A stretch of 64,000 bases of DNA, taken from Arenicellaceae bacterium (GTDB lineage Bacteria; Pseudomonadota; Gammaproteobacteria; Arenicellales; Arenicellaceae). Made by a program: the position numbers and the translations under genes. Numbering within the stretch: the first letter of the stretch is position 1; each line of letters begins with the position of its first letter. Positions 1 through 64,000 of this stretch are shown in pieces. A model generated the notes under the pieces. The model saw only the letters and a program-made list of their open reading frames with translations. It had not been told where the DNA came from and did no database searches. The stretch spans positions 62,001-126,000 of the forward strand of contig JAQWNC010000002.1 in assembly GCA_029246505.1 (NCBI GenBank). The letters run 5' to 3'.

Positions 1-168
1 TGAAGCATGTGTAGTTTTAAATTATTTATAAACAGGAATAGTATAGCGCTTCCATGTGCTTAGCGTAGCCCAGATTAATTCTCCACTATTTCTCCTTATT
101 CCCTCCACGCTTAATCAATTCTTGAGACTTAGTATGTCACTTCACTTAAAACACAGAGGTTATTCGAC

Positions 169-669
169 ATGAAAAATCCAAATACAAAATTCCTGATATT
201 ACTCATGGTAACAACAGCGAGCCTTTTAACAGTGCAATCTTATGCTCAATCCAAAGGGCCTGGTGGACCACAACGGGGCCTAGATTTTAGCATGCAGAAT
301 GTATTGGAGCAGTTAGATTCAAATGGCGATGGTACGGTGACAAGAGATGAAATTGATGCTCGTCAGCAGGCTCAACTAAAAGAGTTCGATTCAAATGGTG
401 ATGGTTCAATGAACCTTGAAGAGTTTTCAGTGCTGTGGAGTTCGCTTAACAGAGAGCGCATGGTTAATGCCTTTCAGGCGATCGATAATGATGGAACAGG
501 CGAACTAACAGCAGATGAGTTGAATGCTCGCACAGAAGGTTTAATGAGACGATTGGATCAAGATCGCGATGGTTCAATCGTACTTAGCGAAATACTTCGA
601 GGTGGTAATCGGAGTTACCGGGATCGGAACGAAAGCGACCGATCGCGCAGAGGCCGTAAAAGCGAATAG
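169..669 (+). CDS. Secreted four-EF-hand calcium-binding protein
   Basis: The 166-residue product begins with a signal peptide (charged MKNPNTK start, hydrophobic stretch to about residue 22, cleavage likely after YAQ at 27). Four canonical EF-hand loops follow, with Asp at position 1 and Glu at position 12: residues 50-61, 74-85, 106-117 and 130-141. The tail (about 145-166) is rich in Arg, Asp and Ser and looks disordered. Such proteins bind Ca2+ in the periplasm or outside the cell; a specific role cannot be read from the sequence. It is a single-gene unit, followed by a strong intrinsic terminator at 731-757. The fold is certain, the function unknown. Confidence 0.9.
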   Translation: MKNPNTKFLILLMVTTASLLTVQSYAQSKGPGGPQRGLDFSMQNVLEQLDSNGDGTVTRDEIDARQQAQLKEFDSNGDGSMNLEEFSVLWSSLNRERMVNAFQAIDNDGTGELTADELNARTEGLMRRLDQDRDGSIVLSEILRGGNRSYRDRNESDRSRRGRKSE

Positions 670-730
670 GGTTACCAGCGTAGCTGGCGACATTCAACAG
701 CTGACCTAAAAGGTTTATTCTCCTTCTTGG

Positions 731-757
731 GGCCAGGACGTAAGTCTTGGCCTTTTT
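731..757 (+). terminator. Rho-independent terminator of the EF-hand gene
   Basis: A 9-bp stem GGCCAGGAC / GTCTTGGCC (one G-U pair) with a GTAA loop is followed directly by five T residues. It lies about 60 bases after the stop codon of the EF-hand gene. Confidence 0.85.
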
Positions 758-1063
758 CCCCTACTTATTAACCAATAAAGCTATAAGCATAAAATAATAT
801 CCTTAAGACTCTTCGTATTTATTGTACGAGTACATGACAAGATAGTGACAGTAAGTATAGATATAACCGGCTAGAATAACGTGAAAACAAGTAGGTAGTA
901 GTTGCCCAAACCAAGACTTATCTGGTGAGCTTGCCAGCGCGAATACGAAGCTTGCAACTATTGATAGGCAATACAGGTAGCTAAACCAATAAAGACGATT
1001 ATCCGCTCACTAAACTCTGTTAGAGAGTGGCAGAGTAGCCGCTAGCTAAACAGCCTCAGAGGC
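758..1063. other. Gap with a possible membrane-protein relic
   Basis: No gene with a usual start codon was found. On the minus strand one frame is open for 67 codons (1006 down to 806) and reads as a hydrophobic, membrane-like peptide (for example SIVASFVFALASSPDKSWFG), bounded by stops and without ATG, GTG or TTG near its beginning. It may be the relic of a membrane protein downstream of the cytochrome b561 gene, or chance. A small palindrome (AGCCTC-AGAGGCT) sits next to the cytochrome stop codon. Confidence 0.35.
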
Positions 1064-1714
1064 TTACCAGGTAAAATAAAACCCAAGCGCGCAAGTAACA
1101 GAAAATATCGCTAATGCTACCCATGGAGAGCGCATTTCCGGTGCAACAGTTACTTTATCCGTTTGTTTGTTGCCGGTTATCATCGAACCAATTAAATTCT
1201 TGCCTTTAATCTGGTAGACAATAGAAGCTAGGATATGTATCCCAATCAATATCCACAGATAGTCAATGTTTCTATGATGCATGCCGTTCAGCCAATCTGC
1301 TAAATCTGCATCGACGGAAAAAAAGAATGGCCCAGAGTAATAAATATTATCATCCGCGAACAACCCTGTTGTCGCCTGCATCAACAGCACCAGCATTAAT
1401 GCTAGAATCATCCATCCGCCAGCAGGGTTATGCCCTTCCGTCCGACTAGTATCCTTACCAAATAGATAGCGAATACCACTAAATGGCGAGCGGATAAAGT
1501 TACTAAATCGCGCCGTGGTACTACCGACAAAGCCCCATATAATCCTATAAACTAACATGCAGAGAATTAGTCTACCCACAATCATATGATACTCCATCAG
1601 GTCGAAATCGCCAGAGCTGTACCACATGAAAGCGATACCTATAAGTAGTGCCCAGTGAAATATACGTGTCGGAATATCCCAAACTTTTATTTTTTTCATA
1701 TTAATTCTGCTCAT
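1064..1714 (-). CDS. Cytochrome b561-type di-heme membrane protein
   Basis: The 216-residue integral membrane protein has about four hydrophobic helices plus a short C-terminal one. The N-terminal motif KVWDIPTRIFHWALL is the hallmark of the bacterial cytochrome b561 / Ni-Fe hydrogenase cytochrome b family. Heme-ligand histidines are seen in FHW, in EYHM, in GMHHRN and in IGIHILA. The family carries electrons between quinone and periplasmic or soluble partners. The gene starts 45 bases after recJ ends on the same strand, so the two may be co-transcribed. The ORF could start at the first Met or at Met6; the second fits the family start (MKKIKVWDIP) better. The partner dehydrogenase is not encoded nearby. 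Confidence 0.85.
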   Translation of the reverse strand: MSRINMKKIKVWDIPTRIFHWALLIGIAFMWYSSGDFDLMEYHMIVGRLILCMLVYRIIWGFVGSTTARFSNFIRSPFSGIRYLFGKDTSRTEGHNPAGGWMILALMLVLLMQATTGLFADDNIYYSGPFFFSVDADLADWLNGMHHRNIDYLWILIGIHILASIVYQIKGKNLIGSMITGNKQTDKVTVAPEMRSPWVALAIFSVTCALGFYFTW

Positions 1715-1758
1715 GGTAATTTGATAAGTAGATTAAATAATTTGAACTAGTTCATCGT

Positions 1759-3534
1759 CTAATCTTTGGCGCTATGCTGGATATGTTTGACCATTAATTG
1801 AAGTGTGTCAACGCCCTGCCAGTAATTGATATCGAGGCTATATACCACTTCAATTTCACCCCTTGGCAATTCGTCATAATTCTTTAAGTAACTAAACGCT
1901 ATAGCATCCATCAATTTACTGCCTTGCGGTGTTCGAAGCTTCAGTTTGGCATGAATCCCACCTACTAAGCGCGCCTCCTCCACAATGAATTTGCCACTGA
2001 ATAGAGGTTCTTCAAATCTTTGACCCCAAGGCCCGGCTTTTCGGATTGCCCGTGCAGTAGACAACGAGAGCAACTCTTTATTTAACGAACCATCAGTCAA
2101 AAGCTCTTGTTTGAATTCAAGCGGCATATCATTCACTTGCAGATACCACTCTGAAACAGCATTAGAAAACACCTGCTGTAACTGATCTAAATTATCCGCT
2201 TTTATACTTAAGCCGGCAGCCATTGCATGCCCACCATAGCGTTCCAGTAATCCTACATTCTGCGCATCAATATAAGCCAGTACATCACGAATATTCACGC
2301 CTGGAATACCACGAGCAGAACCCTTCCACATTCCATTGGCGGAAGGAGCAAGGGCTATCACCGGACGATAGCTCCTTTCCTTTATGTTGGATGCAATTAG
2401 GCCAACAATCCCCTCATGCCAACGATCATCAGACAAACAATACCCTGCTACCTTAACGCGCTCTCCGGTTTGTTGATCACCCTCTAATATAATTTTACCG
2501 ACGACCTTGGATGCCTGTTCGACCATGTCTGCCTGCATTTCACGTCGCTGAATATTAATTTCGTCAAGCTGGCTTGCATAAGCTTGTGCCTTCTCAGGGT
2601 CATCGGTAAGCAGGCATTCAATTCCAATCGACATATCATCTAATCTGCCAGCCGCATTCAATCTAGGTCCTAATGCAAAACCCAAATCACTTGTGCTACA
2701 GGTATCCATAGAGCGCTTACTAACCTCAAGTAATGCTTTAATGCCAGCAACACATTGACCTTGTTGTATACGCTGTAAACCGTGCCGCACAAGGATTCTA
2801 TTATTTCTATCGAGCGCTACTACATCAGCTACCGTTCCTAAAGCTACCAAATCCAAATAATTTGCCAGATTAGGTTCGGGCAAGCCACGTTGCGAAAACC
2901 AATTTAGGCTACGAAGATGTGCTCGCAACGCCAGCATTAAATAAAATACGACGCCAACCCCGGCCAGACTTTTACTAGAGAAGTTGTCGTTGGGTAGATT
3001 CGGGTTGACGATAACATCAGCTGTTGGTAGTTCATCACCAGGTAGATGGTGATCGGTAACAATAACCATCATTCCTAATGCCTGAGCAGCGTAAACACCA
3101 GCGACACTAGAGATACCGTTGTCTACGGTAATAATGATATCTGGCTCCTTTAACGCAGCGACGCCAACTAATTCAGGCGACAAGCCATATCCATATTCAA
3201 CTCGATCGGGTACCAGATAATCTACGTGTTCAAACCCCATGCCTTTGAGTGCGCGAACTGCAAGAGCACAGGAGGTGGCGCCATCAACGTCAAAATCACC
3301 AACTATAAGAATGTTGGCATTGGCTTCCAGTGCTTCAAAGAGTAATTCCGTGGCTTCACGCAAGCCAAATAAATTTGTCTTCAATAAATGTTTTAGTGAA
3401 TAGTCCAACTCATCATGAGTTGTTATGCCACGCGCAGCAAAAACGCGGGCCAACAGTTTACTAAGCTCGTCTTTGCTATCATCTAAAAACGATATGTTTG
3501 CAGGCAGCTCACGCCGTCGTATACTTATTGGCAT
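1759..3534 (-). CDS. recJ: Single-stranded-DNA-specific exonuclease RecJ
   Basis: The 591-residue protein (family about 570-590) degrades single-stranded DNA 5' to 3' in RecF-pathway recombination and mismatch repair. DHH phosphoesterase motifs are all present: DFDVDGATS at 80-88, DNG at 138-140, DHH at 161-163, and the GPRLNAAGRLDDM motif near residue 290. The DHHA1 domain with GGHAMAAG lies near residue 435, and a C-terminal OB-like part follows. The start MPISIRRREL fits the family. It is a full-length, intact gene. Confidence 0.96.
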   Translation of the reverse strand: MPISIRRRELPANISFLDDSKDELSKLLARVFAARGITTHDELDYSLKHLLKTNLFGLREATELLFEALEANANILIVGDFDVDGATSCALAVRALKGMGFEHVDYLVPDRVEYGYGLSPELVGVAALKEPDIIITVDNGISSVAGVYAAQALGMMVIVTDHHLPGDELPTADVIVNPNLPNDNFSSKSLAGVGVVFYLMLALRAHLRSLNWFSQRGLPEPNLANYLDLVALGTVADVVALDRNNRILVRHGLQRIQQGQCVAGIKALLEVSKRSMDTCSTSDLGFALGPRLNAAGRLDDMSIGIECLLTDDPEKAQAYASQLDEINIQRREMQADMVEQASKVVGKIILEGDQQTGERVKVAGYCLSDDRWHEGIVGLIASNIKERSYRPVIALAPSANGMWKGSARGIPGVNIRDVLAYIDAQNVGLLERYGGHAMAAGLSIKADNLDQLQQVFSNAVSEWYLQVNDMPLEFKQELLTDGSLNKELLSLSTARAIRKAGPWGQRFEEPLFSGKFIVEEARLVGGIHAKLKLRTPQGSKLMDAIAFSYLKNYDELPRGEIEVVYSLDINYWQGVDTLQLMVKHIQHSAKD

Positions 3535-3573
3535 CTTGGCACTTCGTGCTATTTAGAATAAGCTCATTTTGCC

Positions 3574-3819
3574 TTGAGTGCTGCAAAGATCAAAATCTAT
3601 TTCGCACGTCTAACCTTATTTCTTATTCCTTTTTGGGGAACTTGGTTAGCGTTACAGCCCAGCTATAGCTTATCTCCCTGGATGCCTTACAACTTGATGA
3701 GATGGTTAGGATTTCCTTATTCTGCGCTGCTTTAGCTTGATCACAACATTGCTCTAGTAATTCATTTTTCGATAGCAACTATTGGGACTACGCTACTCTA
3801 CTACAGCCACTTTTTATAA
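3574..3819 (+). pseudogene. Nonsense-interrupted VanZ-like small membrane protein gene
   Basis: From a TTG at 3574 one frame reads 53 codons, meets an in-frame TAG at 3733-3735, then continues 27 codons to TAA at 3817. Both halves look like one protein. The first contains LTLFLIPFWGTWLALQPS and WMPYNLMRWLGFPY; the second reads LDHNIALVIHFSIATIG, resembling the D-x-x-x-H-F helix of VanZ-like proteins. Reading the TAG as a mutated TGG (Trp) would restore a continuous 81-residue protein. The family label rests on pattern only. The gene lies divergently from recJ and is likely dead. Confidence 0.5.
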
Positions 3820-4063
3820 CCCCGATTAATTATAACAACTAGTGGTAAACCTTAAGCAAACGTAAAAATGCTATCGGCGCAACTTTGTGCCTTGGTATTT
3901 TGCATGCTCGCATTAGACCAAGGGCTAGCAAAAGTATTTGTAGGCCGAGGCTTCGAAATGAGGGACTTACTGGTTCGGTGTAGCGATAGCTTATAAGTTT
4001 ATAAGCAAACAGAAAATAGCTAGTCGCTTGGAACGATGACAATCGCTAAAACTATAGGTTGAA
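3820..4063. other. Intergenic stretch without recognisable gene
   Basis: A minus-strand reading frame at 3839-4042 (67 codons) has no recognisable domain, an erratic composition and no clear ribosome binding site, and is judged to be chance. Apart from the acnB terminator that follows, nothing else stands out. Confidence 0.5.
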
Positions 4064-4099
4064 ACAAAAAGGAGCCAGATTTGAATTCAGACTCCTTTA
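4064..4099 (-). terminator. Probable acnB terminator
   Basis: Read on the minus strand, an AAAGGAG / CTCCTTT stem with a long loop is followed by a T run, about 25 bases past the acnB stop codon. Confidence 0.5.
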
Positions 4100-4121
4100 A
4101 TGACTAGCCTTATAACAGGTA

Positions 4122-6710
4122 TTAAGCTGCCATTACCTTGTCGGCAATCTCCTTGCCCTTCTTTGCAGCTTCTTGATACGAATCGATTTGGTCGAAATTC
4201 ATATAGCGGAAAATCTCTTCTGACATCGAGTCAATCTTCAGCGCGTATTCCATATATTCGTCTACCGTTGGTAATTTACCCAGAACCGCACCCACTGCTG
4301 CGAGTTCAGCTGATGTTAAATAGACATTTGCGCCATCCCCCAATCTATTCGGAAAGTTTCGAGTAGAGGTTGAGAGCACCGTACTACCCGCTTCAACTCG
4401 CGCCTGATTACCCATGCATAAGGAGCAACCGGGCATCTCGGTTCGAGCACCAGAAGCTCCAAATATATTGTAATAGCCCTCTTCCATAAGAGTTTTCTCA
4501 TCCATACGAGTAGGTGGCACTATCCACAAACGTGCATCTACACCAGAAGTCTCCGCAAGTAATTTACCCGCTGCCCTAAAATGGCCGATATTGGTCATGC
4601 ACGAACCGATGAATACTTCATCGACATTATCACCAGCCACTTCTGAGAGAACTCTTGCATCGTCAGGATCGTTAGGGGCACAAACGATAGGCTCATTCAC
4701 TTCAGCAAGGTCAATTTCTATGATTGCAGTATATTCAGCATCAGCGTCTGCCTCTAATAATGATGGCTTAGCCAACCAGGCTTCCATGTCACGAGCACGC
4801 CGTTCGATGGTTCGAATGTCGCCATAACCTTCAGATATCATCCAACGCAGCATGGTTATATTAGATCTCAAATATTGGCTAATAGTTTCTTCGTCAAGCT
4901 TGATTGTGCAGCCAGCTGCAGATCGTTCTGCAGATGCATCAGATAATTCAAATGCTTGTTCTACGGTCAATCCTGTAAGACCTTCAATTTCAAGAACCCG
5001 ACCGGAAAAAATGTTTTTCTTGCCTTTTTTCTCAACCGTTAATAGGCCCTGTTTGATAGCGTATAGGGGGATAGCATGTACCAGATCTCGCAAAGTGATT
5101 CCGGGCTGCATCTCACCTTTAAATCGAACCAATACTGATTCGGGCATATCTAATGGCATTACTCCGGTTGCAGCCGCAAAGGCTACCAGGCCAGAGCCTG
5201 CTGGAAAGGAAATACCTATAGGGAAACGGGTGTGAGAGTCGCCGCCAGTGCCAACCGTGTCCGGTAACAACATTCGGTTCAACCAGCTATGAATAATACC
5301 ATCGCCAGGTTGCAATGAAACTCCTCCACGGTTACGCATGAAGTCTGGGAGGCTATGTTGTGTTTCAATATCAACCGGTTTTGGATAAGCAGCAGTATGA
5401 CAAAATGATTGCATCACCAGATCTGCCTGAAACCCAAGACAAGCTAGATCTTGCAGTTCATCACGTGTCATAGGCCCGGTGGTATCCTGTGAACCAACGG
5501 TCGTCATTTTGGGTTCACAATAAGTACCGGGATGTACACCCTCTACCCCGCATGCCTGACCAACCATTTTTTGTGCAAGAGTAAATCCGCTTTTGCTATC
5601 GCCACCCGAAGTAGGTTTGTTAAATATATCTGTATCGCCTAAATCAAGTGCTTCTCTAGCCCGACGCGTTAGTCCTCTACCAATAATTAATGGAATTCTG
5701 CCACCAGCACGAACCTCATCGAGTAAAGTATCAGTCGCCAACTCAAAAGTTGTTAATACGTCATTGGTACCGTGTTTTTTAACAACACCTTGATGAGGAT
5801 ACACATCAATGACATCACCCATCTCCAACGACGAGACATCCATTTCTATAGGTAGTGCTCCTGAATCTTCCATGGTATTGAAGAAAATAGGAGCGATTTT
5901 GTCACCAAAGCAATAACCACCCGCACGCTTATTCGGAATAAACGGAATGTCAATCCCCATGTACCACAATACCGAATTAGTCGCCGACTTGCGTGACGAA
6001 CCAGTACCAACTACGTCGCCAACGTAGGCGATCGCGTGACCTGCTTTGTTCAGTTCTTCAATTTTTCCGAGCGGATCATTAGTCAGGCCTTCGCGTGGCA
6101 TTTTGAGCATAGCCAGCGCGTGCAACGGAATATCTGGTCTTGACCATGCGTCAGGCGCTGGAGACAAATCATCGGTGTTGGTTTCGCCAGGCACTTTAAA
6201 TACTGAAACGGTAATTTTTTCAGTAACCTCGTCTCTGCTAGTGAACCATTCGCCATCTGCCCAACTTTGCATAACTTTCTTTGCAGCCTTATTGCCAGAA
6301 CTGGCAAGATCCTTTACGTCATAAAATGCATCGAACATAAGTAAAGTATGCGATAACGTATTTATCGCGATATCTGCTAGTTCAGGATCTGATAAAGAAT
6401 CGACCATAGGCTTTACGTTATAGCCACCCAGCATCGTACCAAGTAGTGTCAGAGCCACAGCTCTGTCAACCAACGGCGATTCTGCTTCCTCATTAACAAT
6501 GGCTGTTAAAAACCCCGCCTTTACATACGCTGCCTCGTCCACACCAGCCGGTACCCGGTGAGTTAAGAGTTCAATCAATGTCTCTTCTTCTCCCACAGGT
6601 GGGTTTTTTAATAAATCTACGAGATCAGCGGTTTGCTGTGGATCAAGTGGTTTAGGTACGATTCCAAGTTCAGCACGTTCTGCGACGTGAGCTCGATAAG
6701 CTTTTAACAC
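4122..6710 (-). CDS. acnB: Aconitate hydratase B
   Basis: The 862-residue enzyme (E. coli AcnB 865) interconverts citrate and isocitrate in the TCA cycle through a 4Fe-4S cluster. AcnB-specific features are the N-terminal HEAT-like domain (starting YRAHVAERAELG), followed by the swivel domain and then the catalytic domains. Cluster cysteines are C704 (GSCMTNIGH), C762 and C765 (PGCSLCMGN). Translation starts at GTG, preceded by AGGAAA at a suitable distance, and the start aligns with the E. coli MLEEYRKHVAER. It is a single-gene unit with its own terminator. It is the only aconitase in the window. Confidence 0.98.
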   Translation of the reverse strand: MLKAYRAHVAERAELGIVPKPLDPQQTADLVDLLKNPPVGEEETLIELLTHRVPAGVDEAAYVKAGFLTAIVNEEAESPLVDRAVALTLLGTMLGGYNVKPMVDSLSDPELADIAINTLSHTLLMFDAFYDVKDLASSGNKAAKKVMQSWADGEWFTSRDEVTEKITVSVFKVPGETNTDDLSPAPDAWSRPDIPLHALAMLKMPREGLTNDPLGKIEELNKAGHAIAYVGDVVGTGSSRKSATNSVLWYMGIDIPFIPNKRAGGYCFGDKIAPIFFNTMEDSGALPIEMDVSSLEMGDVIDVYPHQGVVKKHGTNDVLTTFELATDTLLDEVRAGGRIPLIIGRGLTRRAREALDLGDTDIFNKPTSGGDSKSGFTLAQKMVGQACGVEGVHPGTYCEPKMTTVGSQDTTGPMTRDELQDLACLGFQADLVMQSFCHTAAYPKPVDIETQHSLPDFMRNRGGVSLQPGDGIIHSWLNRMLLPDTVGTGGDSHTRFPIGISFPAGSGLVAFAAATGVMPLDMPESVLVRFKGEMQPGITLRDLVHAIPLYAIKQGLLTVEKKGKKNIFSGRVLEIEGLTGLTVEQAFELSDASAERSAAGCTIKLDEETISQYLRSNITMLRWMISEGYGDIRTIERRARDMEAWLAKPSLLEADADAEYTAIIEIDLAEVNEPIVCAPNDPDDARVLSEVAGDNVDEVFIGSCMTNIGHFRAAGKLLAETSGVDARLWIVPPTRMDEKTLMEEGYYNIFGASGARTEMPGCSLCMGNQARVEAGSTVLSTSTRNFPNRLGDGANVYLTSAELAAVGAVLGKLPTVDEYMEYALKIDSMSEEIFRYMNFDQIDSYQEAAKKGKEIADKVMAA

Positions 6711-7004
6711 GATAAGTTTCCTATAATATTTTCAGAAATAAAGTTTACTGGCCCGCGATGCCACCATTTACACAATCAGTTTTTCGATTTCGAAAACGGT
6801 AAGTTTGGCCCAACATTTGATCCAGTTAAGCGGGTTGGTATTTTAAGCGCAACCAACACTAAAAGCCATGGTCATGGGAGTAGAAATGCTTCCTTTTCCC
6901 ATTCAAATTACAATCCGCTTGCTTCGTACCAAACAGCAAAAGCAGATAAATGGCCTGTTGAATGGTAGTATAAGAATCTCATAGGGCTTTTAAATAACAA
7001 CGCA

Positions 7005-8258
7005 TTGCAAAATATACCCACAGAGATTTTAGCGCTGTTGCTAGTGGCGTTGATCGTCACATCTGCTTGTTTTTCAGCTTCAGAAACTGCCATGATGGCA
7101 ATTAACCGATATAGGATAAAACATAAAGCACAAACTGGGCATCGGCCGTCTATTTTGATCGATGAACTATTGCAGGCGCCCGACAGACTACTCAGCACAA
7201 TCCTCATTGGTAATAATATTGCCAATATTAGTGCTACTGCCCTGGCAACTATTATAGGCTTAAAATTATACGGTGATGTTGGTATCGCTATAGCGACAGC
7301 TATTCTTGTATTGATAATATTAGTGTTTGCAGAAGTAGCGCCAAAAACATTAGCAGCAACACGGCCAGAGCTCATCGCATATCCTGCGGCCTATGTACTA
7401 AAGTTTTTACAAACTGCATTCAGCCCCGTCATTTGGTTGGTAAATATATGTAGCAATAGATTTTTAAAAATATTTGGTGTTTCCCTGGAATCTAGAGGAA
7501 GCTCCTTAAACCCTGATGAATTGCGTGCAGCTGTGATCGAGTCAAAAGGCTTGATCAACGAAAATCATCACAAAATGCTACTGCGCATTTTCGAATTTGA
7601 TAAAATGTGCGTCGATGATGTAATGGTGCCAAGGCAGGAACTGGAAACAGTTGACATAAATGATTCCTGGGAAGAAGTAGTAGATCAATTGGCAACCTCA
7701 CATCATACCCGCATACTAATTTACAAAGACCATATCGATAATCTTTTAGGGGTTATACATATGCGTCAATTATTTCATTTATCGCAATCGCCAGAAGGAC
7801 TAAATTGCGATACTGTGACAGAGATGATTCAGCCACCGTATTTTTTACCTGAAAGTACAACGCTGTCCAGTGCTTTGCTCCAGCTACAAGAGCAAAAGTA
7901 TAAGTTTGGCGTTGTTGTTGATGAATATGGTGATATAGAAGGCATCATTACTATCGAGGAAATTATCGAAGAGATTGTCGGCGATTTTACTATGGTCCTA
8001 CCTGGGCTTGATGAGGGTATTAAAATTGAGGAAGACGGTTCGTTTTTGGCCAGTGGCTCGGTAAATCTTAGAGAACTCAACCGACAACTGAATTGGAATC
8101 TTCCAACCGATGGAGCCAAAACACTAAATGGTTTAATTCTTGATTATTTGGAAGACATACCCCAACCGGCAACGACTGTTAGACTGGGTGACTTTTTAAT
8201 AGAAATAATACAAACTCGCGGTACAGCAGTGACAGAAACTAGGCTCCGTAAAGCATGA
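7005..8258 (+). CDS. CNNM/CorC-family CBS-domain membrane protein
   Basis: The 417-residue protein has an N-terminal DUF21/CNNM transmembrane domain (about residues 1-190; SACFSASETAMMAINRYR near 20-37 is the family signature). It then has a pair of CBS domains (VMVPRQELETVD near 205 to EIIEEIVGDF near 325) and a C-terminal CorC/HlyC domain. Relatives (E. coli YfjD, CorB) are linked to magnesium or cobalt efflux and magnesium homeostasis. The start is TTG, because no ATG lies between the upstream in-frame stop at 6966 and the conserved region. It is divergent from acnB. No partner genes are nearby. Confidence 0.92.
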   Translation: MQNIPTEILALLLVALIVTSACFSASETAMMAINRYRIKHKAQTGHRPSILIDELLQAPDRLLSTILIGNNIANISATALATIIGLKLYGDVGIAIATAILVLIILVFAEVAPKTLAATRPELIAYPAAYVLKFLQTAFSPVIWLVNICSNRFLKIFGVSLESRGSSLNPDELRAAVIESKGLINENHHKMLLRIFEFDKMCVDDVMVPRQELETVDINDSWEEVVDQLATSHHTRILIYKDHIDNLLGVIHMRQLFHLSQSPEGLNCDTVTEMIQPPYFLPESTTLSSALLQLQEQKYKFGVVVDEYGDIEGIITIEEIIEEIVGDFTMVLPGLDEGIKIEEDGSFLASGSVNLRELNRQLNWNLPTDGAKTLNGLILDYLEDIPQPATTVRLGDFLIEIIQTRGTAVTETRLRKA

Positions 8259-8432
8259 AATTTTTATTACCCCCGTAACATCTTCGCGCCCTAACTGGCA
8301 AATTTATCGGAACGCTCATTCTCACACTAATGCTAGCTAACTACAGCAGCGGGTCTGTCGACAGCGCAGGCCCCTGCCACCAGCCACTTCGTATTCAGGC
8401 ACACATACCTCGGTAACGCTGAGCATAAGTGA

Positions 8433-8792
8433 ACCAGTACTCACCCGACCGGGCAAGCAACTATTGCAGCTAATGTGACATTTAATTTCTCAGCGGATTA
8501 GGCAGGCACTTTAACCGGCGTGGTTAGCATTGCAGATGCGATGACCAATTGTTTTAGTTGTGGGCTAGTGACTGGAACTGTTATAGGCTCTTCAATCAAC
8601 GTAAACATAACCGATGGAATTGCCGGCGCTGTAAACTTTATTGGAACGATAACTTAAACCAATATTAGCGGAAGTTATTCACGTACTGACAATATCACAT
8701 CAACGACTGAAACTGATCCCGTAACCATGATAGCTGTAACAATTTTTTCTGGCTGCCCTGCGTACTCTGGGTCAATCGAAGCCGCTACATAA
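8433..8792 (+). pseudogene. Decayed gene for a Thr/Ser/Gly-rich secreted-type protein
   Basis: One frame between the TGA at 8430 and the TAA at 8790 reads as a beta-rich, extracellular-type sequence (ATIAANVTFNFSAD, AGTLTGVVSIADAMTN, TNISGSYSRTDNITSTT). It is broken by an in-frame TAG at 8499 and TAA at 8655. Just upstream, another frame gives similar sequence (SGTHTSVTLSISEP, about 8390-8435), suggesting a frameshift as well. Two Cys pairs (NCFSCG, GCPAYS) fit a secreted protein. No family could be assigned. It ends just before the small secreted protein gene and may once have been part of the same unit. Confidence 0.5.
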
Positions 8793-8803
8793 AGGGAGTT
8801 AAT

Positions 8804-9271
8804 ATTTTAAATTACGCACAACATCTAGTTACTCGATCTGCTTACCCAGTTCTTTTTTTGATTGGCTTGTTGTTAAGCGCGTCGACCCAAGCTGAAACTT
8901 TCGACATTTATAATACGCTGGGAACCGAACAACAGCGCCCACTAGACGAGCGATTGGAAGTATTCGAATGTGAAGATACTGTTTATACCGTTATTAAAAT
9001 GTCTGACATTAGTCTTGGTATGCACGAGCTTGAGGTCAATTGGTTCGACCCCAGCCAATCGAAAAGAGAAGTAACTCGCTACGATTTTACGGTAGTAAGC
9101 GGGCAGGAACGTATCTGGGCTTGGTTACGCTTGCGTAGGGCTAGCGGTACAGGAATGATGAAATGGCTTGATAGTTCGGCTGGGCTCGAAGAATTTATTG
9201 GAGTTTGGCTAGTAGAGGTGAAAGTAGATGGGCGTGATATTGGCCAAACTAGCTTCAGGGTGTTTTGTTAA
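8804..9271 (+). CDS. Small secreted protein of unknown function
   Basis: The mature part (ETFDIYNTLGTEQQRPLDER onwards, about 130 residues) follows a hydrophobic signal sequence ending in SASTQA. The first ordinary start codon (TTG at 8858) would leave a signal peptide with almost no charged N-terminus. In-frame codons continue upstream to an ATT at 8804, which sits five bases after an AAAGGGAG ribosome-binding sequence. From there the peptide gains a basic N-region (LNYAQHLVTRSAYP) and forms a complete signal peptide. The ATT start is therefore proposed, not proven. The product has two Cys (one near the end, FRVFC). No family was recognised. It is convergent with tsaB. Confidence 0.6.
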   Translation: MLNYAQHLVTRSAYPVLFLIGLLLSASTQAETFDIYNTLGTEQQRPLDERLEVFECEDTVYTVIKMSDISLGMHELEVNWFDPSQSKREVTRYDFTVVSGQERIWAWLRLRRASGTGMMKWLDSSAGLEEFIGVWLVEVKVDGRDIGQTSFRVFC

Positions 9272-9283
9272 TAGTATTAAAAC

Positions 9284-10012
9284 CTAAGTTATTGATTTCG
9301 GTTTATCTGCAACGTTGTTGCGCACATATAATGGAACGAGCCGTTCAGCTTCAAGTGGCATTTCACCACTCGCCAATTTTATTGATGCCCAATGCAATAG
9401 GTGTTTCGAATTTGAGAATTTCGCTAAACGATCAGTTGTCGGCTCCATACTTACTTCCGGAGTCCGCCTAACTGCAGTGACATCTAGTTTGCCGCGAATT
9501 AAAGCAGGGAGCGATTCACTATATATATTCCAACCTGAACCAACGAGTGTGTGGTCTTGGCCGAATAGCTTATTCACCTCTCCCGGGTTGCAAACTATGG
9601 TCTCTGTAGTTTCAGATACTGAATCATCATCATTTATTTTAAAACCCGCGTTATACAGTTGCCCCATACGTGCATCAACAGCGACAGCGTAATTTCCAGG
9701 TTGAAGGTCGGCTGACAAATAACCTAACAACGAGTTTATCCCAAGCACTTTTAGTCCAGCGCTATAGGCTAATCCTTGTGCTACACCTACGCCTACTCGT
9801 AAACCAGTAAAAGATCCTGGCCCGATGCCACATGCTAGAAGATCAATATCACTCAATGTCTTGTCAGATTTAGATAATAGCTCGTCGATCATTGCCAGCA
9901 GACGTTGCGCATGTAAAGCAGGCCCTGAATCAAGCAAATGTTGAATATCGCCTCTAATTCTTAATGCAACTGAGCAATTGGCAGAGGAAGTATCGATGGC
10001 CAGTAAGTTCAT
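9284..10012 (-). CDS. tsaB: tRNA threonylcarbamoyladenosine biosynthesis protein TsaB
   Basis: The 242-residue protein (E. coli 231) has an actin-like/ASKHA fold with MNLLAIDTSSANCSVAL at the start and CGIGPGSFTGLRVG near residues 61-74. It is a non-catalytic partner of TsaD in making t6A37 in tRNAs that read ANN codons. The C-terminal part is less conserved, as usual for TsaB. It overlaps the upstream helicase gene by four bases, so the two are probably translationally coupled. Confidence 0.95.
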   Translation of the reverse strand: MNLLAIDTSSANCSVALRIRGDIQHLLDSGPALHAQRLLAMIDELLSKSDKTLSDIDLLACGIGPGSFTGLRVGVGVAQGLAYSAGLKVLGINSLLGYLSADLQPGNYAVAVDARMGQLYNAGFKINDDDSVSETTETIVCNPGEVNKLFGQDHTLVGSGWNIYSESLPALIRGKLDVTAVRRTPEVSMEPTTDRLAKFSNSKHLLHWASIKLASGEMPLEAERLVPLYVRNNVADKPKSIT

Positions 10013-11964
10013 ATTGATGCCAAAAAATTACTTACAAGATTACGATCACTGGTTTGTGGCATTTCTGACAAACTTTCCAAAAACTTCTTTCCATACCGCG
10101 TACTTCTGGTTCGTGGATCAGCAAGTATAAGAACCCCATAATCGTCAAAGTCTCTAATTAGCCGCCCAGCGCCTTGACGTAACTTTATCACTGCCCGGGG
10201 AAGCTGATACTCCATAAAAGGGTTCAATCCATCCTGCTCCATGCGAGCCAGTCTTGACTTCAACACGGGATCACCCGGCGACTCAAACGGCAATTTATCT
10301 AGCATCACCAATACTAGGGCATCACCCTTTACATCTACGCCCTCCCAAAAGCCCATAGTGGCAAATAACAATACTTTAGGGTTGCGCTGGAACGCTTCCA
10401 GTAACTCAGCTTTTGGTTTGTCCCCTTGTACTAGTACCTTAAAATCGGTTCGATCGATAAAATACTCTGCCGCTCCTTGCATTGCTTTATAAGAAGTAAA
10501 CAGCATGAATGCGCGGCCTTTACTGGATTTGAATATTGGCTCAAGGTGTTCCGACAAAGCACGTTGATAGTTCTCATCCCGTGGGTCTGGCAAACCTTCA
10601 GGTAAATATAATAACGTTTGATCAGCAAAGTTAAATGGACTGCTCCAGCTGTACTCATCAACCTCACCTAAGCCCATTTGAGATCGGAAATAGGAAAAAT
10701 CACCAGCCACCGTTAAAGTTGCCGAAGTAAAAACCATGCTGGTATTCCGGCGGGAAAATATCTTTGCCAGTAAGGGCCCAGGATTTATTGGTGTTTCACA
10801 AATTCGAAATCCAAATCGAGTAACGTCAACCCACCGAATGGTATTGCTGTCCGGTTGATCGAGTAGCTTAGAAATTTGACCGCTAATTGACGCAGCGCGC
10901 TCGTAGCATCGTTCCAAGTGATCACCACTATCGGCCGCAGCTGCTAACACTTCCACTAGCTTGCCGGAGGTTATCGCGAGATCATTCAGTCGAGACTCTA
11001 ACTTAGGTTGACTAGCGACAAGTTCTTCCCATGAATACCGTTGAATCCGCTTACCCATTGCCAAACGTAAATCTCTTATCGCTTTCTCTAATGCCGTAGC
11101 TGAATCTAACAGCGCCGGAATACCGCTCTTGTCTTCTACTTCGGCTTGGCGAACATCGGTAACCAAGCCCTCAATTTGTCGATGCCCGATTGCAGTGCCC
11201 AAAAAATTTCCAGCGGTATCGGGCAATTGATGGGCCTCATCAAATATATAAGTATCTACATCCGGTAATAATTGGCCAAACCCATCTTCTTTAAGAGTTG
11301 CATCAGCAAAAAATAAATGGTGGTTGACTACAACAAGCTCAGCTTCCGCTGCTTTCTTACGAGCCTTATTTATGTGGCACTTGTTGAAATGCGTGCATTT
11401 ACTACCCAAGCAATTATCTACGGTAGATGTCACCCATTGCCATACTTCAGAATCTTCCCTAACACCAGACACCTCTGACTTATCACCTGTTTTGGTGCTC
11501 GCCGACCATTTATAGATCTCTTCCAGCTCATCCCTCATTAGCACTGAAACACGAGTGGCGTAACGCGACTGTTCCAATCGATCAATGCACAAATAGTTTG
11601 CCCTGCCCTTTAGCAAAGCGGCGGTCACCGATACTTTAAGTTTCTTGGCAATAGTTGGAAGGTCTCGATGAAATAGCTGCTCCTGGAGATAGCGCGTGCC
11701 AGTAGATATAAGCACCTTTTTACCTGAAAGCAATGCCGGCACCAAGTAGGCAAAAGTCTTGCCGGTACCGGTACCTGATTCAGCCAGAACGGTACCTCGA
11801 TATTGGATGCTTTCTTCCACCTTTAGTGCAAACTCTTGTTGCGATGGGCGTGGCTGAAAACCTTTAAGAGTGGCTTTTAACGGTCCATGCTCACCCAAAT
11901 ACCATCCAGCGCTATTTTGTATCAATGCTTGCCCCAGCATCTGCGTATCCAATGCATGTTTCAA
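10009..11964 (-). CDS. yoaA: DinG/YoaA-type iron-sulfur DNA helicase
   Basis: The 651-residue superfamily 2 XPD-like helicase has Walker A ESGTGTGKTFAYL near residues 59-71. Cysteines for a 4Fe-4S cluster are seen (NYLCIDR, then NCLGSKCTHFNKC near 185-197), and the DEAH box DEAHQLPD lies near 242. The C-terminal motif VI is LRQGAGRLIRDFDDYG. Length and motifs fit YoaA (about 640) better than the longer DinG. It unwinds DNA 5' to 3', with a likely role in replication-fork repair. The annotated start overlaps rfbD by 53 bases; starting at Met9 (MLGQALIQ) would shorten the overlap to about 29 bases. Confidence 0.9.
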   Translation of the reverse strand: MKHALDTQMLGQALIQNSAGWYLGEHGPLKATLKGFQPRPSQQEFALKVEESIQYRGTVLAESGTGTGKTFAYLVPALLSGKKVLISTGTRYLQEQLFHRDLPTIAKKLKVSVTAALLKGRANYLCIDRLEQSRYATRVSVLMRDELEEIYKWSASTKTGDKSEVSGVREDSEVWQWVTSTVDNCLGSKCTHFNKCHINKARKKAAEAELVVVNHHLFFADATLKEDGFGQLLPDVDTYIFDEAHQLPDTAGNFLGTAIGHRQIEGLVTDVRQAEVEDKSGIPALLDSATALEKAIRDLRLAMGKRIQRYSWEELVASQPKLESRLNDLAITSGKLVEVLAAAADSGDHLERCYERAASISGQISKLLDQPDSNTIRWVDVTRFGFRICETPINPGPLLAKIFSRRNTSMVFTSATLTVAGDFSYFRSQMGLGEVDEYSWSSPFNFADQTLLYLPEGLPDPRDENYQRALSEHLEPIFKSSKGRAFMLFTSYKAMQGAAEYFIDRTDFKVLVQGDKPKAELLEAFQRNPKVLLFATMGFWEGVDVKGDALVLVMLDKLPFESPGDPVLKSRLARMEQDGLNPFMEYQLPRAVIKLRQGAGRLIRDFDDYGVLILADPRTRSTRYGKKFLESLSEMPQTSDRNLVSNFLASI

Positions 11965-12793
11965 GCGCTTGCGCCCAATCAGGCATTCGAATCCCCAGGT
12001 TTTTATTAAGCGCGCTATTGTCTAACACTGAGTATGCCGGTCGCTTAGCGGGCGTAGGGTATTCGGCGGTAGACAGCGGTACCAACTTTACATCGCTATA
12101 ACCGCTTGACGAAAGTAACGCCTTAGCAAACTCAAACCAGGAGACTTCACCACCGCAACTCAAGTGATAAGTACCCCATGGCTGTTCTGCATCGTTTCTA
12201 ATTTTCTCGATAACCTGCCAGCTACAGTTAGCTATCGCCCTGGCATATGTAGGCCCACCAATTTGATCACTGACTATTGACAAACTGTCCCGCTCAGCCG
12301 CGAGCCGACGCATTGTTACGAAGAAGTTTTGCCCAAACTCTCCATATACCCATGCAGTTCTGAATATAAAATGCTTACTATGGGCCTTGCGCACTACCTG
12401 CTCACCTTCCAGCTTACTTGAACCATAGACACTATTGGGTCCAGTTGCATCTAATTCTACATACGGCGAAGAAGCGTTACCGGAGAATACATAGTCAGTA
12501 GAATAGTGAATCATCGGCACTCCACGGGCTGCGCATACTTTAGCCATTTCACCCGGCGAATCTGCGTTTACCGCGTGTGCTAACCCAGACTCCGATTCAG
12601 CCTTATCCACTGCGGTGTATGCTGCTGCATTGAGCAATAAATCGAAGGAGTACGAGCCTAGTTTGTCAGATATATGTTCTGGTTTAGACAAATCTAACTG
12701 CTCACGCCCTAAACAAACCAGTTCAATATCTGGCTGTGTGATTTGAATAAATCTCGCTAGCTGGCCTGTTTTACCGACCATCAATACTTTCAT
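11912..12793 (-). CDS. rfbD: dTDP-4-dehydrorhamnose reductase
   Basis: The 293-residue extended short-chain dehydrogenase catalyses the last step of dTDP-L-rhamnose synthesis for surface polysaccharide. The N-terminal nucleotide-binding motif is MVGKTGQLARF (GxxGxxG variant, residues 4-14). The SDR catalytic YxxxK appears as YGSSKLEGE near 128, with the preceding STDYVFSG. The gene lies 28 bases after rfbC. rfbA and rfbB are not in the window, so the pathway is only partly encoded here. Confidence 0.94.
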   Translation of the reverse strand: MKVLMVGKTGQLARFIQITQPDIELVCLGREQLDLSKPEHISDKLGSYSFDLLLNAAAYTAVDKAESESGLAHAVNADSPGEMAKVCAARGVPMIHYSTDYVFSGNASSPYVELDATGPNSVYGSSKLEGEQVVRKAHSKHFIFRTAWVYGEFGQNFFVTMRRLAAERDSLSIVSDQIGGPTYARAIANCSWQVIEKIRNDAEQPWGTYHLSCGGEVSWFEFAKALLSSSGYSDVKLVPLSTAEYPTPAKRPAYSVLDNSALNKNLGIRMPDWAQALETCIGYADAGASIDTK

Positions 12794-12821
12794 TTACACT
12801 TCCTTTATCAGGCAGTAAGGC

Positions 12822-13382
12822 TCAAGCACCTAACTCAAAGCCGCCAGCAAGCGATTCTAACAACGGGGCAGCGATATCTTTTTCTGAAAGAAGTATCTCT
12901 GTATCCGGAAGAGGCCAAGAAACCCCAATCGCTGGATCATTCCACTGAATACCTGCCTCCATACTCGGCTGATACAAACTCGTTACTTTGTATGCTACAT
13001 CGGCATATTCAGATAAAACTAAGAAACCATGTGCAAAGCCTGCTGGAACATACAGTTGCTGTTTATTTTTATCTGACAAGCAAATACCGAACCATTCGCC
13101 AAATGTCGATGAATCCTTACGAATATCGACTGCCACATCATATATTTCACCTACAAGGACTCGAATTTGCTTACCCTGCCATTGTGGATACTGGTAATGC
13201 AGTCCACGTAAAACTCCGCGCGATGAGCGTGACTGATTGTCTTGAACAAAGTTTGTTGGCAGACCTTTTTCGCCTGCTTCATGTGCATTGAAGGTTTCCA
13301 TAAAGAACCCTCGATCATCACCAAAAACCTGTGGCGTAATAATGGTTACGCCGTCCAAAGACGTTTGTTCAATCTTGATCAA
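12822..13382 (-). CDS. rfbC: dTDP-4-dehydrorhamnose 3,5-epimerase
   Basis: The 186-residue RmlC cupin protein (family about 180) has DDRGFFMETFN near residues 23-33, the substrate-binding RGVLRGLHYQ near 55-64, and PAGFAHGFLVLSE near 117-129. All are hallmark RmlC motifs including the catalytic His of LRGLHYQ. It produces dTDP-4-keto-L-rhamnose for the adjacent RfbD. It is divergent from dinB, with 180 bases between. Confidence 0.96.
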   Translation of the reverse strand: MIKIEQTSLDGVTIITPQVFGDDRGFFMETFNAHEAGEKGLPTNFVQDNQSRSSRGVLRGLHYQYPQWQGKQIRVLVGEIYDVAVDIRKDSSTFGEWFGICLSDKNKQQLYVPAGFAHGFLVLSEYADVAYKVTSLYQPSMEAGIQWNDPAIGVSWPLPDTEILLSEKDIAAPLLESLAGGFELGA

Positions 13383-13562
13383 AGTAACTCAGCTCGTAAC
13401 GTTCTAAGAGCGAAAGTTTAGCGTGTTGTGATCTGAACACAAGTACTACACAACCACCTTGTGCAACTACTGGCAAAGAAATGCTGATAAGAGGAAGCTA
13501 CCGGTACAATAAAGTGAATTGCAACCCCGATATCATAGCCAACAGGAGTTAAAATATCGCTG

Positions 13563-14639
13563 ATGTCACATGACCGAAAAATTATTCACGTTGATATGGA
13601 TGCATTCTTTGCATCGGTAGAACAACGAGATAACCCGAAACTTAAAGGTCACCCAGTTATTGTCGGTGGCCAACCGGATAGCCGCGGCGTTGTGGCGGCT
13701 TGCAGTTATGAGGCGCGGCAGTTTGGTATTCACTCCGCGATGCCATCGTCGCGTGCCTACCGCATATGCCCCGAGGCGGTATTTGTAAAGCCGCGATTTG
13801 AGGCTTATCGTGAAGCGTCTCGCAAAATAAACAATATATTTAAAATCTATACCCCCTTAATTGAGCCATTATCTTTGGATGAGGCCTATCTTGATATAAG
13901 CAGATGCACGCAGCATAAGGGCTCTGCAACTTTGATCGCCACATCGATTAAGGCAGAAATTAAAGAACGTTTGAATTTAGTCGCTTCAGCAGGTATTTCT
14001 TACAACAAATTTTTGGCCAAAATAGCATCAGATATGGATAAACCAGATGGGCTATATGTAATTCGTCCTGAGCAGGCGATTGATTTTATCCGAGCTCTAC
14101 CAATTCGTAAATTTTATGGTGTGGGTAAAGTTACAGAAGCAAAAATGCACAAACATAATATATCTACTGGAGCTGATTTGGCACGATTAAGCGAATCAGA
14201 GTTAACAACTTTGTTCGGTAAATCTGGAAGCTATTACTATAGAATTACCAGAGGCATCGACAATCGACCTGTGAATGCGGATAGAAAACGCAAATCTATA
14301 GGCAAAGAAACCACCTTTACAGATGACTTATTAGATGCAGAGTCGATTAATACACATTTTTACAGGCTGATTGACCGGGTTGCCGAAATTATGCAAAAAA
14401 GAAAATTTGTAGCTAAAACGGTCACCATAAAAGTTAAATATTACGATTTCACTCAAATTACGCGAAGTATCTCATCGGTCAATACGATCAGCGACAGCAA
14501 CGATATGCTACTTTTGCTACCGGGACTCATTGAAAAAACAGAGCTTGGTGCACGACCTTGTAGACTATTGGGTGTAAGTGTCTCGAATTTCGTTGATGAA
14601 ACGCAAGAGGATCAAAAGCAGCAAGTTCTATTTGGCTAA
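13563..14639 (+). CDS. dinB: DNA polymerase IV (Y-family)
   Basis: The 358-residue translesion polymerase (E. coli DinB 351) has the palm motif HVDMDAFFASVEQRDNP (residues 9-25). The second catalytic motif SLDEAYLD lies near 101-108 and the helix-hairpin-helix region FYGVGKVTEAKM near 185. The little-finger domain follows, and the final residues QKQQVLFG resemble a beta-clamp-binding peptide (QxxLxLF type). The start ATG is preceded by a moderate AGGAG at 13545. No LexA box was confirmed. Confidence 0.97.
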   Translation: MSHDRKIIHVDMDAFFASVEQRDNPKLKGHPVIVGGQPDSRGVVAACSYEARQFGIHSAMPSSRAYRICPEAVFVKPRFEAYREASRKINNIFKIYTPLIEPLSLDEAYLDISRCTQHKGSATLIATSIKAEIKERLNLVASAGISYNKFLAKIASDMDKPDGLYVIRPEQAIDFIRALPIRKFYGVGKVTEAKMHKHNISTGADLARLSESELTTLFGKSGSYYYRITRGIDNRPVNADRKRKSIGKETTFTDDLLDAESINTHFYRLIDRVAEIMQKRKFVAKTVTIKVKYYDFTQITRSISSVNTISDSNDMLLLLPGLIEKTELGARPCRLLGVSVSNFVDETQEDQKQQVLFG

Positions 14640-14668
14640 GTAGCTTATTTGACCATTTTTTTATATTA

Positions 14669-15724
14669 CTATAAGCCAATATCCAGATCTTGTTTTGCAT
14701 TTATCATAGCGCTTGCGTCAGGTATGGCAGGTAAACCAAGCAGTTCAAGTGCCAAATTCGCCGCATCCCCGTTTCTAATTGGCTGAATCACCTCGTTATA
14801 GTCAGGTCTACTCGTGCCTGGCTCCATTCGCGTGCGTTGGTTTAGCTCATACAATTCCTTACCACCAAGTGCGAAAGCTGTGCCGTCGGGGTTTGAAGCC
14901 CAGACATAAAAAGGAATACGGTAATTCTCATAATCAGTCTCGTCACCATGCGATCGTCCCGCACCACCATGGTCTGCAACCAGGATAATGGTAGTGTCAC
15001 TTAATTCGACATCCGAATTAATTAGATCAAACAGTTTTTGCAGGTAGCCGTCTACTCTTATCAGAGCATCCATATAACGTGGTGTTCTCCATCTATCACC
15101 ATGCCCTGCCCCATCTGTATCTGTAATGTGCAAAAAAGAAAAATTGAAGTGTTGTTTACGCATATCTTCAACATATTGAGTAATTAAAGCATTAGCAGTT
15201 CTGTCAGGCGCGCGGAATAAATAGTAGTCAATTTTATCCGTACCATTATCTGCACCCGTCGTATCTGTAGCTCCGGATTCCTCATTATAGGTTTGTTCAT
15301 ACAAGATGAATTTGCTTTTACTCGCATATAACGATGTAGATAATCCATGATCATGCGTAACGTCAAAAACACTACTTACGTAGGCTTCTTTGCCTGTATT
15401 GTTATGCAAAGTTGTGCTTAGTTCCGGCATATCATTATCGCTTTGCCCGTGACCGTTAGCACCAGTAACACCGCGTGCCGTCATCATCGAAGCGTGATTA
15501 GGTAAAGTTCGGGTGTAGTCGAAATCAGTGCGCGCATTATCCGTCCAGGCTCCCTGCTCTCGAAATCGAAAAAATGCAGGTAACTGTTCTTTACCTAATT
15601 GCTGAATAGCTTCTGGTCGCAAACCATCTACCGATACCAAAATCACATGTTCTGCTGAAAAAGCTAGTTGCGGTGCCAGTAGTACGAGGCCGTTTAACCA
15701 AACATATTTAATATTCATCGTCAC
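14669..15724 (-). CDS. Periplasmic type I phosphodiesterase / alkaline phosphatase superfamily protein
   Basis: The 351-residue protein has a signal peptide (MTMNIKYVWLNGLVLLAPQLAFSAE). The metal site begins at VILVSVDGLRPEAI (Asp near residue 32). The nucleophile Thr lies in RTLPNHASMM, and further metal ligands are DTDGAGHG and VADHGGAGRSHGD. These fit the type I phosphodiesterase/nucleotide pyrophosphatase family. The substrate is unknown. It is a single gene, convergent with dinB and upstream of a tRNA pair reading in the same direction. Confidence 0.88.
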   Translation of the reverse strand: MTMNIKYVWLNGLVLLAPQLAFSAEHVILVSVDGLRPEAIQQLGKEQLPAFFRFREQGAWTDNARTDFDYTRTLPNHASMMTARGVTGANGHGQSDNDMPELSTTLHNNTGKEAYVSSVFDVTHDHGLSTSLYASKSKFILYEQTYNEESGATDTTGADNGTDKIDYYLFRAPDRTANALITQYVEDMRKQHFNFSFLHITDTDGAGHGDRWRTPRYMDALIRVDGYLQKLFDLINSDVELSDTTIILVADHGGAGRSHGDETDYENYRIPFYVWASNPDGTAFALGGKELYELNQRTRMEPGTSRPDYNEVIQPIRNGDAANLALELLGLPAIPDASAMINAKQDLDIGL

Positions 15725-15876
15725 ATTCTACCTGGGTCAGGTTCACTCGCACAGCGCGATTATTTCCCGATCGTTCGGGCATTACCTTGTATTGGCAAAG
15801 GCTATACGGTAATCCTACTTCTGCAACAAACTAAGTGCAACACCGATAGCGTAGGCCTGTACGGATATTAAAGGCA

Positions 15877-15911
15877 ATAAAAAAGCCCTACCGGTAATCC
15901 GGTAAAGCTTT
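15877..15911 (-). terminator. Rho-independent terminator of the tRNA operon
   Basis: On the minus strand AAGC-TT-TACCGG, loop ATTA, CCGGTA-GG-GCTT is followed by a run of T. It starts about 9 bases after the tRNA-Glu 3' end and defines the end of the tRNA-Ala/tRNA-Glu transcript. Confidence 0.85.
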
Positions 15912-15919
15912 ATTTTATA

Positions 15920-15995
15920 TGGCGTCCCCAAGGGGATTCGAACCCCTGTTGCCGCCGTGAAAGGGCAGTGTCCTAGGCCTCTAGACGATGGGGAC
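15920..15995 (-). tRNA. tRNA-Glu (anticodon TTC)
   Basis: The 76-base minus-strand cloverleaf starts GTCCCCATCGTCTAGAGGCC and ends in GGGGACGCCA, so the CCA end is encoded. The anticodon loop CCTTTCAC carries TTC. The acceptor stem GTCCCC/GGGGAC and the T-loop GGTTCGAATCC are canonical. It is transcribed after tRNA-Ala. Confidence 0.97.
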
Positions 15996-16036
15996 AGTAA
16001 CTTTTCACTGTCATAGCCTAACTACTAACGTGTCTC

Positions 16037-16112
16037 TGGTGGAGCCAGGCGGGATCGAACCGCCGACCTCAACACTGCCAGTGTTGCGCTCTCCCAGCTG
16101 AGCTATGGCCCC
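16037..16112 (-). tRNA. tRNA-Ala (anticodon GGC)
   Basis: The 76-base minus-strand cloverleaf starts GGGGCCATAGCTCAGCTGGG and ends in GGCTCCACCA with encoded CCA. The anticodon stem-loop CAACACTGGCAGTGTTG carries GGC. It is the first gene of the two-tRNA transcript, 41 bases before tRNA-Glu. Confidence 0.97.
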
Positions 16113-16144
16113 TAAAGAGAACCACCCTGTGACACGGAGCGCGT

Positions 16145-16173
16145 AATGTACGTGCAAGCGGAATGATGGTCAA
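16145..16173 (-). promoter_or_regulatory. Sigma-70 promoter of the tRNA-Ala/tRNA-Glu operon
   Basis: On the minus strand, TTGACC (-35, 16168-16173) and TACATT (-10, 16145-16150) are separated by exactly 17 bases. A GC-rich discriminator (ACGCGCTCC) follows, typical of stable-RNA promoters under stringent control. It lies about 33 bases upstream of the tRNA-Ala 5' end. Confidence 0.7.
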
Positions 16174-16201
16174 GCGTAAATAACAGGTATTTTTATAGGT
16201 T

Positions 16202-16222
16202 AAAAAAAGCCCTATTTAGGCC
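16202..16222 (-). terminator. Probable terminator of the pentapeptide-repeat gene
   Basis: On the minus strand GCCT-AAAT-AGGGC (one bulge) is followed by seven T residues, about 100 bases past the stop codon. The stem is short, so confidence is moderate. Confidence 0.45.
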
Positions 16223-16322
16223 GTTTTAATGGTGTATACGATGATGCAAAAACTGTAAGAATCTGAAATATCTGAATACACACTGCAGATGATTTATTGG
16301 GAATTTAAAATCCCTGTATTTA

Positions 16323-17339
16323 CTAGAGCCCACTCCACTTGCACATGCGTTGAAAAAAGTTTACCTCTTGTATTAACTCGATGCGCTGCTTCAAATACCT
16401 ATTACGCGCTTGCATTATGCGGTTACGATTTGGGTCATCCCAACGAGTTCGTTCTGAGTGCCGCAACCCAATATGCGCTTGTGGTGCATGCTCTAGATAA
16501 AGCCCTGTACCAGTTAAGATAGCTGCACTAACGTCAGCGTTCGGCATGGCTGTACCCCTAGTTTTAGCATTTGATAAATTTGCTTCAACCATTTCAACGT
16601 CCGTCAGTACGGCCTTTAGCAATGAGACATTATTCATATGCGCGCCGTTAAGATCTGCACCATTCAAAATTGCACCATTCATATTCGACCCGCTAAGTAC
16701 CACTCCTTCAAGATTACTACCCTGTAAATTTGCAGCACTAAGATCAACTGATTTCAATGATACATTTTTCATATAGGCACCACCCAGTTGAACAGCGTGT
16801 AGTAGTGCTCCACTTAAGTTCGCATCCTCCAATTGGGCATCTCGCAAGTCAGAGCCCGTTAAATCAACTGAAAACAAATTTACCTTCGTAAGATTTGCTT
16901 TAACAAAAATACTGTAAGCAAACCGACAACCGCTAAGTTTTGCATTTGATAGATTTGCATCAGAAAAATCGCAGTGCTCAAATTCTGCACCATTAGCGCT
17001 AATTCCCGCCAAGTTAGCGGCTGAAAATTTCGCGCCATTTGCTTTTGCGCCCGTTAAACGCGCATCACGTAAGTCCGCTGCAGTAAGGTCGGAATTTGTC
17101 AGATTACACCCGCTCATGTTTGAACCAGCCAGTTTTGCTTCGTAGATGTCTGCACCGGTAAGATTTGCACCCTGTAAATTAGCCCCGGAAAGATCCGCTC
17201 GAGATAGATCGGCTCCGCTTAAATCGGCACCAACCAGACGGGCCTCAATTAAATTTGCCCCACCCAACTCAGCGCCATGCAGACTAAACCCCGAAAGGTT
17301 GTAGTTGCGTAAATCTTTAGTATTCACTTTGGGTGTCAT
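16323..17339 (-). CDS. Pentapeptide-repeat protein
   Basis: The 338-residue protein is made almost entirely (about residues 12-285) of A(D/N)LxX-type pentapeptide repeats, for example LSGADLSRADLSGANLQGAN and LKSVDLSAANLQGSNLEGV. These would fold as a right-handed quadrilateral beta-helix. The last about 50 residues leave the repeat pattern (HSERTRWDDPNRNRIMQARNR). No signal peptide is seen, so it is likely cytosolic. Family members range from gyrase-protecting DNA mimics to proteins of unknown role. This one is longer than Qnr (about 218) and nothing shows gyrase binding, so function is left open. Confidence 0.9.
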   Translation of the reverse strand: MTPKVNTKDLRNYNLSGFSLHGAELGGANLIEARLVGADLSGADLSRADLSGANLQGANLTGADIYEAKLAGSNMSGCNLTNSDLTAADLRDARLTGAKANGAKFSAANLAGISANGAEFEHCDFSDANLSNAKLSGCRFAYSIFVKANLTKVNLFSVDLTGSDLRDAQLEDANLSGALLHAVQLGGAYMKNVSLKSVDLSAANLQGSNLEGVVLSGSNMNGAILNGADLNGAHMNNVSLLKAVLTDVEMVEANLSNAKTRGTAMPNADVSAAILTGTGLYLEHAPQAHIGLRHSERTRWDDPNRNRIMQARNRYLKQRIELIQEVNFFQRMCKWSGL

Positions 17340-17545
17340 GTGGTTGGTAGATATCTAATGCAGGTGTTCAATTAGTGATTTTCTGACAATAAAAAAATAT
17401 TGTCCAATACAGAATTCGGCGGATTTAATTCCACAGCGCTATTCCAACACGGCATGTAACTCAGGGTGCAAAAATAAGTTCTTGATGAAAACACGACTTA
17501 TACTTGTAACAGTAGAAGAGTGAATCACCTAGTTCGAGTTGCGCT

Positions 17546-18265
17546 CTATTGCTGAAGTTTACGCCAAACTGATTTTTCACCAGTGGCTTGCTCCAAACGA
17601 TCCACCCATTCTATATGATTTTGTAACTCAACAAAATTAGCCTTTATCACCGGCAATTCACCTTGCGGCCGGGTTATTAGCGTAAATTCCCCTGAGCCAG
17701 AGTCTGCTGAAGACAGTTCTTCTTCCAAAACCAGCAACGTTTGACCACCGCTCATACGCAGATATACATCTGCGAGTATTTCCGCGTCGAGAAGCCCGCC
17801 ATGCAAATCGCGATTAGAATTATCTACTTCATAGCGTTTGCATAGAGAATCCAAATCGTTTCGCTGGCCGGGATGCAACTGCCTTGCCTGCACCAAGGTG
17901 TCGAAAACCTCACAATAGTCGGTAAGATTCTCATACCCCTCAATACATTCGGCAAACTCGTTATCGAGAAAACCGACATCGAACGGTGCATTATGAATAA
18001 TTACCTCAGAACCTTTTAGGAATGCCAATAAGTCCTTAGCTACATCAGCAAAAATAGGTTTATCTTGCAACGATTCATTGGTAATTCCGTGCACAGCGAT
18101 CGCTCCTGTATCAATTTCTCGCTCTGGATTTACGTAAAAATGAAGGTTATTGCCTGTTAATTTTCGGTCTAGTAGCTCAATACAACCAACTTCTATCATT
18201 TTGTGGCCCTGGCGAGGGTCTAAACCAGTTGTTTCAGTATCCAGCACGATCTGCCTTATGTTCAT
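17546..18265 (-). CDS. dnaQ: DNA polymerase III epsilon subunit (proofreading exonuclease)
   Basis: The 239-residue protein (E. coli 243) has exonuclease motif I LDTETTGLD (residues 8-16), motif II HNAPFDVGFLD near 91-101, and motif III with the DEDDh His and Asp in HGGLLDAEILAD near 155-166. It removes misincorporated bases within the replicase core. It follows rnhA with 21 bases between, on the same strand, so both belong to one operon running methyltransferase-like gene, rnhA, dnaQ. Confidence 0.96.
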   Translation of the reverse strand: MNIRQIVLDTETTGLDPRQGHKMIEVGCIELLDRKLTGNNLHFYVNPEREIDTGAIAVHGITNESLQDKPIFADVAKDLLAFLKGSEVIIHNAPFDVGFLDNEFAECIEGYENLTDYCEVFDTLVQARQLHPGQRNDLDSLCKRYEVDNSNRDLHGGLLDAEILADVYLRMSGGQTLLVLEEELSSADSGSGEFTLITRPQGELPVIKANFVELQNHIEWVDRLEQATGEKSVWRKLQQ

Positions 18266-18286
18266 TTTTTTACCTCACCCACGTGC

Positions 18287-18730
18287 TTATACATTATCCA
18301 ACGCTTCAGTAATCGCTAAGTTTGCTAATTCATCGGCTTTCTCATTGCCAGGGTCACCTGCATGCCCCTTTACCCAATACCAATCTATATTATGACGGGT
18401 AATTTGTTGTTCCAATTCTAACCAAAGCTCTTTATTCTTAACCGGTTTTTTAGCCGCGGTACGCCAACCATTTTTGATCCAAACCTGCATCCACTCGGTG
18501 ATCCCCTTACGCAAGTATTCGGAGTCGGTATACAGGTCGACTTCGCATGACCGCTTTAAAACCTTTAAAGCCTCGATAGCCGCTTGTATTTCCATACGAT
18601 TATTAGTCGTTTCAGGCTCATAGCCATATAGCTCACTCTGAGTCTCCTGATAGGTAAGAAAGGCACCCCAACCACCAGCACCCGGATTACCTTTACAAGC
18701 CCCATCAGTATAAATAACAACCCTACTCAT
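18287..18730 (-). CDS. rnhA: Ribonuclease HI
   Basis: The 147-residue protein (E. coli 155) degrades RNA in RNA-DNA hybrids. The four catalytic carboxylates are visible: Asp8 in [11 protein letters not shown], Glu47 in NNRMEIQAA, Asp68 in YTDSEYL and Asp132 near the end in [10 protein letters not shown]. The basic protrusion [17 protein letters not shown] is present. The pairing with dnaQ is conserved in many gammaproteobacteria. Confidence 0.96.
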
Positions 18731-18825
18731 AACTTTAGTCTTATCTCTAATTTACAATTCTAACCTTGATTCATTATAGCGCTTTTGAGCAATTAACTAA
18801 TCCGCTCACCTGACTCAATTACTCC

Positions 18826-19686
18826 TTATGTTGTTCTTATCTGCGCACATTTAACCTGATCATAATCGTAGGGCGCTTCAATAGCTTTCTGCTGCGAAGA
18901 AGTAGAACTGGGACCAAGCACCACTTTGCCGTGAGCGAACAGAGTTCGCAATTTCCCGCCAACAAATTTACGACCCAGCACTGTTTTTCTGGCTACCAAT
19001 ATATACGCTCCACCAAGCAACGGCCACCAACGGTTACCCGCTTTTTCAATAGCTTCACTCACGGCGAGGATTCGGGGGGCAATTGAGGTAGGAGCGTATG
19101 CAAACATACTGCTGGCAACTATTTCAAACTCCAGTAAACGTAGCCAGTCGGCAAGGCGAGGATGCCATATGCTCTTCGGATACTTTGATCCACGTAAAGC
19201 CCATTTCCCGATACCCCAATAGTTTGGGCTGATAGTATTGAACCCGGTAAACAATGCGTAGCCTTCCGGTTGTAGTACCCGTTTAATTTCACGTAGAACC
19301 TGGTCAGGTTGTGCACACATCTCAAGTGCATGTGTCACCAATACAGATGACATCGAATCAGTACCAAAAGGTAATGATTCAGGAAGAGCCGAGCAGGTTC
19401 TCAAGTCGCTTTCTTCGAAAGAAACACCCTGTTTGTGCGAGCCGACGACATATAAATAAGGGAAATCTCGATTTGCCGCTAACACTGCCGCATTTCTTGC
19501 CGATAAATCCGAACCCATACTGAGTACATGGGGGCCTGGCAAGTATTTTAGATGCTGATCAATCGCGCCAGCTTCACGAGCCCAATAATATTCTCCAGCA
19601 GGCGTTTCCAACCAACGATCGAATTTATATTTAGCTGCGTCGACACCCGGATTGGCGGCAGAATTAGTGCTAATGGTAAAACTCAT
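18826..19686 (-). CDS. SAM-dependent methyltransferase (YafS-like)
   Basis: The 286-residue class I methyltransferase is of the Methyltransf_11 type. LPGPHVLSMGSDLSA near residues 50-64 corresponds to motif I (weakly conserved), and SVLVTHALEMCAQPDQVLREIKRVL near 117-141 to motif IV/post-IV. PEGYALFTGFN precedes a C-terminal extension. Position next to rnhA-dnaQ matches E. coli yafS, whose substrate is not established. The start lies one base from the rimI stop codon, implying coupling. Confidence 0.82.
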   Translation of the reverse strand: MSFTISTNSAANPGVDAAKYKFDRWLETPAGEYYWAREAGAIDQHLKYLPGPHVLSMGSDLSARNAAVLAANRDFPYLYVVGSHKQGVSFEESDLRTCSALPESLPFGTDSMSSVLVTHALEMCAQPDQVLREIKRVLQPEGYALFTGFNTISPNYWGIGKWALRGSKYPKSIWHPRLADWLRLLEFEIVASSMFAYAPTSIAPRILAVSEAIEKAGNRWWPLLGGAYILVARKTVLGRKFVGGKLRTLFAHGKVVLGPSSTSSQQKAIEAPYDYDQVKCAQIRTT

Positions 19687-19687
19687 C

Positions 19688-20140
19688 TTATAAATTTCTC
19701 GACATCAGAATCGCATCACAACGCCCATTATTACGCTGATAGTAATCCTTTCGTATACCGTTAGATTCAAATAAATCCCTAGTGTACAGCGCAATCGCAG
19801 CCAAGTTATCACTTGCAACCTCAAGATACACACGTTTAACCCGGCTTGTTTCGAGCATCTCCAGAAAATGACTCAGTAGCAGCGAAGCACAGCCTTGATT
19901 CTCCTGTTCAACAGCAGTCACCAGGTTTAAAATTTCGGCTTCATCCAATATTTTCTGGTACACGAGGTAGCCGGTAATTTGACCATCTTGTTCACCCAAT
20001 AGAACATGTGCAGAATTATCAAGCTGCTTACTAAAAAACTCTCTCGACCAAGGATTTACATGTGCTTTTTGTTCAATTTCCAGGATTCGAACGAGGTCGT
20101 TTGAATCGAAACTTCGAACAAGAAATTTTTTACTCACCAC
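19688..20140 (-). CDS. rimI: Ribosomal protein S18 alanine N-acetyltransferase
   Basis: The 150-residue GNAT-family protein (E. coli RimI 148) has the RimI signature IEQKAHVNPWSREFFSKQL near residues 21-40. The acetyl-CoA loop is present in degenerate form as EQENQGCASLLL near 99-110 (usual RxxGxG/A). The catalytic region EVASDNLAAIALYTRDLFE near 125-143 follows. It acetylates the S18 N-terminus. The Q-x-x-x-G-C loop lacks the usual Arg. Confidence 0.9.
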   Translation of the reverse strand: MVSKKFLVRSFDSNDLVRILEIEQKAHVNPWSREFFSKQLDNSAHVLLGEQDGQITGYLVYQKILDEAEILNLVTAVEQENQGCASLLLSHFLEMLETSRVKRVYLEVASDNLAAIALYTRDLFESNGIRKDYYQRNNGRCDAILMSRNL

Positions 20141-20186
20141 TAGTTATGTCTACTAAATTATACACACCAAGCACTAAACACAAAGA

Positions 20187-21005
20187 CTAGTTTACAGAGG
20201 CCGTTGAGGGGATAGTTTCAGAAGTCTCAGAAACGAGTGTTTTTGCCAGCAGGAGATCATTCCATACATGCTTCTTTTGCTGAGGCTCACGTAAAACGTC
20301 AGTCGGATGATAGGTCACTATGCAGGGTATATCCGTGCTCGCTAACTGATAAATTTTACCTCTCAATTTATCGATAGGCATATCATTTTGTAGCAATTCA
20401 CGTATCGCGATGTCCCCTAGCGCGACCACTACATCGGGCTGCACTATTCTGATTTCGCGATACAAAAAGGCACGGCAAGTATCGATCTCTTTAGATTTTG
20501 GGTCACGATTTCCAGGCGGATGGCACTTCAATACATTGCTAACGTAAACATCTTGCTTGGATACACCAAGTGCCCTAAAAATGTTGCCCAATAATTGCCC
20601 TGCCCGGCCAACAAATGGCTCACCTTGCCGATCTTCCTCAGCCCCAGGAGCTTCGCCGATGAATAACCACTTTGCACTTGAGTTTCCAACCCCAGGGATG
20701 ACATGGGAGCGCGTATCATACAGCTCGCAACTTCGACATGCCATGACTTCAACCCTCAGCATGTCCATACTGTCGGTACTATCTGAAATCTGCGTGGCCT
20801 TCACGTCGGTTTCCGTCTGGTGTCTTTGAGTCGCCGATGATCCAGCCAGCGTGGTCTGTTTAGGACCATCAGAAGCCAATTCGTCGGGGTTAATAGTACC
20901 GCTGAGAACGGTATCTATACCAAAATCAGCAGGTGCAGTTAACTTTCTACTGTTTCGAACCCAGATTTCGATACCCATTTCAGCCAACAATTGGGCTCTA
21001 TCCAT
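20187..21005 (-). CDS. Family 4 uracil-DNA glycosylase (4Fe-4S)
   Basis: The 272-residue enzyme removes uracil from DNA. Cluster cysteines C90, C93, C161 and C177 are all present with the spacing of UDG family 4. Motif GEAPGAEEDRQGEPFVGRAGQ (residues 118-138) and the catalytic-side motif TYHPTDVLR near 240 are canonical. The N-terminal MDRAQLLAEMGIEIWV is a common addition in gammaproteobacterial members. It lies just upstream of rimI on the same strand (46 bases), forming a repair and housekeeping operon. Confidence 0.94.
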   Translation of the reverse strand: MDRAQLLAEMGIEIWVRNSRKLTAPADFGIDTVLSGTINPDELASDGPKQTTLAGSSATQRHQTETDVKATQISDSTDSMDMLRVEVMACRSCELYDTRSHVIPGVGNSSAKWLFIGEAPGAEEDRQGEPFVGRAGQLLGNIFRALGVSKQDVYVSNVLKCHPPGNRDPKSKEIDTCRAFLYREIRIVQPDVVVALGDIAIRELLQNDMPIDKLRGKIYQLASTDIPCIVTYHPTDVLREPQQKKHVWNDLLLAKTLVSETSETIPSTASVN

Positions 21006-21043
21006 AATGTTTCACTATATTCATTGGCACATCAGAATTCCCG

Positions 21044-22591
21044 CTAAACCAAAATTTCGTTTTGTGGATGAAAACGCATTTCGCTATTAGCAAGTTTATT
21101 TAATGCGGCAACATAGGCCTTTGCTGATGCTACAACGATATCTGTGTCAGACCCTAGGCCATTTACAATTCTTGAACCATCTTTTAGGCGAACAGTTACC
21201 TCACCTAGCGAATCAGTACCACTGGTTATGTTGTTTACTGAATATAGTAATAGTGAAGCTTTCGCACCTAACATAGATTTTATCGCCTTGAATGACGCAT
21301 CAACGGGTCCATCACCCGTAGCATTACCATTTAGCACCGTATCGCCATCAGTGATAGCGACCTTGGCACTGGAACTTTTACCCATTGTTGAATTGGCACT
21401 AAGAGAGATCAAACGATACTTATCCTGATAGTTTTTCGTAATTTCTTCACTTATAAGTGCCTGTAAATCATCATCGAAAACTTCGTGCTTTTTGTCTGCC
21501 AATTCTTTAAATCTTCCGAATGCAGATTTTAATTCCTCATCGCTGGAAAACTCGAAGCCCAATTCCCTCAGTCGGGTTTTAAATGCATTCCGCCCAGAAT
21601 GTTTACCCAAAACCATTTTATTGGTATCCCAACCAACATCCTCAGCTCGCATAATCTCATAAGTCTCGCGCTTTTTGATAACGCCGTCTTGATGAATACC
21701 TGACTCATGCGCGAACGCATTTGCTCCAACTATTGCCTTATTCGGTTGCACCGGAAAACCAGTAATGCTCGAAACCAGACGACTCGCAGACATTATTTCT
21801 TTGGTATTGATACGTGTGTCGACCGGGAAAATGTCCTGTCGGGTACGAACAGCCATAACAACCTCCTCCAGTGAGGCGTTTCCTGCCCGCTCACCCAAAC
21901 CATTAATCGTGCACTCAATCTGGCGGGCTCCTTTAAGAACAGCCTGCAGCGAATTACTGACGGATAAGCCTAAATCATCATGACAATGAACCGAAAATAT
22001 TGCTTTATCTGAATTAGGTACACGTTCAATTAAATTCGCTATAGATTGCGCAAATTCCTCTGGCCATGCATAGCCCACCGTATCCGGAATATTGATCGTA
22101 GTAGCTCCGGCATGAATCGCTGTTTCCACGGCCCGGCAAAGGAAGTCAGGCTCAGTACGACTGGCATCTTCAGGCGAAAACTCAACGTCATCGGTATGAT
22201 TTCGAGCCAGACTCACGGCAAATGTTATTTGCTCTAGCACTTGATCCGAGGTCATGCGCAACTTTTCCTTCATATGAATCGGAGAAGTTGCAAGAAAGGT
22301 ATGTATACGACTAGCGTTTGCTGGCTTAACCGCCTCTGCGGCACGTTCGATGTCCCCCACCGTTGCTCGAGCCAGGCCACACACACGGCTATCCTTGATC
22401 GCCTCAGCCACTGCTTTAACAGATTCAAAGTCTCCCTGGCTTGCGATCGGAAAACCTGCTTCAATTATATCAACGCGCATCTTTTCCAACACACGGGCGA
22501 TACGCACTTTGTCATTCAGGTTCATTGATGCGCCAGGGCTTTGTTCGCCGTCACGTAAGGTCGTATCAAATATTATTAAGTGTTCGCTCAT
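21044..22591 (-). CDS. leuA: 2-isopropylmalate synthase
   Basis: The 515-residue enzyme condenses acetyl-CoA with 2-oxoisovalerate in leucine synthesis. The start at 22591 ([20 protein letters not shown]) is chosen because AGAGAG lies five bases upstream and it matches the E. coli N-terminus; an upstream in-frame ATG at 22612 would add seven residues. The TIM-barrel metal motif VHCHDDLGL lies near 200. The C-terminal LeuA allosteric domain (from about 385) carries the leucine feedback site. No Leu-rich leader peptide was seen in the 220 bases upstream. It is a type 1 (long) LeuA. Confidence 0.97.
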
Positions 22592-22841
22592 TGTTCTCTC
22601 TGTACTCGACATCTAGCTATCGGTGGCTTCCAGCGCATCTGTAACCCAAAACCGTGTGTCGAATATGCTCTTAAAAAACTAAGTTTACAATTCTCGCATG
22701 GTGCCAATAAATCATCTACTAATCATAAATATATCGTGATAATTTTTAATAGCAGTAAGGCTTATTCGTACTAAGATTTAATCTCATTAGTAAAAGCTAA
22801 TTCGAACGTTTGCAAGCGGATATATGTCAAAAGTTTATTAT

Positions 22842-23831
22842 TTATTGATGCCTATATATTTTGGTAGATGGCATTGACTGTTTCACTTTCTCTTCACAGT
22901 AATCCAACAACAATTCAGTAACTTTTTCGGTATAACCGTGTTGGCCCTCGCGGGCCTGTATACCGGAAGCAAATAGCCAATGCCCCGGGTAAAGCTTGGC
23001 TAATATCTTGAAAAAACCGTCTGGTAGGCGAAATGAGCCAAGACTCACCGAATGTAAGGCTTCACAATCGAGTTGTTCCACCATTCTCTGAATCAAGTTT
23101 TCATAACCCTGTTCAAATTCTGCATACCAGATCAATGGGTCTAATCGTGCTGCGACCTTCCAGCCCGCTTGTTGTAATTTATACATCGCATCCAGGCGTT
23201 TTTCGATCGATGGTGCGCGCTCTTCAATATTGCTTGCTATTGCATCGCTATTTAGACTGAACGCAATAACTACATTGTCCAATGGCTGCATTTGCAATAA
23301 AGCCCTAATTTGAGTGCTCTTGGTGCGCAATTCAAGAATGGCATTAGGCCATTGAGAAAATTTTGGGATAAAAAACTCAGCAAAGCCAGTAATTGGCTCA
23401 AAGGCCAAACTGTCACAGTCGTATCCAGAGTAAAACCAAACCTCACTATCACCAGCGGCCTCTACGGTAGCGTCAATGTCTTTAACAAAGTCTTCAAAAT
23501 TGACGAATACTAAATAGTTTGCTGAGCGATACATACCCTGCAAAAAACAATAGCGACAATCGTAAACACAATTAAGCATGTGCGAAAAATAGTAATGCTG
23601 CTCACCACCGGTTCCATAAGCTGGCGGTGCCGAGTGTATCCTAGTGCCATGTTTTTCCGCGATAATCAAAGACGGATTCTGTTTTTGTAAGCGAAAATTT
23701 TGTCCACGTGGATTAAACACTTCCTGGTGGCGCTCCAAATACAGATGCGGCTTGCCTGAATAATGTTCCAATAATTTTGCCGTTCGCGCATGGTGACGAA
23801 CCGCCTCTTCTATGTAAACTTGGGTAACCAT
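22842..23831 (-). CDS. Spore photoproduct lyase-like radical SAM protein
   Basis: The 329-residue protein has the radical SAM cluster motif C88-x3-C92-x2-C95 (NCVYDCRYCFLQG) followed by MYRSANYLVFVNFEDF, which closely resembles the SplB family. It has IERLDAMYKLQQAGW- and RLDPLIWY-type segments later. SPL repairs the thymine spore photoproduct in spore formers. The organism here is an apparent non-sporulating Gram-negative, so the role is likely a different DNA or nucleotide modification chemistry. Its ATG follows the TAA of the phosphorylase-like gene with no base between, indicating a dedicated pair. Confidence 0.87.
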   Translation of the reverse strand: MVTQVYIEEAVRHHARTAKLLEHYSGKPHLYLERHQEVFNPRGQNFRLQKQNPSLIIAEKHGTRIHSAPPAYGTGGEQHYYFSHMLNCVYDCRYCFLQGMYRSANYLVFVNFEDFVKDIDATVEAAGDSEVWFYSGYDCDSLAFEPITGFAEFFIPKFSQWPNAILELRTKSTQIRALLQMQPLDNVVIAFSLNSDAIASNIEERAPSIEKRLDAMYKLQQAGWKVAARLDPLIWYAEFEQGYENLIQRMVEQLDCEALHSVSLGSFRLPDGFFKILAKLYPGHWLFASGIQAREGQHGYTEKVTELLLDYCEEKVKQSMPSTKIYRHQ

Positions 23832-24662
23832 TTAGGGCTTTCGTTCCAAAGATATTGGCTTACTAAGTAGCTCAGACTCCATCCAATCCAGAAAATCTGT
23901 GGTCGATTTATGCGAATCCAGCGTTTGACGCAAGCTATCTATAGACCACCCAACTGCAGACCAGCGCCGCTTGAGTTCGCGCCAACGATGTTCTTGAGCG
24001 CTGGAAATACGCCTTAACTTACCCAAATTAAAACCCTCTCGACTTGTCTTAGACTTGGGCATTGTTTTATCTACACCTAATCCTAGGGAATCGAAAATTT
24101 GTTGAAGCCTCGTAAGCACAGTCTCTGTAGCCGCCTCTATAATCTCCATTAGCCTTAGCTCATCCAAATCATCAGATCGCTCTATAGCGTTATCACTCAC
24201 GATTTTAATACTATGAATACGTTCTCGCTCTGTGACTCGTAACGCGGCTTGAATAAACCCCGAAGCTTCCATGTCGTAGAAATTCAGATCAGAACATTCC
24301 ACCTCAGCTCGTTCAACGGTACAAATAGTGCCCGGGGATATACCGTTTACAAGAATTGGAATGAACCAGGTTTGCCCTGATTTACCATCTTCAATCTTGT
24401 TCGCAATGACTACACTACCGACCTCTGCAGTTTTATGCCCAGCCGACCCAATGTTTACCCATAAAGAAGCAGCACCATATGCGCCGTATAGCCAACTAGT
24501 TGCCATAGCCATATTCAACGAACCGGTGCCCGTAACTATCAAACGATAGCGGTCATTCACATAACACCGCCAGGGTGCAGAATCCTGAAGCGCCCTTAAC
24601 TTCAATACTTGGCGAATTGACTTCGCTTCAGCATTTAGGGCCACAAGAATGTTAATCATCAA
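23832..24662 (-). CDS. Nucleoside phosphorylase-superfamily protein
   Basis: The 276-residue protein has a purine and uridine phosphorylase fold: VTGTGSLNMAMATSWLYG near residues 44-61, WVNIGSAGHKTAEVGSVV near 68-85, the active-site YDMEASGF near 133-140, and KIVSDNA near 155. These match the MTA/SAH nucleosidase and phosphorylase families. A C-terminal extension (about 205-276), basic and helical, is not typical of nucleosidases. Coupled to the SplB-like gene, it could act on the radical SAM by-product (5'-deoxyadenosine) or on a damaged nucleoside; this is inference. Confidence 0.8.
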   Translation of the reverse strand: MMINILVALNAEAKSIRQVLKLRALQDSAPWRCYVNDRYRLIVTGTGSLNMAMATSWLYGAYGAASLWVNIGSAGHKTAEVGSVVIANKIEDGKSGQTWFIPILVNGISPGTICTVERAEVECSDLNFYDMEASGFIQAALRVTERERIHSIKIVSDNAIERSDDLDELRLMEIIEAATETVLTRLQQIFDSLGLGVDKTMPKSKTSREGFNLGKLRRISSAQEHRWRELKRRWSAVGWSIDSLRQTLDSHKSTTDFLDWMESELLSKPISLERKP

Positions 24663-24715
24663 CCAAGTAGTTGGAATAAAACTGAATTGATAGTTAATTT
24701 ACTATTCATTCAAAT

Positions 24716-25543
24716 TTACAAATCAGATATTAGTTTAGAATCAGATTGCATTATATCGAGCCATGCTAGAAGCTCAGTATTCTCACGCTTCAATGCGCCT
24801 AGGCGAAGTATTCGTAACTTTTCGTTAAGTATAGTTTTGACGGCTTTAATCTGATCCTCGTCCATAGAGTGGATTTTTAACAGTTTACAAAGTGATTGCA
24901 CGCGAAATCGATCCATACCCCAATATTTACGCGACAACTGATCTTCATGGCCCCCATATTTTTTTAAACAAGCTTGTTCGACGAAATCGAACTCGTACTC
25001 TAAAGCGATACGTAACCATAGATCATAATCCTCGCAGGCCGGTAGCTGAACATCGAACAAGCCAACATCTGTAAATATATTCCGATGCATAAGAACTGAA
25101 GAAGGAGAAACCGTACATAAAGGCAAACAATTGATAAAAATTGAACCTCCCCGTTTATGATGCCTATTTTTGGGGTTCACTCGAACACCGTTGCGTATCC
25201 ATACTTCTTCCGTGTGCGAAATTAGTCGATGATTGCGTTCTAATCCAGTAAATTGCAAAGCGAGTTTACCAGTTAGCCATTCATCATCAGAATCCAAAAA
25301 AGCGATCCAAGGCTGGGTACTTTCAGTGATACCACGATTGCGTGCAGCGCTAACGCCCATTTTTTTTTGGCGAATATAGCTCACGCTACTTCCGTAATAT
25401 TGGATTGCTGATTCGATATCAATATCAGACCCATCGTCAACAACAATAAGTTGTTCAACTTCTGGCTGGCAAAGAACCGAATCTATAGCGCGACACAACC
25501 ACTTTACACGATTGTATACAGGAATAATGACCGACACTGACAT
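24716..25543 (-). CDS. Family 2 glycosyltransferase
   Basis: The 275-residue GT-A fold protein has SVIIPVYNRVKWLCRAIDSV at the N-terminus, VVDDGSD near residues 34-40, VSAARNRGI near 64-72, the DxD-type metal motif LDSDDEW near 83-89, and the acceptor-side motif CEDYDLWLR near 169-177. It transfers a sugar from a nucleotide donor, probably onto a surface glycan. It stands alone, without a polysaccharide gene cluster around it; the rhamnose genes rfbCD lie 12 kb away. Confidence 0.88.
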   Translation of the reverse strand: MSVSVIIPVYNRVKWLCRAIDSVLCQPEVEQLIVVDDGSDIDIESAIQYYGSSVSYIRQKKMGVSAARNRGITESTQPWIAFLDSDDEWLTGKLALQFTGLERNHRLISHTEEVWIRNGVRVNPKNRHHKRGGSIFINCLPLCTVSPSSVLMHRNIFTDVGLFDVQLPACEDYDLWLRIALEYEFDFVEQACLKKYGGHEDQLSRKYWGMDRFRVQSLCKLLKIHSMDEDQIKAVKTILNEKLRILRLGALKRENTELLAWLDIMQSDSKLISDL

Positions 25544-25684
25544 TAATTTTGATGCTGGTATTAGGCAAATCTAAGGATTTTGATAAATATAGTGGTAGTG
25601 AAAACACCATAATGTTGTGTAAAAACGCAACAAATATTGTTATTTGTTCATTTGTATTAACTTTGATTAACTATCATCAGTAAT

Positions 25685-25830
25685 AGCAAGTTCAACTTGG
25701 TAAGGTAGGTTCAAGTGAATGATTGATAATTGCTTAGCAGTATCACTACTAAGAAGCTTTTGATCTTAACTTACTCTTACTCATACTCAACTCCTCCAGT
25801 GGCTACCGGCGAACCGGTAGCCATTTTTTT
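25685..25830 (+). ncRNA. Candidate small RNA ending at an orphan terminator
   Basis: A perfect terminator at 25800-25830 faces a plus-strand stretch with no gene. A weak promoter (TTGTTC, 18 bases, TAACTA, about 25646-25675) would give an RNA of about 145 bases. Just before the terminator stem is an unpaired pyrimidine-rich run containing CTCCTCC, which could pair with Shine-Dalgarno sequences. Promoter and RNA are inferred; only the terminator is clear. Confidence 0.3.
25800..25830 (+). terminator. Strong orphan Rho-independent terminator
   Basis: A perfect 10-bp stem TGGCTACCGG / CCGGTAGCCA with a CGAA loop is followed by seven T residues. No plus-strand gene lies within 250 bases upstream. 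Read on the minus strand, the same hairpin precedes GGAGGAG and an 11-codon frame (MSKSKLRSKAS), with a perfect TATAAT about 20 bases before the hairpin (25848-25853), so a minus-strand leader role is also possible. Confidence 0.75.
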
Positions 25831-25907
25831 GTTCGTGTGTTTGCCTAATTATAAGCTGATCGATCCAATGCATCATTTATTCACAAATAGAAAAACATCA
25901 GCACATT

Positions 25908-25940
25908 AAAAAAACCGCTGATTTTACCAGCGGCTTTTTG
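25908..25940 (-). terminator. mdh terminator, usable in both directions
   Basis: A CCGCTG / CAGCGG stem is flanked by T runs on either strand (AAAAAAA before, CTTTTT after on the plus strand). It lies about 30 bases past the mdh stop codon. Confidence 0.8.
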
Positions 25941-25969
25941 CCAAATAATTAAAGAAGTACTACATTGAA

Positions 25970-26950
25970 TTAACTCAATAAATCTTCGATAGCAGCTCGC
26001 TCTTCACGAAGTTCGGTTTCAGTTCCATTCATCCGGGCTCGACTGAACGCGTTAACCTCTAAAGCCTGAACTATCGTATATTCACCATCGTTACAGGTAA
26101 CCGGGTATGAGAAAACAATGCCTGGCCCAATATTATAGCTACCATCACTTGGAATACCCATAGATACCCAATCACCCTCCGCAGTGCCCAAAACCCAGGT
26201 TCGCATATGATCTATTGCCGCATTTGCAGCTGAAGCTGCACTAGATGCACCACGTGCATCGATAATAGCCGCTCCACGCTGCTGAACAGTCGGAATGAAA
26301 GCATCATTTAACCAAGCCTCGTCAACCAATTCAGATATTGCCTTTCCTGAAACAGATGCGTGATAAATATCCGGGTATTGTGTTGCTGAGTGATTACCCC
26401 AAATTATCATGCGCTTAATGTCGGTGGTATCAGCGTCTAGCTTTTCAGCTAGCTGCGTAATTGCACGATTATGGTCCAGACGGGTCATTGCAGTAAAATT
26501 AGCAGCCTTTAAGTCAGGAGCGTTACTTTGTGCGATCAATGCATTTGTGTTTGCCGGGTTCCCAACCACTAATACCTTAATATCTCGGCTAGCAACATCA
26601 TTCATAGCTTTACCTTGTACCGAGAAAATTGCAGCATTGGCTTCGAGTAAATCTTTACGTTCCATGCCTGGACCGCGCGGCCGTGCGCCTACTAACAGCG
26701 CATAATCAGCATCTTTAAATGCTACTTCAGGATCATCAGAAGTAACCACTGCCTTAAGCAATGGAAACGCACAGTCCTGTAACTCCATAACCACCCCGTT
26801 TAACGCGTTCATCGCAGGGGGTATTTCTAACAATTGAAGAATTATTGGTTGATCGGACCCCAACATCGAACCAGACGCGATTCTGAATAATAGAGCATAA
26901 GATATTTGGCCTGCCGCGCCAGTGACGGCAACACGAACTGGCTCCTTCAT
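25970..26950 (-). CDS. mdh: Malate dehydrogenase
   Basis: The 326-residue NAD-dependent enzyme interconverts malate and oxaloacetate in the TCA cycle. NAD-binding [17 protein letters not shown] is at residues 11-27, [18 protein letters not shown] near 91-108, NPANTNA near 130, and the catalytic His is in [12 protein letters not shown] near 183-194. This is the cytosolic-type (LDH-like) Mdh, not the E. coli 312-residue form. It has its own terminator and is a single-gene unit. Confidence 0.97.
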
Positions 26951-27112
26951 ATAACTAACCTCGGAGATTTAAGATTGCATGGATTTACGGAAACTTGAAA
27001 GTGTAACCGTAATTGCCACGGCAATTTAATAGTGGAATGAAAGCGTGAGTTTAACCAAATTTATTACTGCTCGCTATCCACCATTGCAGTATCTAACAGT
27101 TTTAAATATTGG

Positions 27113-27898
27113 TTAGGGGTTTGAGTTTAGCAAAGTGCTTAAGAGGACACTTTCTTTTTTAACCTGCCCATCACTTTCAAGCATATCCACCAAAACATAT
27201 GCCAAATCCCTATAGATTCTGAAATGTCGTTCATCTGCTTTGAGCGCCGCTAACTGACGTTCGATAAGAGCAACATCACCGAGAGCAACCGGGCCAGTTA
27301 ACGCATTAGTAGCCCGATAAGAGGTACGCTGTGATTTGTAGCTTTCGCTGCAGAAAAATATCTGCTTACAAGCCGTTAAATCAATATCCTTTGCGAGCTG
27401 CCGTGTGCACTCGATAAGCAAATCATTAGCCATCGCTAGTATCATCTTTCGTAAGCTAGCCGCACGCAGATTCTCTTTATGCTTCCTCCTATCGCTTAGG
27501 ACTGCGCCAATCGAACGCTGCTCGCCTAAAAATTCCTCCAGAACCTCTATTTTGGTCACCCCATCGACCAAACGGCTAACAATCACGCCAAAATTTCCTC
27601 TTAAATCAGCGCTGCTAACCTCAGTATCTTCGACCGTATCATGAAGCAGCCCGGCTATCAGTGCATAAGTATCAAGCCGCAATTTATGCAGTAAACTTGC
27701 CATAGCCATAGTGTGATTTAAATAATCTTCACCGGAAGCTCGGTACTGCCCGTAACGGGCCTTTCAAGTACACTCCAGTCCGATGCGTATGCGTGCTTGT
27801 TCGATCCCTGAATACCCTTCTGCAGCCGATGCGAGCGAACGCTCACTATGGCCGGCAGTACTATCCACGATAGCCGATTGTATTGCCAGTTGTACCAT
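27113..27898 (-). pseudogene. Broken RelA/SpoT-type HD-domain gene
   Basis: From ATG at 27898 the frame runs 44 codons (ending IEQARIRIGLECT), meets TGA at 27764-27766, then continues in the same frame (KARYGQYRASGEDYLNH, LHKLRLDTYALIAGLLHDTV, LVDGVTKIEVLEEF) to a stop at 27113. The second part is the (p)ppGpp hydrolase-type HD domain of RelA/SpoT proteins. In the usual pattern ARExAHxGQxRxSGExY the TGA falls at an Arg, so CGA to TGA is likely. After about residue 168 the expected RVILIKLADRxHNMRT is missing and an unrelated tail follows (about 90 residues). The catalytic synthetase, TGS and ACT domains are absent. A product starting at the Met of MAMASLLHKL (27709) remains possible. Confidence 0.7.
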
Positions 27899-27991
27899 TT
27901 AATAATATTCAACTATATAACTCACTCTTGTCTAAAAATATCTACCCATACGCGCTACAATTCAAACGCCGAGACCAATGAAAATAGAATT

Positions 27992-28615
27992 TTGTTTATA
28001 AACATCAGACAATTAATACCGCAAGTTATCGAATCACTCACTATCTTATTGTGCATTTTCTGCTCTACCATGACAGGTTCTGCACTGGCGCAGGATCATT
28101 CCATGCATCAGCAGAGCATGGCCTCAAGCCCAAAAGACTTTAGCGGTATACCGAAAATTGATTTTAATCTGATCACCACTAACGGTCAGCAGATCATTCC
28201 GAAAACATTCACCGGAAAATATCTTATGCTTGCTATTGGCTTTACCCATTGTGAGCACATCTGCCCTACCATTGCCGCAAATATGGCAGCGGTATTACGA
28301 AATATTGATATCCCAACTTCTGGTCTATTTATAAGTGTGGATAACGAGCGGGATTCACCTGAAATCACAGATCAATATGCCAAAGGATTTCACCCGGATA
28401 TGGTTGGCGCTAGCGGAGATTACCAAGCCTTGGCAGAAGCCGTCGAGAATCTCAACGCTAACTTCGTGGTCACCAAGTCTTCAAAAAGTTATGTTGTTCA
28501 GCATACTCCAGATATATATCTGGTAGACCCATATGGAGGATTTATAGAAGCCTTCGCCTTTGCCGATGGCCCTAACAAAATTATTACAGCACTTAAGGTT
28601 CACTATGATCAATAA
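27992..28615 (+). CDS. Sco1/SenC-family copper protein
   Basis: The thioredoxin-fold protein of the SCO family is involved in delivering copper to the CuA site of cytochrome c oxidase or in redox maintenance of that site. The copper motif CEHIC (GFTHCEHICPTIAANM) and the distal His (VQHTPDIYLVDPYG) are present. The reading frame is open back to 27848, but the region before about 27990 looks non-coding; TTG at 27992 gives a signal sequence ending in SALAQ, and a later ATG at 28070 is also possible. An HxMHQQ segment follows the signal. It overlaps the next gene by 11 bases, suggesting coupling. Confidence 0.82.
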   Translation: MFINIRQLIPQVIESLTILLCIFCSTMTGSALAQDHSMHQQSMASSPKDFSGIPKIDFNLITTNGQQIIPKTFTGKYLMLAIGFTHCEHICPTIAANMAAVLRNIDIPTSGLFISVDNERDSPEITDQYAKGFHPDMVGASGDYQALAEAVENLNANFVVTKSSKSYVVQHTPDIYLVDPYGGFIEAFAFADGPNKIITALKVHYDQ

Positions 28616-29765
28616 ATCGTTTAAACAGCTTGCGACGAGCTCACTATTGGGAATTCTATTGTGGGTTCTAAACGGAACCGTATTTGCTCAGGAACCTGAG
28701 CTAAATCCAACGGTAGGTTTACGTAATACACCTGACTTCTTATTTGCCGCTGATTCGAAAGAGAACTTAATCGACGTTGTCAGCGTGCATACACATAAAG
28801 TCGTGCATCGCTTTCAAACCAAGTACTACGTTGATCAAGTATTGGCGACGCCTAATGCACCTTTACTTATCTATACAAACATTGAGCACAAAAGAATAGT
28901 TGCTATCAATTTACTGGATAAAACAGTTTACAAAGATATAGCGCTTACAATGACACCAAGACATGTAGTGCTTGATACATCTGGTGTGAAACTTGGCATC
29001 AGCGACAGCATCGATGGTGGTTTTGTTCTATTACATGCCTACTCTATGGAACCTATTCTGGAACTTCCAGATTTCGTACCTACCCCCAACGTATTATTCG
29101 ATCCAAACGAAGTGGATATTTATTACAGCAACAATCTATCCGGAGCCGTCGGGATAATTGATAGCAATACAGGTAAAACCTGGGAAATGAATCTCTATCC
29201 AGAAGCCACGCAATCTTCCTTCTCATCCCCTAGTCGAAGCCTGGACTCGCAATACATCTACGTTGCAGATAAAAAAACCAGTAAAGTATTTGCGGTTAGC
29301 GCATATACCCGCGAAGTATTACAAAGCTACGATGTAGACACACCAGCCAGACCATATAGTAGCCCAGCGGGATTCTTTCTATATATTTTGGATGAGAAAA
29401 ATGGCAAATTCACTGCTATTGAACAACACCAGTTCATGCCATTTGCTGAAGTCGACCTTGCTTCGGGTATCGACAAAGTAGTTGTTGGCCAATTTGATCG
29501 CATGAACCTCTTGCTAAGCACTAAAAACAAAAATTACTACCTGTTCGACAACAACAGTAAAACAGTAACGCTCGAAAACGAATTCAAATATATACCTCTT
29601 TCGGCAGAAGCAACCGCAGATGGTAAAACAGCCTTCGTCAGTTTCTTTGATGCGCCACTTATTGCCGCGATAGATCTAGCTGATGGATCAATAAGCTATT
29701 TCGATGCTACCAATAATGGTGTGGGTGCCTCCACTGCGGGGCTGTCCAACACTGTTTGTCATTAA
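28605..29765 (+). CDS. Secreted YncE-like beta-propeller protein
   Basis: The roughly 386-residue protein has a signal peptide (MINKSFKQLATSSLLGILL to TVFAQ) followed by repeated blades of the type FAADSKENLIDVVSVHTHKV, YYSNNLSGAVGIIDSNTGKT and YVADKKTSKVFAVSAYTREV, resembling YVTN/YncE seven-bladed propellers. The start at 28605 is chosen over 28560, because the earlier codons overlap the SCO gene and lack a signal peptide. The coupling with SCO suggests a role in periplasmic metal or respiratory assembly; that link is inference. Confidence 0.75.
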   Translation: MINKSFKQLATSSLLGILLWVLNGTVFAQEPELNPTVGLRNTPDFLFAADSKENLIDVVSVHTHKVVHRFQTKYYVDQVLATPNAPLLIYTNIEHKRIVAINLLDKTVYKDIALTMTPRHVVLDTSGVKLGISDSIDGGFVLLHAYSMEPILELPDFVPTPNVLFDPNEVDIYYSNNLSGAVGIIDSNTGKTWEMNLYPEATQSSFSSPSRSLDSQYIYVADKKTSKVFAVSAYTREVLQSYDVDTPARPYSSPAGFFLYILDEKNGKFTAIEQHQFMPFAEVDLASGIDKVVVGQFDRMNLLLSTKNKNYYLFDNNSKTVTLENEFKYIPLSAEATADGKTAFVSFFDAPLIAAIDLADGSISYFDATNNGVGASTAGLSNTVCH

Positions 29766-29860
29766 ACTAACGACATCACTCGCCAGTCTGAAAACCGGTT
29801 CGGCTAGTTTTAAAACTGGCGCTGAGACTAGCACAGTAGTGATTTCTATCGACCATCTCT

Positions 29861-30547
29861 ATGAAGCCTGAACTGTACGCTCCTTACCATCAGGTTTACG
29901 GTCGATTTTCGACGGTAAAATTATTCTCTATTTTCCTGACGTTTTGTCAGAAAATCCAACAACACGCACCAAAAAGTACCACCAAAATCACAGACGTTGG
30001 CGCAGGTACCGGATTATTTACTTCTCTACTCGCACAAAGGTTTAACGATGCCAAAACATCTCTGATAGAACCAAGCATCTATATAATGCCATATGCAAAG
30101 ACCAAATTAGCTACAGAACAAATACATTTTTACCAATTCTCGATCGAGGATTCCCTCGAGCTAGTTCCCTGTCAGAATATATTTATTTTCCAGCGATCAC
30201 TCTACGCTTTATCTGCAAATTTTGATTATTTCAAGGAGCTCGCAGACCAACTATCATTCAAAATATCTGAGAACGGCATTGTTGGGATTTTTGAGATAGG
30301 TCAGTTATAAGACATACCTACAATGTATGAATAATTTCACTCTAATCGGGAAATTATCAATCTATCGGAAAATTAATTTAAAAATTAATGATCGATTTTT
30401 AAGCAAGCACTTAAAGACTCAAATCAAGACGGAGAATCAGGTGATTACATGCTGTTCAATCGAACTAATCTTGACGAAATATTTTCAAAGCATTTTCCAC
30501 TGATTGATAGCGATGATAGAAATATATTCATATACCGGAAAAAATGA
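29861..30547 (+). pseudogene. SAM-dependent methyltransferase gene with several in-frame stops
   Basis: The first 149 codons encode the start of a class I methyltransferase (ITDVGAGTGLFTSLLAQRF is motif I, then LIEPSIYIMPYAK and FQRSLYAL). A TAA at 30308 ends it, but the same frame goes on: DIPTMYE, TAA 30332, FHSNREIINLSEN, TAA 30374, FKN, TAA 30386, TGA 30389. It then has a clear C-terminal module (YMLFNRTNLDEIF, LIDSDDRNIFIYRKK) to TGA at 30545. Protein-like sequence on both sides in one frame shows decay by point mutation. The intact parent would be about 228 residues. The truncated product lacks the C-terminal half of the fold. Confidence 0.7.
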
Positions 30548-30567
30548 GCTGGATTTTTCACTTATAC

Positions 30568-31524
30568 ATGACTAAATACATAGTTTTTCTAGATCGCGAT
30601 ACCATAGGGCCTGGCGCTAAAATTCCAACACCTGATTTTGACCATGATTGGCAAGAATACGCTCAATGCAAACCATCGCAGGTTGTCAAGCGATTAGTTC
30701 ATGCCCACATCGCAATTACCAACAAGGCGCCAATAACAGATGAAATATTAAGCCACCTGCCAGATCTCGAGATGATTGCGATAGCTGCGACTGGTGCCAA
30801 TGTGGTTGATCTTGAGGCATGTAGTTCTCGGGGTATCGTTGTTTCAAATATCCGTGAATATGCGAAACACAGCGTCCCCGAGCATACACTCAGCTTGATA
30901 CTTGCATTAAAAAGAAACTTGTTCGAATACCGGGAACAAATCAATGCTGGAGCTTGGCAAGCAGCCGAACAATTTTGTTTTTTTAATCGACCGATGCACG
31001 ATCTGCATGGTGCAACCTGTGGAATTATCGGCACTGGAAGCATTGCAACGGCCGTCGGTAAGCTGGCATTAGCCTTCGGGATGACGGTTCTTTACCACAG
31101 CTTATCCGGCCGCAAAGATCCCTCCTATAACCTGGTCGATTTAAACACTCTGCTAACTTCATCCGATATCGTGAGCATTCATTGTCCTTTAACCGAGCAA
31201 AGTGAACATTTAATTAATTCTCATAGCTTGTCACTAATGCGCCCAGATGCCCTGCTAATCAATACAGCACGAGGTCCAATAGTTGATCTTAAAGCGGTGG
31301 CACAAGCGTTAAAAAGCAATACAATCGGCGGAGCCGGATTTGACGTGCTTGATCAAGAACCGCCTGGCGCAGACTCTATCGCAATGACTTTAAGCGCTTT
31401 ACCCAATTGCATAGTCACTCCTCACACGGCTTGGGCTAGTATAGAAGCGATGCAAACTCTGTGTAATCAGCTGATCGAAAATATCGAGGCGTTCGCGGTA
31501 GGCAAACCTAAAAGAACACTTTAG
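30568..31524 (+). CDS. D-2-hydroxyacid dehydrogenase (hydroxypyruvate reductase-like)
   Basis: The roughly 318-residue NAD(P)-dependent enzyme has GIIGTGSIATAVGKLALAFG as the Rossmann motif (last Gly replaced by Ala). The catalytic Arg is in INTARGPIVD, the Glu in DVLDQEPP and the His in TPHTAWAS. The overall pattern is closest to hydroxypyruvate/glyoxylate reductases such as HprA. The start MTKYIVFLDRDTIG at 30568 is preferred over an ATG at 30544, which overlaps the preceding broken gene. It is convergent with pabB. The exact substrate is unproven. Confidence 0.88.
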   Translation: MTKYIVFLDRDTIGPGAKIPTPDFDHDWQEYAQCKPSQVVKRLVHAHIAITNKAPITDEILSHLPDLEMIAIAATGANVVDLEACSSRGIVVSNIREYAKHSVPEHTLSLILALKRNLFEYREQINAGAWQAAEQFCFFNRPMHDLHGATCGIIGTGSIATAVGKLALAFGMTVLYHSLSGRKDPSYNLVDLNTLLTSSDIVSIHCPLTEQSEHLINSHSLSLMRPDALLINTARGPIVDLKAVAQALKSNTIGGAGFDVLDQEPPGADSIAMTLSALPNCIVTPHTAWASIEAMQTLCNQLIENIEAFAVGKPKRTL

Positions 31525-31553
31525 AAAATAGCTACTTGATTCTCAGGTTATTA

Positions 31554-33008
31554 TCATCCTATATTGCTGTTACTAATCAGTTTTTTCATTACGCCTGCTT
31601 TTAACAAACTTTCCTGAAACTCGGCTTCAACTTGCGAGTCATGTACAAGGCCGCCACCAGCAGAATAATGCAATTGCCCTTCTTCGTGCACCAGTGTCCG
31701 TATCGCGATATTGCTATCCATATTGCCATTAAAGCTAATATAAGCGATTGATCCACAGTAAACCCCGCGTCGGTCAGGCTCTAATTTTTCAATGATCTCC
31801 ATCGCCCGAACTTTTGGAGCACCGGTAATAGAACCACCAGGGAAACACGCACGAACCAAATCGAGTGCCTGTTTCCCTTTGGCTAGCTGCCCGGTAATCG
31901 TACTTACCAGGTGGTGAACATTCGCAAAACTTTGAAGCTCAAAAAGTTTTTCGACTTTAACAGAGCCTATCTTACAGACCCTCCCAAAATCATTGCGAAT
32001 CAAATCTACAATCATTAAATTCTCAGCTTGATCTTTAGCACTATTCGCCAATGCTTCTGCATTTGAGCGGTCAGCCTCAATGTTCCCATGGGAGCGTGCC
32101 CGGGTGCCCTTGATGGGAGCAGTCATTGCCAATTCTCGGTAAACCTGCACGAAGCGCTCGGGGGAATTGGATAGTATTGCACCTGCCTCGAAATTTAAAA
32201 AAGCACTAAACGGAGCCGGGCTTAATGCTCTTAGTTTTCGATAGGCTTCCCAGGCATTCCCCTCGGCTTTTGCATGCCAACGCTGAGCCAAATTAATCTG
32301 ATAAACATCCCCATCATAGATGTATTTTTTGACCCGCATGAATTGCTGCCGATAAAACTCAAAATTCATATTACTCTGTAACACTGCAACCACTTTAAGT
32401 GTTTGCAGGCTTTGCTTTCGTTCCACTCCTAACGCTACTCGCCATTGCTTAAATTTTTCCCCAAGTGTTTGTTTGCTTCCACAACCAATTAAATATGCTT
32501 GTTTAAGTTGATGATCAAAAACCAATGCAGAATCATATACTCCAACTTGCATATCAGGCATAGAAGAAGATTCCTTTGCTTTGCAGGGTATATCCTCCAA
32601 CTGCCGACCAAGATCGTAAGCAAAATAGCCCAGCGCTCCTCCAACAAATGGTGTCTCGGAATCAATATCTGTCGCCACACCAAATTCGTCAAGCACCTGC
32701 TGTACAATTGCAAACGGATCGCCCATTCGTTCCTTAGGCCCATCCTGCGTATGCACAGTAGTGATTTCGCCTCTAGTGCTAATAACAGTGTCAGGCTGAT
32801 ACACCAAAATATCAAACCGCCCCAAAAATATATCGGCGATAGTGTCTGCACCGCTTCGTCCGCTGTCCAAAAATGCGGCAAATGGTTGATCAGCAATCGA
32901 CGCGAAAACTTCTGATGTATCTGTCTGGTAGGGGAAGTCCTCTCGACACACCTGCTTTAAACCTACAGAATTTCTATTTTCCTGTGTGATTCTCAATTCT
33001 TTACCCAA
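31554..33008 (-). CDS. pabB: Aminodeoxychorismate synthase component I
   Basis: The 484-residue chorismate-utilising enzyme (E. coli PabB 453) makes 4-amino-4-deoxychorismate for folate. The N-terminal domain is divergent; the C-terminal chorismate-binding domain shows YQINLAQRW near 237, PIKGTRARSHGN near 292-303, and GGSITGAPKVRAMEIIEKLE near 391-410. The PIKGT Lys is the residue that distinguishes PabB (nucleophile) from TrpE. No pabA or pabC partner is in the window. Confidence 0.93.
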   Translation of the reverse strand: MGKELRITQENRNSVGLKQVCREDFPYQTDTSEVFASIADQPFAAFLDSGRSGADTIADIFLGRFDILVYQPDTVISTRGEITTVHTQDGPKERMGDPFAIVQQVLDEFGVATDIDSETPFVGGALGYFAYDLGRQLEDIPCKAKESSSMPDMQVGVYDSALVFDHQLKQAYLIGCGSKQTLGEKFKQWRVALGVERKQSLQTLKVVAVLQSNMNFEFYRQQFMRVKKYIYDGDVYQINLAQRWHAKAEGNAWEAYRKLRALSPAPFSAFLNFEAGAILSNSPERFVQVYRELAMTAPIKGTRARSHGNIEADRSNAEALANSAKDQAENLMIVDLIRNDFGRVCKIGSVKVEKLFELQSFANVHHLVSTITGQLAKGKQALDLVRACFPGGSITGAPKVRAMEIIEKLEPDRRGVYCGSIAYISFNGNMDSNIAIRTLVHEEGQLHYSAGGGLVHDSQVEAEFQESLLKAGVMKKLISNSNIG

Positions 33009-33054
33009 AAAATTTTAACGAAACCAATGCAAACATAAAGCTTCTAGAAGCTTA

Positions 33055-34158
33055 TTAGCTAACAGGAGCGAAATTAACCTTCGACGCATCGGTAAAACTT
33101 ATTATCTCTCGCAATACACTAGTTGCATAAGCCCCTCTGCCAAGTTCAAAGTTCAGCTCTAAATCAGCTCGATCAACCTGCCAACTGAAATTCTCTAGCA
33201 TTACCCGCAGCGGCCTGCGAGCTGCTTTCAATCCAAACTTTAGTAAACCGTCTCGCAGCACTGGCCAATTATCAATCACCTTACTTTCAAACTGTCCAAT
33301 TTCAGTCAGTTCTTGCCCGGCTTGTGGGCTTCCCCACATCGCACCGGTTGTATGAACATCACCACTAATTATGCGATCTGCAATACCGGTATCGTTCGGG
33401 TCTGCAATGAATATGCTTCCGCTGGCATTCAAATTTATCGGCTCAGCATCGAGAGGCCGTAACCAGCTACCTTGAGTCAAACGAGCAGAAACAATCTGAT
33501 TGAAAAGAAAACTCCGCGCAGTTGATAAATAAATACTCCGTTGATCTCGCTTTACCCTGCCAGGGTCTTTCTCAAACATCGCTTCTGCTTTAGGTAAATT
33601 TGCAAAGCGAATACCAAATCGCTGGCTGCCAAAATAATTCGGTATGCCTTGATGTCTAATGCGTGATAAGACAGATTCATCTAAGCCATGTACGTCTCGA
33701 ATAACTATTTTGAACCTATTTTTACGATGCACACCACGTTTTAGTTTTTTGGCGTGCCGGACTGAGGCAAGTAATTCCACACTTTGTTGAGTTCCCTGTA
33801 GCTCCTTACTTACGACATTTGCAATATCCGCAGTAGGTACTTTATCGTTGACTGGAAGGCTAAACCACTGGGTTGTCACAGCACGCCGATCTTTCATTCC
33901 AGAATAACCGACGTCGCGTAGTTTACACCCGGTAGATTGCGCAAGTACCTGTGCTAAATAACTGGTATTGATCCCGGTCTTTTTAATCTGTAGCCATTCA
34001 TGCGGGCATTCTGTGTCGCCATCCGTTTTCGGGTCAAACCCCAGTAATTCGTCAACCTGAAAATCTTGTGGGTTAACTTTTATCGTACCGGTTGCGACAG
34101 GCCCGGAGTTGTGGGCAAATGCCAACGCCTCCATTGAATTAGGAAAAATAGTAGCCAA
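33055..34158 (-). CDS. truD: tRNA pseudouridine(13) synthase TruD
   Basis: The 367-residue enzyme (E. coli 349) isomerises U13 of tRNA-Glu. The catalytic Asp lies in GYSGMKDRRAVTTQWFS near residues 79-95, with KKLKRGVHRKNRFKIV near 131-146 and GIPNYFGSQRFG near 169-180 (the NxxxxQRFG motif). The TRUD insertion domain follows. The tRNA-Glu target of the family is also encoded in this window. It is divergent from the second SCO gene. Confidence 0.96.
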   Translation of the reverse strand: MATIFPNSMEALAFAHNSGPVATGTIKVNPQDFQVDELLGFDPKTDGDTECPHEWLQIKKTGINTSYLAQVLAQSTGCKLRDVGYSGMKDRRAVTTQWFSLPVNDKVPTADIANVVSKELQGTQQSVELLASVRHAKKLKRGVHRKNRFKIVIRDVHGLDESVLSRIRHQGIPNYFGSQRFGIRFANLPKAEAMFEKDPGRVKRDQRSIYLSTARSFLFNQIVSARLTQGSWLRPLDAEPINLNASGSIFIADPNDTGIADRIISGDVHTTGAMWGSPQAGQELTEIGQFESKVIDNWPVLRDGLLKFGLKAARRPLRVMLENFSWQVDRADLELNFELGRGAYATSVLREIISFTDASKVNFAPVS

Positions 34159-34318
34159 GGATAGTGCGAGAGAATAATGTCGAAAGTGGTTAACGGTACG
34201 TTAGGATACTTGAATTAATTCAAGTCAGTGTCCTATTATAGCGCCTATAATCTCCGGCCAACCTAATTTACTCTAACTACATCGGCACCCACGTGGCCGA
34301 ATACTCAGGAATACACCT

Positions 34319-34930
34319 ATGAAACCTCCGTACCTGATCGGTATCGCGATTGTTTCTGCAGCAATTGGCGTTACCAGTTATCAGCTTGGTATTCAAAACC
34401 AACCTAAACCTCTTGCGACCAAGATAGCCACCGTACTAAACCCACCACGTCTAATGGCGGAATCACTATTAGTACAGCATGATGGCACACCGTTCAGCAA
34501 CGCAACGATGCGTGATAAATGGACCTTAATGTTCTTCGGATTCACTTACTGTCCAGATATATGCCCAACCACCATGCAATCTCTAATGAACAGCGTTAGT
34601 AAAGTCGAGCAGGCGGGTATCGAGAATGTGCAAGTTGTATTTGTTTCTGTTGATCCGGAACGTGATACCCCAGAACGCTTAAGGGAGTATTTAAGCCATT
34701 TTAATGAAGATTTTATTGGCGTAACCGGTCACCTTGCCGATATTGAAGAGTTCACACGTTCTATTGGTGTCGTGTTCGCGCACCATTCACCCGATGAAAC
34801 TGGTTATTACGCAGTTGACCACTCCGCAGTGATCCTTGTAATTAACGAAAAAGGCGAAATGAGGGGCTTGTTTTCGGCTCCATATAACTGGGAAGATATC
34901 GCCGACGATCTAATTAATATCCACGGTTAA
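34319..34930 (+). CDS. SCO-family copper chaperone (membrane-anchored)
   Basis: The 203-residue protein has an N-terminal hydrophobic anchor (IGIAIVSAAIGVTSYQLG). The thioredoxin-like domain has the copper motif CPDIC (FGFTYCPDICPTTMQSL near residues 77-93) and the His ligand in DHSAVILVINEKG near 167. It helps assemble CuA of cytochrome c oxidase. With the PCuAC gene that follows (64 bases), it forms a two-gene CuA-maturation unit. It is more canonical than the SCO-like gene at 28.0 kb. Confidence 0.92.
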   Translation: MKPPYLIGIAIVSAAIGVTSYQLGIQNQPKPLATKIATVLNPPRLMAESLLVQHDGTPFSNATMRDKWTLMFFGFTYCPDICPTTMQSLMNSVSKVEQAGIENVQVVFVSVDPERDTPERLREYLSHFNEDFIGVTGHLADIEEFTRSIGVVFAHHSPDETGYYAVDHSAVILVINEKGEMRGLFSAPYNWEDIADDLINIHG

Positions 34931-34994
34931 ATCACCTATCTTAATTTGGCGCATTAAACGGCACAATTGCCCCCGCCACTCATTCGGACTTACT

Positions 34995-35441
34995 ATGAGC
35001 AAAACCAACTCAAAACAACAGTTAACCTCTCTACTGTTTAGCTTGCTGTTTGCCTGCACGTCTTATGCCCAGCAAAGCATAAACGTATCTGAAGCCTGGG
35101 TAAGGATTCCACCGCCAGGAATGCAAATGATGGCTGGCTACGGGACTTTCACTAACCTAACCGGCAATACTATTGAATTGGTTGATGCGCAAAGTGTTAG
35201 TTTTGAATCAGTTGGTTTTCACATATCTGAAGTTGTTGATGGCATTAGTTCAATGCGTAAATTAGATTCAATTATCTTGCAACCGGACGAACCAGCAGTA
35301 TTTGAGCCAGGCAGCAGACATTTAATGATCTACACACTAAAATACGACACACAGCCTGAGGGTGTACAAATTGACTTTATCGACAAGCTCGGGGCCACTC
35401 ATTCAGTTGAGTTCAGGTTCTTAAAAAGTGCGCCAGAGTGA
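34995..35441 (+). CDS. Periplasmic copper chaperone PCuAC
   Basis: The 148-residue protein has a signal peptide (to SYAQ). The PCuAC Cu(I) motif H-x10-M-x21-H-x-M is visible: His in GFHISEVVDG, Met in SSMRKL, then RHLMIY near residues 117-122. The domain SEAWVRIPPPGMQMMAGYGTF is typical. It passes Cu(I) to the CuA subunit together with SCO, whose gene lies directly upstream on the same strand. Confidence 0.94.
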   Translation: MSKTNSKQQLTSLLFSLLFACTSYAQQSINVSEAWVRIPPPGMQMMAGYGTFTNLTGNTIELVDAQSVSFESVGFHISEVVDGISSMRKLDSIILQPDEPAVFEPGSRHLMIYTLKYDTQPEGVQIDFIDKLGATHSVEFRFLKSAPE

Positions 35442-35506
35442 CATTTGAGCATACGAAATAGAAACACTATCACTACTTAATCGAGCCTAATCAAACCTAC
35501 TGACCG

Positions 35507-36508
35507 TTAAGCGTCGATCAGGCCAGCGTCACTTAGCAAACCCAACGCCACCTCTACACGCTGCTCAGAGCATAAATCGTGAGCCCGCAACAAACCGATA
35601 CGGCTTTCCACACCCAAAGGTATAGAGATACGGGTTGACTCTAATAACTCATCCACCGCACTAGGTGTATTACAGACCAAAAGCATATCGCATCCCGCTT
35701 GAAGCGCACTATTTGCGATCTCAACAATGCTCCCAGATTTTGCTCCCTCCATGCTCAGATCATCACTGAAAACTACACCCTTAAAACCCAAACTTTCCCT
35801 CAATTCAGTTTTTATCCATTCTGGTGCCAGAGTTGCGATACCCGGGTAAATTTCTGGAAAATTAACATGGGCAGTCATAACACCCTCTAACTGGCCAACC
35901 AATTCCTTATAAGGCACCAAATCGCAGCCCTTTAATTCAGCGTATTTACGAGCATCACAGGGTTTTTCAACATGTGAATCACCACTAACACCACCATGTC
36001 CAGGAAAGTGTTTGCCGACACTCGCCATGCCCGCCTGACGCATACCATCAGCAAACGCTCCTGCCAATTCAGCAACTGCAAGCGGGTCTTTATGAAAACT
36101 CCGATCACCAATCACATCACTTTCAACCGATGCGATATCCAATACTGGTGCAAAACTGAAATCAATTCCGCAACTGCGTAGCTCTGCAGCCATTAACAAA
36201 CCACCAGCAGCAGCGCACATTAGGCCTGTTTGGTATTCTTTATCAAATACCTCACCATATCGTCGAGCAGTCGGCAGTTCAACAAAACTATCTTTAAATC
36301 GCTGTACCCGCCCACCCTCTTGATCAACAGCAACGATCAGTTCCGGAGATTTCACTGCCTTTATTGAAATAACCAGATCAATTAGCTGAGGACGATCGCG
36401 GTAATTTCGTGCAAACAAAATAACACCACCAACCATTTCATGTTGTAAACGACGAGTGTCCTCACCGCTAAGCTCCATGCCCTCTACATCGATCATTAAG
36501 CAAGTCAT
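35507..36508 (-). CDS. nagZ: Beta-N-acetylhexosaminidase
   Basis: The 333-residue cytosolic family 3 glycosidase (E. coli NagZ 341) removes GlcNAc from recycled anhydro-muropeptides. The signature KHFPGHGGVSGDSHVEKP (about residues 163-180) holds the catalytic His/Asp loop, and FSDDLSMEGA near 248-257 the Asp nucleophile. It lies 32 bases after the L,D-transpeptidase gene on the same strand, giving a cell-wall gene pair. Confidence 0.96.
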   Translation of the reverse strand: MTCLMIDVEGMELSGEDTRRLQHEMVGGVILFARNYRDRPQLIDLVISIKAVKSPELIVAVDQEGGRVQRFKDSFVELPTARRYGEVFDKEYQTGLMCAAAGGLLMAAELRSCGIDFSFAPVLDIASVESDVIGDRSFHKDPLAVAELAGAFADGMRQAGMASVGKHFPGHGGVSGDSHVEKPCDARKYAELKGCDLVPYKELVGQLEGVMTAHVNFPEIYPGIATLAPEWIKTELRESLGFKGVVFSDDLSMEGAKSGSIVEIANSALQAGCDMLLVCNTPSAVDELLESTRISIPLGVESRIGLLRAHDLCSEQRVEVALGLLSDAGLIDA

Positions 36509-36540
36509 TTTGTTATATTTTTAATTCCTCAAATAATATT

Positions 36541-37068
36541 TTAAGCAGTAATATTGTGCCTTACACTGCTGCTGTCTTCACTTAGAATAATATTGACTCT
36601 CTCGCCAACAAGCACTCGATCAAATAGATCAACCACGTCTGTGTTACGCATCTTGATGCAGCCGTGGGAACTTGGAATCTGCATTTGATGAGAGTCGGGA
36701 CATCCGTGTATATAAATAAAACGCCGCATGGTATCGCAATTACCCATGCGATTCTGACCGATTTCACACCCTGAAAGCCATAATATCCGAGTTAGAATCC
36801 AGTCTCTGGTCTTGCCTTCCTGTTGATATCGCTCCGCCAAAGCAGAACTATAAACTTCGCCTGTGGGCCTACGCGCCACAAAAACACTATTTATGGGTGC
36901 TCCTTCACCTATTTTAGCGCGAATAGTGTGATGACCTAACGGCGTGCATTCACTGCCACTCATCTGCCCTACGCCGTTCAGAGCTGTCGCTACTGGGTAT
37001 TTGGCAATTAGATTAGCGCCATCGTTTAGCCTTAGGTTTTGGCTTGCAACATCTATAATCAAGGGCAT
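36541..37068 (-). CDS. L,D-transpeptidase (YkuD domain)
   Basis: The 175-residue protein consists almost solely of a YkuD domain. The catalytic motif HGCPDSHQMQIPSSHGCIKM (about residues 125-144) includes the nucleophile Cys in SHGCI. No signal peptide is seen, unlike exported peptidoglycan-crosslinking enzymes (about 300 residues). Such short cytosolic-looking members are common next to nagZ in gammaproteobacteria, and a recycling or muropeptide role is an inference. It starts two bases after the phosphatase stop codon. Confidence 0.88.
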   Translation of the reverse strand: MPLIIDVASQNLRLNDGANLIAKYPVATALNGVGQMSGSECTPLGHHTIRAKIGEGAPINSVFVARRPTGEVYSSALAERYQQEGKTRDWILTRILWLSGCEIGQNRMGNCDTMRRFIYIHGCPDSHQMQIPSSHGCIKMRNTDVVDLFDRVLVGERVNIILSEDSSSVRHNITA

Positions 37069-37070
37069 AG

Positions 37071-37553
37071 CTACTTCGCCCCGGCTATTTGAATTTTAAG
37101 GTGGTCTAACAACCCGTCAGCTGCGCCTTCGATCAAATTCAAAACTTCACTAAAGTCATCAGCTTTATTGTAATAAGGGTCAGGCACATCAAGCCTTTCA
37201 GTGACTGAGCTGAAGTGTAAAAAATAGAGTAATAAAACACTTTCATTATACCTTTTAACTAATTGAATATTATTATAATTTTCCTCATCCATAGCAAGGA
37301 TATAATCAAATTCTTTAAAGTCTTTAGCGCATATCTGGCGGGCATAAATATTATTCATATCGTAACCATGGTTCTTTGCCACCTGAATCGAACGATCATC
37401 TGGCGGGCTACCGATATGCCAGCTCCCAGTACCAGCAGAATCTACAAGGATTACCTCTTGTAATCCTGCATCGCGAACCTTGCTACGAAATACAGCGTGT
37501 GCAGTTGGCGAACGGCAAATATTCCCCAAACACACGAATAACACTTTCATCAA
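37071..37553 (-). CDS. Low-molecular-weight protein-tyrosine phosphatase
   Basis: The 160-residue enzyme has the P-loop VCLGNICRSPTAHAVF (residues 7-22, CxxxxxCR[ST]) and the general-acid Asp in DVPDPYYN near 125-132. It dephosphorylates tyrosine, often in polysaccharide-export kinase circuits, but the partner kinase is not in the window. The order kdsB then this phosphatase is conserved in Pseudomonas-type genomes. Confidence 0.94.
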   Translation of the reverse strand: MMKVLFVCLGNICRSPTAHAVFRSKVRDAGLQEVILVDSAGTGSWHIGSPPDDRSIQVAKNHGYDMNNIYARQICAKDFKEFDYILAMDEENYNNIQLVKRYNESVLLLYFLHFSSVTERLDVPDPYYNKADDFSEVLNLIEGAADGLLDHLKIQIAGAK

Positions 37554-37578
37554 TAGTTTTACCTTCGTCAGTCTTTTT

Positions 37579-38334
37579 TTACTGCGAGCTGCTTGCTAAT
37601 AACTGCCTTGCTGCTGCAAGATCTTCGGGCGTATCAACCCCAATGCTATTACCCTCCTCCACACAGCAAACCTTTATCTTATAACCCTCAGACAATATGC
37701 GTAATTGTTCAAGTGCCTCTGCACTCTCCAGCGCAGAGGCCGATAATTTTCGCCACTCCCGCAAGAATGATACTCGATAACCATATATACCTATATGTCG
37801 CATAGCTAAGCCAAAAGCCTCCGAGGGCTTGGCATCGCGCACAACAGGTATTGATGCTCTCGAAAAATACAAAGCGTAACCAGCATTATCCAGCACAACT
37901 TTTACAACATTAGGGTCCTGATATTCGGTCACAGAGGCTATATGGGTAGCCGCTGTTGATACATTCACATCATTTGCTAGCTGAAGTAGCGCATTTGCAA
38001 CTCTATTAATTGTATTCGGCTCTATAAATGGCTCGTCTCCCTGCACGCTAACAACCACTCGATCTTGCTTCCAACGTTTACCTGAAAATACTTCTGCTAT
38101 TCGGTCGGTACCAGATTCATGGTCTGAGCCGGTCATAATCGCTTCTCCACCAAAACTCTCAACTACCTGCCGAATCTCATCGCTATCTGTTGCTACAACA
38201 ATAACATCTGCATCACTCTGGGCAGCGCGCTCATATACGCGTTGAATCATTGGTTTACCGTACAAATCTGCTAGAATTTTACCAGGCAGACGAACAGACT
38301 CCCAACGCGCAGGAATAACTAAGTCAAATGGCAA
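37579..38334 (-). CDS. kdsB: 3-deoxy-manno-octulosonate cytidylyltransferase
   Basis: The 251-residue enzyme (E. coli 248) makes CMP-Kdo for lipopolysaccharide. The N-terminal VIPARWESVRLPGKILADLYGKP (residues 6-28), VATDSDEI and VSVQGDEPFIEPNTI near 98-112 are family motifs, and FSRASIPVVRD near 163-173 follows. It sits between ycaR and the phosphatase in a long minus-strand envelope operon. Confidence 0.97.
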   Translation of the reverse strand: MPFDLVIPARWESVRLPGKILADLYGKPMIQRVYERAAQSDADVIVVATDSDEIRQVVESFGGEAIMTGSDHESGTDRIAEVFSGKRWKQDRVVVSVQGDEPFIEPNTINRVANALLQLANDVNVSTAATHIASVTEYQDPNVVKVVLDNAGYALYFSRASIPVVRDAKPSEAFGLAMRHIGIYGYRVSFLREWRKLSASALESAEALEQLRILSEGYKIKVCCVEEGNSIGVDTPEDLAAARQLLASSSQ

Positions 38335-38379
38335 ATCATCACTCCTGATCTAGGCATCCTTAGAAGTTCCAATAGCGGC

Positions 38380-38556
38380 TCAGGCTTCCGCCTCGAGTTT
38401 TCTTGCCTCTTCAGGCAGCATCACTGGTATCCCTTCGCGCACGGGATATGCGAGCCCCGCCTTTTCACTGATTAGTTCATCTGTCTCCGAATCATAACGC
38501 AACGGCCCCAAAGTCAACGGGCACAACAAAATATCTAATAACTCTCGATCGATCAT
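38380..38556 (-). CDS. ycaR: Trm112/YcaR-family small protein
   Basis: The 58-residue protein reads [20 protein letters not shown] and later [18 protein letters not shown], the Trm112p-like signature. The usual second Cys of the zinc-binding CPxC motif is replaced (CPLT), so metal binding may be lost. E. coli YcaR is 60 residues and sits between lpxK and kdsB, exactly as here. The start ATG is at 38556. It is short and easily missed by gene finders. Confidence 0.9.
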
Positions 38557-38569
38557 TTATTTCACTTTC

Positions 38570-39553
38570 CTAATCTCGTTTCAATACCCGCTTAAGTACG
38601 GAAGTAAGCTCACTGCTTAAGCGATCCGAAAGTTGAGCAGTCGCTGGCACATAGTAAAGCCCATCAATATTGAAGTCGCGACATTTCACCGCATCTTTTT
38701 CAGTCATTAGAATCGGCAACTTTTCGTTGAACACTAGATCATCTACAGAATATTCGTAGTGATCCGAAAATGCATGTTCAATTATCTCATAGCCTGCTTC
38801 TCTCAATTGCTTAAAAAAGCGCAGTGGCTTACCAATACCCGCCACAGCGTGAACCTTCGAATTTACTGTTTTCCAGTGTTTACCCTCTCTACGGACCGGC
38901 AGTGGTGCACCCAACAGCAAGTCATAGTTTACGCCTCGCAATGCACTGGCATCATAGTCGTCTACGCCATCAGCCGACTCCCGCCAAGGACCAGCAGGGA
39001 GTATATTGCTATTCTGAATCGCAACTTGTGGGTCATGGACAATAATTTCTACATCACGTCCCAAACTGTAATGTTGTAGGCCGTCATCACTAATAAGAAT
39101 GTCTAAGGTATCTATTCCGCTAAATTTCTCTAATTCGCGTGCTGCAGCAACCCGGTTTGGGTAGGCCATCACTGGACAACCGGTTCGTTCGGCCAAGACT
39201 ATTGCCTCATCACCAACCGTTGAGGCAACACTGTCAGCACCAACCAATACTGGAAGTTGCATACTACCGCCATAACCTCGCGTAACGATACCTACTGAAT
39301 ACCCCATGTTACCCAACTGCTTCGCCAAGGCGATCACCAGCGGAGTCTTACCGGTACCGCCAACGCTCAGGTTTCCTACAACAACCACCGGAATCTTGAC
39401 GCGGTACACTTTAAATATACCAACTTTGTACAAATACTTGCGCAACTCGAATATAGCCCGATACAAATACGAGATCGGAACCAATAAACCGCACAACAAT
39501 TTAGATACCAGATTGTTCTGCTGCCACGTATTCTCAATAAATCTGTTGAACAC
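38570..39553 (-). CDS. lpxK: Tetraacyldisaccharide 4'-kinase
   Basis: The 327-residue enzyme (E. coli 328) phosphorylates the 4' position of the lipid A precursor at the inner membrane. An N-terminal hydrophobic helix (LLCGLLVPISYLYRAIF) is followed by the Walker A GNLSVGGTGKTPLVIAL near residues 62-78, and by LISDDGLQHYSLGRDVEI near 153-170. It lies 5 bases after msbA on the same strand. Confidence 0.97.
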   Translation of the reverse strand: MFNRFIENTWQQNNLVSKLLCGLLVPISYLYRAIFELRKYLYKVGIFKVYRVKIPVVVVGNLSVGGTGKTPLVIALAKQLGNMGYSVGIVTRGYGGSMQLPVLVGADSVASTVGDEAIVLAERTGCPVMAYPNRVAAARELEKFSGIDTLDILISDDGLQHYSLGRDVEIIVHDPQVAIQNSNILPAGPWRESADGVDDYDASALRGVNYDLLLGAPLPVRREGKHWKTVNSKVHAVAGIGKPLRFFKQLREAGYEIIEHAFSDHYEYSVDDLVFNEKLPILMTEKDAVKCRDFNIDGLYYVPATAQLSDRLSSELTSVLKRVLKRD

Positions 39554-39558
39554 GTTCG

Positions 39559-41370
39559 TTAATAATCAGGATTAACTTTAGCTACTCGACTGGCTTGCGC
39601 GTAGTAAAGCTCTGCATATAAACCGTCTTTGGCTAACAACTCCATATGACTACCACGTTCAGAAATTTTACCATCGGCCAAGACAATAATTTCATCGGCC
39701 GATACAACGGTACTTAAACGATGCGCAATTACCAGTGAAGTTCTATTTTGCATTAAGACTTCCGTTGCATTTTGAACATACCGCTCCGATCGTGCATCCA
39801 AAGCAGAGGTCGCCTCATCCAAAATTAGTATAGGCGCATCTCGATATAGGGCTCTCGCGATAGCAATACGCTGCCGCTGCCCACCAGATAGTCGTACACC
39901 ATTCTCGCCAACCTTGGTTTCAATACCTACGGGAAGATCATTTATGAACTCATTCACATATGCAGCTGCCAGAACGTTTTTGAGCCTGGAATCATCTATA
40001 TCTACGCCAGAGCCAAACACTATATTGTTGAGTACCGTATCATCAAACAAAATAGCATCTTGACTCACGATCGCAAATTGCGCGCGTAGCTCGCTAAGAC
40101 TCAATGACTTAATATCAACGCCATCAAGTGTTATTTCTCCTTCTAAAGGCATATATAGACGCAACAATAAAGCTGTCAACGTCGACTTACCAGACCCCGA
40201 AGGTCCGACGATCGCGATACGTTTACCTGGCTGAATACTAATGTTTATACCGCTTAATACTACCTCCCTATTCCATGGATAAGCAAAACCAACCTGGTTA
40301 AATTCCAGCGCGCCAGCCGCTCTTCCAATAGCCAAGGTACCAGTGTCTTGCTCGGCCTCCATATCAATAATTTCGAATGCGCTCTTAGCCGACGTTAGGC
40401 CAATTTGAATTTTCTCGTTGACCTTCCCTAAGCGTTTGATAGGAGATAACACCATAACCAAAGCACCTACAAAACTCATAAAAGTGCCAGCTAAACCCTC
40501 TTCTTGCCCCACCATCAAGTAATTCAAATAAACATACATGATAATAGCAAAAGGCACACCGGTAATCAGTGTAGTTACCGGCACTACTGCAGAGGAATAG
40601 AGTGAACGCTTCATTGAGCGCCGGTAATTTGTTTGGTTGGCACTATCAAAAGCCTTTATTACCTGCTCAGCGGCACTATAAGTCTTAACCAATCGTTGGC
40701 CATCAGCAGCTTCACGAGTCAATCGGGTAATTCCGCTTACCGAGTCCTGTATTTTTTCGGTAGTCACTCTAAAGCGTTTTGAAGCGAGCCGCATGGCCAC
40801 AACAATAATGGGCACAAAGGCAATAAAAATAAGCGTTAATCGCCAGTCCAGGTAAAACATTAAACCGAGCAAACCCAATGTTGCCAACAAATCTTTGATC
40901 AATGAAGTTAGCGTGTCGGTTGTCGCGACTGCTGTTTGCTCAACATCATAAACTAGCTTAGAGATCAGACGCGAGGAAGAGTTTTGTTCGTAAAATGCAG
41001 ACGGCAGCACCATCATACGAGCAAATAGATCACTACGTAAATTGGCAATAACCCCGCGCCCAACCACCGCCATCGCATAACTGCCAACAAAGTTTGAAAC
41101 TGCCTGTACAAATAATAAAACTCCTAAAGCAATCGGCAACCAACGAATCACTTCCGGTTTAGGATCAACTAACCCATCATTAACGAGCGGCTCTATAATC
41201 CACGCCGATAAAGTTTGTACGGCTGCCCCAATCACTAAAAATAATGCAGCAACAAAAAAAATCAGTTTATGCCGACTCACATACCCGATCATACGAGTTA
41301 AGCTAGACTGGTCAACCGGATTAACTTTTGGGTTGCTGGCAACCCCGACTGGTGAGTTTGACGTGTTCAA
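39559..41370 (-). CDS. msbA: Lipid A export ABC transporter MsbA
   Basis: The 603-residue half-transporter has six TM helices (about residues 30-320), then a nucleotide-binding domain with Walker [16 protein letters not shown], signature LSGGQRQRIAIARAL and Walker B ILILDEATSALD. It flips lipid A-core across the inner membrane. It is slightly longer than E. coli MsbA (582), with an extra N-terminal segment. Adjacency to lpxK confirms the assignment over other ABC exporters. Confidence 0.95.
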   Translation of the reverse strand: MNTSNSPVGVASNPKVNPVDQSSLTRMIGYVSRHKLIFFVAALFLVIGAAVQTLSAWIIEPLVNDGLVDPKPEVIRWLPIALGVLLFVQAVSNFVGSYAMAVVGRGVIANLRSDLFARMMVLPSAFYEQNSSSRLISKLVYDVEQTAVATTDTLTSLIKDLLATLGLLGLMFYLDWRLTLIFIAFVPIIVVAMRLASKRFRVTTEKIQDSVSGITRLTREAADGQRLVKTYSAAEQVIKAFDSANQTNYRRSMKRSLYSSAVVPVTTLITGVPFAIIMYVYLNYLMVGQEEGLAGTFMSFVGALVMVLSPIKRLGKVNEKIQIGLTSAKSAFEIIDMEAEQDTGTLAIGRAAGALEFNQVGFAYPWNREVVLSGINISIQPGKRIAIVGPSGSGKSTLTALLLRLYMPLEGEITLDGVDIKSLSLSELRAQFAIVSQDAILFDDTVLNNIVFGSGVDIDDSRLKNVLAAAYVNEFINDLPVGIETKVGENGVRLSGGQRQRIAIARALYRDAPILILDEATSALDARSERYVQNATEVLMQNRTSLVIAHRLSTVVSADEIIVLADGKISERGSHMELLAKDGLYAELYYAQASRVAKVNPDY

Positions 41371-41384
41371 AATAAGGCCAATAC

Positions 41385-41819
41385 TTACTCTTCAACCACT
41401 TTCTGGGTTGCAAAACTAATCCGTAAAATACCTAGCTTGCCAGCGACATCCATCGCCTGTACTACAGCCTCATGTGGTGCTTTTCGGTCAGCCCGAATCA
41501 CCATTAACATATTCGGGTCTGCGATCTCGCGTAACGCCTGACGCAAAATCGCCGGATCACGACTGCGCAATAATGAGGCTTTTTCTTCACCTGGTTTTTT
41601 AAGCGCGAACGAAGCATCTTTACCTATATACAGTTCGAAGCTATTTTGCTCATCCTGCTCTTCAGCCTGCTCAGACACTTCCGGCAAATTAACCTTAATG
41701 GTTGCTTCACGCGTAAAAGTAGTAGAAACCATGAAGAAAATTAGTAACAAAAAAACCACATCGATAAGTGGAGTTAGTTCGATATTAGTATCTTCGGGCT
41801 CTGGCTCTGAGAATTTCAA
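41385..41819 (-). CDS. exbD: ExbD/TolR-family protein
   Basis: The 144-residue protein has one N-terminal TM helix with the functional Asp in ELTPLIDVVFLLLIFFMVS (about residues 15-33), followed by a periplasmic domain. With the ExbB-like protein upstream it forms a proton-driven motor. The position before msbA is common in gammaproteobacteria and distinct from tonB-linked copies; no tonB is here. Confidence 0.93.
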   Translation of the reverse strand: MKFSEPEPEDTNIELTPLIDVVFLLLIFFMVSTTFTREATIKVNLPEVSEQAEEQDEQNSFELYIGKDASFALKKPGEEKASLLRSRDPAILRQALREIADPNMLMVIRADRKAPHEAVVQAMDVAGKLGILRISFATQKVVEE

Positions 41820-41852
41820 ATTTGAATCTCTATTCTATGAATTCAGTTAGCT

Positions 41853-42473
41853 CTAACCGCTGTCATCTTCTTCACCAGCGCGAATCGCATCGACTAAATG
41901 TACAGCGTGTTGTTCAAGTCGTACGGTTAAGCGATTCACTCGCCCCTTAAAATAGCGATGAAACATTAGCGCTGGAATACCAATCGACAATCCAGTAGCA
42001 GTAGTAATCAATGCTTCAGAAATACCCCCGGATAAGATTCCTGGATCACCAACACCGCTAACAGTTATTACAGTGAATACCCGAATCATACCAATCACAG
42101 TGCCTAGCAATCCGATCAGTGGACAGATAACTGCAATAGTTCCCAAGGCATTGAGATACCGTCCCAGCTCATGCACCACATGCCGGCCAGCTTCTTCGAT
42201 TGATTCCTTCATAGCGTCTCGGCCATGAGTAATATTTTTAATCCCTGCCGCAAGTATTTCCCCAAGCGGTGAATGGTTAGCAACCAACTTCAATTGATCT
42301 GCATCAACTTCTGCCGTAGCGATTAAATCTTTGATTTTAGCAACCAAATCCACCGGCGCGACGGACGTAGCGCTTAACGCCCAAAAACGTTCGACAACTA
42401 TAGTCAACGCTACAATTGAACACAAAAGCAAAGGCCACATTAGCGGGCCACCGGCACGAAAGAGTTCAAACAT
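41853..42473 (-). CDS. exbB: MotA/TolQ/ExbB-family proton channel protein
   Basis: The 206-residue protein has three TM helices: FRAGGPLMWPLLLCSIVALTI-type start (residues 4-23), LNALGTIAVICPLIGLLGTVIGMI near 107-130, and GISEALITTATGLSIGIPALM near 148-168. The latter two carry the conserved channel residues. It partners ExbD (33 bases downstream). Upstream lies a 550-base gap where comEC might be expected. Confidence 0.93.
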   Translation of the reverse strand: MFELFRAGGPLMWPLLLCSIVALTIVVERFWALSATSVAPVDLVAKIKDLIATAEVDADQLKLVANHSPLGEILAAGIKNITHGRDAMKESIEEAGRHVVHELGRYLNALGTIAVICPLIGLLGTVIGMIRVFTVITVSGVGDPGILSGGISEALITTATGLSIGIPALMFHRYFKGRVNRLTVRLEQHAVHLVDAIRAGEEDDSG

Positions 42474-43024
42474 TTAAAAGGCTATCGACGAATAGTTATC
42501 TGACGTTTGAATAGTACCAAATCTCGACTAAATGCGTACCCCTCACATGTAACTCGCGACTCGACTACCCAGATTCTTTAAAGGCCATATTAAAATAGGG
42601 TTCTAGATAGCTGGATCCATATTTCCTGCGCCAGATTCTGGGCGAAGAGTTTCGATAGTTACTTTACTGAAAACCTTCCGTTGCTTTGCTCGATTTAAAT
42701 TTCAAACTCTTTGCTTGTAGCGATACCAAAAAGACACATAGTAGCAACGCAATAATTGTATAAGCAATCTAAGTGAGATCAGGTACCTATGTACTAGCTG
42801 TCACATCGGCTAATAACGCACCGGCAATAGTCAAGAAAGCATGTGGATTCATTACCAGTCCGCAGTGAATATTTGATCCATCCTGGATTAAATTCTATCG
42901 ATAAAATTATTATTCAACCACACAAGCACTTCTATCGGGAAATAAGTTTTATGCTAAGCATATTCAAGCTAGATCAATTGAGATATAACGTAATTAAGAT
43001 GTACATAATTGAAAATCAACGGAA
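42474..43024. other. Gene-free gap at the usual comEC position
   Basis: No intact gene is seen between exbB and the DUF2062 gene. The remnant described at 42664-42868 is the only coding-like signal. A short plus-strand frame at 42843-43028 has no recognisable features and is judged chance. Confidence 0.6.
42664..42868 (-). pseudogene. Remnant of a membrane-protein gene
   Basis: On the minus strand one frame reads HCGLVMNPHAFLTIAGALLA then DVTAST, TAG, VPDLT, TAG, then IAYTIIALLLCVFLVSLQAK to a TAA at 42664. The two stretches look like consecutive membrane helices of one protein, broken by two amber codons. The 'NPHAFLTIAG' pattern recalls small transporters of the LysE type, but the family is not certain. 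Confidence 0.4.
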
Positions 43025-43585
43025 ATGAACTGGCTAAAGAAGCTTAAGGAAAGAATTCCATCTCCGGATTTAATTACCGAACAGCCACATCTACAGAATA
43101 TTTTTGGTGAGGCCTTGTGCAATCGCGAAATTTGGAGCTTTAATCGAGTCAGCGTATCCCGCGGACTCGCTTTCGGTGTGTTCTGTGCTTTTTTACCGAT
43201 GCCGGGCGAAACTTTAATAGCCGCATTTATGGCCATCTTTCTACGCGCTAACTTGCCTTTATCCATCGCTGTTGTATGGATATCTAACCCTGTTACCTGG
43301 GTTCCGATGTATACCGCACCCTATTTACTAGGTAGTTGGATTATTGATATTGAGCCAATTGCTCTTGGTGAAATTAATATCATGGCGCTGGGGTGGCACT
43401 ATGTGGCGCTATGGCTTGGGTGTCTAATTGCTGGGATATTCTCGGCTTTATTATTACGTTGGCTTATTGATCTGCTTTGGCGCTTGCAAATTCGCCAAAA
43501 TTGGCAGCGGCGACGCAGACAACGGATGATCCGCAAACTTAGACATACCAGTGGACTCACCGAGGAAAGTAGGATTAAGCGCTAG
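43025..43585 (+). CDS. DUF2062 membrane protein
   Basis: The 186-residue protein has RVSVSRGLAFGVFCAFLPMPGETLIAA and NLPLSIAVVWISNPVTWVPMY, the DUF2062 signature with glycine and proline-rich membrane segments. About three TM helices are seen, then a basic C-terminal tail (RRRRQRMIRKLRH). Function is unknown. Its place between lolCD and the exbB-exbD-lpxK block matches Pseudomonas-type gene order, except that it is transcribed from the plus strand. Confidence 0.9.
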   Translation: MNWLKKLKERIPSPDLITEQPHLQNIFGEALCNREIWSFNRVSVSRGLAFGVFCAFLPMPGETLIAAFMAIFLRANLPLSIAVVWISNPVTWVPMYTAPYLLGSWIIDIEPIALGEINIMALGWHYVALWLGCLIAGIFSALLLRWLIDLLWRLQIRQNWQRRRRQRMIRKLRHTSGLTEESRIKR

Positions 43586-43661
43586 CTGAGCTTGGCTTGA
43601 ACTACATTGTTAGAACTATGGTGTTAATAGCTCCAAATCAAAATCCACAACAACATACGTA

Positions 43662-44375
43662 CTAAACCAAAACTCCGCCCTGAAGCCGCAGCACTCTATC
43701 CAATTTACTAGCCATATTTTCATCGTGAGTCACCATTACCAGCGCTGTATTATTATTCACGTTTAACTTAAGCATTTCTTCAAACACTACACCTGCGGTA
43801 CCGGAATCTAAATTACCGGTAGGCTCATCGGCTAATATGCATACTGGCTGAGTCACTAAAGCTCGAGCAATAGCTCCACGTTGGCGCTCGCCCCCCGATA
43901 GTTCTGCAGGGCGATGTTCTGCTCGATGATCCATACCGATGCCTGCCAGCGTAGCGAGAGCTATTTTGAGGGCTTCCTGCTTTTCGAGTGCTCTAACCCA
44001 AAGTGGCATTGCGACATTTTCGAGTAATGTGAATTCTGGTAAAAGGTGGTGAAACTGATAGATAAACCCCAAACTCCTATTGCGAATATCACCACGTCGT
44101 TGGTCCGAAAGCTGGTCAAACCGCTCTCCGGTGATCCAAACTTCTCCTGTTGTAGGTAAATCTAATCCACCCAGCAAATGCAACAAGGTTGACTTTCCTG
44201 AACCAGAAGCCCCTACAATAGCGACGGTCTCACCAGGCTCGACTAGCAAGTCAATCCCGCTAAGCACATCCACACATAGCGTACCGTCATCAAAGGTCTT
44301 GCTCAAGCCTTCGCAACGCAAGACTGCCGGGCTACTCATATCGCAACGCCTCAGCGGGTTGGGTTCGCGAAGCAC
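43662..44375 (-). CDS. lolD: Lipoprotein-releasing ABC transporter ATPase LolD
   Basis: The 237-residue ATPase (E. coli 233) powers release of outer-membrane lipoproteins to LolA. It has Walker [19 protein letters not shown] near residues 54-71, the LolD-typical [22 protein letters not shown] near 105-126, signature [15 protein letters not shown] and Walker [13 protein letters not shown]. The ORF overlaps the lolC/E gene by 44 bases. Met13 ([19 protein letters not shown], 44339) is a more usual start and would cut the overlap to 8 bases. Confidence 0.95.
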
Positions 44376-45582
44376 GCCACGCCGGGTAAAGTGTCGCCAG
44401 CATACTCGCCACTAAAGCTGCCGGCACAATTAATGCAACGTCTAGCCATTGCAGTTGTGCCGGAAAGTCGCTAATTACGTAAATATCTGCTGGAAAAAAC
44501 TCAAAACCAAATATGCTCTCTGCCCACGAGACGATAGCTTCCAAATTTAGTGCAGTAATAACCCCAAGTATCGCCCCCACAATGACACCTATCACACCCA
44601 CCATAGTGCCCTGAATAAAAAATATCTTCATTACTGCACCCGGCGACATTCCTAAAGTACGCATAATAGCGATGTCTGCCTGCTTGTCGGTAACTACCAT
44701 GATCAAGGTAGAAACAATATTGAAAGCTGCGACTAAAATAATGACAAACAAGATAATACCCATCACACGTTTTTCAACGGTTAGTGCGCGAAAAAAGTTA
44801 CGGTTTTCCTGCGTCCAGTCCGTAACATAATAGCTGTAATTAGATCGATCACTGACTACCCGGCCAATCGTCGGAGCCTGATCTACATCATCGAGTGAAA
44901 GCCGAACACCCGAAACATTTGGCTCTAACTTAAATAACTTTGCCGCATCAGTGATATTGAGCAATGCTAGAGTACTGTCGTATTCATACATCCCAACACT
45001 AAACATACCAACCACATTAAAGCGTCGCAGCCTCGGTAATAACCCAGCGGCGGTCATCTGCCCCTGAGGCGCTATTAACGTAACCTTCTCGCCTACTTGC
45101 ACATCAAGCTTACGAGCCAGCTGGCCACCCAAAATTACATTGTATTCACCAACGACTAAATCGTCGAAGCCTCCTTCAATCATATGCTCCTGAATATTTG
45201 ATACAGAAGGCTCTTGGGACGGATCAATACCCCGCACCAGCGCGCCACTCACTGCTCCACCGGCACTCATCAAGCCTTGCCCATCTATAAATGGCGCAGC
45301 CGCCGCCACACCGTCTATTTGTTCGCTGTCGGCCTTGATAGTTCGCCATTCAACTAATTTACCGCCGTAGCCCATTATCGTTACATGTGAAGCCACATCC
45401 AGGATACGTCCGCGTAATTCCCGCTCGAAGCCGTTCATAACGCTCATCACAGTGATTAATGCCCAAACACCGAGAGCGATACCAATTGTCGAAACGGCTG
45501 ATATAAAGGAAATAAAGCCGTTGCGCCGCCGGGCCCGGGTATAACGCAGGCCAATAAATGAGGAAAGATTCATCACAGACAT
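44332..45582 (-). CDS. lolC: Lipoprotein-releasing ABC transporter permease (LolC/LolE/LolF type)
   Basis: The 416-residue FtsX-like permease has an N-terminal TM helix ([35 protein letters not shown]), then a large periplasmic domain and three C-terminal helices. [13 protein letters not shown] and the ending [19 protein letters not shown] are Lol permease hallmarks. Only one permease accompanies lolD here, where E. coli has lolC and lolE flanking it. It could therefore work as a homodimeric LolF-type permease, unless a second gene lies elsewhere. Confidence 0.92.
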
Positions 45583-45621
45583 TTAGACAAGCTCCTTACT
45601 CGATTACTTCAAAGCTGACGA

Positions 45622-47139
45622 TTAAGCTTTAGGCCGCATATGCGGGAACAGCAGGACATCGCGAATACTCGCGCTGTCAGTAAACAACATGACTAAACGG
45701 TCAATACCAATTCCTTCACCAGCAGTTGGTGGCATACCGTATTCCAACGCACGGATGTAATCCGCGTCATAGTGCATGGCTTCATCATCTCCGGCATCTT
45801 TTTCAGCTACTTGCACCAAAAATCGCTCGGCTTGGTCTTCCGGGTCGTTTAACTCCGAAAAGCCATTGGCAATTTCGCGTCCGGCAATAAACATCTCAAA
45901 TCGATCTGCCACCTCCGGATTTTCGTTATTACGACGTGATAGCGGTGACACTTCAACAGGATATTGCGTAATAAACGTTGGTGCCATCAAACGATGTTCT
46001 ACCGTTTTCTCAAAAATCTCGATTTGCAGTTTACCAATGCCATAACTATCTTTTACTGGTACTTTAAATCGCTCACAATGTACTTTCAACGCTTCACGAT
46101 CATCTAAATCGACAGCACTAATGTCAGCATTTAATTCAAGGATCGATTCGGCGACTGTAAGCCGCTTAAACGGCTTGGAAAAATCGAGTGTCTCACCCTG
46201 ATATTCCACAGCACCCGAACCGTTCAAATGTTCCGCTAACTTACGCAGCATATCTTCAGTAAGGTCCATTAAATCATCATGATTCGCGTAAGCTTGATAG
46301 AACTCCAGCATAGTGAATTCTGGGTTATGTCGAGTACTCAAACCCTCATTACGAAAATTACGATTAATTTCAAACACACGTTCAAACCCACCGACTACCA
46401 AACGCTTTAAGTACAGCTCAGGTGCAATACGCAAAAACATTGGCATATCCAGCGCGTTGTGATGAGTTTCAAACGGTCTGGCAACCGCGCCACCAGGTAT
46501 TGCCTGTAACATTGGCGTTTCGACTTCCAAAAAATCACTGCTATCCAAATATTGACGAATAAACGCAACAATAGCCGAACGTTTGCGGAAAGTATTTCGA
46601 CTATCCTCGTTCATGATTAAATCGACATAACGCTGGCGATATTTAATCTCTTTATCAGATAATCCGTGATACTTCTCTGGCAATGGCCGCAACCCCTTCA
46701 CCAATAGTCTAATATCAGTAACACGGACACTCAACTCATCAGTTTTGGTACGAAATAAGGTGCCTCTCACACCAATAATATCGCCGCTATCCCACTTCTT
46801 GAACTCTTCGTTGTAAAACCCTTCAGGCAAGCTATCACGCTGTACAAATAGCTGAAAACGCCCAGTTCGATCCTGTATATGTGCAAAACTCGCTTTACCC
46901 ATAATCCGCTTGGTCATCAAGCGCCCAGCAAGGCTAACTTTTATCTCATCTACAGCGAGTGCATTTGCATCGACCTCAGCGTATTTCTCGCTTAAATCGT
47001 TGGCCAAGTTATCCGGCGAAAAATCATTTGGGTAAGCCTGTCCCTGCTCTCGCCAGCGGCCTAACTTTACACGGCGCTGTGCGATTTGTTGATTCTCATC
47101 AACCTCGATTGATTCCTTGTTATTTCCTTCTTCGCTCAC
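45622..47139 (-). CDS. lysS: Lysyl-tRNA synthetase (class II)
   Basis: The 505-residue enzyme (same length as E. coli LysS) charges tRNA-Lys. The N-terminal OB-fold ([31 protein letters not shown], from about residue 69) binds the anticodon. Class II motifs follow: motif 2 [25 protein letters not shown] near 253-277 and motif 3 [13 protein letters not shown] near 480-492. It lies 39 bases upstream of lolC on the same strand and 175 bases after prfB; the prfB-lysS pairing is conserved in proteobacteria. Confidence 0.97.
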
Positions 47140-47314
47140 ATTCTTCTCTACTTAATAAGTAACTTAATTCAATTTTAACAACGTAAGCCTTTGTACCAGC
47201 CAAATATAAAGCTACAGGCAAGGTAAACGTCCAAGATAAAGGAGTTTATAACGTATAAACCCTTATTGAGTACGTTTTTAATGCACTCAATTGACAAATA
47301 TCAACGAACAAACT

Positions 47315-48410
47315 TTACAAGCCTTGCTTAAGGCTGGCCTCAATGAATTGATCCAGTGCACCATCCAATACCGCTTGAATATTACTTGTTTCAACTGAAG
47401 TGCGAAGATCCTTAATGCGTGACTGATCTAACACATAAGAACGAATTTGCTGGCCCCAACCAATATCCACTTTATCGTCTTCAACCGCTTGCGCTTCTTC
47501 ACGGCGCTTTTGCATCTCAGCTTCATATAACCGGGCTTTTAACATGCCCATTGCCGCGTCACGATTGCGATGTTGCGAGCGATCATTTTGGCACTGAACA
47601 ACAATACCCGAAGGCTCGTGGGTAATTCTGATTGCTGACTCAGTTTTGTTAACGTGCTGACCGCCGGCACCGCTCGCGCGATAAGTATCAATACGTAAAT
47701 CTGAAGGATCGATATCGATGTCAACGCTCTCATCAATCTCTGGGTATACATATACTGATGCGAACGAGGTATGACGTCGGCTACCAGAATCAAATGGGGA
47801 TTTCCGTACCAAACGATGTACGCCGGTTTCAGTACGTGCGTATCCAAAAGCATTAACACCACTTATCTTTATTGTTGCGCCTTTAATACCGGTAATTTCA
47901 CCACTGGTTACCTCAATAATTTCAGTCCCGAAGCCTTTGGCTTCTCCCCAGCGCAAATACATGCGCAAAAGCATGTTAGCCCAATCTTGTGCCTCGGTGC
48001 CGCCAGAGCCCGACTGGATATCAATGAATGCGTTTTGCCCATCCATCGGGCCCGAGAACATCCGTTGAAATTCCAATCCTGCAACTAACTCCTCTAACCC
48101 AAGCAGATCGCTAGACACCGACTCGAACAGCTCAACATCTTGCTCATCCTTGGCAAGTTCTAACATTTCACGACCATCGATTACTGCAGATGCAGCGGAA
48201 GCAAGAGACTCAATAATTTTTTCAAGCTGGGTGCGTTCCTTACCTAACTCCTGTGCTTTAGCCGGCTCATCCCAAACACCTGGTTGCTCTAATTGAAGGC
48301 TTATTTCCTCCAACCGCTCCCGCTTTGAATCATAGTCAAAGATACCCCCTTAACGCCGCCTGGCGTTCACTAAGGGCGTCGATTTGCTCAAATAATTGGG
48401 TGAATTCCAT
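47315..48410 (-). CDS. prfB: Peptide chain release factor 2 with programmed +1 frameshift
   Basis: The gene is read in two frames. It starts at ATG 48410 ([20 protein letters not shown]...), reaches TGA at codon 25 (48336-48338), shifts +1 at CTT-T-GAC and continues ([16 protein letters not shown]...) to 47315, giving about 364 residues (E. coli 365). The GGQ motif [13 protein letters not shown] and the stop-codon recognition SPF (RKSPFDSG) are present, so it reads UGA and UAA. RF2 shortage promotes the shift, giving autoregulation. The segment before 48313 is missed if only one frame is read. Confidence 0.96.
48335..48350 (-). promoter_or_regulatory. prfB programmed frameshift site
   Basis: On the minus strand AGG GGG TAT CTT TGA C matches the classic RF2 recoding site: an internal Shine-Dalgarno-like AGGGGG three bases before the slippery CTT, then the in-frame TGA followed by C, the weakest stop context. 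Confidence 0.95.
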
Positions 48411-48502
48411 GATGGGAAGCGCGATTAGATACACATTCATCTACTGCGGCGGAGCATACTAAAATAGCGTTAGAATTCCAACGCATTTGCATCTTACTTG
48501 GC

Positions 48503-48561
48503 TAAAAATAAAAATCCCGAGCTGGCGCTCATCAAAGAATAAGCAAAACTAGCTCAGGATT
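48503..48561 (-). terminator. Terminator of the four-subunit molybdenum hydroxylase operon
   Basis: On the minus strand an 11-bp stem AATCCTGAGCT / AGCTCGGGATT (one G-U pair) encloses a loop of about 30 bases and is followed by TTTTATTTTT. It starts a few bases after the last subunit's stop codon. Confidence 0.75.
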
Positions 48562-48567
48562 GAATGC

Positions 48568-49566
48568 TTAAGATGCTTTCTTGAGTTCCTGTAAGGCGCC
48601 AAACACTCTTTCAGCAGTCGCAGGTAGTGTCGTAATCCGAACCCCGACCGCATCATAAATCGCGTTGCAGATCGCGGCAGCCGTTGGAACCGCCGTTGGC
48701 TCACCCGCACCTTTTGCACCAAATGGCCCTGTAGGATCATAATTGTCCACCAAACCAACTTCGAGCTCAGGCATATCCAAACTGGTAGGCATAATATAAT
48801 TAGTCAGATTTGGATTAATTTGTCTGCCATCGTCGGCAAACAAAATCTCTTCTTGCAGAGCAAAACCAACCCCCATGGAGATTCCACCCTCAATTTGACC
48901 TTCAACCAACATAGGGTTAATTGGCGTTCCACAATCGTGTACAGCCACCATACGCTTAACCTCAACCTCACCCGTCTCATCATCTACTTCGACGTCTGCA
49001 ATCTGAGTAGCGTACACATAAGTGTTAAAAGGTTTACCTTGACCGGTTTCAGGGTCCATCTCTACCGTCGGAGGATTATAAGATGCACTACCAATAGATG
49101 GAGTACCAATCACCGCCTCACAGTGCTGTGAAACTTCATCAATACCTAAAGATTTTGAAGGAAATCCAAGAACTTCGATTTTACGATCAACTGCCTTTAA
49201 TTGGTCGACTGGAACACCCAATAAAGGTCCAGCCCCCTCAAATAAAATTTGTCGTGCCTTCTCTGCAGCCGATAATACCGCGTTACCAGTCACGTAAGTC
49301 GTTCTACTGGCGATAGCACCATAATCCATTGGCGTTGTGTCAGTATCAGCCGAAACAACATGTACATCGTCTGTAGCGATACCAAGAGCTTCAGCCACTA
49401 TTTGACCTAGTACTGTTAATGCTCCCTGACCGGTTTCTACTGTGCCAGTCAGTACCGTAGCCGTTCCATCTGTATTAACCTTAACAGTAGCGGCACTGGG
49501 ATTTGCCATTACGGTAAACCCAATCGGGTACCACATACAGGCCATACCGCGTCCTTTTTTAATCAT
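48568..49566 (-). CDS. Molybdenum hydroxylase, medium Mo-binding subunit (C-terminal part of the large chain)
   Basis: The roughly 332-residue protein covers the second half of a xanthine dehydrogenase-family molybdopterin subunit. It has GRGMACMWYPIGFTV at the start, then LTGTVETGQGALTVLGQIVAEALGI, VHDCGTPINPMLVEGQIEGG, and GAKGAGEPTAVPTAAAICNA with the catalytic Glu of the GxGE motif. The ATG at 49566 overlaps the TGA of the preceding gene (ATGA), so it is translationally coupled. A TTG at 49584 is the longer alternative. Joined to the 470-residue protein, the two equal one normal Mo subunit of about 800 residues. The split resembles NdhL/NdhM of Eubacterium barkeri nicotinate dehydrogenase. 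Confidence 0.88.
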   Translation of the reverse strand: MIKKGRGMACMWYPIGFTVMANPSAATVKVNTDGTATVLTGTVETGQGALTVLGQIVAEALGIATDDVHVVSADTDTTPMDYGAIASRTTYVTGNAVLSAAEKARQILFEGAGPLLGVPVDQLKAVDRKIEVLGFPSKSLGIDEVSQHCEAVIGTPSIGSASYNPPTVEMDPETGQGKPFNTYVYATQIADVEVDDETGEVEVKRMVAVHDCGTPINPMLVEGQIEGGISMGVGFALQEEILFADDGRQINPNLTNYIMPTSLDMPELEVGLVDNYDPTGPFGAKGAGEPTAVPTAAAICNAIYDAVGVRITTLPATAERVFGALQELKKAS

Positions 49567-50975
49567 GCCTCTGACTCCTGCCAACCAAATCGCTCGCTTG
49601 CCTGATTCAATGACTCTTTCAAAGCAACACTCTGTAAACGTTGACTAGTTGGACTCGAAGAACCATCGCTAAACGCATTCTTTAACCTTATCTCTAATGG
49701 GTTCATCCCCAGCTTTTCAGCAATGGTGTCCATTTGCGACTCATAAGCAAAGCAGACCTGCGGCGCACCAAAGCCTCGCATAGCGCCTGTGACTGTTTTA
49801 TTAGTATAGACCGCATAGGCCTCTACATAGATATTCGGAATATTGTACGGCCCTGGAGATAGTATCGAGCCTTTACCTATAGTTGTTCCAGTCCAAGAAC
49901 AGTAGGCACCACCATCGAGAAGAATGTGTATCTTACGTGCGACTAGCGTGCCGTCATTCATTACGCCAGTCTTGTAATCCATCACGAACGGATGTCGAAT
50001 GGTCGAAGACACAAATTCATCACCACGGGTATATACCGCTTTTACAGGCCGCCCTGTCTTTCGTGAAAGCAATGCAAGTATTGGCTCATTGGTAATTTCA
50101 TTTTTACCACCAAAGTTTCCGCCAACAATTGTTCCGACTAATCGAATTTTGCTCTGTGGAATATCGAGAGTACGTGCAATATCCTGGCGGCCTAATGTAA
50201 TTCTACCTAGGCTCGACCAAATGGAAACGCGGCCATTACCATCCCATGAAGCAATCGATGCATGTGGCTCTAGCGGTACATGCTCAACCATCTGGGTAGT
50301 AAACCGTTCTTCAAACACGTGATCACACTCGGCAAATGATTTTTCCACATCCCCTTTCTTAATAACCTTACTTGCGTATACGTTAGTATCCCCACCGTGA
50401 ATCCGTGGTGAGTCATCACCAAAGGACTCCACCACATCAAACAATGGCTCTAATGGCTCATATTTAACCTTGATCTTAGATAGCGCCTCTTCTGCCACTT
50501 GCTCCGAAACAGCAGCTACTGCAGCCACGCCATCGCCACGATGTCGAACAATCGTATCGGCAAGAACTGGTTGGTCTTGTAACGTTGGCCCAAAACTATT
50601 GGTTGGAATCTCTTTACCCGTAAGAGTAGCGAACACACCTGGCATTGCTTCGGCCGCACTGGTATCAATACTAATAATCTTCGCGTAAGCGTACTCGCTA
50701 CGGAGAATCTTCGCATGAATCATATGAGGGAATTTTATGTCATCGATATACTGTGTTTGCCCCAATCCGTGTAGACGACCATCAGGTCGGGTAGCCCGTT
50801 GACCAACCGCCTGAGTATTCATTCTAGACTCGTGCTGCGGAAACTCACGTGGATAGGTAACTGGATTATCTGTAGGAACTTTATGAGAATCTTTTTTATC
50901 TATGGGAGTTGACGTTTCCTTAGCCGTTATCGCAGTCTTATCGGCTTTATTAAGATTTTTCATTCTTGTGTTCAT
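49563..50975 (-). CDS. Molybdenum hydroxylase, large Mo-binding subunit (N-terminal part)
   Basis: The 470-residue protein is the first half of a xanthine dehydrogenase-family Mo subunit. After a polar N-terminal extension of about 60 residues comes the a/b hammerhead domain (GQTQYIDDIKFPHMIHAKIL). The first Mo domain follows with VGGNFGGKNEITNEPI and TGAMRGFGAPQVCFAYESQM. The protein ends GWQESEA, exactly where one-piece homologues continue into the second Mo domain. No Tat or Sec signal is seen, so the enzyme is likely cytosolic. It is the third gene of the FAD, FeS, Mo, Mo order. The substrate is unknown. Confidence 0.88.
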   Translation of the reverse strand: MNTRMKNLNKADKTAITAKETSTPIDKKDSHKVPTDNPVTYPREFPQHESRMNTQAVGQRATRPDGRLHGLGQTQYIDDIKFPHMIHAKILRSEYAYAKIISIDTSAAEAMPGVFATLTGKEIPTNSFGPTLQDQPVLADTIVRHRGDGVAAVAAVSEQVAEEALSKIKVKYEPLEPLFDVVESFGDDSPRIHGGDTNVYASKVIKKGDVEKSFAECDHVFEERFTTQMVEHVPLEPHASIASWDGNGRVSIWSSLGRITLGRQDIARTLDIPQSKIRLVGTIVGGNFGGKNEITNEPILALLSRKTGRPVKAVYTRGDEFVSSTIRHPFVMDYKTGVMNDGTLVARKIHILLDGGAYCSWTGTTIGKGSILSPGPYNIPNIYVEAYAVYTNKTVTGAMRGFGAPQVCFAYESQMDTIAEKLGMNPLEIRLKNAFSDGSSSPTSQRLQSVALKESLNQASERFGWQESEA

Positions 50976-50986
50976 TAGCCTAGCCC

Positions 50987-51478
50987 CTAAAAAGTGTTTG
51001 ATTGTGGATATTTATCTGAACTCATAACACGACCAGCGCCTTCGATCGCCTCGATGATCTTAGTATAACCAGTGCAGCGACATAGATTCCCTGATAGCGC
51101 ATCCTTAATCTCATGCCGAGATGCCGTTGGATTTTTGTCGAGCAAGTTTTTGGCCGACATTATCATTCCAGGGCCACAAAATCCGCATTGTAACGAACCT
51201 AGCTCCTCGAATGCTTCTTGAATCGGGTGAACTCCCTGTGAATCAGCCAAACCTTCGATAGTCGTAACATCCCTTCCCGCTGCACGTGCAGCGAGCATAA
51301 GGCATGAATTATATGACTCACCATCAACGATAACCGTACAAGTACCGCAGTCACCAACATCGCAACCCAACTTAGCTCCGGTAAGCATAAGATGCTCACG
51401 CAAGAACTTGAGTAAAGTCGTCTCGGGCGGGCAATCCGCCGATTTCCATTCACCATTAACTGTTAATTCAACTAACAT
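50987..51478 (-). CDS. Molybdenum hydroxylase, 2Fe-2S subunit
   Basis: The 163-residue protein has a plant-ferredoxin-like N-terminal cluster with C39, C44, C47 and C59 (GCDVGDCGTCTV...NSC), and a C-terminal helical cluster domain with C98, C101, C133 and C135 (CGFCGPGM...LCRCTGY). This is the exact pattern of CoxS/NdhS-type subunits. It passes electrons from the Mo centre to FAD. It starts 18 bases after the FAD subunit and ends 11 bases before the large Mo subunit. Confidence 0.95.
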   Translation of the reverse strand: MLVELTVNGEWKSADCPPETTLLKFLREHLMLTGAKLGCDVGDCGTCTVIVDGESYNSCLMLAARAAGRDVTTIEGLADSQGVHPIQEAFEELGSLQCGFCGPGMIMSAKNLLDKNPTASRHEIKDALSGNLCRCTGYTKIIEAIEGAGRVMSSDKYPQSNTF

Positions 51479-51496
51479 AACTAAGACAACTCCCGA

Positions 51497-52366
51497 TTAA
51501 CTTTCCCGCGCAATGCGGATTGATTCTTTTAAGACGCGCTGAGTAAAAACTTTAATAATCTGGCGTCGATAATTTGCTGAGGCTCTAAAATCATCGATAG
51601 GCCTAGATTCCGATACAGCCAACTCTGCTGCTTCGTTAATAACATCGTCAGTTACTGACTTACCGGCTAAAAACGCTTCGGTCTTAACCGCGCGTAATGG
51701 TACCGGCGCGACCGCGCCTAATGCCAATCGTGGTTCAAGAATTTTACCATCCTTATCCAACCATAGCGCAGCTGCACCGTTTACTAGAGCAAGAGCTTGA
51801 CCTTTTCGTAACCCATGTTTTAGGAATGCCGAGGGTTTACCAAGCGATGCCTTGGGTATGAATATACTTTCGAGCAGTTCACCAGGTTTAAGAGCGGTTT
51901 TACGGGGCCCAACGAAAAAATCCGCAACTGGCATCTCACGCGAGCCAGCCAGCCCCGTTACTATCACTGTAGCGTCTAACACCATAATCGAAGGCGCGCT
52001 ATCCGCAGAAGGTACACAGGTTACGAAGTTTCCACCAATTGTACCTAGGTTACGTGTTTGCACCGCACCTACGGTGTGAGCCCCATCAATAACTGCCGGC
52101 ATTTTTTCCTGAAAAAGAGAAGAAGCCATAATCTCACTAAAGGTAGTCATACTACCAAGGCGCACGCCTTTGGAAGTTTCCTCGATACCTCGAAATTGGG
52201 GAATACCCGAAACATCAATCAAAAGGTTTGTGTTTCCAGCGTTATGTTTTAGGTCAACAACTAGGTCGGTACCGCCGGCAAGCAGCCGTGCGGTTTCACC
52301 ATTTTCTACAAGAAGCGCTACAGCTTCTTCAGCAGAAGATGGTGCAATATATTCAAATGGTCTCAT
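51497..52366 (-). CDS. Molybdenum hydroxylase, FAD-binding subunit
   Basis: The 289-residue protein is of the CoxM/CutM/NdhF type. The start MRPFEYIAPSSAEEAVALL, ARLLAGGTDLVVDLKHN near residues 28-44 and the FAD-binding TRNLGTIGGNFVTCVPSADS near 104-123 are hallmark motifs. C-terminal ASANYRRQIIKVFTQRVL is the CO dehydrogenase flavoprotein tail. It is the first subunit gene of the operon; a TATAAT sits about 155 bases upstream. Confidence 0.95.
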   Translation of the reverse strand: MRPFEYIAPSSAEEAVALLVENGETARLLAGGTDLVVDLKHNAGNTNLLIDVSGIPQFRGIEETSKGVRLGSMTTFSEIMASSLFQEKMPAVIDGAHTVGAVQTRNLGTIGGNFVTCVPSADSAPSIMVLDATVIVTGLAGSREMPVADFFVGPRKTALKPGELLESIFIPKASLGKPSAFLKHGLRKGQALALVNGAAALWLDKDGKILEPRLALGAVAPVPLRAVKTEAFLAGKSVTDDVINEAAELAVSESRPIDDFRASANYRRQIIKVFTQRVLKESIRIARES

Positions 52367-52521
52367 CAGTATCTTCCCTAAGGCCTTAAGGCAGTCCGTT
52401 GTGAAATTGATTGTGCTTCACTCGTCCAACCACCGACTTTAATTAAGTTTAAAAGTAGATTTTTACTCACGTCCAGAAATCCCCTAAAAATTAGCTACGG
52501 TTAGCAACACAGATTCACATC

Positions 52522-52550
52522 ATTATACACCGATACCCTCCTTGAAAGAA
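52522..52550 (-). promoter_or_regulatory. Possible promoter of the Mo hydroxylase operon
   Basis: On the minus strand a perfect TATAAT (52522-52527) is followed by G and preceded at 17 bases by a poor -35 (TTCTTT). It lies in the 268-base gap between the symporter and the FAD subunit, and would allow separate transcription of the enzyme genes. Confidence 0.35.
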
Positions 52551-52634
52551 GAGCCGAGCCTCTGTTATAATCGCCTACAAAACAATGGTTTACGCCAAAG
52601 TATAGCCTCTTCAGCGCACTCATTGTCTAGACAA

Positions 52635-54158
52635 CTAAATTTTCTTGCTTGGTCGAAACTCCTCGTCGAGCGCTGCTCTAATTCGTGTAACTGCAGCCGA
52701 ATCTGGCGCATCTGTATAACGACTCACTAGCAATGCGACAGGTACATTTACGACTAAGCCCCAAAATGAAGGATCGTAGCGAACTCCTGCCGGCAGAAAG
52801 TCACGGCCATAAAATCGCACTGTAAACGAAGCAATCAAACCCGCCATAATACCGCAGGTAATACCAGCTTTAGTGAACCAGACGCGTTTCATGGGCACCG
52901 TGACCGCCAGCACCGCGGGCAACAACTGTACAATCATTGAAGCCGTTATGCCGATCATCATTGTAACCAGACCCCAGTCCTTATCGGCTGCCAGTACAGT
53001 AATGACAACAAGGAAAAAAACAATCAGACGACCTACTTTGATGTAATGACTGTCAGGTGAGCCTTTCTTAATAAACTTGGAGTACACGTCCTTGGTTAAC
53101 ATTGCTGAATTGGCATTAGTATCTGCATCAAGTGATGACATACCTGCGGCAAGGCCACCAGCCACTAATACCCCGGCAAACCAAGCCGGCGCATGTTCGG
53201 CAAGCAAGGTTGGGAACGATGCATCAGAGTTGACGATATCTGGGTAATAAGCGAAAGCTGTAAAGCCGATAACCATCGCAGGCAAAAACAAAACCATCAG
53301 ATAGAAACCAACCGTTAATCCGATTTTCTGTACTGTCTTCACGTCTCGTGCCGAATAATAGAACATGAAACTGCGCGGTAAAATCGCCCAATAGAACGCT
53401 ATACCAAACACAGGCCAGGTAAGCCACCACTGCTGTGTCGCCAAGCCTTTACGCCCAGGTAAGGTCAGCATCGACGGATCAATCTCCTTAACTTTGTTAA
53501 ATAATGCCAACAGGTCGCCATCTATCAGAGTCAGGCACCAGTACCCAGCCGCCCAAATGGCAATAAACATCCAGATCGCCTGTGCAACAGTCGTCCAGGT
53601 AACACCACGAATGCCGCTGGTAGTGACGTATATAAACACTAAAAACCCCATTATCAGAGTCGCTGCAAATTTCGTAATATGGTTCTCCGTTCCTGCCGAC
53701 AATAATATTGCAGGCCCAGTAATGTTGGCTGTCATTAACGGAATGCAGCACGATAGGATGTAGAGGGCAATAAATGCTCTAAATTTCCCATCGCCAAAGT
53801 AATCCGTGAGCATGTCTGCTGGCGTGATGTAGTTAAATTTACGACCTAAACAGGTGATTCTGGAGCCGACATAGTAAATCATCACCAGAGGGGTAAAAAC
53901 GGTCCAAAGTATATTGGCCGCAAAGGCGACACCATGCGAGTGGTAGAAACCCATCGACCCTGGTATTGCAAAAGCTGTGTGAAAGCCACCAGCCATACCA
54001 AGATAGAGAACAAGGAAACCAAAGCCGGGGCCAACTTTAAAATAGTCGTCCATTCGATCGTTGGATGCCTTGGTCCACTTCCCGGTACCGATCCAAAGAA
54101 TAAATACGGCATAAACCGCTACGATAATAATTGTGTACTGCCAAGATTCTAAATTCAT
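52635..54158 (-). CDS. Sodium:solute symporter
   Basis: The 507-residue protein has about 13 TM helices. It carries SSS-family patterns such as MDDYFKVGPGFGFLVLYLGM near residues 36-55, TSGIRGVTWTTVAQAIWMF near 165-183, and AGGLAAGMSSLDADTNANSA near 318-337, the latter near the sodium-binding helix 8. It imports an organic solute with Na+. It overlaps the small membrane protein upstream by 4 bases and precedes the Mo hydroxylase genes on the same strand, so it may import the enzyme's substrate (inference). Confidence 0.92.
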   Translation of the reverse strand: MNLESWQYTIIIVAVYAVFILWIGTGKWTKASNDRMDDYFKVGPGFGFLVLYLGMAGGFHTAFAIPGSMGFYHSHGVAFAANILWTVFTPLVMIYYVGSRITCLGRKFNYITPADMLTDYFGDGKFRAFIALYILSCCIPLMTANITGPAILLSAGTENHITKFAATLIMGFLVFIYVTTSGIRGVTWTTVAQAIWMFIAIWAAGYWCLTLIDGDLLALFNKVKEIDPSMLTLPGRKGLATQQWWLTWPVFGIAFYWAILPRSFMFYYSARDVKTVQKIGLTVGFYLMVLFLPAMVIGFTAFAYYPDIVNSDASFPTLLAEHAPAWFAGVLVAGGLAAGMSSLDADTNANSAMLTKDVYSKFIKKGSPDSHYIKVGRLIVFFLVVITVLAADKDWGLVTMMIGITASMIVQLLPAVLAVTVPMKRVWFTKAGITCGIMAGLIASFTVRFYGRDFLPAGVRYDPSFWGLVVNVPVALLVSRYTDAPDSAAVTRIRAALDEEFRPSKKI

Positions 54159-54403
54159 TCTCCTTTCGCCTCCGCGTCGTCTTTAGCAATTTTAGTGCCT
54201 AATATCCAGCAGCCAATCAGCCAAACAAAACCCCAACCACTACACCAAACAAAAACCAATGGCATACCAAACACTGGAATGGGCTCATTCACCCACCATG
54301 TGCCTATGTAAACCATCAAAAAACAAATAATAAACCAGGCCATATAGAGCTTTTCCCAAAGCGTTCTTGGCGTAAGATGACTTGTGTACTCAGGTTCTGT
54401 CAT
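54155..54403 (-). CDS. Small two-helix membrane protein, symporter partner (DUF3311-like)
   Basis: The 82-residue protein has two TM helices (LYMAWFIICFLMVYIGTWW and FVWCSGWGFVWLIGCWIL) separated by a short loop with PVFGMPLVF. Short proteins of this form (DUF3311 or YhdT-like) often precede SSS symporters. Its TGA overlaps the symporter ATG, indicating translational coupling and probable complex formation. Confidence 0.8.
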   Translation of the reverse strand: MTEPEYTSHLTPRTLWEKLYMAWFIICFLMVYIGTWWVNEPIPVFGMPLVFVWCSGWGFVWLIGCWILGTKIAKDDAEAKGE

Positions 54404-54952
54404 ATAACTCTCCCCTTGGCCGTATCGGCATTTTAGTTACTTGTTATTTAATCTACAGTAGTTGGTAAAGAAGTGAAGAAACTGATTTTAACTAAATAGC
54501 TCTCAATATTTCGGCAACTATCAATTTCTCCATTTAGCCCAGTATGCACCATCAAATATATTAAACGGAGTAGTCCGCAATGCACTCTTCCCTGATGGGC
54601 TTGCGCATTATCTTCGTAATTCGTGGATTCGTCCAGATCAATTTTCATTCAATTTAATAGAAAAGAATCAAACAATATATTTCCTGGCTTCACCCTTCTG
54701 ATCGAGTATTGGCAGACCGCTATAGGGACATATCCTTAGCAAGACCAGTAATCTATACTTTATTATCAAAGCCTACACAGTGAGGCAAAATATCACAGAT
54801 CCAGCACCCTAAAGATTACCCTTAAAAGAATTTCCAAAACGGTGTAACATGTTTTTTAAGGTGGTCTTGGGCCTATAAATTCCCGACCAAACTGATTATC
54901 AGTAATTCGTTTAATTAATAGACCACACTCGAATTTAGCAGGAGACCATAAT
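54404..54952. other. Intergenic region between divergent units
   Basis: This is the regulatory gap between the symporter operon and the DUF6152 fusion gene. No gene is recognised. A minus-strand 66-codon frame at 54448-54648 has no domain, no membrane segment and no good ribosome binding site, and is not accepted. No clear operator was identified. Confidence 0.5.
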
Positions 54953-56014
54953 GTGAATCACGGCACACTCTTACCTGTAGCGCTCGTATCTATAAATATT
55001 TTAGCATCTGTAACCGTTCAGGCACATCACTCGCCGAACCTGCACTTTGATCGTAGTAATATTATAGAAATTACCGGTCGGCTGACCGATATTGACTGGC
55101 AAAACCCTCATACGCAATTTACTGTTACAACTTCTGCTGAGGACGGAAGCATAGCTATTTGGCTTATTGAAGGTAGAGGCGCAAGCCAATTCACACGCGC
55201 TAGAGTTACTGCTGACTTCTTCGAAACCGGCAGTAATATCAGCTTCGCGGGATTTAGAGGCCGACGTAATAGAACGGCAATGTTCGCGACCAATATTCTG
55301 CTGGCCAACGGCCAGGAACTCGTAGTTGATAGCTTCACCACTCCCCGCTGGTCGGCAGACACAGCACTGTTACTGAGCGCGAGTAGTCAAAAAGGTACCG
55401 CAAAGAACGCACCCCTTAATCCCAAAGATATCTTTCGAGTCTGGAGCCCGGATCGCTCTGATCACGGCATCGATGGCACAGGTAGAACCTTATGGTTAGA
55501 CAACTACCCATTGACTGAGTTTGCTCAAACCACACAATCCAACTGGGACCCTGTTAACGATAACCCCTATATCAACTGTCAAAATGGCATGCCGGCAATG
55601 ATGGACTTGGCAACGCCCATAGAATTTGTGCAAGACGGCGATAACATTGTTTTATACCTTGAGGAACAGGATGCAGTACGTCATATTCGTATGACTCCCC
55701 AATCCAGTAACGAGGACGAAGCAGCAAGCCCTTATGGACAATCGGTCGGCCGTTGGGATAGCTCCACCCTTGAAGTAACAACAACAAAAATCGACTGGCC
55801 TTGGTTTGATCAAGCGGGAATTCCGCAGACAGCGCAACTCCAGCTGGTAGAGAGATTTACTCCGTCTGCCGACGGACTCGTTCTGCGTTATCAACTTACC
55901 GCAACAGACCTAGCAGTCTTTACAGAAATAGTTCTGCTTAATCGAGCTTGGGTTTGGGACCCAACCGAAAAACTTAGACCTTACAACTGTGTATGGGATC
56001 GTAGCGACCTATGA
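54953..56014 (+). CDS. Secreted DUF6152 protein with a fused second domain
   Basis: The 353-residue protein starts at GTG (CAGGAGACC upstream) and has a signal peptide ending VQAHHS. Residues about 24-125 form a DUF6152 domain (AHHSPNLHFD, ITGRLTDIDWQNPHTQF, IWLIEGRGASQFTRARV). Residues about 145-353 match in layout the separate 220-residue protein encoded at 57165-57827: Cys-xx-GMP, SxGxWD-SSTLEV, and LVERFTPSADGLVLRYQL with WVWDPTEKLRPYNCVWD at the end. So this is a fusion of two proteins that are separate genes nearby. The function is unknown; the domains sit next to Mo oxidoreductase genes. Confidence 0.82.
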   Translation: MNHGTLLPVALVSINILASVTVQAHHSPNLHFDRSNIIEITGRLTDIDWQNPHTQFTVTTSAEDGSIAIWLIEGRGASQFTRARVTADFFETGSNISFAGFRGRRNRTAMFATNILLANGQELVVDSFTTPRWSADTALLLSASSQKGTAKNAPLNPKDIFRVWSPDRSDHGIDGTGRTLWLDNYPLTEFAQTTQSNWDPVNDNPYINCQNGMPAMMDLATPIEFVQDGDNIVLYLEEQDAVRHIRMTPQSSNEDEAASPYGQSVGRWDSSTLEVTTTKIDWPWFDQAGIPQTAQLQLVERFTPSADGLVLRYQLTATDLAVFTEIVLLNRAWVWDPTEKLRPYNCVWDRSDL

Positions 56015-56090
56015 AAAAATACTGTAAGTAAAACGGCCAAACGCACTCTAAAACTCAAGTAAAGGCACATTATTTCTGTAACGGAAAAAC

Positions 56091-56650
56091 CAGAGCTTAA
56101 TTATTGCTTACTTCACTGGCAGGTGTAATCATACCTTCGCCGGCGATGATCGCTGCAAACGAGAAGTCAGCAAAATCACCATTGGCTAAAACGATATTAT
56201 AAAGCCACAATACTTTTCTATCACTACGGCTGGGTGAACCGTTAATAGTAAGTTTATCCCCTGGACTTATAAGGCTTTCTCTAATCCCTGCACGCCTTAG
56301 ATTGCTTGCGCCATGTATAGCAGCTGTCCATTCCACCTCATTTCCTTGTTCATCAATAGCCATAAACACCAATTGGGAATGTGGATTGACTAGCTTGAAC
56401 GATACGGCGGTTACGTCAATAAAATCTAGCGTTGTTTCCATATCAAAGTATGCATCCCTGCTGTGATGAGATGCTGCTGGGTGTACGCCAAGCAAACTAA
56501 CAATCACAACGAGCAATGTGGTGGCTATATGTTTCATTATTTAATTCCTTAATCTACATACGGTAATTTACGCCGGTTCACAAAGCAACTGTATTCGGGG
56601 CAGCACTGATACTCCAACATCATTCCGGGGCTAACTCCCGGCCCGCACTG
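56091..56650. repeat. Tandem duplication, arm A (with deletion)
   Basis: Matches 56681-57240 at a constant offset of 590 bases, covering the DUF6152 gene, the spacer and the last about 70 bases of the 220-residue protein gene. After 56650 the arm jumps to 19 bases (56652-56670) that match 57929-57947 (18 of 19), implying that most of a second copy of the 220-residue gene was deleted. Confidence 0.85.
56097..56537 (-). CDS. Secreted DUF6152 protein, copy A
   Basis: The 146-residue protein has a signal peptide ending AASHH, followed by the DUF6152 pattern: SHHSRDAYFDMETTLDFIDV, VNPHSQLVFMAIDEQGNEVE, HGASNLRRAGIRESLISPGD and LTINGSPSRSDRKVLWLYN. It is highly similar to copy B 590 bases away. 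Between the copies is a relic of the upstream gene's C-terminus, so this is one arm of a tandem duplication. The HH at the mature start could bind a metal; that is inference. Confidence 0.85.
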   Translation of the reverse strand: MKHIATTLLVVIVSLLGVHPAASHHSRDAYFDMETTLDFIDVTAVSFKLVNPHSQLVFMAIDEQGNEVEWTAAIHGASNLRRAGIRESLISPGDKLTINGSPSRSDRKVLWLYNIVLANGDFADFSFAAIIAGEGMITPASEVSNN

Positions 56651-56680
56651 ATATACTACCTACGCTTCCAAGGTAAAAGC

Positions 56681-57240
56681 TGGAGCTCAATTATTAATTA
56701 TTTCACTGGCAGGTGTAATGATTCCTACGCCAGTTCTGATCGCTCCAAACAGGTCTGCGACATCGCCGTTGGCTAACACTACCGTATACAGCCACATTGC
56801 TTTTTTGTCGCCACGGCTAGGTGAACCCCTAACGGTAAGTTTATCTCCCGGGCTTATAAGACTTTCTCTAATTCCGGCACGTCTTAGATGGCTTGCGCCC
56901 AGTATACCCGCAGTCCATTCCACCTCATTGCCCTGTTCGTCTTTGGCCATAAATACCAGCTGGGAATGTGGATTCACTACCCTGAAGGATACGGCGGTTA
57001 CGTCAATGAACTCAACCCTTGCTTCCATATCAAAGTAGGCATCCCTGCTGTGATGAGATAATACTGGGTGCACGCCAAGCAAACTGACAATCACAACAAG
57101 CAATGTGGTGGCTATATGTTTCATCATTTAATTCCTCAATCTATACACGCTAATTTACGTCGGATCAAAAGCCACTGTATTCGGGGTAGCACTCATACTC
57201 CAATATCATCCCATCCTGCGCTAACTTCCGGCCCCCACTG
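56681..57240. repeat. Tandem duplication, arm B
   Basis: The intact counterpart of 56091-56650. It continues into the complete 220-residue protein gene and its upstream spacer as far as about 57947. Confidence 0.85.
56687..57127 (-). CDS. Secreted DUF6152 protein, copy B
   Basis: The 146-residue paralogue of copy A has identical domain order: signal peptide ending VLSHH, SRDAYFDMEARVEFIDVTAV, VNPHSQLVFMAKDEQGNEVE, LTVRGSPSRGDKKAMWLYT. Substitutions are scattered and mostly conservative, so both copies appear to be under selection for the protein. It lies 37 bases downstream of the 220-residue gene on the same strand, probably in one operon with it. Confidence 0.86.
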   Translation of the reverse strand: MMKHIATTLLVVIVSLLGVHPVLSHHSRDAYFDMEARVEFIDVTAVSFRVVNPHSQLVFMAKDEQGNEVEWTAGILGASHLRRAGIRESLISPGDKLTVRGSPSRGDKKAMWLYTVVLANGDVADLFGAIRTGVGIITPASEIINN

Positions 57241-57827
57241 AAAACATATGGCTCCTCGTAATATGTCGGATCAAATATTTCGGCCGTGTACATTAACGTA
57301 TCGTCGGTAAAAGTATATCGTTCAACAGTGTAAGTATCCGGCGCACCCGAGAAAGGCATTCCCGTATGCCACACCATATTTTCTGGCGAAAGGTACGTCG
57401 TTTTCACAACAAGGGTGTCCTCTTCCCATTGACCCACTGAGAAACCACCTAATGTTGGCCACCAGTTATCAGGGGCTTGTCTTCCGTCCGTGAATATTCT
57501 CCGAACCATGTGAAAGTGCTCGTGCAAAAACACAACCTGATGATCTTGCTGGATTATCTCTAACGGGTAAGGATCGTAAATACCAAGCGGTACACCTGGC
57601 ATAATGCATTTTAAAGTTGGGTCATTCTCTTCCGAGAAATTCTCGAATGCGGCCTGCCCTGCTGGTGTCAGTCTGATATCTTCCGATGGCGGATGCCCCG
57701 TACCTGCACCTCTGAGAGGCTCCCAAATTCCGTCGATACTCGGTGCCGCGGCCGCCAGCTCCGTTACGGCTAAACCAATAACGGTTATTGCCACTGAGAA
57801 AGTTGAAAGTCGAATTTTAATCATCAC
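57165..57827 (-). CDS. Secreted partner protein of DUF6152 (unknown family)
   Basis: The 220-residue protein has a signal peptide ending ELAAAAPS. The mature part begins IDGIWEPLRGAGTGHPPSED, then has LKCIMPGVPLGIYDPYPLEI, VFLHEHFHMVRRIFTDGRQA, GGFSVGQWEEDTLVVKTTYL and a C-terminal ILEYECYPEYSGF. It corresponds in layout to the C-terminal domain of the 353-residue fusion at 54953-56014. It is divergent from the iorAB-like genes with a 140-base shared promoter region. The biochemical role is unknown. Confidence 0.8.
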   Translation of the reverse strand: MMIKIRLSTFSVAITVIGLAVTELAAAAPSIDGIWEPLRGAGTGHPPSEDIRLTPAGQAAFENFSEENDPTLKCIMPGVPLGIYDPYPLEIIQQDHQVVFLHEHFHMVRRIFTDGRQAPDNWWPTLGGFSVGQWEEDTLVVKTTYLSPENMVWHTGMPFSGAPDTYTVERYTFTDDTLMYTAEIFDPTYYEEPYVFSGGRKLAQDGMILEYECYPEYSGF

Positions 57828-57967
57828 GCCCTCTTGTTCCTGATTTCGAATCTAAACCGATAGTACTTGGGGTCTTCGTCCCACTCAAGCTATATGATAT
57901 TGCATTTTAACCAAGTGAAAACTTCCTCTATACTGCCTACGCTTCCAGCATACTTGGAGTATAACTA

Positions 57968-58468
57968 ATGACTATTGTTACCCTACGCGTCAATGGCGCG
58001 TCCCACGAAGTTGATATCGACCCGGCCACACCTCTTCTATATGTGTTACGTAACGACCTTGAGCTGCGTGGCCCACGTTTTGGCTGCGGACTCGGCCAGT
58101 GCGGGGTATGTACTATAATCGTTGATGGGGCTGCAGTGCGTTCTTGCACCATACCGGCTTCACAGGTTAGTGGCGAAATAACTACACTCGAAGGTCTCTC
58201 CACAAACGGCATGCTGGATCCGCTACAGCAGGCCTGGATCGACGAGCAGGTTCCACAATGTGGTTATTGCCAGAACGGTCAGATTATGACAGCCAAAGCG
58301 CTACTTAACCAAAACCCGAACCCGACCGACATTGAAATCCGTACAGGAATGGAAGGCGCATTGTGTCGATGTATGACTTACTATCGTATTCAGGCGGCGA
58401 TAAAACGTGTAGTCCAAGGTGCAGTGGTATCTGCCACGCCTGAGACTGATCAAGGAGCAGACGTATGA
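57968..58468 (+). CDS. IorA-type 2Fe-2S subunit of a molybdenum oxidoreductase
   Basis: The 166-residue protein has two 2Fe-2S cluster sites: C40, C45, C48 and C60 (GCGLGQCGVC...SC), then C98, C101, C133 and C135 (CGYCQNGQIM...LCRCMTYYR). The CxYCQNGQ and CRC(M)TY variants are typical of the isoquinoline 1-oxidoreductase (IorA) branch. The stop codon overlaps the start of the Mo subunit gene by 4 bases (ATGA). It acts as a small electron-transfer subunit; no FAD subunit accompanies it. Confidence 0.95.
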   Translation: MTIVTLRVNGASHEVDIDPATPLLYVLRNDLELRGPRFGCGLGQCGVCTIIVDGAAVRSCTIPASQVSGEITTLEGLSTNGMLDPLQQAWIDEQVPQCGYCQNGQIMTAKALLNQNPNPTDIEIRTGMEGALCRCMTYYRIQAAIKRVVQGAVVSATPETDQGADV

Positions 58469-60840
58469 GTAAAACACTGCAGCTTCCAAAAATAATCGAA
58501 GATGCACTCCTTCAAGCTAATCCATCCACTTCCCGTCGCAATTTTCTAAAGTCCTCAGGAGCCCTGATACTAAGCGTCGGCGTAAACTCTATCCCGGGCG
58601 GCAAAGTTCTCGCGCAAACCACAGACAGCGGTCCCTACACAGATCCTGACTTTCTACAGCTGGATACCTGGATCGTAATCCATCCGGACAATACTGCGAG
58701 CTTCTTCGTGGGCAAAACCGATGGTGGTCAGGGGACTGGCACTGCATTTCGACAAATGATGTGCGACGAGCTCGATATTGCTTACGATAAGACCAATCTC
58801 GTCATGGGCAGCACTGATACAACGCCTGACCAGGGTGGTTCAGGCGGTTCCGACGGTGTTGAGCGGGATGGCTGGCCGATGCGGCGAGTTGCTGCTGAAG
58901 CTAGACGAGTCCTACTAGGGTTAGCATCCGATTATTTAGAAATACCAATCACCGAGCTTGTGGTGAGCAACGCAATAATCACAAGCAACAACGACCCATC
59001 TAAGATAGTTACCTACGCTGAACTGATCGGCGGAAGAACATTCAACGTTTCACTTACAGGAGAAAACGTCAATGCCACCAGTGGCGTAGCAAACGTCAAA
59101 CCGGTTAGCGACCTCAACGTTATAGGTCAGTCCATTCAACGTTACGACATCCCTGCAAAGGTCGACGGGTCGCTGATATGGGCTGTCGATGTGAAACTGC
59201 CCGGCATGGTCCATGCGCGAAACGTCCGGCCACCACTCGTCGGTGCCACTCTACGCAGCATCGATGAGTCATCAGTCGCCGACACCCCAGGTTTGATCCG
59301 CGTGGTAAGCCGCGGTAACTACGTGGCCGTAGTCTGCGAGCGCGAAGAGCAAGCCATCAGTGCTGCCCGACAATTACAAGTTGATTGGGCAGCACCATCC
59401 GAAGCACCTTTTCCGGCATCGGACGATCTATTTGACTATATGCGTAGCGCAACCATTGCAGCCAATAGCGCTTCAGATATAACGGGCGACCCCGATTCAG
59501 CACTGGAAGCCGCAGAACATCTCATTGAAGCCGAGTACGAAGTACCCTATCAGGGACATACAGCGATTGGTCCTGCCCACGCTCTGGCCGACCCGTCCGA
59601 TGGTCAAATGACGATTTACTCGAACGATATAAAATCTTATGGCTTGCGTAGAGGAGTTGCGAAGTTTTTAGGTATAGCAAAAGAACAAGTGCGGGTGATT
59701 TACATGGATGGACCTCAAGTTTATGGCCGTACCGCAGCCGACGACGCTGGCTTTGAGGCTGCGTTTCTTGCTCATGAGCTCGGGCGACCAGTCCGCGTAC
59801 AATGGATGCGAGATGAGGAAACCGCTTGGGACACGAAGGGTCCTGCATACACTTTCAAGCTACGAGGGGGGCTCGATCGCCAAGGTAAACTCGTAGCACT
59901 CGAATACGCTGCACGTGCTGCCGACTACAATCACCTTGGATACAACCAGGCAGACACAGTCTTGATTGCTCAGCTAATGGGCATACGCCCCTCTGAACCA
60001 GCTAAGGGTCGTTCTGTAACGCCGTCTATTAAATACGCCATTGCGAATCAGCGTATGACCGCCGATATCGTTAGCCTCCCTTTGATCTGGGGGACGCCAC
60101 TTCGTACCGGTAATCTTCGCGACCCTAACGGGCCGCAGGTGACATTTGCATTCGAATCCTTCATCGATGAGCTAGCCGCTGTGGCAAGCGCCGACCCGGT
60201 TCAGTTCCGGCTCGATCTTTTAACCAGCAGTGATGAGGACGACCTGCTCCGGCGGGCACGTTCTATCGCCACCCTCAATGCCGCGGCTGAAAGCTTCGGC
60301 TGGGAGACGCGACCGTCACCGAATCCGCAGATATCAGAGCCTGGTAGTCCATTCGTCACTGGGCGCGGTCTCGGCTACACCTTCCGTAACGGCACGGTCG
60401 TAGCGTTAATAGCAGAGGTCGAAGTAAACCGCACCACTGGGCATATCTGGGTCAAGCGGCTGGTGTGCGGCCATGACTGTGGTCTCGTGATCAACCCAGC
60501 GGGACTCAGCCATACCGTCGAGTGCGGCATATTACATGGCCTAAGTAGAGCGCTATGGGAAGAAGTCCAGTTCGACACTAAAAAAATCAAGAGTGTCGAT
60601 TGGGTGTCGCACCCAAGCCTCCGGCATTCCGACATACCGGAAACCATCGAAATCGTTCAGGTCAACGGCGACCCTAATCCAGACCGCCCTGATCTACCCC
60701 ACTATGGTGCGGGTGAAGCAAGCCATAAACCGGTTATAGCAGCGGTTGCGAATGCTATTTATGATGCGACTGGCGTACGCCTGCGTCGACCACCTTTCCG
60801 TAAGGAACGAGTTTTAGCGGCAATCCACGCACAAACTTGA
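58465..60840 (+). CDS. IorB-type molybdopterin subunit with Tat signal
   Basis: The 791-residue single-chain Mo subunit carries a twin-arginine motif SRRNFLK (residues 23-29) and hydrophobic stretch to VLAQ near 51, so it is exported folded to the periplasm, probably with the IorA subunit. Mo-domain motifs: GKTDGGQGTGTAFRQMMCDE, YMDGPQVYGRTAADDAGFEA (degenerate form of the GGxFG motif), and catalytic Glu in YGAGEASHKPVIAAVANAIY near 750. The first Mo domain variant and the lack of an FAD subunit fit IorAB-type enzymes that use membrane or periplasmic electron acceptors. The substrate is unknown. Confidence 0.93.
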   Translation: MSKTLQLPKIIEDALLQANPSTSRRNFLKSSGALILSVGVNSIPGGKVLAQTTDSGPYTDPDFLQLDTWIVIHPDNTASFFVGKTDGGQGTGTAFRQMMCDELDIAYDKTNLVMGSTDTTPDQGGSGGSDGVERDGWPMRRVAAEARRVLLGLASDYLEIPITELVVSNAIITSNNDPSKIVTYAELIGGRTFNVSLTGENVNATSGVANVKPVSDLNVIGQSIQRYDIPAKVDGSLIWAVDVKLPGMVHARNVRPPLVGATLRSIDESSVADTPGLIRVVSRGNYVAVVCEREEQAISAARQLQVDWAAPSEAPFPASDDLFDYMRSATIAANSASDITGDPDSALEAAEHLIEAEYEVPYQGHTAIGPAHALADPSDGQMTIYSNDIKSYGLRRGVAKFLGIAKEQVRVIYMDGPQVYGRTAADDAGFEAAFLAHELGRPVRVQWMRDEETAWDTKGPAYTFKLRGGLDRQGKLVALEYAARAADYNHLGYNQADTVLIAQLMGIRPSEPAKGRSVTPSIKYAIANQRMTADIVSLPLIWGTPLRTGNLRDPNGPQVTFAFESFIDELAAVASADPVQFRLDLLTSSDEDDLLRRARSIATLNAAAESFGWETRPSPNPQISEPGSPFVTGRGLGYTFRNGTVVALIAEVEVNRTTGHIWVKRLVCGHDCGLVINPAGLSHTVECGILHGLSRALWEEVQFDTKKIKSVDWVSHPSLRHSDIPETIEIVQVNGDPNPDRPDLPHYGAGEASHKPVIAAVANAIYDATGVRLRRPPFRKERVLAAIHAQT

Positions 60841-60863
60841 TAGGTTAAATAAGTCCCACTTGC

Positions 60864-60882
60864 TAGCCCACACAATGGGCTA
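60864..60882. terminator. Hairpin between convergent genes
   Basis: A perfect 7-bp stem TAGCCCA / TGGGCTA with a CACAA loop sits between the ends of the Mo subunit gene and the phosphoesterase gene. It lacks a T run on either strand, so it is only a weak terminator candidate. Confidence 0.35.
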
Positions 60883-60888
60883 CCATAG

Positions 60889-62502
60889 TTACTCAGCAGA
60901 TACGCTGTAGCTATCAGCAATCTCGCTGCAAGGGGCGGAACTGCAACCCTCTGCGGTCCTAACGTAGTCCACCTTGACCTGTTTAGATGAAACGGTCACA
61001 TGCATAAATCCTGCACCTGGAAGGACAACACCCTGCTCGTAGTCATAGCCTTGATAGCCGGCTTGCCGAATTAAACCCTCTCCGCCCGGTGTAGCGCGAG
61101 AAGGCTGTGGAACTTCCTGATATATGACCCCGCTTGGATGCACCTCTTTAACGTAAATATGGTCGTGACCGTGAAATACAATTTGGACATTGTTTTTGAT
61201 AAGAAGACCCTGAATCGACTCTCCCCCCCAACCGGGTCGATACTGCTCAAAGTCATACGATTCTGTAGATGAATCAACCCTTCTAATCTGCGGCGCATCA
61301 CCTTCAGTGTTATGTACTCCACCTTCGAAAGTAATGTAGTTTGAACGATCCCAATTTTCGACATCAAAAGGCGTACGACCACCCCATTCGAAATAATCTG
61401 AATACAGAGCCCCTCCTCTGCTACCCCCAAACGGATTACTCAACCCTCCCACCAGGTGGTGAATGAATACGAACTTAAAGGTTGCATTACTACTTTCCAA
61501 CGTCCTTTTTAGCCAGGCAAATTGCTCCGCACCGAGAGACTTACACCACGGGCCTCCGCACTGATTTGGCTCCCAAAAGGGGTCCAATGCGATAAATAGT
61601 GCACTGCCCCATTCCCAAGCGTAATAGCCGTCCTGACGGCCGATAAAGTCATGTTCAGTTGTAGGACCACTATAGAACCCATTATCGCTTGGTGAAGGAA
61701 AGTACTTTTTACGTGCATTTATGGCCCAAACCGCCAAATTATTTGGGGTCCCGTCTAACCTGATACTATCTTCTGCTTCGTGATTGCCCTGCACTAACAT
61801 GAGCGGAATGGAAGAGCCTCCATAAGTCATTAAGGATCGCATATAGGTAACATCCTGCAGAACTTCCGCCTCGGTGATTGCCGCACTTTCTTCTCGCTCT
61901 TGTATCGAAAACAGTCCATTTTGGTAATTCTGGGCTGTCATAAAGAAATCCCCTAAATCTACGGTAAAGTCCGGGTCGTAGCTAAGCATGTTTTCGACGG
62001 TGCGAGCATAAATTTTATCGTCAGATGTTTCGCGGTTACATCGTGGCCCACACCAATCTTCAAATCGGGTTCTGGCTCCCAAATGGGGGTCCGCTTGAAC
62101 GGCAAAACTAAAGGTAACTCCGTCAGATTTTGCGGTATCAAAACTGTACTCAGTTCCAGTGGCAAACTCTTCAGATGTCTCTGATTTGAATCGAAGCCGA
62201 TAGAAATATTCCGAATCGCCAGTCAGGTCGTTTAAGTTAAATGTAAAAACTTGGTCTACCAAAATACTTTCTACACTGGTGCTACGACTGTAATCACCAG
62301 AGACGCCACCATACTCGACGTAAAGCTCATTATCTGAGAAGGCCATTACGCTAATCGCAATACCTTGATCGGTTGGCCGACCAAGTAGAATATCGCCATC
62401 GAACTCGACAACTTCAGTCGTCTGCGAGGAGACATTTGGAAACGAGCCCCCCATCAGAGAAACCATTAAAATGATCTTAAAGAAGCCACGTATACTATCC
62501 AT
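60889..62502 (-). CDS. Secreted purple-acid-phosphatase-like metallophosphoesterase
   Basis: The 537-residue protein has a signal peptide (to NVSSQ). An N-terminal beta-sandwich of the PAP/fibronectin type spans about 30-125, and the calcineurin-like domain has QADPHLG (residues 136-142), DLGDFF near 182-187, VQGNHEAED, FIHHLVGG and FHGHDHIYVKEV. All five metal-site motifs are present, indicating a binuclear phosphatase or phosphodiesterase outside the cytoplasm. A Cys pair CGPRC follows motif I. The substrate is unknown. Convergent with the iorAB-like genes. Confidence 0.9.
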   Translation of the reverse strand: MDSIRGFFKIILMVSLMGGSFPNVSSQTTEVVEFDGDILLGRPTDQGIAISVMAFSDNELYVEYGGVSGDYSRSTSVESILVDQVFTFNLNDLTGDSEYFYRLRFKSETSEEFATGTEYSFDTAKSDGVTFSFAVQADPHLGARTRFEDWCGPRCNRETSDDKIYARTVENMLSYDPDFTVDLGDFFMTAQNYQNGLFSIQEREESAAITEAEVLQDVTYMRSLMTYGGSSIPLMLVQGNHEAEDSIRLDGTPNNLAVWAINARKKYFPSPSDNGFYSGPTTEHDFIGRQDGYYAWEWGSALFIALDPFWEPNQCGGPWCKSLGAEQFAWLKRTLESSNATFKFVFIHHLVGGLSNPFGGSRGGALYSDYFEWGGRTPFDVENWDRSNYITFEGGVHNTEGDAPQIRRVDSSTESYDFEQYRPGWGGESIQGLLIKNNVQIVFHGHDHIYVKEVHPSGVIYQEVPQPSRATPGGEGLIRQAGYQGYDYEQGVVLPGAGFMHVTVSSKQVKVDYVRTAEGCSSAPCSEIADSYSVSAE

Positions 62503-62579
62503 CTAAAAACCCCAAAATAAAATCTATTCACCCCAGTTAGCCATCTACTTATCCATACCTACACTTACGCAACCGCAGC

Positions 62580-63422
62580 TTAGGGTACTTTTACAAACGT
62601 AAAGACCTGCTCACTAATCGGCAGGCCATAAAGGTGGGCTGCAAGATCATCAGGCTCGTTATTTGCAGCAATACACCCAAAATAACGACCCTTACAGCTG
62701 ACCTCTAATTCATCACCGGCGAAGGGAAATGGAAACATTTCATATTTTCCATCACCTATGGGCCGCACTGTCACGGTAGAGTCCTCATCCACTGAATTCG
62801 GAATATGAACAAATTGCTCTTGCATCCGCTGACTGTCATGCCGCAGGTTAAAATACAACGCCAAAGTATCGAAAAATTGCAGTAGTTTGTAGTTCCGCAT
62901 CAATGACTTTTCATCCACCCAGCCGGCAGTTTCCGGAGACGCTGCCAGCTCGTCCTTCAGCCGTTGTTGACGGGTAATCTCATCATCAAGCAATCCGCTG
63001 ACAAACTTTTCGTTTTCCGGTGGTATAGGAACTGATTTTCTACCATCTAGAACGGTGAATTCAGATACTCCATAACGCTCATTGTAAAGCCCCCAGCTAT
63101 GCATACTCGACAACAAGCCGCAATAAGGATGTTCGGCTTGATTGAAATCAGGTGAACGACGGCTGGTATCTAGAACGCCTGGCACAGGCCCAGTGCCAAG
63201 ACCACAAGGGAATCCGCTTTCAGTGTGGAGTACTGGATTTGCATCGGTTTCATCCCAGCCGCGATCATGGTGGGCAACAGTGTAGATAAATTCCTCGTAG
63301 GGCTCTGGGCGCTCAAACATCTCATTCCCAAAGGCTCTCATCATTTGTTCACAAAGTTCCAGGTGTTCCACCATAGTGGACACAAAACGTTTTTTACCAA
63401 CTGGTGCGGATTGGATGATCAT
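62580..63422 (-). CDS. DUF3891 family protein
   Basis: The 280-residue protein starts MIIQSAPVGKKRFVSTMVEHLELCEQ-like and contains VAHHDRGWDE near residues 49-58, followed by NQAEHPYCGLLSSMHSWGLYN near 115-135, the hallmark of DUF3891. The HHD motif with the later His residues resembles an HD-type metal site (inference). No signal peptide is seen. Function is unknown. It lies 77 bases upstream of the phosphoesterase on the same strand. Confidence 0.85.
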   Translation of the reverse strand: MIIQSAPVGKKRFVSTMVEHLELCEQMMRAFGNEMFERPEPYEEFIYTVAHHDRGWDETDANPVLHTESGFPCGLGTGPVPGVLDTSRRSPDFNQAEHPYCGLLSSMHSWGLYNERYGVSEFTVLDGRKSVPIPPENEKFVSGLLDDEITRQQRLKDELAASPETAGWVDEKSLMRNYKLLQFFDTLALYFNLRHDSQRMQEQFVHIPNSVDEDSTVTVRPIGDGKYEMFPFPFAGDELEVSCKGRYFGCIAANNEPDDLAAHLYGLPISEQVFTFVKVP

Positions 63423-63662
63423 GTGCGTACTCCTCTGTGTGTAGATATCGTACTGGAGCGAATATTTGATGAGGTTGATTCACCCTCGACCGAAGGCCCT
63501 TACAATAGCCCCTACAATACAATCATTAAGTTACAGCAGACAATATATTGCTGTTTATTCTGAGGTTTGGCAAGCGAGCTTGTCTCAACCATAAAGGGGC
63601 TATATTCTGAACTTCAAGACCTACCGACATAACTGTACCGAGATAGCTACACCGAGAAAACT

Positions 63663-64000
63663 ATGCGAGCACTATTGGATAACGTAAAACACACTACCGT
63701 TATAATCACCCTGCTGATAGTTTTTCTGCCGGTAAATGACAGCGCGGTACAGATCCTGCCTTCTCCAGAATACACTGTTGATCCCTATTGGCCAAAAGTA
63801 CCGTTTCTTAATGCTTGGTTGATACAAGGTGTACCGACCATCACTACCGATGCCAATGACCATATCTTGGCCATCAGCCGAACCGACGATCTACGCCCCG
63901 ATGAGTCGATGGCAACCTATGACCCACCGTGTGGCGACTGCTACGTCGCAGCTCCAGAGATTCTTGAATTTGATAGTGAAGGAAACCTACACAATGCCTG
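63663..64000 (+). CDS. Start of a secreted NHL/propeller-like protein (cut by the window edge)
   Basis: The first 112 codons are visible; the gene runs off the end. A signal-anchor (TTVIITLLIVFLPVNDSA) is followed by VDPYWPKVPFLNAWLIQGVP and TITTDANDHILAISRTDDLR, then CGDCYVAAPEILEFDSEGNL. This resembles the first blade of six-bladed NHL-type propellers (as in peptidyl-amidating lyase-like proteins). The rest of the protein is needed for a firm call. Confidence 0.7.
   Translation, partial: MRALLDNVKHTTVIITLLIVFLPVNDSAVQILPSPEYTVDPYWPKVPFLNAWLIQGVPTITTDANDHILAISRTDDLRPDESMATYDPPCGDCYVAAPEILEFDSEGNLHNA

Follow-up and report, generated by a model that had tools for sequence, protein, structure and literature searches.

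A predicted four-subunit molybdenum hydroxylase with an anciently split molybdenum chain and a Gly/Asn active-site signature in an Arenicellaceae bacterium

We found that a 64,000-nucleotide stretch of an Arenicellaceae genome (contig JAQWNC010000002.1; the window) encodes what is, at a probability that we put near 85%, a genuine four-subunit molybdenum (Mo) hydroxylase of the xanthine oxidase family, whose Mo chain would be an obligate pair of proteins, L and M, made by coupled translation, with an ancient split and a distinct active site. Judged from its sequence, the enzyme is a relative of the selenium-dependent nicotinate dehydrogenase (NDH, NdhFSLM) of Eubacterium barkeri, but a distinct one, and would not be its orthologue. 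The reading that fits best is a Mo hydroxylase of the sulfurated, XdhC-type kind, belonging to an uncharacterised clade and probably encoded in a small-molecule catabolic operon.

The four-gene block and its overlapping molybdenum genes

The open reading frame (ORF) list and the sequence of the window place all four subunit genes on the minus strand in the order F-S-L-M, with two further genes upstream:

54155..54403, minus strand: 82-aa protein, overlapping the symporter start, conserved beside the symporter in L041, L042 and L088
52635..54158, minus strand: SSF-family sodium:solute symporter, 507 aa (Pfam SSF)
51497..52366, minus strand: F, FAD subunit, 289 aa, XdhB/NdhF type (Pfam FAD_binding_5 and CO_deh_flav_C over cut-off)
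50987..51478, minus strand: S, 2Fe-2S subunit, 163 aa (Pfam Fer2 and Fer2_2)
49563..50975, minus strand: L, large Mo subunit, 470 aa, NdhL-like (Pfam Ald_Xan_dh_C and MoCoBD_1; best PDB match 3hrd_A)
49575..49579, minus strand: AGGAG, ribosome-binding-site-like motif within the 3' end of L, 8 bases ahead of the M start (from the sequence)
49563..49566, minus strand: ATGA, overlap of the L stop (TGA) and the M start (ATG) (from the sequence; 49 of 64 family members share this -4 junction)
48568..49566, minus strand: M, medium Mo subunit, 332 aa, NdhM-like (Pfam MoCoBD_2; best PDB match 3hrd_B)

The ORFs, the Pfam matches and the 3hrd matches of both halves bear out an earlier note on this DNA, made from the sequence alone, that had described four subunits in this order and with predicted chain sizes as in NDH. 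As in other members of the xanthine oxidase family, FAD, 2Fe-2S and two MoCoBD domains, all over their Pfam cut-offs, lie together in one gene block. Across family loci, F is conserved as the gene that opens the block, and S, in which two 2Fe-2S clusters are expected, matches the NCBIfam gamma-subunit models below their cut-offs. The ORF list starts M at a TTG (49584; 338 aa); the homologous start is the ATG at 49566 (332 aa), since it aligns with Met1 of NdhM and Met1 of the family.

The same note had placed the ATGA overlap exactly where one-piece homologues continue, and this held: L and M matched successive stretches of the one-piece models, 1-426 and 435-754 of XdhA and 8-412 and 420-746 of 4-hydroxybenzoyl-CoA reductase alpha, respectively. 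An SD-like motif precedes M in 52 of the 62 split family members versus 314 of 3061 control positions inside L, and this motif, with the overlap, points to coupled translation of L and M from one operon. Both genes are under purifying selection: dN/dS relative to the nearest relative was low (0.043 for L, 0.019 for M; dS >1), so that neither half is a chance reading frame. The hammerhead and one cofactor-binding domain, the first, would come from L; M would supply the second, in which the catalytic Glu289 lies, and the two would jointly form a single active site. By analogy with the family, electrons leaving the Mo would be relayed by the two 2Fe-2S clusters of S and end on the FAD of F.

Active-site signature and genomic neighbourhood

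In a residue census that left out sequences with L shorter than 400 or M shorter than 300 residues, Gly257 of L, which aligns with Gln208L of NDH, was Gly in 53/53 family members versus Gln in 65/65 comparison sequences. Asn287, located before Phe288 in the GGNFGGK motif and equivalent to Gly238L of NDH, was likewise Asn in 53/53 family members versus Gly, Ala or Ser in all 65 others. Both signatures hold in all 62 family members that reach this region, and they were not selected for, because the loci had been retrieved by M patterns alone. The catalytic Glu289 of M (NDH Glu289M), a hallmark of the xanthine oxidase family, is present in 118/118 aligned sequences, and Phe402 of L (NDH Phe353L) and Tyr13 of M are conserved. 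On these alignments the predicted active site is a distinct sub-type, with Gly in place of the usual Gln and Asn as the residue before the pterin-stacking Phe. As this signature separates the clade from every comparison sequence, either label, 'nicotinate dehydrogenase' or 'xanthine dehydrogenase', would be a misleading annotation.

The amide of the active-site Gln normally contacts the apical oxo ligand of Mo. It is conceivable, albeit doubtful, that the clade moved this Mo-contacting amide, exchanging Gln for Gly in one loop and Gly for Asn in the neighbouring loop, a pair kept in every readable member across several phyla. The predicted structure models were middling (pLDDT 76 and 79), and Asn287 could not be placed in that of L because residues 284-292 are of low confidence. 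In the xanthine oxidase family the Gln is usual but not universal, so its replacement here does not decide membership; in the alignment of 7dqx (Kdh) a Val occupies the position, which rules out a superfamily-invariant Gln lost in this clade only. Since the position varies, the Gly/Asn signature may reflect adaptation to a substrate and need not be a mechanistic novelty.

The likely substrate importer is the SSF symporter, whose gene lies upstream of the block in L041, L042 and L088 as well, while the adjoining 82-aa protein had no Pfam or NCBIfam match. The enzyme's substrate is probably a small imported organic molecule, to be oxidised or hydroxylated in a catabolic pathway, which in relatives would also involve a zinc-type dehydrogenase and an isopropylmalate/homocitrate-synthase-like enzyme. 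Slightly short of an even chance, in our estimation, is the reading as an aldehyde or hydroxy-acid dehydrogenase with a zinc dehydrogenase partner, in which the Gln-to-Gly and Gly-to-Asn exchanges would fit the pocket to a polar aliphatic substrate. A Tdh/IolM-like zinc dehydrogenase that many relatives carry next to or within the block, and that Caballeronia (L102) and Phaeobacter (L160) have too, speaks for it, as do nearby transporters of the lactate-permease, TTT, Liv and SSF types in relatives; however, the dehydrogenase and transporter names come from NCBIfam scores that fall short of the equivalog cut-offs, no zinc dehydrogenase is adjacent in the window and no close copy was found in its own genome (best 29%), and sequence alone cannot tell the type of enzyme. 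The genome's own isopropylmalate-synthase-like gene resides on a different contig, where TRAP-transporter, M24-peptidase and 2-hydroxyacid-dehydrogenase genes surround it, and no known pathway emerges from the neighbours named by Pfam and NCBIfam.

Distribution and origin of the split

Including the window, 62 of 64 family members, from Gamma-, Beta- and Alphaproteobacteria, Acidobacteriota and Actinomycetota, are split at the same point: in 49 the junction is at -4, in 7 at -1, and in 6 the two genes stand 2 to 5 bases apart. The other 2 are fused. In this clade the split is an ancient trait that is almost fixed. The two one-piece relatives, L081 and L090 (~70% identity), form a 100/100 pair nested inside the split family and have AAC at the position of the M start codon, and for these reasons they look most simply like a re-fusion. 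Most of the family came from metagenome-assembled genomes. From the sequences compared, L116 (no L on its contig), L125 (the same record as L041 by length and identity) and L107 (a near copy of L106) were dropped, and L012-L016 were left out or replaced by longer stretches. Among 398 sampled genomes of the phylum, nothing further matched at E 1e-60 with an identity above 45%, and a plasmid search gave 133 records, all below 60% identity, hence no annotated close relative among plasmids.

In the tree of L and M combined, built from 76 of the 118 full-length sequences, the family is one clade (100/100), and it is again one clade with each taken separately; L and M distances correlate (r 0.83, 53 sequences). 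AU tests rejected a single clade of this family with NDH and the clostridial split enzymes (p-AU 0.016) and a single clade of all split sequences (p-AU 0.008). This agrees with the independent fission that the earlier note had offered, although the tree is unrooted and contains long branches, and the proposal stands in part only. Conversely, one ancient split could be common to this family, NDH and the clostridial purine-cluster enzymes, with later re-fusions in place of independent fission. All groups share the split point, re-fusion seems to have occurred within this family, the starred branches are compatible with one origin of the other split sequences and the absence of a root leaves room for it; against both AU values and a free tree that places one-piece enzymes between the split groups, we hold a single origin to be possible but rather unlikely.

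Among known systems NDH (3hrd) is the closest in architecture: it has four subunits in the same order, its Mo chain is cut at the same point with M beginning at the same residue, Tyr13M, Phe353L and Glu289M have equivalents here, and NdhL and NdhM are the best PDB matches of L and M by sequence and by predicted fold. Identity is only 38/43% (L/M), however, and Gln208L and Gly238L are replaced by Gly and Asn. The selenium-cofactor maturation gene yqeB is missing from all seven family genomes (0/7) versus present in 4/4 clostridial genomes tested, which speaks against a selenium dependence like that of NDH and makes a selenium enzyme unlikely; XdhC was found instead, in the genome itself and in its sister, and the Mo is most likely sulfurated (XdhC-type) rather than selenylated. 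The genome also contains selD, which is not specific to the selenium cofactor and is uninformative in this respect. No match to 6-hydroxynicotinate reductase was found in the genome itself and its sister (G000, G001) or in those of L042 and L044, the two nearest family genomes tested, and a homologue occurred in one of five family genomes tested (that of L092, from Rhodoplanes serenus DSM 18633). With gene neighbours unlike those of the nicotinate pathway and the AU test against one clade, a true, selenium-dependent NdhFSLM orthologue converting nicotinate to 6-hydroxynicotinate is very improbable, and nicotinate is an unlikely substrate.

The clostridial split enzymes of purine clusters (L101, L106-L109, L111-L114, L117 and L118) also have separate L and M genes, there mostly with short overlaps, and are 35-40% (L) and 37-43% (M) identical to those of the window; unlike this family, they have purine-type neighbours and, in the 4/4 genomes tested, yqeB, and keep the Gln. 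Some of the neighbours of L101 we take, from their sequences, to be yqeB-, yqeC- and mocA-like genes. A separate M gene is also found in the Caballeronia and Phaeobacter (plasmid pS26_248) enzymes L102 and L160, and in L132, and a zinc dehydrogenase adjoins the block of the first two; in contrast to this family, all three have S and L fused in one chain, keep the Gln and are ~41/43% identical. 4-Hydroxybenzoyl-CoA reductase alpha (1rm6), which ranks second by sequence among the PDB matches of L and of M (34/35% identity), and XdhA have the same domains and the catalytic Glu, but their Mo chain is in one piece. Among proteobacteria, Sphingomonas melonis TY has a four-gene set, ndrB1B2B3B4, needed for nicotine degradation, in which ndrB3 and ndrB4 both resemble the Mo subunit (PMC5239795); as far as the published description of the gene set goes, and by that alone, it is alike. 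A literature search on the split, ndhL/ndhM and the Gln, with most subscription journals outside its scope, yielded no paper that we recognised as treating this clade.

The other origin that the earlier note had considered, a recent frameshift in a one-piece gene whose two halves stayed translatable, is excluded, as is a sequencing error: the two frames do abut exactly, one-piece homologues run through the junction and L081 and L090 are uninterrupted, but the same-genus genome and distant relatives in several phyla are cut at the same place, the ribosome-binding-site-like motif is kept before M, L and M are both under purifying selection, and among the relatives checked for one uninterrupted frame only those two, both nested in the split family, have it.

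What the split enzymes mean for the family

The split Mo chain, for which PDB searches returned NDH only, proves to be a stable architecture in several groups, spread through Proteobacteria and Acidobacteriota, and at least one re-fusion has likely taken place. The Gly/Asn pair offers a compact target for mutagenesis of the second coordination shell of Mo. If the amide has indeed moved, this shell would have been re-wired, perhaps for a new reaction, and the naturally re-fused L081 and L090 would permit a direct test of the role of the split.

Gene block and the split Mo chain

Four closely consecutive genes on the minus strand encode the FAD (F), 2Fe-2S (S), large Mo (L) and medium Mo (M) subunits of a Mo hydroxylase, with the order of Pfam domains matching the gene order, and two further genes lie upstream of this block:

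51497-52366 (-), F, FAD domain (Pfam)
50987-51478 (-), S, 2Fe-2S domain (Pfam)
49563-50975 (-), L, hammerhead and first Mo-cofactor domain (Pfam)
48568-49566 (-), M, second Mo-cofactor domain (Pfam)
52635-54158 (-), sodium:solute symporter gene
54155-54403 (-), 82-aa gene

The mechanical ORF start of M is TTG 49584, but we set the start at ATG 49566 by homology, because the N-terminal residues of M then equal those of NdhM from the nicotinate dehydrogenase (NDH, PDB 3hrd) of Eubacterium barkeri. The L stop and M start thus overlap by four bases (ATGA), and AGGAG is located 8 bases upstream of the M start. The structure described in the earlier note, a four-subunit set with a split Mo chain, is right.

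With M as query we retrieved 80 loci, 63 of which form a family with the window enzyme (64 rows; identity 59 to 89% for L and 67 to 95% for M). The Mo chain is split at the same point in 62/64 rows, with the two genes overlapping by 4 bases (49 rows) or 1 base (7) or standing two to five bases apart (6), and the other 2 rows are one-piece. A ribosome-binding-site-like motif precedes M in 52/62 split rows versus 314/3061 same-frame control positions within L. In comparison with the nearest relative, L041, L has a dN/dS of 0.043 and M one of 0.019; L041 and contig C140 of the same-genus genome G001 are apparently one record, as they agree in length and identities. The shared split point, the motif and the low dN/dS exclude a recent frameshift or read error, the former having been the earlier note's alternative.

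Two family members carry natural one-piece L-M chains:

L081, 4573-7011, one-piece L-M chain
L090, 4600-7011, one-piece L-M chain

Both have AAC at the M start position, and a short linker connects the two frames. They pair with 100/100 support, nested inside the split family, with split L091 branching outside the pair. The simplest account is a single re-fusion of a split ancestor, the direction being one that an unrooted tree cannot prove.

Relation to other split enzymes

NDH, whose four subunits are given as 23, 33, 37 and 50 kDa in a review (PMC10331938), is the best solved-structure match for both L and M, by sequence and by predicted fold (models with pLDDT 76 and 79), but identity is only 38% for L and 43% for M. 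Other split Mo chains are found in clostridial loci that contain purine-type genes, in Caballeronia and Phaeobacter, where S and L are fused, and in a further proteobacterial group (L126 and some of L136-L150). The type with a fused S-L chain and a separate M is seen in L102, L132 and L160.

In a 76-row tree the family has 100/100 support, and NDH joins the clostridial rows at 92/91, away from it. Constraining family, NDH and clostridia into one group was rejected (p 0.016), as was a single group of all split rows (p 0.008). The family is one clade in separate L and M trees, but the M tree does not group NDH with the clostridial rows. Because the constraints were rejected and the family sits apart, these sequence comparisons favour, but do not prove, an origin of its split independent of that in NDH and clostridia, given long branches and an unrooted tree.

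Gene surroundings

The symporter and 82-aa genes also lie near the enzyme in L041, L042 and L088, and other relatives have a lactate-permease-type gene. Further neighbours in relatives are an isopropylmalate/homocitrate-synthase-like gene, a Tdh/IolM-like zinc dehydrogenase, DUF1330 and a Gfo/Idh oxidoreductase; yet other relatives have a GntR-FCD regulator, TTT (our own sequence reading) or Liv-type transport genes and 2-hydroxyacid dehydrogenases. In the betaproteobacterial-type loci L048, L071, L072 and L079 the zinc dehydrogenase gene lies inside the block, between S and L.

6-hydroxynicotinate reductase had no match in the window's own, sister (G001), L042 and L044 genomes, and was found in that of L092. 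On a plasmid of Sulfitobacter pontiacus (L159), the gene after a fused S-L-M chain carries this annotation (9953-11440).

The surroundings, with NCBIfam neighbour names that score below equivalog cut-offs, suggest that a small polar compound is imported and catabolised. From these neighbours and the patchy reductase we read the enzyme as one that would oxidise or hydroxylate a small imported organic compound via the standard Mo hydroxylase mechanism. Glu289M (NDH numbering), kept in 118/118 aligned rows, would act as base, the role of this Glu in Mo hydroxylases.

Elsewhere in the window, a second Mo hydroxylase set (57968-60840, +), about 5.6 kb from the block on the opposite strand, comprises a 2Fe-2S gene and a gene for a one-piece Mo chain of 791 aa, whose N-terminus is signal-like. 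An ARAGORN tRNA-Glu call (60591-60684, -) inside this Mo gene, on the other strand, is probably a false positive. Tandem, very similar 146-aa ORFs lie at 56097-56537 and 56687-57127 (-); the first, and part of a 353-aa ORF (54953-56014, +), match DUF6152, and homologues of ORFs of this region occur near the family enzyme in the acidobacterial loci L073 and L089.

Selenium, sulfur and the active site

yqeB is required for selenium-dependent purine use in C. difficile (PMC11448449). It was found in 4/4 clostridial genomes carrying a split enzyme, versus 0/7 family genomes (own, sister and five further); some of the latter are incomplete, so that absence from any single one is weak evidence and the contrast of 7 with 4 is what counts. 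XdhC, the sulfuration partner, is encoded in the own and sister genomes, as is selD, which is not specific. Because of the yqeB contrast and the presence of XdhC, we infer that the Mo is most likely sulfurated rather than selenium-bearing, and the selenium dependence implied by the likeness to NDH drawn earlier is unlikely.

Tyr13M and Phe353L are kept in all 53 full-length family rows. Only two columns passed a filter that asked for a single residue in at least 95% of the family and a different one in at least 70% of the remaining rows. At Gln208L, the active-site Gln that contacts the apical oxo of Mo, Gly is found in 53/53 family rows and Gln in 65/65 others; the Kdh structure 7dqx aligns Val here, so Gln is no absolute rule. 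The residue preceding the pterin-stacking Phe is Asn in 53/53 family rows and Gly, Ala or Ser in 65/65 others; the equivalent of this Phe in KdhL is Phe269, which stacks on the pterin, and the distance from Gly270 to Mo there is 3.9 A (PMC8305194). Both signature residues are present in all 62 family rows reaching the region (L078 and L080 end too early). The new element is an old, widespread clade that carries its own active-site signature.

Follow-up and report, generated by a model that had tools for sequence, protein, structure and literature searches.

A histidine that becomes N-terminal when the signal peptide is removed can chelate metal, as has been proven for DUF4198 proteins and studied for DUF6702, two of the four N-terminal-His families (with Ang-1 and Ang-2) found by signal strapping, and N-terminal-His DUF proteins have been proposed to serve as metal sequesterases (PMC12537917). 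The copper pairs CopC-CopD and YcnI-YcnJ likewise place an exported N-terminal-His protein beside a membrane protein (PMC8424229). Many divergent paralogues within single genomes are documented for SAR202, where expanded catabolic families, flavin monooxygenases among them, were proposed to act on recalcitrant organic matter (PMC6946804).

Here, we compare these systems with a gammaproteobacterial locus built from two domains, DUF6152 (PF19649; hereafter D) and a second domain that is unnamed in profile libraries (hereafter P). DUF6152 is a family name without an assigned function. With DUF4198, DUF6702, Ang-1 and Ang-2, D shares a histidine predicted to be exposed by cleavage, a second conserved ligand candidate, export, and a function that was unknown at discovery. 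The many divergent copies of D-P per genome recall the SAR202 expansions, although the SAR202 families are known enzymes whereas the D-P family is uncharacterised and exported. A word search of PMC12537917 returned no PF19649, OB-fold or His-His, and our literature search found neither DUF6152 nor DUF6644 mentioned, nor any paper joining the histidine brace and the OB-fold. The family record of DUF6152, as visible, contains no hundredfold expansion and no P partner. Although the individual parts resemble known kinds, the joining of D to an exported FABP-like partner and the recurrent expansion of the pair thus seem to be undescribed in the searchable literature.

Fused and separate copies of the two domains

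Within the window (the whole stretch of 64,000 nucleotides that was analysed), an open reading frame on the forward strand (54953..56014) encodes a 353-residue D-P fusion comprising a signal peptide, DUF6152, a 60-residue linker and P. PF19649 matched residues 18-106 of this protein at 49 bits (curated cut-off 27), while our own HMMs placed D at residues 23-102 and P at residues 163-346 (55439..55990 for the P domain, forward strand). The predicted signal peptide of 24 residues (54953..55024, forward strand) ends in VQA, with small residues at positions -3 and -1, and is followed by two histidine codons (55025..55030, forward strand) representing the predicted mature N-terminus. An Asn-Pro-His motif bearing a third histidine occupies mature residues 27-29 (55103..55111, forward strand).

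Beside the fusion, the two domains are encoded separately on the reverse strand. A P protein of 220 residues (57165..57827) lies 38 bp upstream of a first 146-residue DUF6152 protein (56687..57127; PF19649, 50.1 bits), which is followed by a second of the same length (56097..56537; 51 bits), both with the predicted mature start HHSR. These two D copies are 84% identical over the DUF6152 domain, corresponding to one recent tandem duplication, and the resulting order of the split genes, P-D-D, is the reverse of that in the fusion. Further along, on the forward strand, are the 2Fe-2S subunit of an XDH/IorA-type oxidoreductase (57968..58468; Fer2_2, 3.5e-28) and its 791-residue molybdenum-binding large subunit with a Tat signal (58465..60840; MoCoBD_1, MoCoBD_2 and a weak TAT_signal match), for which no NCBIfam equivalog cut-off was reached; both are neighbours outside the module.

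A preliminary description of this DNA had claimed that DUF6152 and its neighbour domain occur both fused and split, which the open reading frames, PF19649 matches and alignments bear out. Residues 163-344 of the fusion align by BLASTP with the 220-residue protein (26% identity, E=1e-8), and the two retrieve each other in whole-genome searches (E=7.6e-6 and 1.1e-5). The profile comparison of the C-terminal half of the fusion with the 220-residue protein, put forward in the same description as a check, was significant, a profile of fused P domains (n=24) aligning with one of separate P proteins (n=17) over 187 columns (hhalign probability 100, E=9.7e-46).

The further claim that a fused and a split version stand side by side held only in part: both forms are present and homologous, but they do not represent alternative versions of a single gene, since the fused and split P of the window fall on separate deep branches of the P tree. 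The same tree rules out a recent split of the window's own fusion into the adjoining genes. Across the tree, fused or split status requires five changes, at least three of which are forced by well-supported branches. The nearest fused and split counterparts were found outside the window, where an adjacent pair of genes, C7:129163 (D, 60%) and C7:128403 (P, 56%), supplies the best matches for both halves of a single fusion, C27:36056, as in a Rosetta-stone relationship.

Pairing, co-occurrence and expansion

Searches of the whole genome (2.64 Mb, 97.5% complete, 0.22% contamination) returned 100 DUF6152 and 85 P matches. Open reading frames called in 823 kb of stretches around these matches and classified with iterated profiles yielded 62 D-P fusions, 34 D proteins, 21 P proteins, one P-P and one P-D. 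Together these genes amount to 99 kb, or 3.8% of the genome, and are distributed over 20 contigs; the fusions are mostly just 20-35% identical to that of the window. The window's locus is one of about 60 fusions and about 20 split pairs genome-wide. Contamination as a source of the 100 copies was rejected because they are spread over 20 contigs, some adjoin housekeeping genes (e.g. a gatB-like gene at C4:75590, assigned by reading), the contamination estimate is just 0.22%, and 40 copies are present in another genome of the genus. Given this share of a 2.64-Mb genome, the role of D-P must be central to the life of these uncultured bacteria.

Separate P genes are closely tied to D. Nineteen of 22 overlap a gene encoding D or are at most 70 bp from one, the partner being a D-P fusion in two cases and a separate D gene in the others. 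Every intact one has a D-containing gene at most 90 bp away or overlapping, mostly on the same strand. The remaining P open reading frames are remnants, one situated just after a stop-broken D stretch (C27:5965) and another a fragment (C16:56135). At 21 loci from other organisms, P adjoins 20 D genes, organized as P-D-P, P-P-D or D-P fusions.

The preliminary description had also proposed a survey of co-occurrence in other genomes. Among 398 genomes of the phylum, with copy number per genome scored on the best 12 matches, D was identified in 42, mostly as one copy, and P in 12, all of which were among the 42 with D (chance probability 4e-13). Most genomes of the phylum thus possess zero or one copy, and none was detected in 17 genomes of the same family or 12 of the same order. 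Expansions of about 40 to at least 150 copies were found in other Gammaproteobacteria, in Alphaproteobacteria and in Acidobacteria, and across 18 genomes, mostly with such expansions and including one with at least 150 copies, the numbers of D and P rise together (Spearman 0.77). Because the two domains are paired along the chromosome, co-occur in 12 of 12 P-bearing genomes, increase jointly in copy number and have a fused counterpart for an adjacent pair, there is strong support for the suggestion of joint action by D and P, to which the homology of the fused and split forms and the recurrent changes between them also contribute. Neither of the two outcomes named in the preliminary description as refuting it was observed.

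Predicted structures and conserved histidines

AlphaFold2 modelled the mature fusion with confidence (pLDDT 89.3, pTM 0.87), and D is predicted to be an OB fold, with Foldseek matches to the OB folds of SSB, PolD and LysRS. A likeness of the whole fusion to LysRS was rejected: only the OB domain matches, and two-domain alignments gave an rmsd near 19 Å.

Of 96 D proteins, all but one, whose start is truncated, carry two adjacent histidines directly after a signal-peptide-like leader. Position -1 of these leaders is occupied by A (76), G (12), S (6) or P (1), and position -3 mostly by A, V or S, so mature D is predicted to begin with His-His. In the Asn-Pro-His motif, His is present in 95 of 95 proteins, Pro in 94 and Asn in 88, and the only invariant residues across the 95 are the two N-terminal histidines and the histidine of this motif. 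The D genes of other organisms likewise retain His-His at every locus that includes the D start, and all 18 D proteins examined from genomes without P possess both His-His and Pro-His. Compared with the published families, in which an N-terminal His is found in 79% of DUF4198 and 65% of DUF6702 proteins, the 95 of 96 in D represents a more consistent feature; whereas a beta-sandwich was reported for DUF6702 and the anglerases, D is predicted to adopt an OB fold (PMC12537917).

This pattern suggests that D binds a metal, putatively at its mature N-terminus. Histidine-brace proteins possess a conserved internal histidine, for which that of the Asn-Pro-His motif (95 of 95) is a putative counterpart as ligand; the LPMO and CopC families, however, are Ig-like beta-sandwiches, in contrast to the OB fold indicated for D by Foldseek. 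The N-terminus of a canonical OB fold is at the opposite end from the loop that follows strand 1, and it is therefore doubtful that all three histidines meet on one ion within one D domain, or that His1 and His29 of a single domain form a classical brace with its T-shaped N3 geometry around copper.

For the separate 220-residue P protein (AlphaFold2 pLDDT 91.2, pTM 0.88), nearly all of the best 50 PDB matches by Foldseek were FABP, CRABP or CRBP proteins, the others being close FABP relatives, among them UnaG and a SAHS protein (probability 0.97-1.00; TM-score by target 0.50-0.66; E values modest, 7e-4 to 4e-2). The FABP/CRABP barrel consists of ten strands with a helix-turn-helix lid. In the P model, DSSP assigned nine strands, and strands 1 and 2 are separated by a pair of helices that recalls the FABP lid. 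P is predicted to be an FABP/CRABP-like barrel, which may hold a small-molecule pocket. The domain is otherwise strongly divergent, with five invariant or nearly invariant residues (C, R, G, E and C), of which the two cysteines probably form a disulfide, as would suit an exported protein.

While the predicted barrel of P and its two helices resemble the FABP/CRABP/CRBP proteins, P differs from them in being exported, in being larger, in its two invariant cysteines and in lacking a detectable sequence relation. The 220-residue protein matched no Pfam family even at E=1, and sequence searches of Pfam, NCBIfam and the PDB with P gave nothing reliable: kinship with FABP emerged neither in Pfam among 70 P domains nor with any PDB chain by profile. 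A THAP4-type heme barrel was considered and set aside as too weak, being matched by two of the 70 members at E=0.014. D-P is not assigned to either the histidine-brace or the FABP families.

Genomic surroundings and proposed function

Genes directly beside D or P were found to begin with signal-peptide-like starts more often (75 of 121, by a crude rule) than distant genes (70 of 190; p=1.6e-5). These neighbours include eight NHL propellers, six Amidohydro_3 proteins, five cytochromes c, four sulfatases, four TonB receptors and three arylsulfotransferases, none of which was among the families seen at least twice in 121 distant genes. No copper gene was prominent among the neighbours.

We tentatively propose that D-P combines an N-terminal-His metal module (D) with a lipophile-binding barrel (P), diversified for many organic molecules outside the cytoplasm, a reading that we hold to be plausible rather than probable. 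D and P would constitute one exported functional unit, made either as a single chain in which a linker joins D to P or as a pair of chains encoded by adjacent genes. D would hold a transition metal via its N-terminal histidine, copper being the first candidate, and the P barrel with its two-helix lid would hold one small lipophilic or aromatic organic molecule, so that the unit, periplasmic or extracellular, would place a metal centre beside the captured molecule. The approximately 100 divergent copies, beside different exported enzymes and receptors, may in turn serve different molecules, as in the SAR202 enzyme families. The sequences themselves establish the homology, fusion, pairing and co-occurrence of the domains, their export-type leaders, the invariant histidines and the expansion; the folds are those of predicted models, and we infer the metal, the ligand and the joint action on that ligand. 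The findings give a family name that lacks a function three testable claims, namely that the mature N-terminus binds metal, that the barrel holds a ligand, and that the two chains behave as one. A bolder version, in which D-P proteins are exported single-metal oxidases or oxygenases whose copper, carried on the His-His OB domain, acts on the barrel-held molecule, each genome having 40-150 specificities and several phyla using them to degrade dissolved organic matter, is speculative and in our judgement improbable.

Alternatively, D might be a metal scavenger or metallochaperone, which would take copper or another metal at His-His and hand it on as CopC does to CopD, with P serving for docking or storage and the exported enzymes as clients. 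In 17 of 18 genomes without P, the gene directly downstream of D encodes a small DUF6644-like membrane protein, an arrangement resembling that of copC-copD and, like CopC-CopD and YcnI-YcnJ, setting an exported N-terminal-His protein beside a membrane protein, a likeness of gene layout. The proposal of N-terminal-His DUFs as metal sequesterases (PMC12537917) points in the same direction. The D-P form in the window's genome, in contrast, has no such membrane partner, no recognisable DUF6644 being present in that genome (the search gave no match anywhere). Furthermore, one genome would hardly need 100 divergent chaperones, most neighbour families (e.g. NHL propellers, amidohydrolases and TonB receptors) are not copper proteins, and P is left unexplained. 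We regard this alternative as unlikely, while giving it serious weight.

Deserving similar weight, and similarly unlikely, is a metal-free carrier, in which P would convey lipophilic compounds through the periplasm and D would be an OB domain with a structural or docking role, its histidines engaging a partner or stabilising the N-terminus. Such a role is consistent with the predicted FABP-like fold of P, its strong divergence with few invariant residues, and the TonB receptors adjoining some of the pairs. It sits poorly, however, with the three invariant histidines of D, two of them at the predicted cleavage site, which are kept amid variation and also in D proteins without P.

A mainly non-adaptive expansion, by tandem and dispersed duplication with decay and without a hundredfold functional diversity, might account for the four or more D sites that are truncated or interrupted by stop codons (C1:66503, C27:5592, C16:56708 and C21:70030), the P remnants and the 84%-identical tandem duplicate of the window. 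Nearly all copies are nevertheless intact and deeply divergent with their invariant residues retained, and similar expansions have arisen in unrelated lineages, which makes this explanation decidedly improbable.

The link to a Tat-exported molybdenum oxidoreductase, inferred in the preliminary description from the window, was unsupported as a general rule: of about nine XDH-family molybdenum oxidoreductases in the genome, just that of the window directly adjoins D/P, the neighbours of D/P elsewhere are varied exported proteins, and a general accessory role to such enzymes was rejected on this count, the consistent neighbourhood of an IorAB-associated accessory protein being absent. That D-P is a dedicated accessory of the adjoining enzyme, e.g. 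for substrate delivery or maturation, as the start of gene 57968 at 140 bp from the separate P gene might suggest, is very improbable given about 100 D domains for about nine enzymes and one direct neighbourhood, the absence of MoCoBD from the listed neighbour families, and the divergence of the two transcripts.

A scan of the contigs of other genomes identified an "uncultured Cellvibrionales bacterium" as the closest named relative, at 73%.

DUF6152 copy number across genomes

The largest DUF6152 expansions among the genomes examined were found in two Rhodospirillaceae, Ww577, with at least about 150 of these domains in a 3.3 Mb genome, and Ww273, with about 136 in 3.5 Mb. Among the DUF6152 sequences of the window's own genome, those at C1:66503, C27:5592, C16:56708 and C21:70030 (contig:position) are truncated or carry internal stop codons, and are copies in decay. 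The same genome also encodes, at C10:88687-92628, a relative of the window's run of one partner-domain gene and two DUF6152 genes, its partner protein being 52% identical to that of the window; upstream, on the shared strand, lies a gene that on reading resembles a TonB-dependent receptor.

In 18 genomes of the phylum that lack the partner domain, single-copy DUF6152 proteins were identified with a mature start of HHGW or similar, and a DUF6644-like membrane protein is encoded directly downstream in 17 of these genomes. No function has been described for either family.

Other genes of the window

Two overlapping ORFs of 470 and 338 residues (48568-50975, minus strand) share between them the molybdenum-binding large subunit of one XDH-type enzyme; the break appears to reflect a frameshift, whether in the gene itself or introduced during assembly. 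At 49563-54403 (minus strand), an XDH-type enzyme with large, 2Fe-2S and FAD subunits adjoins a sodium symporter of the SSF family and a small protein resembling DUF3311, possibly forming a cluster for uptake and oxidation. Of one further exported protein only the start is present (63663-63998, plus strand) before it continues past the window end; on reading, it resembles the NHL/6-bladed-propeller proteins that neighbour several pairs of DUF6152 and its partner domain.
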